DNA of 32,096 bases from Brachyspira sp. G79 (GTDB taxonomy: Bacteria; Spirochaetota; Brachyspiria; Brachyspirales; Brachyspiraceae): positions 1,771,970 to 1,804,065 of the forward strand of contig NZ_JQIU01000008.1 in NCBI RefSeq assembly GCF_002379365.1, given 5' to 3'. Both the position numbers and the translations under genes were made by a program. Of this stretch, positions 1 to 32,096 are shown one piece after another. The stretch's first letter is position 1. Each line of letters begins with the position of its first letter. The notes under the pieces were generated by a model, which saw only the letters and a program-made list of their open reading frames with translations, did no database searches and had not been told where the DNA came from.

Positions 1-408
1 CTTTAATATAATTATGTTTCAAATAAAAACAATAATTTATTAACTTTTATTGTAAAAAAATACAAATATTATTTAATAAATATTGACAATTTTATTTATT
101 AATTTAATATGTATTTGGGTAATTTATATGTGTGGAATAATTGCTATATGCATATAGCATATAGCATATAGCATATAGCATATAGCAATAACTATTCATT
201 AAAACTATCATCACTACATAATCTATATAATTTAACAATGTATCATATTTCTTTTCGTATTGCACAAATAAAGAAAATTAACAAATTAAAAAATCTAATT
301 AATACCTTTTTAATTTTTACTCAAAATACATTTTATATCTCTGATAACTTATTAAAGATAAAAAATCTTTAATTGTTATAAACAAAAAATATTTGAGTAG
401 CAGCTAAA
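1..408. other. AT-rich intergenic region with a short tandem repeat
   Basis: No open frame with coding character is visible on either strand. The stretch is very AT-rich. It holds a heptamer tandem repeat at 151-185, preceded by a perfect 18-bp palindrome at 142-159. Only a weak ribosome-binding sequence (GAG at 395-397) precedes the lipoprotein gene starting at 409. Confidence 0.7.
151..185. repeat. Five tandem copies of the heptamer CATATAG
   Basis: Five exact head-to-tail copies of CATATAG occupy 151-185. The first copy is also the right arm of a palindrome (GCTATATG/CATATAGC, 143-158). A 7-bp unit in non-coding DNA could change copy number by slipped-strand mispairing and so alter promoter spacing. 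The nearest gene starts about 220 bp downstream, so a regulatory role is only a possibility. Confidence 0.9.
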
Positions 409-1236
409 ATGAAAAAAGCGGTTATTAAAATTATTTTGTGCCTCACAGCAGTAATTTTTGCAGTAAGCTGCAGAGGAAATAATGATTCCCCTACAAATCC
501 AACTCAAGTAGAATTTTCTGTTAATATTGATACTATTGGTTTATCATAATCAAATAGAACAATAGGAACTTCATCAGAAAATACTTCTTTAATAAAAGAA
601 GGAAAAATTAGATGTTATCTAGGACAAGAGACTAAAGTTGAGATAAGTAAAGTTACAGCTTCAGCTGGAGGCGTATCATTAGAGCCTGCAGATTTTGAAT
701 TAACAACTTCTACAGTATCAGCAACAGCTGGAGAAGTATATGAATATACATTTACATTCTTATTCACAAGAACATCAGACAATAAAACAGCTACATCTGA
801 TGGTACATTATATGTTGCTAATATAGGTATAATAGATCAAAATGATATAGAAACAGCAATAAAAAATACAAAATATACTGGTGCCGATACTGGAACAGGT
901 ACGCTAGTTGTAAGCACAACACCTGCATTGACATTTAATTTATCTCCGTTTACACTAAATAAAACAGCAGGATTTACATCTAAAGGTACAAGTGCTACTG
1001 GAAATAATGCGTATAATGTTAGTGATGCTGAAAGTGCTATTTTTTCGCAAGCTAAAGGAACAGGTTTTTTCTTTAGTGCTAAAGGTGTTAAAGATACTAG
1101 TAACAAGCAAGCAACACTTACAATCACTGTAAAGCTAAATAACGGATATATGCTTGATGATGCTATAAGCTATGTAGCGACAGACGGTTTCAAATTAATT
1201 TTAAGTCTTGATGGTACAAGCGGAACTTGGAAATAA
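409..1236 (+). pseudogene. Putative lipoprotein interrupted by one in-frame TAA
   Basis: Reading from ATG 409 gives a typical lipoprotein signal peptide (MKKAVIK, a hydrophobic stretch, then FAVSC with the lipidated Cys at residue 21), followed by a Ser/Thr/Asn-rich start of the mature protein. At codon 47 (547-549) there is a TAA. The same frame then continues open to 1236 with clearly coding composition, ending in an ITVKLNNGYML-type segment, so the intact protein would be about 275 residues. An ATG at 928 is only an internal codon of this frame. The stop lies in TTA TCA TAA TCA, so one substitution (for example TCA to TAA) would explain it. I do not recognise the function; it looks like a surface lipoprotein of a lineage-restricted family. 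An intrinsic terminator follows directly. A true nonsense mutation and a sequencing error cannot be separated here. Confidence 0.75.
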
Positions 1237-1262
1237 CTATAAATTAAATCAATTACAATAAT

Positions 1263-1302
1263 AAAAGCCTGTCTTGTAGTTAGCTATGAGGCAGGTTTTT
1301 TA
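1263..1302 (+). terminator. Rho-independent terminator after the interrupted lipoprotein gene
   Basis: The stem is CCTGTC (1268-1273) with GGCAGG (1290-1295), including one G-T pair. It is flanked by an A-run on the left and by T6 at 1296-1301. It sits 27 bp after the stop codon of the upstream frame, which supports 409-1236 being one transcription unit. Confidence 0.8.
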
Positions 1303-1303
1303 A

Positions 1304-1649
1304 TATATACTAAAAATTCTTAAGTTTGTAAATTTTTTATTGTTCTTTTTCACGCCGCAAAAAGAACCATACGCTGCACGCCTGCGGCGAAAGTGCAAGT
1401 GTAAAAATAATCCTAAATTGTACTAACTATGTTTTATATGTATGGTAAATTATTAAATTAGACTAAAATATAGCCTTTCGCTACTGTGGGCTGTGCCTGC
1501 TTCTCGCCACAGGCGTACTTCGTATGTGGCACACCGAAGGCGGACAGCGTCACAAAAGAACTGGGGTGGGGCACGACAGGACTAGTCTCCACAAATACTA
1601 AAATTTAAAAATTTATTTTTTGACAAACTTAAAAATTTTTAGTATATAC
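1304..1649. mobile_element. 346-bp non-coding element with imperfect inverted ends (MITE-like, family copy R1)
   Basis: The left end (1304-1332, starting TATATACTAAAAATT) is the near reverse complement of the right end (1620-1649, starting TTGACAAACTT and ending AGTATATAC), with one mismatch and one single-base indel. The interior is much richer in G+C than its surroundings. It contains stem-loops: CGCCGCA at 1353-1359 with TGCGGCG at 1383-1389, and GCCACA at 1506-1511 with TGTGGC at 1525-1530. No open frame of useful length is present. Related ends occur at 17902-17931 (29 of 30 positions identical to the right end) and, degenerate, near 16590 and 20122. I infer a miniature non-autonomous element or dispersed repeat family; no target-site duplication was verified. 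Confidence 0.6.
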
Positions 1650-1981
1650 CCAATAACTTCAAAAATTACTATAAATTATAACTATGCTTACATCGTGTTA
1701 TAAAAATCCTAAAATTTAATAAACGCTTGGGTGGGCATGCTTTTTACAACTTCAGCAATGAAAATAAATTGAATTCTTATAACAAATAAGCACAAAAAAT
1801 TTTAGAGGGCGGTGATTTAAAATAAATTGATAAATATTAAAAAATATTCTCATAAACTTTTACCGCCTCAAAATATAAAAATTATTTTATTAAATTTTCA
1901 TTATAAAATAATATTAATTCATAAATATACAAAAAAAAATCTCATAATCTATATAATTAAATTGATATTCAAAATTAAGTT
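1650..1981. other. Intergenic region with a long-loop inverted repeat
   Basis: No gene is seen. GGCGGT at 1808-1813 can pair with ACCGCC at 1862-1867 across an AT-rich 48-nt loop, just downstream of the thioesterase gene that reads leftward to 1982. A second GC-richer patch lies around 1727-1745. These may be further degenerate parts of the dispersed repeat family. The plus-strand open frame that runs through here into 2273 has no coding character. Confidence 0.5.
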
Positions 1982-2494
1982 TCAAGGCAGGTTAATAATT
2001 TTAGGGTCTGTTTCTTTTTTTTCAACAAACCAATCTTCTTCACTATTAGGATCCATTTCCGCTATTTTTTCAAGTCCCATACATATATATGTACCCTTAG
2101 CCGTTACAGCAACTTTATCATCATTAAGAAGTATATATCCTTCGCCCTCAAATATCCTTCCATCTCCTGAAGTTATCTTTCCTATTATTCTAATTTGTTC
2201 ATTAATAGGTACTGGTCTTTTATATTTTGTAGTAAGAGTCATAGTAACTCCCCATTTATCTTCACCTGTATAAGGCATCATAGCCCTTCCTATAGTTTCA
2301 TCTAAAATAGCAGCTAGTATTCCCCCATGAACTCTTGAAGGATATCCTTGATGAACATCTTTAAACGTTACTAAAGCACATAATGATTTATCTTCTAGTT
2401 CATAAAACTCAGCTTTCAAACTTAAATCATTTTTAAATCCGCATACAAGACACATTCTTGAATTATTCTGTTTATTTAATACTTTTAATTCCAT
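1982..2494 (-). CDS. PaaI-type hotdog-fold thioesterase
   Basis: A 170-residue protein of the acyl-CoA thioesterase / PaaI hotdog superfamily. The diagnostic stretch is SRVHGGILAAILDETIGRA (about residues 53-71), the HGG motif on the central helix with the acidic catalytic region following. A predicted beta-rich half (TMTLTTKYKRPVPI and onward) completes one hotdog domain. A CxxC (MCLVCG, residues 14-19) near the N-terminus resembles other bacterial members with a short Cys-containing leader. The family hydrolyses acyl-CoA or other acyl thioesters; the substrate cannot be read from sequence. The start ATG is preceded by AAGAGG on the minus strand. The C-terminal tail of about 30 residues beyond the domain is charged. 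The gene is transcribed alone and is divergent from the ytxH-like gene. Confidence 0.8.
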   Translation of the reverse strand: MELKVLNKQNNSRMCLVCGFKNDLSLKAEFYELEDKSLCALVTFKDVHQGYPSRVHGGILAAILDETIGRAMMPYTGEDKWGVTMTLTTKYKRPVPINEQIRIIGKITSGDGRIFEGEGYILLNDDKVAVTAKGTYICMGLEKIAEMDPNSEEDWFVEKKETDPKIINLP

Positions 2495-2625
2495 TTAAAA
2501 AACCTCTTATAAATATTATTTTTTATTTTAAACTACATATTAATACTTTTATACAAAAATACAATATCACTATTTCTGTATTTATCAGTTTTATAAAAAT
2601 AAACATTATAAAACCTTTTATTTGG

Positions 2626-2654
2626 TTGACAAAAATGTAAATTAAATTTAATAT
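2626..2654 (+). promoter_or_regulatory. Sigma-70-type promoter for the ytxH-like run
   Basis: A perfect -35 TTGACA (2626-2631), a 17-nt spacer and a -10 TAATAT (2649-2654) lie 34 bp before the ATG at 2688. A strong Shine-Dalgarno AGGAGG (2674-2679) follows. The genes behind it, up to 5378, are spaced by 9, 21 and 16 nt, so they are probably co-transcribed from here. Confidence 0.75.
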
Positions 2655-2687
2655 TAAAACAAGTTATGTAACTAGGAGGATATTATT

Positions 2688-2951
2688 ATGTCTAAAGAAG
2701 TATCAGCTATGTTTTCTTTTTTGCTAGGACTATCTACTGGAATAGCATTAGGTGTATTGTTTGCTCCAAAAGCAGGCGAAGAAACTAGAGAAGATATTAA
2801 AGAAACTATGGATAATATCAAATATAAAGTAGATGATATTTATCATAGAAGTGTTTTAAAAACTTCAGAATTAGTAGAAAAAGGTAAGGAAAAAACTAAT
2901 GATTTTCTTGAAAAAAGAAAAAAAAGAACTGCTGAAGAAACAGAAGAATAA
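2688..2951 (+). CDS. YtxH domain protein
   Basis: An 87-residue protein with one N-terminal membrane segment (about residues 8-26, rich in Gly/Leu), followed immediately by LFAPKAGEETRE, the signature of the YtxH family. The rest is a highly charged Lys/Glu helix ending in EETEE. YtxH proteins are small membrane-anchored proteins often linked to general stress; no biochemical activity is established. AGGAGG at 2674-2679 fixes the start. The next gene starts 9 nt after the stop, a common pairing of YtxH-like with DUF948-like genes. The family call is firm; the role is unknown. Confidence 0.85.
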   Translation: MSKEVSAMFSFLLGLSTGIALGVLFAPKAGEETREDIKETMDNIKYKVDDIYHRSVLKTSELVEKGKEKTNDFLEKRKKRTAEETEE

Positions 2952-2960
2952 TAAATAATT

Positions 2961-3359
2961 ATGCAAGATATTACATTTCAAATTAATGTTATAGCTATCT
3001 CTTTAGCTTTTATAGCAATAGCTACACTTATATTAGTGCTGGCTATATTTTTCGTTTTACTTGCTGGTTATTTTAGATTCACTAATAGATTTGACAGAAT
3101 TTTAGAAAATATCGAATCTATTAGTGAAAAAATTAATAATATAGCTAGTACAGCCGATGAAAGTGCAAGTAAAGCTAAGGGTGCTTTGGATAATATTCAG
3201 GAAGTTATTAATGATATATCATGCAGTGTCAATAACTTCAATTTAATGACTAGAGAATTTGCCAATAATTTCAGTATTATCAATATATTTAAATCTATAT
3301 TTAATTTATTTAGCGGTAAAAATAAAAAATATTATACAGATGATGAAGATGATTTTTAA
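2961..3359 (+). CDS. DUF948-like membrane protein
   Basis: A 132-residue protein with one long N-terminal transmembrane segment (about residues 9-38). A coiled-coil-like region follows (about 40-95) with repeated Ile/Ser/Asn heptads (ILENIESISEKINNIAS) typical of DUF948-type proteins, and the tail is acidic (YYTDDEDDF). It probably sits in the inner membrane with the helix outside or in the cytoplasm. It lacks a good Shine-Dalgarno sequence and starts 9 nt after the ytxH-like stop, so translational coupling is likely. Biochemical function is unknown. Its place between a YtxH protein and exported SurA-like and outer-membrane proteins suggests an envelope role. Confidence 0.7.
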   Translation: MQDITFQINVIAISLAFIAIATLILVLAIFFVLLAGYFRFTNRFDRILENIESISEKINNIASTADESASKAKGALDNIQEVINDISCSVNNFNLMTREFANNFSIINIFKSIFNLFSGKNKKYYTDDEDDF

Positions 3360-3380
3360 TTAATAGGACTTGACTTAATT

Positions 3381-4456
3381 ATGTTAATAAAAAAATATTT
3401 TTCGTACTTTTTTCTATAACTTTCTTTTCTATATTACTATACTCTGAAGATACTAATTGGGTAATCAGGATAAAAGATGGTCAGGGTAATGTAAAAAAAA
3501 TAATGACAGCTCAGGACTGTATGTCTGAAATATCAAATCTTATGATTTTCAGAGGGGCCCCTGCTGAAGCTGCGGAACTTCTGCTTACAAATGATTTTCA
3601 GCTCTGGCAGTTTGCATCTCAGCTTATAGAACAGGAACTTGTTTATATGAAAGCATCAGAAGAAGGATATGATAAAGACGAAGATGTTTTAACTCTAATC
3701 TCAAAAGAAAGAGATAATCAATTATCACAGCTTTATATGCAGGAAAAAGTGGAAGATGATTTTGCTGTTGTAAGCGATGCTGAAAAAAGAAAATTCTTTA
3801 ATGACAATAAAGCAAGAATACAGGCATCTGTAGGAAGGGCTGTAACATATGAGCAGGTAGCTATGGATATAGAAACAACAATACTTCAGGAACGTATGCG
3901 TAATGAATATGATAAAATTATAGCTAGAGCCCAAACTAATTATAATTTGAAATATTCGGTTACTTCAGATCCATGCATCACTATAGATGATAAAACTGTT
4001 CCATTATCAGAGTTTAATGATATGTTTAATGAATCTATAAAACAGGCTGGTGCAAATATACCTGCTGCATTAAGAATACAGGCAAGAGATGGTATGTTTA
4101 AGGCTTTTGTAGCAAGAGAAATTATGATGTATGAGGCTAAAAAAACAGGTTTTTATGATACGCCTCAGGCTAAAGCTATAGAAAATTTTATCACAAGAAG
4201 TGCCGTTACTGCTAATTATATAGATAAGACTATAAGATCAACAATTCCAAAACCTACAGAAGAAGAGATTAATTTAGCCTATGAACAATATGGAAAAATG
4301 TATAATATAGACTCTCTACCGTATGCAGATGCTCAAAAGGCTTTAGAAACTATGGTAATAGAGGCTAAAACTCAGCAAAAATATCAAATATTAGTTACCG
4401 ATTTACGCTACAGATACAGCATAGAAAAGAATCTCGATTTACTATTAAAAAAATAA
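3381..4456 (+). CDS. SurA-like exported chaperone; signal peptide split by a one-base shift in an A-run
   Basis: The long open frame begins only at ATG 3503, without a Shine-Dalgarno sequence. The same frame runs open back to 3374 and encodes FFVLFSITFFSILLYS, an obvious signal-peptide core, but has no start codon there. ATG 3381 lies in another frame and reads into the A7 tract at 3389-3395. With eight As the product would begin MLIKKIFFVLFSITFFSILL and continue uninterrupted to 4456 (358 residues). The mature part is helical, with two SurA_N-like segments (IRIKDGQGNVKKI early, then ITIDDKTVPLSEFNDMF further on) and YDTPQAKAIENF. It aligns with the lipoprotein at 22770-23516. The likely role is periplasmic chaperoning of envelope proteins, consistent with the outer-membrane protein gene 16 nt downstream. 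No parvulin-type isomerase domain is evident. Family call moderate; frame break certain as written. Confidence 0.7.
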
Positions 4457-4472
4457 TTCCAGACAAAAGTTT

Positions 4473-5378
4473 ATGAGAAATAGATTATCTGCTATATATT
4501 TTATATTGTTTATATTATTCTGTTTTTCTCAAGCTTCTTTTGCAAGAAGAAATGATTTTGACTTTGATCTATCGCCTCTTATAGAAAAAAATAAAATGTT
4601 TTCAGCAGGCATAGGCGGAATATTTTCTGAATATAATGCATGGTTTATAAGCGGAAGATTATATACTTTGGATCCTTATAATGAAAATATAAGCAGAAGA
4701 AACTTATATTTTACATTTATGCCATATTTTAAAGTAAGACCTATTAAATATTTAGAATTGGGTATATCAACAGGCTTCACTTATCAAAGACAGGACTATA
4801 GAAATGATATAACGAGTGCAACAAATATGACAGACAGCTTTGGATTTGATTCTATAAATGCCACTATGAAAGCGACTCTTTTAGATTGGTATTTATCTAT
4901 AGGACTTAAAGTTGGTTTAAGTTATAATTTTATGAAAAATAATCATACATATTCTGAAACTAAAGATCCTTTTAACCTATATGCTACAATAATGATTGCT
5001 GGAGTCCCAAAAGTAATACCTGTTAATTTCTTATTTGCTTACACTTTAGACACAAGAGATAATCTAAAAGAAGACTTTCTCAGTATCGGAGAAATATCAG
5101 GAGCAATAGAAATAATAACTTCACCTTTTATCACACTATATACTGGTGTTAATTATATATTTCCATATACAAAAAAAGCAAGTTTATCTTATACAGATAT
5201 ATTTGTAAAATTTAAGGCTACAATATCAGACTTTTTATATATGACAGTATCATATCAGAAAACAGTTTATGGAACAGCAAATGCACCTAATACAGCAACA
5301 TTTAATTTTGGTATAGAATATATGTTTTATTCTCCTAAATGGGACTGGTGGCATGTTATAAAACCAAAAGAAGAATAA
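4473..5378 (+). CDS. Predicted outer-membrane beta-barrel protein
   Basis: A 301-residue protein with a signal peptide (MRNRLSAIYFILFILFCF, likely cleavage after SFA near residue 24). The remainder is made of alternating aromatic/hydrophobic strands separated by short polar turns (LYFTFMPYFKVRP, LELGISTGFTYQRQDY, LYTGVNYIFPYT, FLYMTVSYQKTVYG). This is the pattern of a small to medium outer-membrane barrel. The C-terminus (WDWWHVIKPKEE) extends past the last strand and does not end in Phe. No specific family is recognised. The gene starts 16 nt after the SurA-like gene, so chaperone and client could be co-expressed. It converges on the M50 gene with 18 bp between the stops and no clear terminator. 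Confidence 0.7.
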   Translation: MRNRLSAIYFILFILFCFSQASFARRNDFDFDLSPLIEKNKMFSAGIGGIFSEYNAWFISGRLYTLDPYNENISRRNLYFTFMPYFKVRPIKYLELGISTGFTYQRQDYRNDITSATNMTDSFGFDSINATMKATLLDWYLSIGLKVGLSYNFMKNNHTYSETKDPFNLYATIMIAGVPKVIPVNFLFAYTLDTRDNLKEDFLSIGEISGAIEIITSPFITLYTGVNYIFPYTKKASLSYTDIFVKFKATISDFLYMTVSYQKTVYGTANAPNTATFNFGIEYMFYSPKWDWWHVIKPKEE

Positions 5379-5396
5379 ATAATAATATATTGGCTC

Positions 5397-6134
5397 TTAA
5401 ATAGAAAATATAATATTAATACTTTTTCCTAGCATATGCTGAGAAACAGTTTGTATAAAGCCAAGTACAGTTCTTAATATTCCAGCAAATAATAAAGCAT
5501 AAAGAATCAAAAAACCATAAGGATATATTTTATCATAAGTACTCTTTCCTTTAGGTGATAAGAAAAATCTCAATATCCAGCCTCCGTCTAATGGAGGAAA
5601 AGGCAAAAGATTAAAAAACATAAGCATTATATTAATCATATAAAACATAAAAAGCATAGTTAAAACTATAGGTAAAGCATTAAGCATTATATTTGTAAGC
5701 ATATTATCATGCTGCTCTAAAAACATCATAATTTTATATATTATAAAAGTTCCGTCTGCTGTAAATGTGAGTATTTTGATTATAATAAATGATACAGTAG
5801 CTATAATAAGATTGGCAAAAGGACCTGCAAATGAAACTAATGCCTGATCTCTTTCAAAATTATTAAAATTATGCGGATTGACTGGTACAGCCTTCATCCA
5901 GCCTATAACTGGAATACCAGTAACTGCTGCAATTAAAGGAAGAAGAACAGAACCTAATATATCAAGATGTGCCAATGGATTAATGGTAAGCCTTCCTAAA
6001 CTCATAGCTGTTCTGTCTCCTAGAGTATAGGCTGTCTTGGCATGAGAATATTCATGCATACTTGCTGATATAATAAACACTACATAGGATATAATGCCTA
6101 TAGAAAGTCTGTTAGAAAATATTTCATAAACCAT
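5397..6134 (-). CDS. M50-family (site-2 protease type) membrane zinc metalloprotease
   Basis: A 245-residue polytopic protein of the short M50B / YwhC-like group. The zinc site is H27-E-Y-S-H31 (HExxH) in the first membrane segment. The third ligand is D183 in NLLPFPPLDGG (the N-x-x-P-x-x-P-L-D-G signature of site-2 proteases). Between them the family motif FAGPFANLI (about 102-110) is present. At least four hydrophobic segments are visible. Site-2 proteases cut transmembrane segments of substrates such as anti-sigma factors; this short form has no PDZ domain, and its substrate is unknown. The start has AGGAA upstream. All catalytic residues are intact. The window also encodes a membrane anti-sigma factor, but nothing here links the two. 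Confidence 0.85.
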   Translation of the reverse strand: MVYEIFSNRLSIGIISYVVFIISASMHEYSHAKTAYTLGDRTAMSLGRLTINPLAHLDILGSVLLPLIAAVTGIPVIGWMKAVPVNPHNFNNFERDQALVSFAGPFANLIIATVSFIIIKILTFTADGTFIIYKIMMFLEQHDNMLTNIMLNALPIVLTMLFMFYMINIMLMFFNLLPFPPLDGGWILRFFLSPKGKSTYDKIYPYGFLILYALLFAGILRTVLGFIQTVSQHMLGKSINIIFSI

Positions 6135-6330
6135 TTTTTACTTCCTTTAAATTAAATATTAGACTTATTTAATTTTTTATAAATATGACTTTTACAAACA
6201 AATCAAAAATATTTCATATTTATAATCTTGTCATTAATTTTTTAACAAATTTATTATAATTACTGCCTTTTAAATATAACATTTTTTAAAGAAATTTATA
6301 AAAAATAGCTTAAATTTTATTTATATCATT

Positions 6331-6650
6331 TTATATATTTTTTAAAGCAATTGCTAATTGACCATATCCTGCATTCTGCAAATTATAAACTTTTAAAAAC
6401 CCGCTTTTATCCATATATATTCCAAGTAAAATAGATCTGCTTCCGCTTGCACAGTAAAGTAAATATTTTTTTCTTTATCTAAACTATTAACTAATTTCTC
6501 GCTTTTAGGATCATTCAAATCAACTAATATGCTGCCCTCTATAGTTCCGCTCATATCTGCTTCCATTTGACTTCTTACATCAAGTAACTGAATATCATCA
6601 TTTGATTTTATTAAATTCACAGCTTCTTCAACATTAATAGATTTCAACAT
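6331..6650 (-). pseudogene. Rhodanese-like sulfurtransferase, frameshifted just before the active site
   Basis: From ATG 6650 the frame gives a normal rhodanese start (LLDVRSQMEADMSGTIEG, residues 22-39) but then reads FTVQAEADLFYLEYIWIKAGF and stops at 6393. A shift at the T7 tract 6466-6472 (A7 on the coding strand) restores YLLYCASGSRSILLG, which is the rhodanese active-site loop C-x-x-G-x-R. It then restores the expected end KVYNLQNAGYGQLAIALKNI, with a TAA at 6331-6333. The full protein would be 106 residues, a standard single-domain rhodanese, which passes sulfur from thiosulfate or persulfides through the active-site cysteine. As written, the product lacks the catalytic Cys. Only one added A is needed, so this may be a real mutation, slippage or an assembly error. 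Confidence 0.8.
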
Positions 6651-6751
6651 TTTATTTATCCTTTATTATTTAATATACATATTGTAGGTATATTATCATA
6701 AATATAAATAAATATCAATAAGCTAAAATCTATATAAAGATCATTAATACA

Positions 6752-7290
6752 TTATTTTAATATTTCATTTTTGTATTTATCAAATAAAGTACCTGAAAAA
6801 TCGGTTTTTTCTATTGCATCTTTTAAACCTGTAACATTAATAGTATACTTTTCTCCGTAGTTATTAGGTCTTATAGATAGGCTTTTGCTTTTTATTAATT
6901 TTCTAAAAAATCAACAATTTCTTTTTCCTGAATAATTCCGAAAGACGGAGATATTGTATATAGTATATCAAAATTTTCACTAGAAGATCTCATAATAGGC
7001 TCTACAGAATTATACGCTGAATTATCAAAACTATATTCCACTATAGGAGTATTTTCATCTATATCATCTTTATACCAATTAATACTTATACTAAGCTGAT
7101 TGCTTCTTGAAGCTATATATATTTCAAAATCATTATTGCTTTTCATAGTCATTGTAACAGTTTTTGTATCTGTATTATCATAAGTTATTTTTCTTACTTT
7201 CCAATTATTATAATATGTAGTTACAGCTTTAGGAAAAACCTCAATACTGATTATAAGCAAAGATATGAATATAATTACTATTTTTTTCAT
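6752..7290 (-). pseudogene. Exported hypothetical protein with a C-terminal frameshift
   Basis: The frame from ATG 7290 encodes a signal peptide (MKKIVIIFISLLIISIEVFP, cleavage near KA) and about 110 residues of beta-rich mature protein (WKVRKITYDNTDTKTVTMTM; ISINWYKDDIDEN). It stops at 6895 in two consecutive TAA codons. One extra T in the six-base run at 6905-6910 would instead continue as DFFRKLIKSKSLSIRPNNYG and on through YTINVTGLKDAIEK to a TAA at 6752-6754, giving 179 residues. The downstream frame has clear coding character (GEKYTINVTGL, SGTLFDKY). It resembles small periplasmic proteins with an Arg/Gly-containing C-terminal domain, but no named family is certain. No Shine-Dalgarno conflict is seen at the start. 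Confidence 0.65.
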
Positions 7291-7385
7291 ACATTCTCCT
7301 GTTTTTTATTTTAACTATATATTATGTTTACTAATATATAATATTCTCGTTAATTTATAAAAAAATATTAGAAATAAAATATAAT

Positions 7386-9065
7386 CTAATAAGTCAATTT
7401 TTTTATTTCATTATACCATTTATTGAAATAATCTTTCAGTTCATCATAGCTTATCATAGATTTCTCAAATTTATCAATATGCCAAGGAGATATTAAATAA
7501 CCTAATTCTGATATATTATTTTTATTATTAACATCATCTATAAAATCATTGATTTTTTTTATAAGACTTTCTTTATCTATATTTTCTTTTATATAATTTT
7601 TTATTTTTATATTTTTAAGATTATTATTTTTTAGTATATTATTTTCATTATATATTTTTACATTATTAATTTCAGCCGATTCTTTGGTTAAAGTAAAAAT
7701 ATCAGACATACTTGAAATTTCCAAAACTAGGTTTTCAAAATGATTTTTATAGCTTAAAAGAGAAGAAGATGTATTTCTATAAATATTATCATAGCATTTA
7801 ATCTTCTGATTATCATTAAGTCTTTTATATTTATAAGTTTCAAAAGTTTTTAATTTGCTGCTATTTAGATAATCAAAAGCAGAGGCATTGGAATATGATG
7901 AATGACTTTTATCATCGGCATGACAAAAATCACATCCTGCAAGAAGTATGTATCTTGGATTAAGCATACAGGCTATTCTTAAAGCAGGCATTACTACGCT
8001 ACCTTCCATATAAAAATAAATGTTATTCTCGCTTTCATCTGTATCATTTATAGGATAAAGTATTTTCTCAAGACTTTCATCATGAGAAAAATAAAATATT
8101 CTCTCATCATCAATATGGGTAAGAGGATAAGGATAAGCACTGTGAGTAGTAAATATATTAATATCATTATTTTCTTTTTTAAGAAGCTCTGTAAGATATA
8201 TAGAAGAGTAAAAACCTCCGTCTGTAGAAACCACAGCATTTGGTTTTATATCATTTTTTATCAAAGTATTAAGAGCATGAGACAATACTATAATAAAATG
8301 AGTTTTGGATAATTCTCTTATTTTTTCTATATAATTATCTATAGATGCCCCAGCAGATACAAGAAGTACTGGAATCTCTTTATTTAAAATATTATGATAT
8401 GTTTTTATAGAATATCCTTGGCTAAAATGCATGTTATATAAGATATTGCGTGCCCATATAGGAGCAAAATAATAATTAGAAGTTAGAGACATTAATTTTT
8501 CTTTTATACTATTTGAGAGACATATATTAACATCATCATAATACTTAGTGCTTTCAGCATCTATATTTGAAGCTCTTACATGTCTTATATATATGATCTT
8601 TTTTGCATCGTTTTCATTCATATAAAAATTAAAAAAAGAATATATACTTTCTATATCTTCATTTAATATTATTATAACGTTTTCTAAATTTTTCTCTTTT
8701 ATATTTTCTAATATAAGTTTTACTATCTCAATATCTTTTTCTATTATTATAGCTTTATTATTTTTGTTTAAAGACAAAAAATATTCTATATGATAAAATG
8801 AAGCAATGGATAAAAATATGCCTATATGTTCATTATTATCTTTAATAAACTGACTTATTAATCTTTTAGCCTCTTCCATAGGAGCATAAGTTGAAGTAAG
8901 AGGCTTATTATTATATAAGACACTGAAAAGATTATTTTTTGCAGGTTTTAATTGGTATTTATTATCCGCCAAATTATAATTAATTAATTTTGTTACAGCC
9001 CTAAAATTATATTTATTTTTTTTTAATTGATCTATATTTTCATCAAATATAATGTTGTCAGTCAT
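7386..9065 (-). CDS. MAF-type motility accessory factor (DUF115), putative flagellin glycosyltransferase
   Basis: A 559-residue protein whose central domain matches the motility-associated factor / MptE-like DUF115 family. IPVLLVSAGASIDNYIEKIR (231-250) is the nucleotide-sugar-binding SAGxSLD motif, followed by FIIVLSHALNTLIKNDIKPN (257-276) and VVSTDGG (278-284). Later ILLAGCDFC fits the conserved second half. Members transfer nonulosonic acids or similar sugars to flagellin. Brachyspira flagellar sheath proteins are known glycoproteins, and a flaB gene lies 10 kb away. The N-terminal ~220 residues are variable and Asn/Lys-rich, as usual. The gene follows the M15 peptidase with a 31-nt gap, probably one transcript. 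The start is not supported by a clear Shine-Dalgarno sequence. Confidence 0.75.
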   Translation of the reverse strand: MTDNIIFDENIDQLKKNKYNFRAVTKLINYNLADNKYQLKPAKNNLFSVLYNNKPLTSTYAPMEEAKRLISQFIKDNNEHIGIFLSIASFYHIEYFLSLNKNNKAIIIEKDIEIVKLILENIKEKNLENVIIILNEDIESIYSFFNFYMNENDAKKIIYIRHVRASNIDAESTKYYDDVNICLSNSIKEKLMSLTSNYYFAPIWARNILYNMHFSQGYSIKTYHNILNKEIPVLLVSAGASIDNYIEKIRELSKTHFIIVLSHALNTLIKNDIKPNAVVSTDGGFYSSIYLTELLKKENNDINIFTTHSAYPYPLTHIDDERIFYFSHDESLEKILYPINDTDESENNIYFYMEGSVVMPALRIACMLNPRYILLAGCDFCHADDKSHSSYSNASAFDYLNSSKLKTFETYKYKRLNDNQKIKCYDNIYRNTSSSLLSYKNHFENLVLEISSMSDIFTLTKESAEINNVKIYNENNILKNNNLKNIKIKNYIKENIDKESLIKKINDFIDDVNNKNNISELGYLISPWHIDKFEKSMISYDELKDYFNKWYNEIKKLTY

Positions 9066-9096
9066 ATTGTCATTACTCTATAAGAATATTTAAGAA

Positions 9097-10191
9097 TTAG
9101 AATATACCATATTTCTCTATAAGTTCATAAGCGGTATCTTCATCATTTTTAAGATTATTATATATAATAAGTTCAGGTCTGTACTCAAAATGTATGGTAT
9201 CATAATTATGCCATTTCCCGCCCCATATAAAACCATATTTCTCAAATGTTTTTACTACAGATTTAGGAGGATGCCATCTCTTTTCATAAGGCACAGCATA
9301 CCAAGCCTTATTATTAACCCTAGTCCAAGCCCAATAAATTTGCTTTCCATTATTTTTTTTAGGCAAAGTATCAAAAGCAACCCCATAACTATGATAGCTT
9401 CTGCTTGCACTTTTTGAGATAATTTTCCAAACATATCCGCTTACAATTTTTAAAGAATCCAAGAACTCTTTGGCTTCCTGATTAGTCTGTGCTATTAATT
9501 TTACTTCTATACTCACATTAGAAAGAGATTCATATACGTAATCATGCACTCTTACTTTATATCCTAATATACTTTCTGTGCTTATATGTTTTACCAAAGA
9601 ACGTTCATTGGTACCATCATAAAGTGTGTCTAAAAATTTATTATTAATATATTTTGTATTATTTACCCTTTTTTTATAATAGTCCTGAAGCTCTTTAGTT
9701 CTCTCTGGAGTTTCTTTCTGAACTTCAGGCATTCCATCAACAGTATAAGAATAAAAACCAAAAGGTATATATGCATCCTGATTTGACATATCTTCATCAG
9801 TTAATAATTTTCCATTAGCCCAATTAAACCATATACCATCTAAATAAAAACCAAGTTCTCTGTTTTTAATGATAGGAGGGGATATTCTATTTGAATAAGC
9901 CAAATGCAAAGCTATAGTTTCTAAAGCACCAGGTCTTATTATAATATCCTTTCTTACTCTTTTTTTCTCTTCCTGAAGCTCTTGTTCTTTTAAATTAATA
10001 GAAAGATTAGGCATCATACTTTTTGTATTGTTAATATATATAATACCTACAGCAGAAATAGAAGAAACAATTACTATAATAAATGCTATCATAATAAATT
10101 TGTATTTAGAACTAGCTTTTATGATAAAGCTCATAAGTGCTAATGCCGCTAATATAGCAGCTATTACTAATACATATTGTAAAACTGTCAT
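9097..10191 (-). CDS. M15-family D-alanyl-D-alanine carboxypeptidase (VanY-like), membrane-anchored
   Basis: A 364-residue protein with two N-terminal hydrophobic segments (about 5-25 and 31-53), then a coiled, charged linker and a C-terminal M15 peptidase domain. Zinc ligands are visible: H267 and D274 in SYHSYGVAFDTLP (HxxGxAxD) and H334 in NYDTIHFEYRPEL, with the neighbouring E336 and D331. WGGKWHNYDTIHFEYRPEL is the classic D-Ala-D-Ala carboxypeptidase ending. It should act in the periplasm on peptidoglycan stem peptides. Its pairing with a MAF glycosyltransferase gene is unusual; local wall remodelling around periplasmic flagella would be one reading, but that is inference. All key residues are intact. 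Confidence 0.85.
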   Translation of the reverse strand: MTVLQYVLVIAAILAALALMSFIIKASSKYKFIMIAFIIVIVSSISAVGIIYINNTKSMMPNLSINLKEQELQEEKKRVRKDIIIRPGALETIALHLAYSNRISPPIIKNRELGFYLDGIWFNWANGKLLTDEDMSNQDAYIPFGFYSYTVDGMPEVQKETPERTKELQDYYKKRVNNTKYINNKFLDTLYDGTNERSLVKHISTESILGYKVRVHDYVYESLSNVSIEVKLIAQTNQEAKEFLDSLKIVSGYVWKIISKSASRSYHSYGVAFDTLPKKNNGKQIYWAWTRVNNKAWYAVPYEKRWHPPKSVVKTFEKYGFIWGGKWHNYDTIHFEYRPELIIYNNLKNDEDTAYELIEKYGIF

Positions 10192-10340
10192 AATATTTTT
10201 CTACTAACTCTATAATATATTTTTAGTTAACATAACGCTAAATATTAACATATTTTAAAAATTAATTCAAATTTATTATCGTTAAAAAAATCATCTTTAA
10301 TAGGAAGTTTTATCAATATAGAACAGGAAGAAAGAGAAAT

Positions 10341-10413
10341 TGGGCGATGACGGGCTCGAACCGCCGACCTAGTGCTTGTAAGGCACCCGCTCTCCCAGCT
10401 GAGCTAATCGCCC
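10341..10413 (-). tRNA. tRNA-Val (anticodon UAC)
   Basis: On the minus strand the 73-nt sequence folds as a standard cloverleaf. The acceptor GGGCGAT pairs with ATCGCCC. The D arm is GCTC/GAGC. The anticodon stem is GGTGC/GCACT with loop CTTACAA (anticodon TAC). The T arm is GGCGG-TTCGAGC-CCGTC. The discriminator is A and the 3' CCA is not encoded (the next bases are ATT). Anticodon UAC reads GUA and other Val codons. Confidence 0.95.
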
Positions 10414-10738
10414 TTTCGTTTTGAAATTATGTATTTATACTAACATGATATAAAAAAAAAGTCAAGCAATAAAACGTATATTTTTTTTAATTACATAAAA
10501 TATTAACTATATAGTTAATAGATAAAAAATATTTTTAATTGCATTAATTATTACAAATACAATCTTTAAAATTTATACCACTTTATATTAATTTAATTAA
10601 AATTTCAGCAAACTAATTAATTATAGTATAATTAATTACTATTATATAAAAAGTTTATCAAATATATATTGATAAAATAAAAAAAATGTTATTATATTAT
10701 ACTGTAAATATTATATAAGTAGAATATTATTAAAAATT
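10414..10738. other. AT-rich intergenic region between tRNA-Val and the 430-aa protein gene
   Basis: It holds the tRNA promoter on the minus strand and a perfect 20-bp palindrome at 10501-10520 (TATTAACTAT and its complement). For the rightward gene there is a possible promoter: TTGATA at 10669-10674, 17 nt, then TTATAT at 10692-10697. No gene is visible. Confidence 0.5.
10437..10465 (-). promoter_or_regulatory. Promoter of tRNA-Val
   Basis: On the minus strand, -35 TTGACT (10465-10460) is followed after 17 nt by TAGTAT (10442-10437). This places the start of transcription about 15 nt before the tRNA 5' end at 10413. The position and near-consensus boxes support it. Confidence 0.6.
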
Positions 10739-12031
10739 ATGAATATCGAGTTTTTACTTTCGGCCAGATTTGATAATAGAAGGGTTATCCCTACCCAAGA
10801 TAGATTATTCAAAGCGATAGTCTCTTCTTTAAATGAAGTTAATATCAATCCTCTTGTTATGCTCTCAGAGTTTTCTATAATAGAAGATGGTAACACTCTC
10901 ATATACTCATTTCATCCATCTTCAGACCCTATATATTTTGAGTTCAAAACTGATACTTTATTTATAACTATCAGTACTGGAACTTTCGGAGCTGGATATC
11001 ATAGATTTATAGTAGGAGTTTTGGATAGAATAGCTAGAAGACTTGATATTGAGTTTAAAGAAAATGACGCTCATAAAGATCCTAGCGGTTATTTTAGAAA
11101 CAGAAATTTTGAAGAGTTAAAAAAGTTTTTTATAAACTCATTAGCCAATTATGCCCAAATGCTTATAACTCATCATGATAATGGATTTAGTAATTTTATG
11201 ATATCTATGCCTTATGATTATCCTATGATAGAAAAAAGCTATTTTGCACTTTCTGCTTTAGGATATTGGGGTAAGAATTGGTTTACTGACTTTGTAGATG
11301 CAAGCGAAGAAGTAAGACTCAGCATGTCTGAAGAGTTCTTTATTTGGAATAATGAAGAGATGAATGCTAAATTCTGGTTTAAAAGCTTTATAAGTATGAT
11401 ATGGCTTTATTATCCTTTTAGAGAGATAATTGATAATAAAGAAAGAACTATGTATAAAAAAATTATGTATTCTTTTCAAGAATCATATAAAAAAGACCCT
11501 TCCCTAAAATACCCTTGGGATATATTAATAGATATAGCTTATTATTTAGATGATGAGAACTTGGCAAGATTTATAGAAAGCAAAAAAAATACTCATCAGC
11601 CTTCAGCAGAAATAGGATTTAGATTAGAAAATGCAAGATACTCTATAGCTGCAGGTTTTACTATAAGTCTTCCTATGCGTATGAATATTTTTAAAAATAA
11701 TAAAACTTTAATAGAGTTTAAAAATATTAATATATACATAGCAATGCAAGTATACTCTTTTGCTAATGATGAAACTGATGTTATTATGGAATATGTATTA
11801 AAGCAAATAGATATTGCTGGAGAAGATAAGGGAGAAGAACTAGATATAAAAGTAAAAAGTAGCAATATACAGAGCATAGTATATGAAAAAGAACTTGAAG
11901 ATGATGATTATATGATTACTGTTGCAGCTGCTGCTAAAAAACTAGCACTTCTTGCTTGGTTTACTTATACTGGGAAAGAAAATAGAGATACATGTATTGA
12001 GGCTATCAAATCTATCGAAGTAGAAAATTAA
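10739..12031 (+). CDS. Hypothetical cytoplasmic protein, 430 residues
   Basis: No signal peptide or membrane segment is seen. The N-terminal third contains SARFDNRRVIPTQDRLFKAI and mixed alpha/beta patterns (YFEFKTDTLFITISTGTFG). The middle is aromatic-rich and helical (FWFKSFISMIWLYYPFREI). The C-terminal part has VYSFANDETDVIMEYVLKQI and a helical ending with ITVAAAAKKLALLAWF. I do not recognise the family; the character is that of a conserved spirochaete protein, and no catalytic motif stands out. The start ATG has only a weak purine stretch upstream. It ends 107 nt before the FlgN-like gene, which has its own sigma-28-type promoter. Confidence 0.7.
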   Translation: MNIEFLLSARFDNRRVIPTQDRLFKAIVSSLNEVNINPLVMLSEFSIIEDGNTLIYSFHPSSDPIYFEFKTDTLFITISTGTFGAGYHRFIVGVLDRIARRLDIEFKENDAHKDPSGYFRNRNFEELKKFFINSLANYAQMLITHHDNGFSNFMISMPYDYPMIEKSYFALSALGYWGKNWFTDFVDASEEVRLSMSEEFFIWNNEEMNAKFWFKSFISMIWLYYPFREIIDNKERTMYKKIMYSFQESYKKDPSLKYPWDILIDIAYYLDDENLARFIESKKNTHQPSAEIGFRLENARYSIAAGFTISLPMRMNIFKNNKTLIEFKNINIYIAMQVYSFANDETDVIMEYVLKQIDIAGEDKGEELDIKVKSSNIQSIVYEKELEDDDYMITVAAAAKKLALLAWFTYTGKENRDTCIEAIKSIEVEN

Positions 12032-12053
12032 TCAACATTTATAAAAAATTATG

Positions 12054-12080
12054 TAAAGTAATCATAATAACTACCGATAA
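12054..12080 (+). promoter_or_regulatory. Sigma-28 (FliA/WhiG-type) flagellar promoter
   Basis: TAAA at 12054-12057, a 15-nt spacer, then ACCGATAA at 12073-12080. The flagellar sigma-28 consensus is TAAA-N15-GCCGATAA, so only one consensus position differs. It lies 58 bp before ATG 12139, whose product looks like a flagellar export chaperone. Confidence 0.75.
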
Positions 12081-12138
12081 TAAATTTGTAGTTAGCTTAA
12101 TAGAAATTTAAGTAACTATTAATTTAAAGGTGGTATTT

Positions 12139-12648
12139 ATGTTTAACTTATATGAAGAGCTTACAAAAATAGAGATACTTCTTTCCAAAGAGATAGAAGT
12201 TTATAAAATAATCTTAGAAGATGAAGAGAAAAAAGTTAATTCTATAATCAATACTAGACTGCAGGATATACATTTATACTGCGATCATCAAAATGAAAAA
12301 ATGACAGAAGCTAATGAACTTAGAAAATTAAGAGAAAGCATTATTGATTTGATAGTATTAAATAAATTCCCTCACCTCTCCGAAACAGCAACATTATCAG
12401 ATATTATTAGAAGAATACCTCTTAATAAAACTGCCAGAATATCTGCATTACGCCTTGAATTGGTTACTTTAATGGCTAGATTAAAACATCTCAATAAATT
12501 AGCTCCAAAACTTTTTGACGAGGCTTTAGACTTGTTTGCAAATATGAAAGAAGTTCTAAATGAAAGCAAAAAAGTTGGCTATAACAACAAAGGCAAAGAA
12601 CATGTTGTTAATAGAAAATTATCAGTTTTAGTAAATAAGCAAGTTTAA
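12139..12648 (+). CDS. FlgN-like flagellar export chaperone
   Basis: A 169-residue, almost entirely helical protein. The N-terminal half (LYEELTKIEILLSKEIEVYK, then LEDEEKKVNSIINTRLQDIH and ANELRKLRESIIDLI) has the heptad pattern and length of FlgN, which holds the hook-filament junction proteins FlgK/FlgL before export. The C-terminal half carries another helix pair and a basic tail. An upstream GTG (12130) overlaps the Shine-Dalgarno AGGTGG (12128-12133), so ATG 12139, 5 nt after it, is the better start. The sigma-28-type promoter upstream supports a late flagellar role. No flgK/flgL lies next to it here. An intrinsic terminator follows, so it is probably a single-gene unit. The FlgN assignment rests on pattern and promoter, not on an unmistakable motif. 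Confidence 0.6.
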   Translation: MFNLYEELTKIEILLSKEIEVYKIILEDEEKKVNSIINTRLQDIHLYCDHQNEKMTEANELRKLRESIIDLIVLNKFPHLSETATLSDIIRRIPLNKTARISALRLELVTLMARLKHLNKLAPKLFDEALDLFANMKEVLNESKKVGYNNKGKEHVVNRKLSVLVNKQV

Positions 12649-12671
12649 TATAGAATATTTATATCTTAATG

Positions 12672-12706
12672 AAACGTATGGCATTTTTATGTTATACGTT
12701 TTTTTT
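12672..12706 (+). terminator. Rho-independent terminator after the FlgN-like gene
   Basis: AAACGTAT (12672-12679) pairs with ATACGTTT (12694-12701) around a 14-nt loop, and T8 ends at 12706. Confidence 0.85.
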
Positions 12707-12853
12707 ACGCCTAAAAAATTATCTTTTTAAATTTAAAATATTTGCATAGCAGAGTTCTATTATAAATTATATTAAAATTACTACAAACAATAATAACTTT
12801 GAAACAATTCTATTTTTTATACAATCTATAATAAAAAAATTGTTCTGCTGATA

Positions 12854-12881
12854 TTGACAAGCATATTTAATTAATTATTAT
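12854..12881 (+). promoter_or_regulatory. Sigma-70-type promoter of the alcohol dehydrogenase gene
   Basis: -35 TTGACA (12854-12859), 16 nt, then -10 TATTAT (12876-12881). The GAGGAG ribosome-binding site and ATG 12917 follow. Confidence 0.6.
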
Positions 12882-12916
12882 TTAAATCTGTAAAATATAA
12901 AATTGAGGAGATTAAA

Positions 12917-13936
12917 ATGAGGGCGGCCGTATTTTATGAAAAACATAAAATTATTGTAGAAGATTTAAATATAAGAGAACCTAATGATAATGAAGTATTA
13001 GTAAGGGTAAAGTACTGCGGGGTATGCGGTACAGATGTTCATATATATGAAGGGGCAAAAGGGTCTACCGATGTCAATCCTCCAAGAATATTGGGGCATG
13101 AATTTTCAGGACAAGTAGAAAAAATAGGAAAAAATGTAACTAAAGTAAAAATAGGTGATAAGGTGGCAATTGACCCTAATGATTACTGTAATAACTGCTA
13201 TTATTGTAATAATGCAAAAAAACATCTATGCAGCAGCATGACAGCTGTAGGGGTATCTTTAAATGGAGGATTTGCAGAATATGCTTTGGTTAAGGAGAAT
13301 TTAGTTTTTAAGGTGGCAGACAGTGTTTCTTATGAAAGTGCTGCTATGACTGAACCTATTTCATGCTGTCTTCATGGTATTGATTTGATGAATATTAATC
13401 AAGGCGATACTGTAATGATAGTAGGTGCTGGAAACATTGGACTTATTATGATTCAGCTCGTAAAATACAAAGGGGCTGTTAATATTATAGCAGTTGAACC
13501 TATAGAAAAAAGAAGAGAGAAAGCAAAAAAATATGGTGCTAATATAGTGATAGATCCAGTTAATGATTGTACAGAAAATATATTAAAAGAAAATAATATA
13601 TTTAATATTGATAAGATTATAGATTGTGCAGGCAAAATACAGACAGCAGAATATTCTATTAAGTATGCAGGCAAAGGTGCTGAGGTAATGCTATTTGGAT
13701 TAACTTCTCCAGACGATGAGTTAAAAATAAAGCCTTTTGAACTATTCCAAAGAGAAATTACTATAAAAACTTCCTTTGTTAATCCTTATGCTTTTGAAAG
13801 GGCTATTCATTTACTTGAATCAAATATTATAAATGTATCAGATATCATAACAGATATTATAGAGCTTGAAAATATTAATGATGTATTTACAAAAAAATTA
13901 TATCTTAAAGACGGAAAGGTTTTGGTTAAAGCATAG
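12917..13936 (+). CDS. Zinc-dependent medium-chain alcohol/polyol dehydrogenase
   Basis: A 339-residue member of the zinc medium-chain dehydrogenase family (sorbitol / threonine / butanediol dehydrogenase branch). Catalytic zinc residues are C37 in CGVCGTD and H61-E62 in LGHEFSG, with E146 in MTEPISCCLHG. The structural zinc site is complete: C91, C94, C97 and C105. The Rossmann motif VGAGNIG (169-175) followed by AVEP (E194) favours NAD over NADP. It oxidises a secondary alcohol or polyol, or reduces the matching ketone; the exact substrate cannot be read. The length is normal and the gene stands alone between terminators. GAGGAG upstream supports the ATG. Confidence 0.85.
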   Translation: MRAAVFYEKHKIIVEDLNIREPNDNEVLVRVKYCGVCGTDVHIYEGAKGSTDVNPPRILGHEFSGQVEKIGKNVTKVKIGDKVAIDPNDYCNNCYYCNNAKKHLCSSMTAVGVSLNGGFAEYALVKENLVFKVADSVSYESAAMTEPISCCLHGIDLMNINQGDTVMIVGAGNIGLIMIQLVKYKGAVNIIAVEPIEKRREKAKKYGANIVIDPVNDCTENILKENNIFNIDKIIDCAGKIQTAEYSIKYAGKGAEVMLFGLTSPDDELKIKPFELFQREITIKTSFVNPYAFERAIHLLESNIINVSDIITDIIELENINDVFTKKLYLKDGKVLVKA

Positions 13937-13990
13937 ATTTTGTTTTGAATTAATAAATAGTAAAATTTGTAAAAAAAATATTAATATAAA

Positions 13991-14035
13991 ATTAAGCAGA
14001 AGTTACATATTAAAGTTTCATCTGCTTAATTTTTT
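13991..14035. terminator. Bidirectional intrinsic terminator between converging genes
   Basis: A perfect 10-bp stem, ATTAAGCAGA (13991-14000) with TCTGCTTAAT (14021-14030), has T6 on the plus side and a shorter T-run on the minus side. It can end both the dehydrogenase and the MATE transcripts. Confidence 0.8.
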
Positions 14036-14051
14036 ATATTATTAAGGTATT

Positions 14052-15440
14052 TTATGCATTGTTATAAGCAGCTTCTATATTATTATTTTCTTCTTCCAAT
14101 GCTTTTCTTTTCATTTTCCTGTAAATATAAATATACATAATTGTAGCCAATGCAACACTTACAATATCAGCTATAGGCTGAGCCCATATAATACCGTTTA
14201 TACCAAATAATTTAGTACCTATAAGTATTGTTGGTACAAATGCTATACCTTGTCTGCTTAATGAAAGCACTAGAGAAGGTATAGATTTTCCTAATGCTTG
14301 GAATGTAGACATAAATACAAACTGAAATCCTATTATAGGAGCTATGGCATAACTTGCCACTAAAAATTTTACCCCATAATCTATAACCTCTTCATTATTA
14401 ATAAATACTCCTACAGACCATCTTCCAAATATTAATGAAAGCCCTAGAAGTAAAAATCCTATTACAACACTTACAACACATGATATTTTTATAGCAGCGT
14501 TCATTCTTTTGTAGTTTTTAGAAGCAAAGTTATATCCTACAAAAGGCTGAAGACCTTGAGAAAGACCTATAAATACAAGTACAACAAGTGTAAATATTCT
14601 CTGAGCTACTCCAAGTCCTGCTACTACATTATCACTATATCCAGCAGCTAAATTATTTATAAGAACATTTGAAGCACTCATAAGTATATTGTTTATAGAA
14701 ACTGGTATTCCTATAGAAAACACATTGATAAGTATGTCTTTATGCATAGAAAAATCTTTTACATGTATTGATAGGAAAGATTTTTTTCTTAGTATATGAT
14801 ATATGTAGTATATAGTAGAGCATGCATTACCTACTATTGTGGCAAGAGCAGCACCAGCAACCCCCATATTCATATAAAGTATCATAATAGGGTCTAATAC
14901 TATATTAACTACAGTACCTATCATCATACCAATCATAGCTTCTTTTGAAGAGCCTTCAGCACGTACAATCTGCCCCATAGCCATTTGATTTACTACAAAA
15001 GGAGCTCCGAATGCCACTATTACTAGATAATCTTTAGAAAATTGATAAGTATTAGGGCTTGCACCTGATATTTTTAGTATATCTTTCATAAAAATCAAGT
15101 AAACAGCCATAGAAATAAATCCTACTATAATACTTGCATAAAAAGCAAAAGATGATATTTTTTTTACGCTATCATAATCTCTTAAGCCGAGTTTTCTCGA
15201 TATATAAGATCCTCCTCCTATACCAAAGATATTACCAAAAGCCATAAGAAGTAAATATATAGGCATACAAAGCGATACAGCAGCTACCTGATTAGGATCT
15301 CCAGTCTTTCCTACGAAAAAAGTATCTACCATATTATAAAAAACATTTACTAACATTCCTAGTATAGTTGGAAGTGCTAGCGTCATTAGAGCTTTATGTA
15401 CAGGATAATTTTCAAACAGTTCGATTTTTTTATCTGTCAT
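14052..15440 (-). CDS. MATE-family multidrug/cation antiporter
   Basis: A 462-residue protein with about 12 hydrophobic segments. It starts with ALMTLALPTILGMLVNVFYN and DTFFVGKTGDPNQVAAVSL, the characteristic first helices of MATE exporters. The second half repeats the pattern (IGIPVSINNILMSASNVLIN; GLSQGLQPFVGYNFASKNYK), as expected for the two-lobed fold. It is closest in feel to the MepA / DinF-like branch. Such pumps extrude cationic drugs or metabolites in exchange for Na+ or H+. AGGAGG 10 nt upstream fixes the start. A 22-bp perfect palindrome over the likely promoter suggests repression by a dimeric regulator. Length and domain order are normal. Confidence 0.9.
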   Translation of the reverse strand: MTDKKIELFENYPVHKALMTLALPTILGMLVNVFYNMVDTFFVGKTGDPNQVAAVSLCMPIYLLLMAFGNIFGIGGGSYISRKLGLRDYDSVKKISSFAFYASIIVGFISMAVYLIFMKDILKISGASPNTYQFSKDYLVIVAFGAPFVVNQMAMGQIVRAEGSSKEAMIGMMIGTVVNIVLDPIMILYMNMGVAGAALATIVGNACSTIYYIYHILRKKSFLSIHVKDFSMHKDILINVFSIGIPVSINNILMSASNVLINNLAAGYSDNVVAGLGVAQRIFTLVVLVFIGLSQGLQPFVGYNFASKNYKRMNAAIKISCVVSVVIGFLLLGLSLIFGRWSVGVFINNEEVIDYGVKFLVASYAIAPIIGFQFVFMSTFQALGKSIPSLVLSLSRQGIAFVPTILIGTKLFGINGIIWAQPIADIVSVALATIMYIYIYRKMKRKALEEENNNIEAAYNNA

Positions 15441-15470
15441 TTGTTAGTACCTCCTAATTTTTTATTGTAA

Positions 15471-15492
15471 AATATATAGTATACTATATATT
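15471..15492. promoter_or_regulatory. 22-bp perfect palindrome over the MATE promoter (candidate operator)
   Basis: The sequence AATATATAGTA followed by its exact reverse complement lies 31 bp upstream of the MATE start. On the minus strand it covers a -10-like TATACT (15483-15478), with TTGATA at 15504-15499, spacer 15 nt. Efflux genes of this type are commonly controlled by MarR- or TetR-family dimers binding such palindromes. No regulator gene is adjacent. Confidence 0.5.
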
Positions 15493-15660
15493 AAAATTTA
15501 TCAAGCAATATATAAGAAGAAATTTCTAATTTTTTTCAAAAAGTTATCAATTTTGCCTATTCTTATATAGATTATTAGTCATATTTAGAGTTTATCATGT
15601 AAAATATGTTTTATTATAGATTAAAATATAAAAAAATTTATTTAGTCATTATAATTTTTT

Positions 15661-15697
15661 ATAAAAAAAGAGGCATTATTAAAAATAATACCTCTTT
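15661..15697 (-). terminator. Rho-independent terminator of the YugP-like gene
   Basis: AAAGAGG (15667-15673) pairs with CCTCTTT (15691-15697). The stem is extended by ATTATT/AATAAT after one C-A mismatch. On the minus strand it is followed by a run of Ts. It lies just past the stop codon at 15717. Confidence 0.8.
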
Positions 15698-15716
15698 ACT
15701 TTTATTTAATATTAAA

Positions 15717-16427
15717 TTAATCTCTTCTTCTTTGAGCAAGCATTAAAAGTCTTAAAAGTGTAAGTATAGCACTAACAGCAGCAGCAACATAGGTTAAAGC
15801 AGCAGCAGACAATACCTTTTTGGCCCCATCAAGCTCTTCTTGATCTAAAAATCCGCCCTTATCCAATATTTTTATAGCTCTGTTTGAAGCATCAAATTCT
15901 ACAGGTAAAGTAACTAAAGAAAAGAATACAGCAAATGCAAAAAGTATAATGCCAGCCATCATAATATAGTATGAAAAACTTCCAGCCCCTCCTATCATAA
16001 TACCTATAAGCACCAAATAAGGACCGAATTGATCTCCTATAGCACATAAAGGATAAAAACCATTTCTTATAGAAAGCGGAGCATATCCTCTGTTATGCTG
16101 TATGGCATGTCCTACCTCATGAGCCGCAACTCCCAAAGCAGCAACATCTGTACCGTCATAAACACCAGAAGAAAGTCTTAATACTCTTGAAGAAGGATCA
16201 TAATGGTCTGTTAATGTACCTCCTATTCTTTCAACTGGTATATCAATACCGTATCCTTCAAGTATGTATTTAGCAGTTTGAGCACCAGTAATTCCTCTTT
16301 TATTTTCAACTCTGCTGTATTTAGCATAAGTAGATTTTACTTTCATCTGAGCCCAGAAACCCAATATTAAACCTGGTACAAGTATCCATATATATCCGAA
16401 ATAATATTCAAAATATCCGCCTAACAT
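15717..16427 (-). CDS. YugP-like membrane zinc metallopeptidase (Zn_peptidase_2 family)
   Basis: A 236-residue protein with an N-terminal membrane segment (about 10-25). It then has an Ala/Gly-rich region with TGAQTAKYIL (47-56), LTDHYDPSSRVLRLSSGVY (72-90) and the zinc motif H103-E-V-G-H107. Three further hydrophobic segments follow, including LPVEFDASNRAI (conserved in the family), and the tail is basic (AQRRRD). This is the full pattern of the neutral zinc metallopeptidases once called YugP / DUF2227-like membrane proteases, whose physiological substrates are unknown. AGGAGG upstream supports the start and a strong terminator follows. Residues and length are normal. Confidence 0.85.
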   Translation of the reverse strand: MLGGYFEYYFGYIWILVPGLILGFWAQMKVKSTYAKYSRVENKRGITGAQTAKYILEGYGIDIPVERIGGTLTDHYDPSSRVLRLSSGVYDGTDVAALGVAAHEVGHAIQHNRGYAPLSIRNGFYPLCAIGDQFGPYLVLIGIMIGGAGSFSYYIMMAGIILFAFAVFFSLVTLPVEFDASNRAIKILDKGGFLDQEELDGAKKVLSAAALTYVAAAVSAILTLLRLLMLAQRRRD

Positions 16428-16589
16428 ATTAAAAAACCTCCTATTTTATTTTTAGTATTTTTCATTTATTTATTTTTTATATATTATAACATTTTTTTAT
16501 AACTATGTTAATAGAATTTTGTAAAAGATAATAATTAAATGTTTCAAAACAAATTTATGTGTATTTTAGCATATACCTAAACAAAATAT

Positions 16590-16745
16590 AGTTTGTCAAA
16601 AATAAAATTATATTTTGTTTTTAATATCAGGGGCTTTGCCCCAGACCCCAGTTCTTTTATTGGTATAAAAGAACCAAAAGAACTGCATTTGACAAAGTCC
16701 ACCCACAACCGAAAGAAATATCGTTAGGTATGGTTAACCAAAAAA
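16590..16745. repeat. Dispersed GC-richer repeat (family copy R2)
   Basis: In an otherwise AT-rich 360-bp gap (16428-16787) this patch contains GGGGC-TTT-GCCCC (16630-16642) and a second hairpin, GTTCTTTTA (16651-16659) with TAAAAGAAC (16666-16674). GCCCCAGACCCCAGTTCTTTT is nearly identical to the reverse complement of 1561-1580 in copy R1. AGTTTGTCAAAAATAAA near 16590 matches the R1 right end in the same relative orientation. No coding potential is seen. It may be a partial copy of the same element. Confidence 0.6.
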
Positions 16746-16787
16746 CAGTAAAAAATTATAAATTTGAATATTTTTATTATAAATAAA

Positions 16788-17738
16788 TTATTTTTTTGTT
16801 AAAACTTGTTTTTCTCCATTATCAAATACAGCTGTTTTACCATCCAAATTAAAAACTACATCACCAAATGGAAATATTTTTAATGTATTTTCTGTTAATA
16901 AACTAGTATAAGTAACATCATTATTATTTAATTCTACATTACCATCTATACTTATATATAATATTTTTATTCCTTCACTATTATAATAACTTCCAGAATA
17001 ATTATCAATTATTTCATATCTATTACATAATTCTGTATATTGATTATATTCATTGTCAAGAGAGCGTATTAATATTTTGTCATTATAAAATACATAATTT
17101 TTTCTAGATGTTCCAGACGATAAAGTTAAAATGTTATCATTAATATTTGCTGTTGAATAAAAAACCAATTCTACTTTCATCTGTATATATATTACCATTT
17201 TCATCTACTTTTATAGCTATATATCCATTATTATAATATAGTTTCCAGTATATTCTTTTGATATTTGAATCCCATATACTTTTTTTAAATTATATGTTGA
17301 AAAATCAAATGATTCTTTTTTTAAAATACTTGATGTTAAAATTGTTAATTTATTGTTATCGAATAACAAATCATATAAAAACCATTCCTCTTCTAATTCT
17401 ATTTTATTATCTGATAAATATAAAATTTTATTATCAATATTTTCAACCCATAAATTATTCATAGAATCAAAACTAAATAATTTAGAATCTTTTATTTTAT
17501 ATCTTATATAATTTACTTGAGCATATACACCTTCATAATCTTTAAAAAAATTAGCTATATCTAAAGGATTATCAGTAGGCGGTATTATTACAGGAGGATT
17601 TACTGTATCTTCATCATCTACAACATTTTCATTTTCATCAGATCCAATATTTTCAGTATTATTTGGAGTAGTTGGAACTTTTTTGCATGAATAAAACACA
17701 AATAGTGTAATAAAAATTAATAAAATTATATTTTTCAT
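16788..17738 (-). pseudogene. Lipoprotein with three internal repeats, broken by two compensating frameshifts
   Basis: ATG 17738 starts a lipoprotein signal (MKNIILLIFITLFVFYSC, Cys18) followed by an Asp/Glu/Pro-rich linker (about 24-58). The frame stops at TAG 17217-17219, and the same frame reopens to 16788. Between them the neighbouring frame encodes NNGYIAIKVDENGNIYTDES (about 17169-17232), which bridges the gap. One base gained near 17227-17241 and one lost in the six-base run 17159-17164 would give one protein of about 316 residues. It has three repeats that each begin with Y-x-G-x-Y (YEGVYAQ, YTGNY, YSGSYYN) and end in a short NxxxL-type strand. The function is unknown; the repeats suggest a beta-rich surface protein. 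Two separate indels point more to decay or poor sequence than to regulated slippage. Confidence 0.65.
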
Positions 17739-17835
17739 AATAACTCCTAATAAAATATTATATCAAGCTATTGATTATGTCAATATAATAAAATATATAA
17801 TTAATTATATATTTAGTATTATAATAAGTAATCAG

Positions 17836-17931
17836 CCGCACGTATCGTTGACATTTGATAAGAATAAACAATACCGTGCGGGAAGGTGCCGCAGCTCGCG
17901 GTTGACAAACTTAAAAATTTTCAGTATATAC
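17836..17931. repeat. Truncated dispersed repeat (family copy R3)
   Basis: CCGCACG (17836-17842) pairs with CGTGCGG (17875-17881). A further GC-rich tract leads to a 30-bp end (17902-17931, starting TTGACAAACTT, ending AGTATATAC) that matches the R1 right end at 29 of 30 positions. The repeat overlaps the last codons of the M28 peptidase gene: its stop codon at 17921-17923 and the preceding Ser-Ile-Tyr lie inside the repeat end. Confidence 0.65.
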
Positions 17932-18895
17932 TATCAGCATTTATTACAGAGTATTCAACTGTTTTTCCTACAGCTTCTAAAGTTTTTTTATCTAATTTGT
18001 CTATTGTATCCTGCGAAGTATGATGAAAAATATATCCCATATCTATAATATCAATAAAAGGTATTTTTTCGTTTAAAAATGGGGTGTGATCATCTATTAT
18101 AGTGCCGTAATGTTCATCAAAAAAATAACTGCCGTATCCTAAATCATCTGCATACTGCCAAACTTTATTATATATTGGAGAATAATATGTATGAGCAAAA
18201 CTTTCATATTTGAATTTTGCATTTTTGCTTCCAACCATATCAAGAAGAATGCCAAATTTTATTTTTTGTTTATCAATTATCTTATCTCTTGTAATAACTT
18301 CATTTACAAATGCAATACTTCCCTGTATCCAATCAGTCTCTATTAAAGAAGTACCTTCAACATCAAATAGATTTCCATCATCTTCCAAATCAAATAAAAC
18401 AAAGCATACACTGTAAGGCAAGTCATTATAATTTTTTAAAGCCTTCATAAGCTCTAATAAAACCCCACTGCTGCTTGCTCCGTCATTAGCCCCTATTATA
18501 GGCTTATCTCTATTAAATGCCATTTTATCTTTTTCTGCTACAGAACGGCTGTCAAAATGGCTTGCTATAATTATATAATTATCAGTTTTTCCTTTAAGGA
18601 ATGCATACATATTTTCACCGTTTCTTTCTTTTATATATGGGGCTTTAAAATTATGACTAAAAACTTCATAACCAATGTTAGAAATTTCTTGTTTAAAAAA
18701 ATCTCTTACTTTTTTATGTGCTTCGCTTCCATAGTTTCTAGGTCCTAAATCAGTCTGTGTTTTTATGTAATTATAAGCATTTTCCGCATTAAAATAGAAA
18801 TTATTATTTATTTTATTATCAGTATTTGCCTTTGCACTACCGCATGAATTAAACATAAAAAGTGTTATAATCATAGTTATTGTTATAAATTTCAT
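17921..18895 (-). CDS. M28-family lipoprotein, glutaminyl-peptide cyclotransferase / aminopeptidase-like
   Basis: A 324-residue protein with a lipoprotein signal (FMFNSC, Cys18) and a single M28 domain. Metal and catalytic positions are present: H113-x-D115 in ASHFDSR, D138 in GANDGASSSGVLLEL, E171-D172 in FDLEDDG, D219 in LLDMVG, D268-D269-H270 in IDDHTPF, and H291/H292 in FHHTSQDTID. IDDHTPFL and HHTSQDT resemble bacterial glutaminyl cyclases more than classical di-zinc aminopeptidases, so either N-terminal pyroglutamate formation or aminopeptidase activity is possible in the periplasm. The C-terminal codons and the stop fall inside a dispersed repeat end, so the natural C-terminus may have been replaced or trimmed. 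It is divergent from flaB. Confidence 0.8.
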   Translation of the reverse strand: MKFITITMIITLFMFNSCGSAKANTDNKINNNFYFNAENAYNYIKTQTDLGPRNYGSEAHKKVRDFFKQEISNIGYEVFSHNFKAPYIKERNGENMYAFLKGKTDNYIIIASHFDSRSVAEKDKMAFNRDKPIIGANDGASSSGVLLELMKALKNYNDLPYSVCFVLFDLEDDGNLFDVEGTSLIETDWIQGSIAFVNEVITRDKIIDKQKIKFGILLDMVGSKNAKFKYESFAHTYYSPIYNKVWQYADDLGYGSYFFDEHYGTIIDDHTPFLNEKIPFIDIIDMGYIFHHTSQDTIDKLDKKTLEAVGKTVEYSVINADSIY

Positions 18896-19021
18896 AGTTT
18901 TTTATTTCCAAAAAATGGTATTATGATATAAGATTTTAAAATAATAGTGTTAAAAAGTCAATGTTATTATATTAATATGCAGCAAATTACCCTCTCGGCA
19001 TTTTTTTATAAAAAATTAGTC

Positions 19022-19050
19022 TTTACTTTTTTTTAAAAAGATATTATAAT
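19022..19050 (+). promoter_or_regulatory. Sigma-70-type promoter of flaB
   Basis: TTTACT (19022-19027), 17 nt, then a consensus TATAAT (19045-19050). No TAAA-N15-GCCGATAA sequence is seen before flaB. Transcription would start near 19057, giving a leader of about 130 nt before ATG 19189. Confidence 0.65.
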
Positions 19051-19068
19051 TATGTTATATGTGAAGTT

Positions 19069-19125
19069 AATATTATGCTGCTGTTTTGTAGGGGATGACT
19101 AAATAGCAAATAAAAACATAATATT
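19069..19125 (+). promoter_or_regulatory. Structured flaB leader with GGA motifs
   Basis: AATATTATG (19069-19077) is perfectly complementary to CATAATATT (19117-19125). An inner TGCT/AGCA pairing (19079-19082, 19105-19108) places AGGGGATGA in the loop. A second GGA lies in the ribosome-binding site CATGGAGGG (19175-19183). This is the arrangement by which CsrA represses flagellin translation in other bacteria. CsrA control here is inference. Confidence 0.45.
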
Positions 19126-19188
19126 AAAAAGCTTTAGAAAAATAAAAATTACAAAAAATATTTTAAGCACTATTCATGGAGGGTAGTT

Positions 19189-20025
19189 ATGATTATCAAC
19201 AATAATATTTCTGCATTAAATGCAAACAGACAATTGAATTTAACAGGAAATTCAATGACTAAAACTATAGCACAGCTTTCTAGCGGTATGAGAATTAACA
19301 CTGCTGGTGATGATGCTTCTGGATTAGCAGTATCTGAAAAAATGCGTTCACAATACCGTGGTTTACAACAAGCTACTAGAAATGCTCAAAACGGTATTTC
19401 TTTCATTCAAACAACTGAAGGTTATTTAAATGAAACTACTAACATTATGCAAAGAATGAGAGAATTAGCTATTCAATCTGCTAACGGTATTTATTCTGAC
19501 AGTGACAGAGCTTTAATTCAAGTAGAAGTTAACCAATTAGTAGCTGAAGTTGACAGAATTGCTTCTCAAGCAGAATTCAACAAAATGAATATGTTAACAG
19601 GACGTTTTGCTGCTGATGGTCAAACTCCTATGACTTTCCACATCGGTGCTAATATGGATCAAAGAGTAGCTGTTAATATAGGTGCTATGACTGCAGCTAA
19701 CTTACAAGTTGGAGGAGACACTCCTATTTCTATTTCTTCTGTAGAAACTGCTAACCAAGCTTTAGGAAGAATAGATGAAGGTATACAAATGGTAGTAGCT
19801 CAAAGAGCTGAATTAGGTGCTGTTCAAAACAGAATGGAATCTATGGTAAAAAGTTTAATGATAGCTACTGAAAACACTATCGCTTCTGAAAGTGTTATAA
19901 GAGATGCTGATATGGCTTCTGCTATGGTTGCTTATACTCGTGAACAAATCTTACAACAAACAGGTGCTGCTATGTTAGCTAATGCTAATATGAAAAACCA
20001 ATCTATAATGAGAATTATTGGATAA
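19189..20025 (+). CDS. flaB: Flagellin core protein FlaB
   Basis: A 278-residue flagellin without a hypervariable domain, as in spirochaete periplasmic flagella. The N-terminal D0/D1 part is canonical (MIINNNISALNANRQL, then LSSGMRINTAGDDASGLAVS), as is the C-terminal part (AQRAELGAVQNRMES, then AMVAYTREQILQQTGAAML). It polymerises into the core of the periplasmic filament after export without a cleaved signal peptide. Brachyspira carries several FlaB paralogues; which one this is cannot be told. Codon choice is cleaner than in neighbouring genes (more CAA, TTC, CGT), typical of very high expression. GGAGGG precedes the ATG and a strong terminator follows, so it is a single-gene unit. Confidence 0.95.
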   Translation: MIINNNISALNANRQLNLTGNSMTKTIAQLSSGMRINTAGDDASGLAVSEKMRSQYRGLQQATRNAQNGISFIQTTEGYLNETTNIMQRMRELAIQSANGIYSDSDRALIQVEVNQLVAEVDRIASQAEFNKMNMLTGRFAADGQTPMTFHIGANMDQRVAVNIGAMTAANLQVGGDTPISISSVETANQALGRIDEGIQMVVAQRAELGAVQNRMESMVKSLMIATENTIASESVIRDADMASAMVAYTREQILQQTGAAMLANANMKNQSIMRIIG

Positions 20026-20059
20026 TTTAATTTAAGCGACTTATTACAAATGTAGATAT

Positions 20060-20096
20060 AAAGCCCGTTGGTGCATAGGTGCTAACGGGCTTTTTA
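20060..20096 (+). terminator. Strong intrinsic terminator of flaB
   Basis: AAAGCCCGTT (20060-20069) pairs perfectly with AACGGGCTTT (20084-20093), followed by a T-run. GC-rich stem, 14-nt loop. Confidence 0.9.
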
Positions 20097-20121
20097 TTTG
20101 TAATCTTTTATTGTTTTAATT

Positions 20122-20440
20122 AAAACTTCAGTATATACTGTAACAATTTTATTTTGTCAACTACATTATACAGAATTAGCAACTTTTTTGCCGCACAAAA
20201 AATTTTTTATCTTTCTGATACACTTCGTAAAAAAGCAATTGATACAACTTTATATTTTTACATATACGTATTAAAATGTATGGTAATATTGGAAATTTAG
20301 GTTACACCTTGCTACAGCGTGCATAGCAATGCGTACAGCGTATGTTCTCGCTGAAAGTGACAATGCAGACATCATAGAAAAACTTATGTGCTGCGAAGCC
20401 TCATATATTAAAAATAAAATATAACTTTATTTTTGATAAA
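20122..20440. repeat. Degenerate dispersed repeat (family copy R4)
   Basis: The gap 20097-20470 holds no gene. AAAACTTCAGTATATACT at 20122-20139 resembles the R3/R1 end. ATGTATGGTAA and a following CTTGCTAC have counterparts (ATGTATGGTAA, CTTTCGCTAC) in R1 in the same order. A GC-richer core (about 20305-20395) carries short inverted repeats around GCGTGCATAGCAATGCG. I infer an old, eroded family member; the boundaries are approximate. Confidence 0.45.
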
Positions 20441-20470
20441 TTATATCCATTTAGGCATATATTATTTTAT

Positions 20471-20959
20471 TTAGGAAAGACAAATATGTCTGTATGCCTC
20501 GTATGATATTATAGCTGCTGTGTTTGAGAGATTAATAGAACGTATATTATCGCTCATCGGTATGTATACAGAGTTATCCAAATCATTTTCCCATAATGAT
20601 TCTCTAAGTCCTGTTGATTCTCTGCCGAACAAAAGTATATCATTATTTTGATAGTTAAACTTATCATATCTGTTTTTTCCGAATTTTGTTATTGGTATTA
20701 TTCTTCTTCCATTGTTATTGCAGTATTCCAAAAATGTATTTTCATTTTCATGTTTAATTAGTACCAAATTCTCCCAATAATCAAGTCCTGCACGTCTTAC
20801 TTCTTTTGAACTCATTATAAATGACGGCTTTGAAACTATATGAAGTTCTATATTAAGTCCTACACATAATCTTCCTATATTTCCAGTATTTGCGGGTATT
20901 TCTGGTCTATATAATGCTACTGCTACATTGAAATTATTTTTTATAATTGTACTGCTCAT
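20471..20959 (-). CDS. trmL: tRNA (cytidine/uridine-34 2'-O)-methyltransferase TrmL (YibK-type SPOUT)
   Basis: A 162-residue minimal SPOUT methyltransferase. Motif 1 is NVAVALYRPEIPANTGNIGR (11-30), motif 2 is LLFGRESTGLRE, and motif 3 is VYIPMSDNIRSINLSNTAAI, together the trefoil-knot SAM-binding site. This is the full TrmL/YibK signature and length. TrmL methylates the wobble ribose of tRNA-Leu isoacceptors using S-adenosylmethionine in the cytoplasm. The gene stands alone, upstream of and divergent from the cyclase gene at 21134. No residue appears missing. Confidence 0.9.
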   Translation of the reverse strand: MSSTIIKNNFNVAVALYRPEIPANTGNIGRLCVGLNIELHIVSKPSFIMSSKEVRRAGLDYWENLVLIKHENENTFLEYCNNNGRRIIPITKFGKNRYDKFNYQNNDILLFGRESTGLRESLWENDLDNSVYIPMSDNIRSINLSNTAAIISYEAYRHICLS

Positions 20960-21133
20960 AATTGTTTATTTATTTTTTATTAATAAAAATTTTATATTTA
21001 TTTTAAGATAGTTTATATTTTTTTCAATATGTTTTATTGATTGTTAATAAATTCGTTATTAGTATTGATTTTTTTTATTTATAAGTTAAAGTAATAATTA
21101 CATCTTTTTTAAAAATAAGGTAAGAGGAAAAAA

Positions 21134-22627
21134 GTGAATAAAATAGAGGAATATACGCAATCCACTTCTAAATATGAATTATACGCATTTCTTACAGAAA
21201 AGATAATTTCAGGCGATATAAAAAATTTTTCAGAAATTTTTACTTATGCCAAAAATATTAATTTTGAAAAAGTTCATGACCATAAAGCTATATTAAGAGC
21301 TTTATTTGATATTATACGTAAAATTAATTGGGGATTTTTTAATAATCTTGATAAAGAATCATATCCTAAACTATGGTCTCAGTTTGTTATTGAAAATCCG
21401 AAATATAGTTTTGCAGGCGATTTAAAATTAAGTCTATCAATAGCTGATGTTTATATAGCAATGCTTGATATACATGGTTATACAAAATTTTGCGAAGAGA
21501 ATAAAAATAATTTATCTAAACTTCATGCATTAGATGATCTTATGCAAAATAAAGTAAGTGAGGTTACGAAATTTTATAATGTTATATCGCATAGAAAGCA
21601 GGGTGATGAAATTATTATGGTATGCCCCACTGCTACTGATGCTTTAAGTGCCACTATAGCTATTATAGGAGTATTAAGTAAGAAAAGATTATTGAAAGAA
21701 TATCCAAGTGTTGATACATCAGGTCTTCCAGAGTTTAAAATAAGTGCTGGAATATCAGGCGGCAATACCAACAGTTCATTGATAATTACAGAAGATGGGG
21801 ATTTATCAGGTTTTTTAATTAACAATGCAGCAAGAATGCAGGCAAGAGCCAATACTTTAGCACCAAAAGAAAATAAAGTAATAGTAACTAAAAATTTACA
21901 GTTCAACTTCTTAAAAGAGAACAGCAAAATTAAAAGCGAAATTTTTGAAAAGAATATTATTTCATTTTATGATAATGGTATGATATCATTTAAAGGTACA
22001 GAGATACCAATAGTAGAAGCTATATTTAATCCAGATGAAAAATATAAAGAATCATTTTTCAATGAAATGGAAGAGCTTATCAAAAGCGTGAAGGGTAATT
22101 TGTGGAAACAGAGAATGTTTACTGCTGTTTTGGACCTTATATCAAAAGTTGCAAAATCAATGCCTCCTTTCCAAATAGATGAACATGTTAATGAATATAT
22201 ATCTAGCTATACTAATAATACTATATGCGATTTATGTGATAAAGCTAATGGAGCATATGTTGTTAAAGAAAATTATAAAGAGGCTATAGACACTTTTGCT
22301 TTAATAATAAGATTATTAAAAACTATACCGAATTTTGATAAAATGGTTTTGGAATATGCCGAAAGTATTTGTGCAGGATACGAAAAAGTTTTGCCTATAT
22401 ACGATGTTGTTATAAAGAAAGATATAGAAGCTAATATATCTGAGATATTTCCAGCTAATCATATACCTATATTTCAGAATGTACAAAAGGCAAATGAAAC
22501 TTATAATAAACTTATGAATTATGCTATGAGCAGTAAAACTTTAAAAAGAAGAAAATCTATTTGGTATGGAATATTAGAAAAAGAACTGCCGAATTTAGTA
22601 ATAAGCATGTATTCTGGAAAGAAATAA
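21134..22627 (+). CDS. Class III adenylate/guanylate cyclase domain protein
   Basis: A 497-residue protein with a class III nucleotide cyclase domain at about 100-270. All key positions are readable: metal Asp D112 (MLDIHGYTKFCE), K155 and metal Asp D158 (RKQGDEIIM), D223 seven residues before N230, and R234 (LINNAARMQAR). Lys plus Asp at the purine-selecting positions predicts ATP, hence cAMP. The N-terminal ~95 residues and C-terminal ~210 residues are helical, have no membrane segment and match no sensor domain I recognise. It starts with GTG behind AAGAGGAAA. It is probably a soluble cyclase controlled through these flanking domains; it is not obviously in an operon. Confidence 0.8.
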   Translation: MNKIEEYTQSTSKYELYAFLTEKIISGDIKNFSEIFTYAKNINFEKVHDHKAILRALFDIIRKINWGFFNNLDKESYPKLWSQFVIENPKYSFAGDLKLSLSIADVYIAMLDIHGYTKFCEENKNNLSKLHALDDLMQNKVSEVTKFYNVISHRKQGDEIIMVCPTATDALSATIAIIGVLSKKRLLKEYPSVDTSGLPEFKISAGISGGNTNSSLIITEDGDLSGFLINNAARMQARANTLAPKENKVIVTKNLQFNFLKENSKIKSEIFEKNIISFYDNGMISFKGTEIPIVEAIFNPDEKYKESFFNEMEELIKSVKGNLWKQRMFTAVLDLISKVAKSMPPFQIDEHVNEYISSYTNNTICDLCDKANGAYVVKENYKEAIDTFALIIRLLKTIPNFDKMVLEYAESICAGYEKVLPIYDVVIKKDIEANISEIFPANHIPIFQNVQKANETYNKLMNYAMSSKTLKRRKSIWYGILEKELPNLVISMYSGKK

Positions 22628-22691
22628 ATAAAAAATAATTTGTAAATGTGCGTAATTTATTTTTATATATCTATGTAAAAATTTATTTGTT

Positions 22692-22719
22692 TTTACTTGC
22701 ATAAAAAATTATATATGAT
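22692..22719 (+). promoter_or_regulatory. Promoter of the SurA-like lipoprotein - infB unit
   Basis: TTTACT (22692-22697), 16 nt, then TATGAT (22714-22719). AAGGAG and ATG 22770 follow. No terminator is seen between the two genes behind it. Confidence 0.5.
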
Positions 22720-22769
22720 ACACTATAAAACTAATAAACTGTTTTTTATTTTTTAAGGAGTATAATTTT

Positions 22770-23516
22770 ATGAGTTTGAAAAACTTAAAAAAACTATTAT
22801 TAATATTGACAACACTGCCTATAATAGCCTGCTCTCAAAATCAGGAAGGAGGAAGTAGCAGTTCTTCTTCATCTGATTCTATATCATATTTAAAAGGAGG
22901 AGAAGGCGATTGGGTATTAAAAATAGATGACTTTACTGTAAATCAAACTAATTTCAATAAAGATTTAGAAGCAGCTTTGGTACTTCAAGGAGCTACAGCA
23001 GATCAAATAGCTCTATATGCTAATGATGCAGCTACTAAGCAAATGTATGCTGACCAATTAATAAATACTGTTTTATTATTTAAAAAAGCTGAGGAAGAAA
23101 AATTCTTTGAAACTCAGGAAGCTAAAGATTTTATTAATCTTTCAGTAAGAAATGTTAAGTTTCAGTATTATCTAACTAAACTTATTGCTGATGCCGCTAA
23201 AAATATACCAGATCCAACTCCTGAACAGGCTCAGGCTTTCTTTGATCAAGCTAAACAGCAATTAACTCAAATGTATGGTATAACAGCATATAATACAGAA
23301 ACAGCTCCTTATATAGCACAGTTATATAAAAATGCATATGCAGAGCAATTAGTTCAAAGAGATATACAGGATTTAAAAGATAAAGCAGTTATAGAAAGAA
23401 ATACAGCTGTTTTAGGTGAAGCAAGCATACTTCCTCCTCAAATAGGAGATCCTAATGCAACAAATACAGCTATAATGCCTCAAAGTAATGATTTATTGCC
23501 AAGAACAAATAATTAA
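22770..23516 (+). CDS. SurA-like lipoprotein
   Basis: A 248-residue protein with a lipoprotein signal (LTTLPIIAC, Cys21) and a Gly/Ser linker (EGGSSSSSSSDS). A helical SurA N-domain-like chaperone region follows: WVLKIDDFTVNQTNFNKDLE, then QMYADQLINTVLLFKKAEEE, then FETQEAKDFINLSVRN. The C-terminal helix YAEQLVQRDIQDLKDKAVIE is followed by a low-complexity tail. It aligns with the second half of the SurA-like protein at 3381-4456 (IDD-x-TV...F; PTPEQAQAFFDQAKQQLTQM against PTEEEINLAYEQYGKMYNI). No isomerase domain is present. It probably binds unfolded envelope proteins while anchored to a membrane. It lies 28 nt upstream of infB. Confidence 0.75.
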   Translation: MSLKNLKKLLLILTTLPIIACSQNQEGGSSSSSSSDSISYLKGGEGDWVLKIDDFTVNQTNFNKDLEAALVLQGATADQIALYANDAATKQMYADQLINTVLLFKKAEEEKFFETQEAKDFINLSVRNVKFQYYLTKLIADAAKNIPDPTPEQAQAFFDQAKQQLTQMYGITAYNTETAPYIAQLYKNAYAEQLVQRDIQDLKDKAVIERNTAVLGEASILPPQIGDPNATNTAIMPQSNDLLPRTNN

Positions 23517-23544
23517 AATCTAATATAAATGGGAAAGGAAAATA

Positions 23545-25872
23545 ATGTCTCAAAAAAATGAGAATAATGAAAAAAATTTAAATCAGGAAAGCTCACAAGC
23601 TGATAATAAGCCTAAAGTTATAATAAAAAAAGCTAATAATAACAGCAGTAATAATGATGACAGTCAGGCAACTGCAGCTGTGAAGAAAGTTAAAAAAGTT
23701 ATAGTTAAAAAGAAAATTATAATACATAACAAATCTGATAAACAGGAAGTTCAAAAACAGGATAATAATTCTGAAAATTCGGCTAAAAACTTTAACAGCA
23801 GAGATAATAGGGATAATAGAGAAAATAAAAATAAGAATTATTCTCATGGAAATAGAGAACATAAAGATTTTAATAACAATAGAGAAAATAAAGATAATAA
23901 ATTACAGCAAATTACTGCCCCTGCAGAAGATGTATCTTCTTTTAATAAGAAAGATAATAAAAAAGATGGTAAGAAAAGAGATTACGAGAAAAAAGAGAAA
24001 GAATACGATAAAAAATCTTCTCAGAAAGATTCTAAAGCAGAAGCAGCTCAAAGACAGGAAAATAAAATCTTTAATAAAATGCAGGCTAAAAAACGTCAGC
24101 AGGAACAAAGACTTGCCAGTGTTGAAAAAGAAATCAGCATAATGGAAACAATCACTGTAGGCGATTTGGCTAAAAAAATGAATTTAAGAGCCTCAGACAT
24201 CATATCCAAACTTATGGGTATGGGTACTATGGCTAGAGTTAATGATATAATAGATTCTGACACTGCTACAATTATAGCTGATGATTTCGGGTGTAAAGTT
24301 AATGTTGTATCTTTACAAGAAGAAGCCACTATTGAAGTAAAAGCAGATAAAGAAGAAGATTTAAAACCTCGTCCCCCAGTAGTAACAATTATGGGGCATG
24401 TTGACCATGGTAAAACTTCTCTTCTTGATGCTATAAGACATAGTAATATTACTTCAAAAGAAAGCGGCGGAATTACTCAAAATATCGGTGCTTATAAAGT
24501 AAAAATACCTAGCGGAGAAATAGCTTTTATTGATACACCTGGGCACGCAGCATTTACTATGATGAGAGCTAGAGGAGCTAAAAGTACAGATATAGTAATA
24601 CTTGTTGTTGCTTCTGATGACGGGGTTATGCCGCAGACTATAGAAGCCCTAAATCATGCTAAAGAGGCTAATGTACCTATAATAGTTGCTGTTAATAAAA
24701 TGGATTTGCCTAATGCTTCTATGGATAAAGTAAAGGCTGCATTATCAGAATACGGACTTACCCCAGAAGAATGGGGGGGAGATACTCAGTATATAGGTGT
24801 CAGTGCCTTAACTAAACAGGGTATTAATGAACTATTAGAAGCTATTATCCTTCAGGCTGAAATGCTTGAATTAAAGGCTAATCCTAACAGAGAAGCTATA
24901 GGTATAGTTCTTGAAGCATCACTTGACCAAGGAAGAGGACCTGTTGGAACTGTACTTGTACAAAATGGTACTCTAAAAATCGGAGATTATTTTGTATGTG
25001 GGCTTTCTGTAGGTAAAGTGAGAGCTATGGTTAATGATTTGGGTCAGAGAGTTACAAAGGCTTTGCCATCTACTCCAGTTGAAGTTTTAGGATTTGAAAA
25101 AACTCCTGAGGCTGGAGAAGCATTTAATGTTATGCTTGATGAAAAAGAGGCTAAGGCTATAGCCGATAAAAGAGTTCAGTTAAAGCAGCAGGAGGCTTTG
25201 AAGGCTAATGTTAAAGTCACTTTAGAAAACCTTTATGAGAAAATAGCTTCTGATGCTATGAAAGAGTTCAAGGTTATAATAAAGGCAGATGTTCAAGGAA
25301 GTGCTGAGGCTTTGAGAGATGCCCTTAATAAAATACAAAGTGATAAAATACGTTTTGTTTCTATATACAGTGCATCAGGTGCTGTTACTGAAAGCGATGT
25401 AAACTTAGCTCATGCTTCTAATGCTATTATTATTGCCTATAGAGTGCGTCCTTCTGGTAAAGCCAGAGAGCTTGCTGAAAAATTAGGCATACCTATAGAA
25501 AGATATGATATTATTTATGAGGCAATAGAGGCTATTCAAAATGCTATGAAAGGTTCTCTTGATAGAATCAAAAAAGAAGTTGATATAGGTACTGTTGAAG
25601 TTAGAGATGTATTCCATGTTCCTAAAGTCGGTACTATTGCAGGGTGCTATGTTACTAGCGGTAAAATAGAAAGAAATGCTAGTGTGAGAGTTATGCGTGA
25701 TAATGTTCTTATATATACAAGTAAGATTTCTAGTTTGAGACGTGTTAAAGACGATGTTAAAGAAGTTGCAACTGGATATGAATGCGGTGCTTCTATAGAA
25801 AACTTTAACGATATTAAAAAAGGTGATATACTTGAAATATTCAAGATTGAAGAGATAGCACAGGATTTATAA
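23545..25872 (+). CDS. infB: Translation initiation factor IF-2
   Basis: A 775-residue IF-2, which brings fMet-tRNA to the 30S P site using GTP. The first ~200 residues are a Lys/Asn/Asp-rich low-complexity extension with repeated DNRENK-type units. Next come the IF2_N helix region ([20 protein letters not shown]) and the G domain: GHVDHGKT (284-291, G1), DTPGH (330-334, G3) and NKMD (384-387, G4). Domain II, the IF-2 core domain and C-terminal domains are complete ([45 protein letters not shown]). It is not preceded by nusA as in many bacteria but by a SurA-like lipoprotein gene 28 nt upstream, and it is followed by a strong terminator. GGAAAGGAAA precedes the ATG. Confidence 0.98.
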
Positions 25873-25900
25873 TAATTTTTTGTGTATTTAATAATTATAT

Positions 25901-25936
25901 AAGCAATGAATTTATATAAAATTCATTGCTTTTTTT
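25901..25936 (+). terminator. Intrinsic terminator of infB
   Basis: A perfect 13-bp stem, AAGCAATGAATTT (25901-25913) with its complement (25919-25931), has a 5-nt loop and T7. Confidence 0.95.
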
Positions 25937-26168
25937 ATTTTCTTTTAATTTATTTAATATAATAGTTTTATGCATATAAACTATAAAAATGATATTAAAA
26001 TGCAATATATCAATATTATGTATAAAATGTATTATGTAATTGTAAAAACAATATAAATTATTATTAAAATAGTATAAAATATGCAAATATTTATTTTTTA
26101 TTATTGCTTATTTATTTTTATATGATATAACAATAAACATGAAAAATACATAATTTAGGAAATCTAAA

Positions 26169-26714
26169 ATGAAAGCATATTTATTAACTATTTCATTATT
26201 AGTTATGTCTATTATTTCATGCACAAAAAATACGGGCATAACGGTAACAAAACCAGGCTCAGATTTGGTTTTATCAAAGATGCAGTCTGGAACTTGGCAG
26301 AATGCCAAAGCAGATGGAAATACTCTTACAATAACAGGAAATAACGGGTATGATGGAAATTACACATTTGAAAGTCCTGTTCTTGGTATAGGCGGAGTAT
26401 ATAAAGATGATTCAGCTGAAAACAGTTATATATTGGCTGTACCTATGGGACCTGATCTTGCGGCAATTAAGGTAGATCAGAAAGGTAAAGATGCAGTTGA
26501 TGCGATATTAAATGTATTAGATGATGAAGGAGGAGAGGCTGTTATTGGTAATCTTATCAATAACATTATGCAAAATGGTGCTGAAAATATTGATTTAAGC
26601 GATGCTGATAAAATTCTTGCAAATACTAATCTTCCTAGAGAAAAATATGAAGAAGTAAAAAGTATATTAACAGCATCTTCAGGCGGATTTATGGGCGGAG
26701 ATATTATAAATTAA
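26169..26714 (+). CDS. Hypothetical lipoprotein
   Basis: A 181-residue protein with a lipoprotein signal (MKAYLLTISLLVMSIISC, Cys18). The mature part begins with a short beta-rich segment (TWQNAKADGNTLTITGNNGYDGNYTFES), a domain resembling small spirochaete lipoprotein folds. It continues with an Asp/Gly-rich helical half (KDAVDAILNVLDDEGGEAVI) and ends SGGFMGGDIIN. No family is recognised. It is followed after 15 nt by two related outer-membrane proteins, so a three-gene envelope unit is likely. Confidence 0.75.
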   Translation: MKAYLLTISLLVMSIISCTKNTGITVTKPGSDLVLSKMQSGTWQNAKADGNTLTITGNNGYDGNYTFESPVLGIGGVYKDDSAENSYILAVPMGPDLAAIKVDQKGKDAVDAILNVLDDEGGEAVIGNLINNIMQNGAENIDLSDADKILANTNLPREKYEEVKSILTASSGGFMGGDIIN

Positions 26715-26729
26715 TTAAGAGTGTCAATT

Positions 26730-27638
26730 ATGAAAAAGAGTTTAATAATATTATTTATTTTATTATGTTTGTCAAATATTGTATTTGCTAAAGGACTGCC
26801 ATTGTCCACAGAAGTTACAGGAGAGGATTATAGCTGGATAAAAGGAAGGCAGATGATAAGTCTTAATTTTAACCCCGGAGTATCTGTATTTTCTCCTATG
26901 CTTGTTAATACAATATTTACTCATGGAAAGCATATAGCTGGTTTTTTGGGTGTAAATTTTGGTACAATTGGTGATTATCTTAATTATGCCGAATTTAAAG
27001 GTACATCTTGGTTTTTGCCTTCAGTTACTTATTCTTTATTTGTACATAATCAAATAGCTCTTGAGGCTGGAATAGGTGTTTATGGCAGTACTTATTTACT
27101 TAATATAAGCAAAGAAAATGCGAGTAAACTTTTAGATTCTATGGGGCATGGAGAGTATGCTGATGTAATTGCCTCTGATACTAAATTCAGATCTTCATTT
27201 GTATTTATGCCTGCTACATTTGGGGTGAAATTTTATGGTAAGAAAAGACAGTTTTATAATGCATTCCGTTTGGGAATAGATGCATTCTTCTATACTATAG
27301 AAACAGAAAACGGTTTAACTGGTATAAAAACTAGTCAGTCAGTATCAGATGCGGCAGTTTATGTTTCTTATGAGATTGGTTGGAATATAGAATTATTTCC
27401 TACTAAGGAATGGAGAGTTAAACCTATGCTTGATATAGGGCTTTTAGAAATAGGTTATTATGTAAGACCTTGGACTGGAAATTTATATAGTGCAGTACAA
27501 GGAAATTTAGGTATTTTGACAGCAGGTTTTGTTCAATTACCTATACCTGCTTGGGAGAAAGTTCCTGGTTGGGCTAAGATTATTTCTAATTTGAGAATAG
27601 GTTTATTCCCTAGAATAGGCGTTAGTATAAGATTTTAA
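26730..27638 (+). CDS. Predicted outer-membrane protein (paralogue of the next gene)
   Basis: ATG 26730 gives a clean signal peptide (MKKSLIILFILLCLSNIVFA, cleavage before KGLP), so I prefer it to the in-frame GTG nine bases upstream. The mature ~280 residues show amphipathic strands (MISLNFNPGVSVFSPML, then IALEAGIGVYGSTYLLN and SFVFMPATFGVKFYGKKRQF) and end IGLFPRIGVSIRF with a terminal Phe, the usual outer-membrane barrel signal. It shares landmarks with 27652-28329: GVKFYGKKRQ against GVRFYFNKRD, KPMLDIGLLEIGY against RPFIDISILDFGY, and LFPRIGVSIRF against PLPRLAVGVAF. Function unknown; tandem duplication is likely. Confidence 0.75.
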   Translation: MKKSLIILFILLCLSNIVFAKGLPLSTEVTGEDYSWIKGRQMISLNFNPGVSVFSPMLVNTIFTHGKHIAGFLGVNFGTIGDYLNYAEFKGTSWFLPSVTYSLFVHNQIALEAGIGVYGSTYLLNISKENASKLLDSMGHGEYADVIASDTKFRSSFVFMPATFGVKFYGKKRQFYNAFRLGIDAFFYTIETENGLTGIKTSQSVSDAAVYVSYEIGWNIELFPTKEWRVKPMLDIGLLEIGYYVRPWTGNLYSAVQGNLGILTAGFVQLPIPAWEKVPGWAKIISNLRIGLFPRIGVSIRF

Positions 27639-27651
27639 TGGATGTTAGATT

Positions 27652-28329
27652 ATGAAAAAAATTATAATATTTATATTTGCTTTAATATTATCCTTTAATA
27701 CTGTCATTTATGCTGCAAGCTATGAAAATGTAAAGCATGCTGTTGGTATAGATTTCGGTACTACTATATTTTCGACTGTAACTTTACCTGGTGTTGCCAA
27801 TCTAATATTTCAGCCTAAAAATGGTGCTACTGAAAAATTATTTAAAGGCGGATTTGGAATAAGATTTACATACAATTACAGATATTTACCTAAACAGGCA
27901 ATAGATGCAACTTTTGGTATATACACTTTCAGCGGTTATTATAATGGAGTAAAAACTATTAACGGAACAAGTAATTATGAAAAGTTCTATAATGCTGATG
28001 TTGTGGCTATACCTGCTTCTATTGGTGTAAGATTTTATTTCAATAAAAGAGATAAAGACAATGGATTTTTCCTTCTCCCTAAAGTTGGTATGACGATATT
28101 AGCTGTTAATGGTAGGGATTATTCTGCTGGTAAAGAACAGAAAAGTGCTATAGCCAATTTTTATATATCTGGAGAGATGGGATTTAAGATAGATATGTTT
28201 ACAAAAATGGGGGCTAACTGGCCAGTACGTCCTTTTATAGATATATCTATATTAGATTTCGGATATTCTTTTACACATGGTATAAGATTTGTTCCTCTTC
28301 CAAGACTTGCTGTAGGAGTAGCATTTTAA
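27652..28329 (+). CDS. Predicted outer-membrane protein (paralogue of the previous gene)
   Basis: A 225-residue protein with a signal peptide (MKKIIIFIFALILSFNTVIYA). Its beta-barrel-like mature part ends LPRLAVGVAF with C-terminal Phe. It is shorter than its upstream paralogue mainly in the middle loops, while the strand-forming segments correspond. The gene is 13 nt after its paralogue and is followed by an intrinsic terminator, so 26169-28329 forms one unit. Function is not recognised. Confidence 0.75.
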   Translation: MKKIIIFIFALILSFNTVIYAASYENVKHAVGIDFGTTIFSTVTLPGVANLIFQPKNGATEKLFKGGFGIRFTYNYRYLPKQAIDATFGIYTFSGYYNGVKTINGTSNYEKFYNADVVAIPASIGVRFYFNKRDKDNGFFLLPKVGMTILAVNGRDYSAGKEQKSAIANFYISGEMGFKIDMFTKMGANWPVRPFIDISILDFGYSFTHGIRFVPLPRLAVGVAF

Positions 28330-28343
28330 TAATATATTTTTTA

Positions 28344-28378
28344 ATAGGTATAGATTTTATTTCTATACCTATTTTTTT
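28344..28378 (+). terminator. Intrinsic terminator after the outer-membrane protein pair
   Basis: ATAGGTATAGA (28344-28354) pairs perfectly with TCTATACCTAT (28362-28372), followed by T7. Confidence 0.9.
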
Positions 28379-28397
28379 ATAAATAAAAAAATTATTC

Positions 28398-28425
28398 TTG
28401 TAAATAAAAAAAATATTGATATACT
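28398..28425 (+). promoter_or_regulatory. Promoter of purM-purN
   Basis: TTGTAA (28398-28403), 16 nt, then TATACT (28420-28425), with a second TATACT at 28425-28430. It sits directly after the preceding terminator and 54 bp before ATG 28480. No purine riboswitch-like aptamer fits in the short leader. Confidence 0.5.
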
Positions 28426-28479
28426 ATACTCAATCTTATTCATCAATAAAAATAATCTAAAAAATTAAGGGAATTATTT

Positions 28480-29493
28480 ATGAGTATTTCTTATGCAGAC
28501 AGCGGAGTTAATAGAGAAGAGGGCTATAAAGCTGTTTCTCTTATGAAGGAAGTAGTTGCCAAAACTATGCATTCAAATGTACTTAATACTATAGGAAGTT
28601 TTGGTGCTATGTATGAGCTTGGTAAATATAATAATCCAGTATTAGTATCTGGAACTGACGGAGTAGGCACAAAACTTGAGATAGCATTTTCTATGAAAAA
28701 ATACGATACAGTAGGTATAGATGCTGTAGCTATGTGTGTTAATGATGTACTTTGTCATGGAGCAAAACCTATTTTCTTTTTGGATTATCTAGCATGCGGT
28801 AAATTAAACGGAGAAACTGCTAGTTTAATAGTAAAAGGAATTGCCGACGGCTGCTATGAGGCTGGTGCTGCTTTGATAGGAGGAGAAACTGCTGAGATGC
28901 CTGGATTTTATAAAGAGGGTGATTATGATATTGCTGGTTTCTGTGTAGGTGTTGTTGAAAAAGATAAAATTATAGACGGCTCTAATGTTTCTGAAGATGA
29001 TGTTATAATAGGTATTTCTTCTTCTGGTTTTCACAGCAATGGATTTTCCCTTATAAGAAAACTTGTACGTGATTATAATGCTGTATTTGAAGGTGAAAAA
29101 ATAGGAGAGACTCTTTTAGTTCCTACAAAAATATATGTGAAAAAAGTTCTGCCTTTATTAGAAAAATATAATATAAAAGGAATGGCTCATATTACTGGAG
29201 GCGGATTAATAGAGAATGTTCCTCGTGCTATTGCTAAAGGATATAAAGCTGTTATTAAAAAAGACAGTTTTCAAACACCTAATATATTTAATTATATACA
29301 GTATCTTGGAAATATAAAAGAAGAAGAGATGTATAATACTTTTAATATGGGTATAGGGTTTGTCATAATAGCTTCTAAAGAGGATAAAGATAATATTATA
29401 AGAGATTTGAAAGATATGAATGAAGAGGCTTATGATATTGGTTATATTGCAAAAAATGAAGATGAGGATAAGAGTACAATATGCTTAGAATAG
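28480..29493 (+). CDS. purM: Phosphoribosylformylglycinamidine cyclo-ligase (AIR synthetase)
   Basis: A 337-residue PurM, which closes FGAM to aminoimidazole ribotide with ATP in purine synthesis. Motifs seen are GTDGVGTKL (58-66, the nucleotide-binding strand-loop), AMCVNDVLCHGAKPIFFLDY, GGETAEMPGFY, GISSSGFHSNGFSLIRK and HITGGGLIENVPRA. Length and order are standard. It overlaps purN by 13 nt, pointing to coupled translation. Only these two purine steps are present in the window. Confidence 0.97.
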   Translation: MSISYADSGVNREEGYKAVSLMKEVVAKTMHSNVLNTIGSFGAMYELGKYNNPVLVSGTDGVGTKLEIAFSMKKYDTVGIDAVAMCVNDVLCHGAKPIFFLDYLACGKLNGETASLIVKGIADGCYEAGAALIGGETAEMPGFYKEGDYDIAGFCVGVVEKDKIIDGSNVSEDDVIIGISSSGFHSNGFSLIRKLVRDYNAVFEGEKIGETLLVPTKIYVKKVLPLLEKYNIKGMAHITGGGLIENVPRAIAKGYKAVIKKDSFQTPNIFNYIQYLGNIKEEEMYNTFNMGIGFVIIASKEDKDNIIRDLKDMNEEAYDIGYIAKNEDEDKSTICLE

Positions 29494-30044
29494 CTGTTTT
29501 AATTTCAGGAGGCGGAAGTAATTTACTTTCTCTAATAGAGATGCAGGATAAAGATGATTATAAAATTGATATTGTTATAGCCGACAGACAGTGTAAAGGT
29601 ATTAGTATAGCTAAGAGATTTGGTATATCATCTGTTATTATAGATAAAAAAATGCATAAAAATGATTTGTTTAAAACTATAGACAAACATCTTGATAATA
29701 TAGATTTAGTAGTATTAGCAGGTTTTTTATCGATAGTAGATACTAACTTCATAAAAAAATGGAAAGGAAAAATTATTAATATACACCCTTCTCTTCTTCC
29801 AAAATACGGAGGAAAGGGAATGTATGGCATACATGTGCATGAGGCTGTTATTGAAAATAAAGAAAAAGAGTCTGGCTGTACTGTACATTATGTAACAGAG
29901 GTAATAGACGGCGGAGATATAATAATGCAGGCTAAAGTACCTGTAAAAGAAGATGATACACCTGAGACTTTACAAAAAAGAGTGCTTTTAGAAGAACATA
30001 GAATACTGCCTGAAACTGTAAAGCAATTAGCTAAAACTATTTAA
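29481..30044 (+). CDS. purN: Phosphoribosylglycinamide formyltransferase (GART)
   Basis: A 187-residue PurN, which transfers the formyl group of 10-formyl-THF to GAR. The start ISGGGSNLLSLIE (8-20) binds phosphate. Catalytic residues are N100 and H102 in INIHPSLLPKYGG, and D143 in VIDGGDII. The start codon lies inside the end of purM. The 3' end converges on the anti-sigma gene with only 4 nt between the two stops and no terminator hairpin, so read-through antisense to the anti-sigma gene is possible. Confidence 0.97.
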   Translation: MLRIAVLISGGGSNLLSLIEMQDKDDYKIDIVIADRQCKGISIAKRFGISSVIIDKKMHKNDLFKTIDKHLDNIDLVVLAGFLSIVDTNFIKKWKGKIINIHPSLLPKYGGKGMYGIHVHEAVIENKEKESGCTVHYVTEVIDGGDIIMQAKVPVKEDDTPETLQKRVLLEEHRILPETVKQLAKTI

Positions 30045-30048
30045 TTTG

Positions 30049-30522
30049 TTATTTACCCATATAATAAATATAAGCTGACATTATTGATATTTCTTCGCTT
30101 CCTTCATCTATATTCTCTTCATCGCTGTAGCTGAAATAGCTTGATAATGGCGTATAATCCTCATCGCTTATATTATAGTCTATAACTGTTTTTATTGAAG
30201 AAGAGTTATTTGCTATTATAGCAGAGTTATTATCAGACTGCTGTTTATATAGGCTATTAATGCCTGCAAATATTAATAAAGCAGCTGCCAAAGAGCCTAT
30301 AGAAGCTATTACTTTATTTTTATTAAATATTTTCTTTTTATGTACTATTATAGTTTTTTTACCGCATAGTATAGATGACATAGAATCAAGTTCTTCTTTA
30401 AACTTTTGACAAGATTTACAACTAGATAAATGTTTTTCCAGCTCAAATATTTCATTACTGTCTAAATCATTATCTTTATATCTGCTTATAAGCATTTCAT
30501 AATATTCATGATTATTTTTCAT
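30049..30522 (-). CDS. Membrane anti-sigma factor with a zinc-finger (ZAS-type) domain
   Basis: A 157-residue protein with an N-terminal anti-sigma domain carrying H31-x3-C35-x2-C38 (EKHLSSCKSCQKF), the ZAS motif of RsiW/RsrA-type anti-sigma factors. Another Cys lies at 53, a basic stretch at 61-70, one membrane helix at 71-89, and a periplasmic tail of about 68 residues that is Ser/Asp/Glu-rich with no recognisable domain. It overlaps the ECF sigma gene by 4 nt (ATGA, 30519-30522), the standard sigma/anti-sigma arrangement. It should hold the sigma factor at the inner membrane until a periplasmic signal or proteolysis releases it. Redox sensing by the Cys pair is possible but unproven. Confidence 0.85.
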   Translation of the reverse strand: MKNNHEYYEMLISRYKDNDLDSNEIFELEKHLSSCKSCQKFKEELDSMSSILCGKKTIIVHKKKIFNKNKVIASIGSLAAALLIFAGINSLYKQQSDNNSAIIANNSSSIKTVIDYNISDEDYTPLSSYFSYSDEENIDEGSEEISIMSAYIYYMGK

Positions 30523-31070
30523 AAAGTTACCCCCATCTTTTGCATAATAGATAAAAGTTTTTTTCTAGCTCTGAATATTCTGGTTCTTACCGTATTAACA
30601 GGCAAGTCCAGTTTTTCAGATATTTCGTTATAAGAATAATTTTCATATTCTGCCATCATAAGCGGTATACGAAAATCATCTTCAAGTTTTGATAATGCTT
30701 CTGCTAATATAATCTTATTTATACTATTATCATTATCAGACTCCTGCACTTCTGAATTTCTGTATTCTTTTATCCTGTATTTTTTTTCTCTTTCTCTTTT
30801 TCTTATATGATCCACTGCCCTATTAAAAGATACTCTATAAAGCCAAGTATATATTTTACTTCTGCCTTCAAAACTTTCTCTTTTTATATAAAAACTTACA
30901 AAAACGTCCTGCACTATCTCTTCAGCTTCTTCGCTGTTTGAAATGATAGAATAAACCAAATTAAACAGCGGTTTTTTGTACATTTCTACAAGCTCTTTGT
31001 AAGCTTCTTCATTACCTGCTTTAAAAGCTTCTATATTATCTTCATACGCCATAATACCAGCACCGCTCAT
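30519..31070 (-). CDS. ECF-family RNA polymerase sigma factor
   Basis: A 183-residue group 4 sigma factor with only regions 2 and 4. Region 2 is PLFNLVYSIISNSEEAEEIV, then QDVFVSFYIKRESFEGRSKI and YTWLYRVSFNRAVDHIRKRE. Region 4 is LEDDFRIPLMMAEYENYSYN, then EISEKLDLPVNTVRTRIFRA and RKKLL, with the helix-turn-helix. An acidic Glu/Asp/Asn linker joins them. A second in-frame ATG at 31052 (MAYEDN) is an alternative start, since the sequence before 31070 has AAGG too close and a weaker ATAGG. The gene is 19 nt after the Spy-like gene and should be transcribed with it. Two GGAAC-N17-CGTC promoters upstream suggest it activates its own operon. Confidence 0.92.
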   Translation of the reverse strand: MSGAGIMAYEDNIEAFKAGNEEAYKELVEMYKKPLFNLVYSIISNSEEAEEIVQDVFVSFYIKRESFEGRSKIYTWLYRVSFNRAVDHIRKREREKKYRIKEYRNSEVQESDNDNSINKIILAEALSKLEDDFRIPLMMAEYENYSYNEISEKLDLPVNTVRTRIFRARKKLLSIMQKMGVTL

Positions 31071-31089
31071 ACCTTATAAACCTATGTTG

Positions 31090-31536
31090 TTACTGCATTT
31101 TTTTATTTAATAAAGCCTTTTGGCTCGGAGTAAGTACATCTATTATGTCCAAATCTCTTACTATTCTTAAATAATCTCTCAAGGCTTCCTGTTCTTTTTT
31201 GCTTCTTATTAGTTCTTTTAATATGTTTCTGTCAGTATTTTCTTTCATTAACTCCATTCTAATGTCATTATTTATTCTTTCTATCTCAAGTCTGATAGGT
31301 TCATCTTCAGTGATAAATTTTATTGCTATATCATACATTATCTCAGCTTGTTCATCTGTAAGTGTTATACCTATTTTTCTAAAATACTGCAAAGGATCAT
31401 TGCCTAATCTCTTATCAAATTCAGCTCCTCTCCTATGTCTTGGTCCATGAGGTCCAGGTCCTTTTGGTCCGGGCTGAGCAAAAATAGATAAAGACAATAC
31501 AAATATCAAAGACACCGTACAAAATATTTTTTTCAT
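31090..31536 (-). CDS. Spy/CpxP-like periplasmic LTxxQ protein
   Basis: A 148-residue protein with a signal peptide (cleavage at FA/Q, residues 20/21), then a Pro/Gly/His/Arg-rich start (GPHGPRHRRG). Next is a helical body with two LTxxQ motifs: LTDEQ (59-63) and LTPSQ (135-139). Both motifs and the length match the Spy/CpxP/ZraP group, periplasmic chaperones and stress or metal sensors that fold as curved helical dimers. The His residues near the N-terminus could bind metal. It is paralogous to the protein encoded at 31620-32015 (GITLTDEQ against GVEINKEQ; NTDRNILKELIRSKKEQEAL against KTDVNLNTIKELIFEKKTKEA). It lies upstream of the ECF sigma gene with its own ECF-type promoter. Confidence 0.8.
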   Translation of the reverse strand: MKKIFCTVSLIFVLSLSIFAQPGPKGPGPHGPRHRRGAEFDKRLGNDPLQYFRKIGITLTDEQAEIMYDIAIKFITEDEPIRLEIERINNDIRMELMKENTDRNILKELIRSKKEQEALRDYLRIVRDLDIIDVLTPSQKALLNKKMQ

Positions 31537-31592
31537 AAATTCTCCTTATCTGTTACATATTATTATATATCATCTATTATCTTAATTAGTTA

Positions 31593-31618
31593 GACGATAT
31601 TAACTTGTTAAAAGTTCC
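31593..31618 (-). promoter_or_regulatory. ECF-type promoter P2, before the Spy-like gene and sigma factor
   Basis: On the minus strand GGAAC (31618-31614, continuing TTTTA), 17 nt, then CGTC (31596-31593, continuing TAA). GGAAC...CGTC is the classic ECF/sigma-W-type signature. The -35 begins just after the stop codon of the upstream gene. It is almost identical to P1 at 32055-32080, with the same spacing. Confidence 0.8.
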
Positions 31619-31619
31619 C

Positions 31620-32015
31620 CTATTTTTTAAAAATTATATAGTATTTTATTCTTTTTATATCACTATTAGAAAACAATTCTAATATATCCAAGTCGCATGA
31701 CATTATAATATAGTCAAAATCTGCCTCTTTTGTCTTTTTTTCAAATATTAATTCCTTTATTGTATTTAAATTAACGTCAGTTTTTTTATATTCATTATTA
31801 AGTTTTGATTCTATATCTTTTATTTCTAATAATAATTGTTTTACATAAGGCATATATTTTTTTACTATTAAATCAATATTTTTTCTTTGTTCTTTATTTA
31901 TTTCAACTCCAGCATTATGAAGAACTTTTAATGAATTATCATTTATATAAAAATTATCCTCAGCATATAAACTACTCAATACAAATAATAAAGCAATAAT
32001 TATTATTTTTTTCAT
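31620..32015 (-). CDS. Spy-like periplasmic protein, divergent paralogue
   Basis: I choose ATG 32015 (MKKIIIIALLFVLSSLYA, cleaved before EDNF; GAGGA 8 nt upstream) rather than the in-frame ATG at 32039, whose extra residues precede the signal. The ~131-residue product is helical and aligns over its whole mature length with the Spy-like protein at 31090-31536. LTxxQ is changed to INKEQ, and the second motif is lost (LFSNSDIKR). It lacks the Pro/Gly/His-rich mature N-terminus. The role is likely related (periplasmic chaperone or sensor) but diverged. An ECF-type promoter lies 40 bp upstream. Confidence 0.7.
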   Translation of the reverse strand: MKKIIIIALLFVLSSLYAEDNFYINDNSLKVLHNAGVEINKEQRKNIDLIVKKYMPYVKQLLLEIKDIESKLNNEYKKTDVNLNTIKELIFEKKTKEADFDYIIMSCDLDILELFSNSDIKRIKYYIIFKK

Positions 32016-32054
32016 GCATAAAATCCTCATAAAATTCAATGGTTTAACTTTTTA

Positions 32055-32080
32055 GACGAATAAAAAAAGATAAAAGTTCC
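32055..32080 (-). promoter_or_regulatory. ECF-type promoter P1, before the divergent Spy-like gene
   Basis: On the minus strand GGAAC (32080-32076, continuing TTTTA), 17 nt, then CGTC (32058-32055, continuing TAAA). It has the same boxes and spacer length as P2. Transcription would start about 30 nt before ATG 32015. Confidence 0.8.
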
Positions 32081-32096
32081 TATAAATAACTTTATT

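Follow-up and report, generated by a model that had tools for sequence, protein, structure and literature searches.

The window is a 32,096-nucleotide stretch of the genome of Brachyspira sp. G79. A block on its minus strand (32080-30049) carries promoter P1, a Spy-like gene, promoter P2, an LTxxQ gene, an ECF sigma factor gene, and an anti-sigma factor gene in this order. These parts and their order had been claimed in a sequence-only reading of the window, and all of them were found in their places as follows.

32080-32055, minus strand: promoter P1, GGAACTTTTATCTTTTTTTATTCGTC, GGAAC-N17-CGTC(TAA), 5' of the second Spy-like gene
31620..32015, minus strand: second Spy-like protein of the periplasm, a paralogue of the LTxxQ protein; 131 aa with a signal peptide
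31618-31593, minus strand: promoter P2, GGAACTTTTAACAAGTTAATATCGTC, GGAAC-N17-CGTC(TAA), 5' of the LTxxQ-sigma-anti-sigma operon
31090..31536, minus strand: LTxxQ protein of the periplasm (Spy/CpxP-like), 148 aa with a signal peptide and an N-terminal tail rich in His, Gly, and Pro
30519..31070, minus strand: ECF sigma factor, 183 aa (ATG at 31070) or 177 aa (ATG at 31052)
30049..30522, minus strand: membrane anti-sigma factor, 157 aa, zf-HC2 domain, one transmembrane (TM) helix

Each of the two Spy-like genes has a separate promoter copy on its 5' side, and P2 begins 1 nt past the stop codon of the second Spy-like gene. The window also contains a short ORF of the M50 family (site-2-protease-like) at ~5487-6083 on the minus strand (G000:C8:1777456-1778052).

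The LTxxQ protein (P0003) falls below the curated Pfam cut-offs for both Metal_resist (3e-5) and LTXXQ (0.0035), but its predicted fold matches CpxP, ZraP, and Spy, in agreement with the Spy-like nature that had been claimed. A PDB search with the profile of its orthologues yields CpxP (E 0.009). The AF2 model (pLDDT 82) is matched by Foldseek with CpxP (3itf), ZraP (3lay), Spy, and CnrX at a probability of ~1, though with E-values of only 0.02 to 1, those for CpxP, ZraP, and Spy being about 0.02-0.1; such modest values are expected for short helical proteins. The model suggests a helical hairpin of the Spy type, and two LTxxQ-like motifs, LTDEQ and LTPSQ, are found in the sequence. The N-terminus, judged by eye, is an apparently cleavable signal peptide ending in FAQ, not a membrane anchor. 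The folded core contains no invariant His, Met, or Cys residue. His accounts for 5.9% of the residues in the N-terminal tails of the LTxxQ proteins versus 1.4% in the core, so that the tail may bind metal; acidic residues are likewise conceivable as ligands.

The second Spy-like protein has no Pfam match to LTXXQ or Metal_resist, though profile comparison and fold bear out the claim that it is a paralogue of the LTxxQ protein. The two orthologue profiles align in hhalign at 98.4% (29% identity, E 8e-15), and the AF2 model (pLDDT 78) is matched by Foldseek with ZraP (3lay), NccX (4clv), and CnrX.

The ECF sigma factor has only Sigma70 regions 2 (Sigma70_r2, 2e-15) and 4 (Sigma70_r4_2, 8e-15) in Pfam, and its length of 177-183 aa is within that of group 4 sigma factors (~170-200 aa). 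The best NCBIfam model is SigW-like. A GGAAC/CGTC-type promoter at its own operon, predicted to be autoregulated, is also typical of the group.

The start codon of the anti-sigma gene overlaps the stop codon of the adjoining sigma gene (ATGA), and the zinc-type domain is recognised above the Pfam cut-off (zf-HC2, 2e-5), both as anticipated from the sequence. A profile search of the PDB gives RsiW at E 0.24. In the N-terminal HxxxCxxC domain, His31, Cys35, and Cys38 are invariant among 13 sequences, and a single hydrophobic stretch at ~72-90 forms the one TM helix, in agreement with a ZAS anti-sigma factor. The short outer tail ends with EISIMSAYIYYMGK. This tail is otherwise variable in Brachyspira, but two short aromatic motifs, PLSSYFSY and IMSAYIYYMGK, are kept. 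Two SxYxxY-like copies are found in the tails of G065 and G073, and the anti-sigma tails retain motifs of the [ILV]xS[SA]YxxY type.

Promoter sequence and predicted regulon

The pattern GGAACTTTT-N11-14-CGTC gives two matches in the window and none in any of 100 dinucleotide shuffles. Across the 26 Brachyspira genomes, GGAACTTTT-N11-14-CGT occurs 189 times, compared with 33 times for its reversed control. In the fetched loci, the GGAAC-CGTC spacer is 16 nt in 73 and 17 nt in 37 of 112 distinct sites, which are partly orthologous and from related genomes, and hence are not independent events, but which precede at least 14 gene families. TAA directly follows CGTC in 110 of the 112 sites, though it was absent from the search pattern. 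Judging from these sites, the predicted −10 element is really CGTCTAA, and the spacer is 16 or 17 nt across the genus. The GGAAC-N17-CGTC elements claimed for P1 and P2 both match, and the claim is refined accordingly in spacer and −10 element. In the alignment of P1 (18 sequences), GGAAC, TTT, and TTCGTCTAA are nearly invariant, and GGGAACTTTT and CGTCTAA are conserved in that of P2 (26 sequences). The promoter code of the sigma factor is thus predicted to be GGAACTTTT-N-CGTCTAA.

Brachyspira has a second ECF sigma factor with a small anti-sigma factor of its own, and no copy of the motif was found near that locus. This observation, together with the autoregulated position and the conservation of the motif at the operon studied here, suggests with good confidence that the sigma factor in the window reads these promoters.

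The regulon was assembled from pattern searches and fetched stretches, and the genome-wide motif search proposed in the sequence-only reading yielded a coherent envelope regulon. Among 69 sites sampled from about ten genomes, 60 were assigned to 14 gene families; about half of the assigned sites lead to Spy-like families, and most of the others to envelope genes. For the remaining nine, no target gene was recognised; three of these precede an ORF of an unassigned family or a decayed rhodanese frame. Besides the operon itself, the genes behind motif sites in the genome of the window are a third Spy-like gene, a cluster containing two others of this kind, genes for a PepSY-like protein, a DUF4405 membrane protein, and a periplasmic rhodanese, a TolC/adaptor pair, and three RND pumps, of which one is preceded by a small lipoprotein-like gene; a tandem pair of sites in this genome has no ORF. 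The Spy-like families align mutually (most links 92-99.9%, one family weaker), whereas the rhodanese and PepSY controls do not, and the members Spy4 and Spy7 exceed the Metal_resist cut-off. The proposal that the LTxxQ and Spy-like proteins are targets of the sigma factor gains from these positions: each of the two lies behind its own promoter copy and more Spy-like families lie behind motif sites, which makes them probable targets. For the one RND pump tested, multidrug models score best, not CusA or CzcA, and no metal-specific gene was found among the regulon targets.

Two sites were dropped from the set: C8:1555675 (GGAACGCG...), which is without TTTT and TAA, and C9:230147, which overlaps an ORF on the opposite strand. 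In L084 (G018:C1:257451), a rhodanese behind a perfect sigma site is without the usual start codon; it may be decayed or may use another start. Runs of N, representing masked or withheld sequence, are found near two regulon genes (L040 in G000:C8, and L221).

Distribution in Brachyspira and other spirochaetes

A sigma orthologue is found in all 26 Brachyspira genomes, with 70-99% identity where it is intact, and the named species carrying the locus include B. innocens, B. alvinipulli, B. hampsonii, B. pilosicoli, and B. catarrhinii. The LTxxQ-sigma-anti-sigma order is kept in 26 of the 26 genomes checked. P1 and the second Spy-like gene are present in 17 genomes and absent from eight, and one genome is undecidable since the contig ends there. 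Conservation of the four-gene order, posed as a check in the sequence-only reading, thus holds for the three-gene core throughout the genus but for P1 and the second Spy-like gene in only 17 of 26 genomes. All 26 genomes have a copy of P2, with a −35 variant in the most distant member (G019). In G004 (C1:2136395-2136924), the sigma frame is broken within an A-rich run, while the promoters and partner genes are intact; a sequencing error is possible.

The LTxxQ profile matches 62 of 296 Spirochaetota genomes. An ECF gene lies within the same few kb at 17 of 20 fetched LTxxQ loci from outside Brachyspira, a figure that describes LTxxQ genes beside an ECF gene and not the reverse, the loci having been picked from the LTxxQ matches. 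The LTxxQ gene is directly upstream of the ECF gene on the same strand in 15 of those 17. A zinc-type anti-sigma factor is recognised in the nearest relatives and in four further loci, weakly in some. At most of the other loci, the ECF gene is followed by a protein of 87-133 aa with one hydrophobic helix and no CxxC; CnrY is of about this size.

The LTxxQ-ECF-zinc anti-sigma order behind the same motif recurs in L265 and L266, which represent two further genera or genomes of the family, the split into genera being made by genome handle. A third genus has the motif both before a stand-alone LTxxQ gene and before an LTxxQ-ECF pair. The association of LTxxQ/Spy and ECF genes is wider than spirochaetes, since distant ECF loci in Bacteroidota and Obscuribacterales (L154, L193, L212, L174, L175) sometimes have a Spy-like gene nearby, after the sigma gene. 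These clusters are like the Brachyspira locus in this proximity and unlike it in that the Spy-like gene follows the sigma gene and does not precede it, as far as a crude motif scan can tell. No experimental description of them was found.

Proposed mechanism, alternatives, and known systems

We propose, with a probability of roughly 0.65, that the locus encodes an autoregulated extracytoplasmic-stress circuit in which the LTxxQ protein helps hold the anti-sigma factor. The sequence evidence speaks well for the predicted self-amplifying circuit and the regulon. Modulation of the anti-sigma factor by the LTxxQ protein, which the sequence-only reading had also put forward, is likely, and is indirectly favoured by the LTxxQ-ECF linkage across Spirochaetota (17 of 20 loci) and by the conserved aromatic outer tail. 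The signal, the contacts between proteins, and the way in which the sigma factor is released we infer as follows. At rest, the ECF sigma factor would be held by the zinc-type membrane anti-sigma factor, whose short aromatic outer tail would be in contact with the soluble LTxxQ protein, and this contact would help keep the anti-sigma factor in the holding state. Exposure of the tail would follow when misfolded envelope proteins draw the Spy-type proteins off, or when the latter bind a metal or a toxic compound. The anti-sigma factor would then free the sigma factor, whether through a conformational change or through cleavage and subsequent action of the M50 site-2 protease. The sigma factor would then read the GGAACTTTT-N-CGTCTAA promoters. 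Firing of P2 would give more LTxxQ protein, sigma factor, and anti-sigma factor, and firing of P1 would give the second Spy-like protein and read-through. The unlinked promoters would supply other Spy-like chaperones, RND/TolC efflux, the periplasmic rhodanese, and the PepSY-like protein. The extra LTxxQ protein and anti-sigma factor would finally close the loop.

The LTxxQ-sigma linkage could also be that of a target gene merely sharing the operon. The Spy-like proteins would then be chaperone targets only, and the anti-sigma factor would sense stress by itself through proteolysis, as in the SigW-RsiW or RseA type. The many Spy-like genes elsewhere in the genome, which clearly appear to be targets judging from their promoter sites, agree with such an arrangement, as do the RsiW-like zinc domain and the preference of the sigma factor for the SigW model. 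SigW-RsiW (B. subtilis) and RpoE-RseA (E. coli) likewise combine an ECF sigma factor with a one-TM anti-sigma factor, and the zinc domain is common to RsiW and the Brachyspira protein. A site-2 protease is available as well, since an RseP-like M50 protease is present elsewhere in the genome. Unlike in these systems, no PrsW was found in the Brachyspira genome, and no site-1 protease was identified there; with the M50 protease present and PrsW absent, proteolytic release of the sigma factor is still conceivable. We know of no Spy-like gene in the SigW-RsiW and RpoE-RseA operons. The LTxxQ-ECF linkage is phylum-wide even where the type of anti-sigma factor differs, which is beyond the need of a target gene. 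This observation and the absence of PrsW make a pure output role of the Spy-like proteins less likely.

A metal sensor of the CnrX type is unlikely. In such a sensor, a transition metal bound by the LTxxQ protein would cause signalling through the anti-sigma factor, freeing the sigma factor and turning on metal defence. The fold matches to CnrX and NccX, the His-enriched N-terminal tails, the RND pumps in the regulon, and the short one-TM anti-sigma factors of CnrY-like size after the ECF gene in many spirochaete loci are what this model would predict. However, CnrX signalling requires a conserved Met ligand (PMC7689651), and no His, Met, or Cys is invariant in the folded core of the LTxxQ protein. 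The protein also has a signal peptide in place of a membrane anchor, the tested pump is of the multidrug type, and none of the targets found is metal-specific. The CnrX comparison made in the sequence-only reading holds in fold but fails in these two features, core ligands and membrane anchor, owing to which the circuit is not classed as CnrYXH. The CnrYXH and NccYXH systems of Cupriavidus metallidurans are nevertheless alike in that a single operon unites an ECF sigma factor, a membrane anti-sigma factor, and a helical Spy/CnrX-fold protein of the periplasm, with RND efflux among the targets (PMC7689651). The Brachyspira circuit further differs in its zinc-type anti-sigma factor, its X-H-Y gene order, and a regulon rich in Spy paralogues. 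Finally, it is highly improbable that another sigma factor, such as the second ECF of the genus with its small anti-sigma factor, reads the motif and that P1 and P2 do not reflect autoregulation, since the motif is missing near that ECF locus and is kept at the present operon both in Brachyspira and in two further genera of its family.

The proposed circuit, with the LTxxQ protein acting on the anti-sigma factor, belongs with the ECF/anti-sigma systems that have a periplasmic Spy-fold partner. The closest folds, CpxP, ZraP, and CnrX, all act on a membrane transducer or sensor (PMC6737893; PMC7689651). The Cpx system of E. coli (CpxP, CpxA/CpxR) is similar in having a soluble periplasmic protein of the CpxP fold, itself a strong target with probable feedback on a membrane sensor, and in having Spy among the targets (PMC6737893). 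The presence of P2 suggests that the LTxxQ protein is a target in the same manner, as for a feedback inhibitor of the CpxP type. Contrarily, the transducer in Brachyspira is an ECF sigma/anti-sigma pair and not a histidine kinase, and several Spy families are present versus one or two. ZraP-ZraSR shares the Spy-fold protein (3lay is among the top structural matches) and differs in being a zinc-responsive two-component system. According to Appia-Ayme et al. (cited in PMC6737893), ZraP is reportedly both a chaperone and a repressor of its own regulator.

Since the core recurs across the phylum, the circuit looks like an undescribed spirochaete counterpart of the Cpx and Cnr envelope-stress systems. 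The literature search gave nothing relevant on a Brachyspira ECF sigma factor or on LTxxQ-ECF links, though subscription papers lay mostly outside it and an earlier mention is possible; no description of envelope stress control in Brachyspira was found either. Three features seem to be new: the promoter code, a Spy regulon of several families, and the linkage of LTxxQ and ECF genes across spirochaetes. Brachyspira includes gut pathogens of pigs, birds, and people, and a specific sigma factor is now available for this genus together with a predicted promoter code and regulon, the latter comprising chaperones and multidrug pumps. The phylum-wide linkage further suggests that control of membrane transducers by Spy-fold proteins, as with CpxP, ZraP, and CnrX, is recurrent and extends to anti-sigma factors. 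We tentatively raise the possibility of a spirochaete-wide module in which the aromatic tail of the anti-sigma factor directly reads the occupancy of soluble Spy-type chaperones. If so, a CpxP-like logic would operate on a sigma/anti-sigma pair with different types of anti-sigma factor plugged in, and the pool of free chaperone, made up of many Spy paralogues that are all targets of the same sigma factor, would set the threshold.

Sigma sites before non-coding stretches

A few motif sites lie 5' of non-coding stretches. Two tandem sites 290 nt apart (G000:C8:953018 and 953308; L042, L218) have no ORF downstream, and related ORF-less stretches occur in L073, L085, and L108. The predicted RNA behind C8:953308 forms hairpins with GGAGGTTTATG (GGAGG) in or near the loops, is strongly conserved in three genomes only, and matches no Rfam family above the gathering score. 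This transcript is a candidate sigma-dependent small RNA, possibly of the CsrA-titrating type, csrA being present. A decayed leader of a Spy gene is as likely as a small RNA at this site, since G002 and G020 have related leaders in front of a Spy-like ORF. In these two genomes (L061, L122), a long structured leader with GAGG/GGAGG lies between the sigma site and the Spy-like gene, and it resembles the ORF-less transcript of L085. Another tandem pair is found in L057 (G001:C1:1631484 and 1631653, minus strand; also in G003:C14), where a terminator-like hairpin, but no ORF, follows each site within ~110 nt. The first of the two transcripts contains GACTCCTC, and the pair are candidate twin small RNAs.
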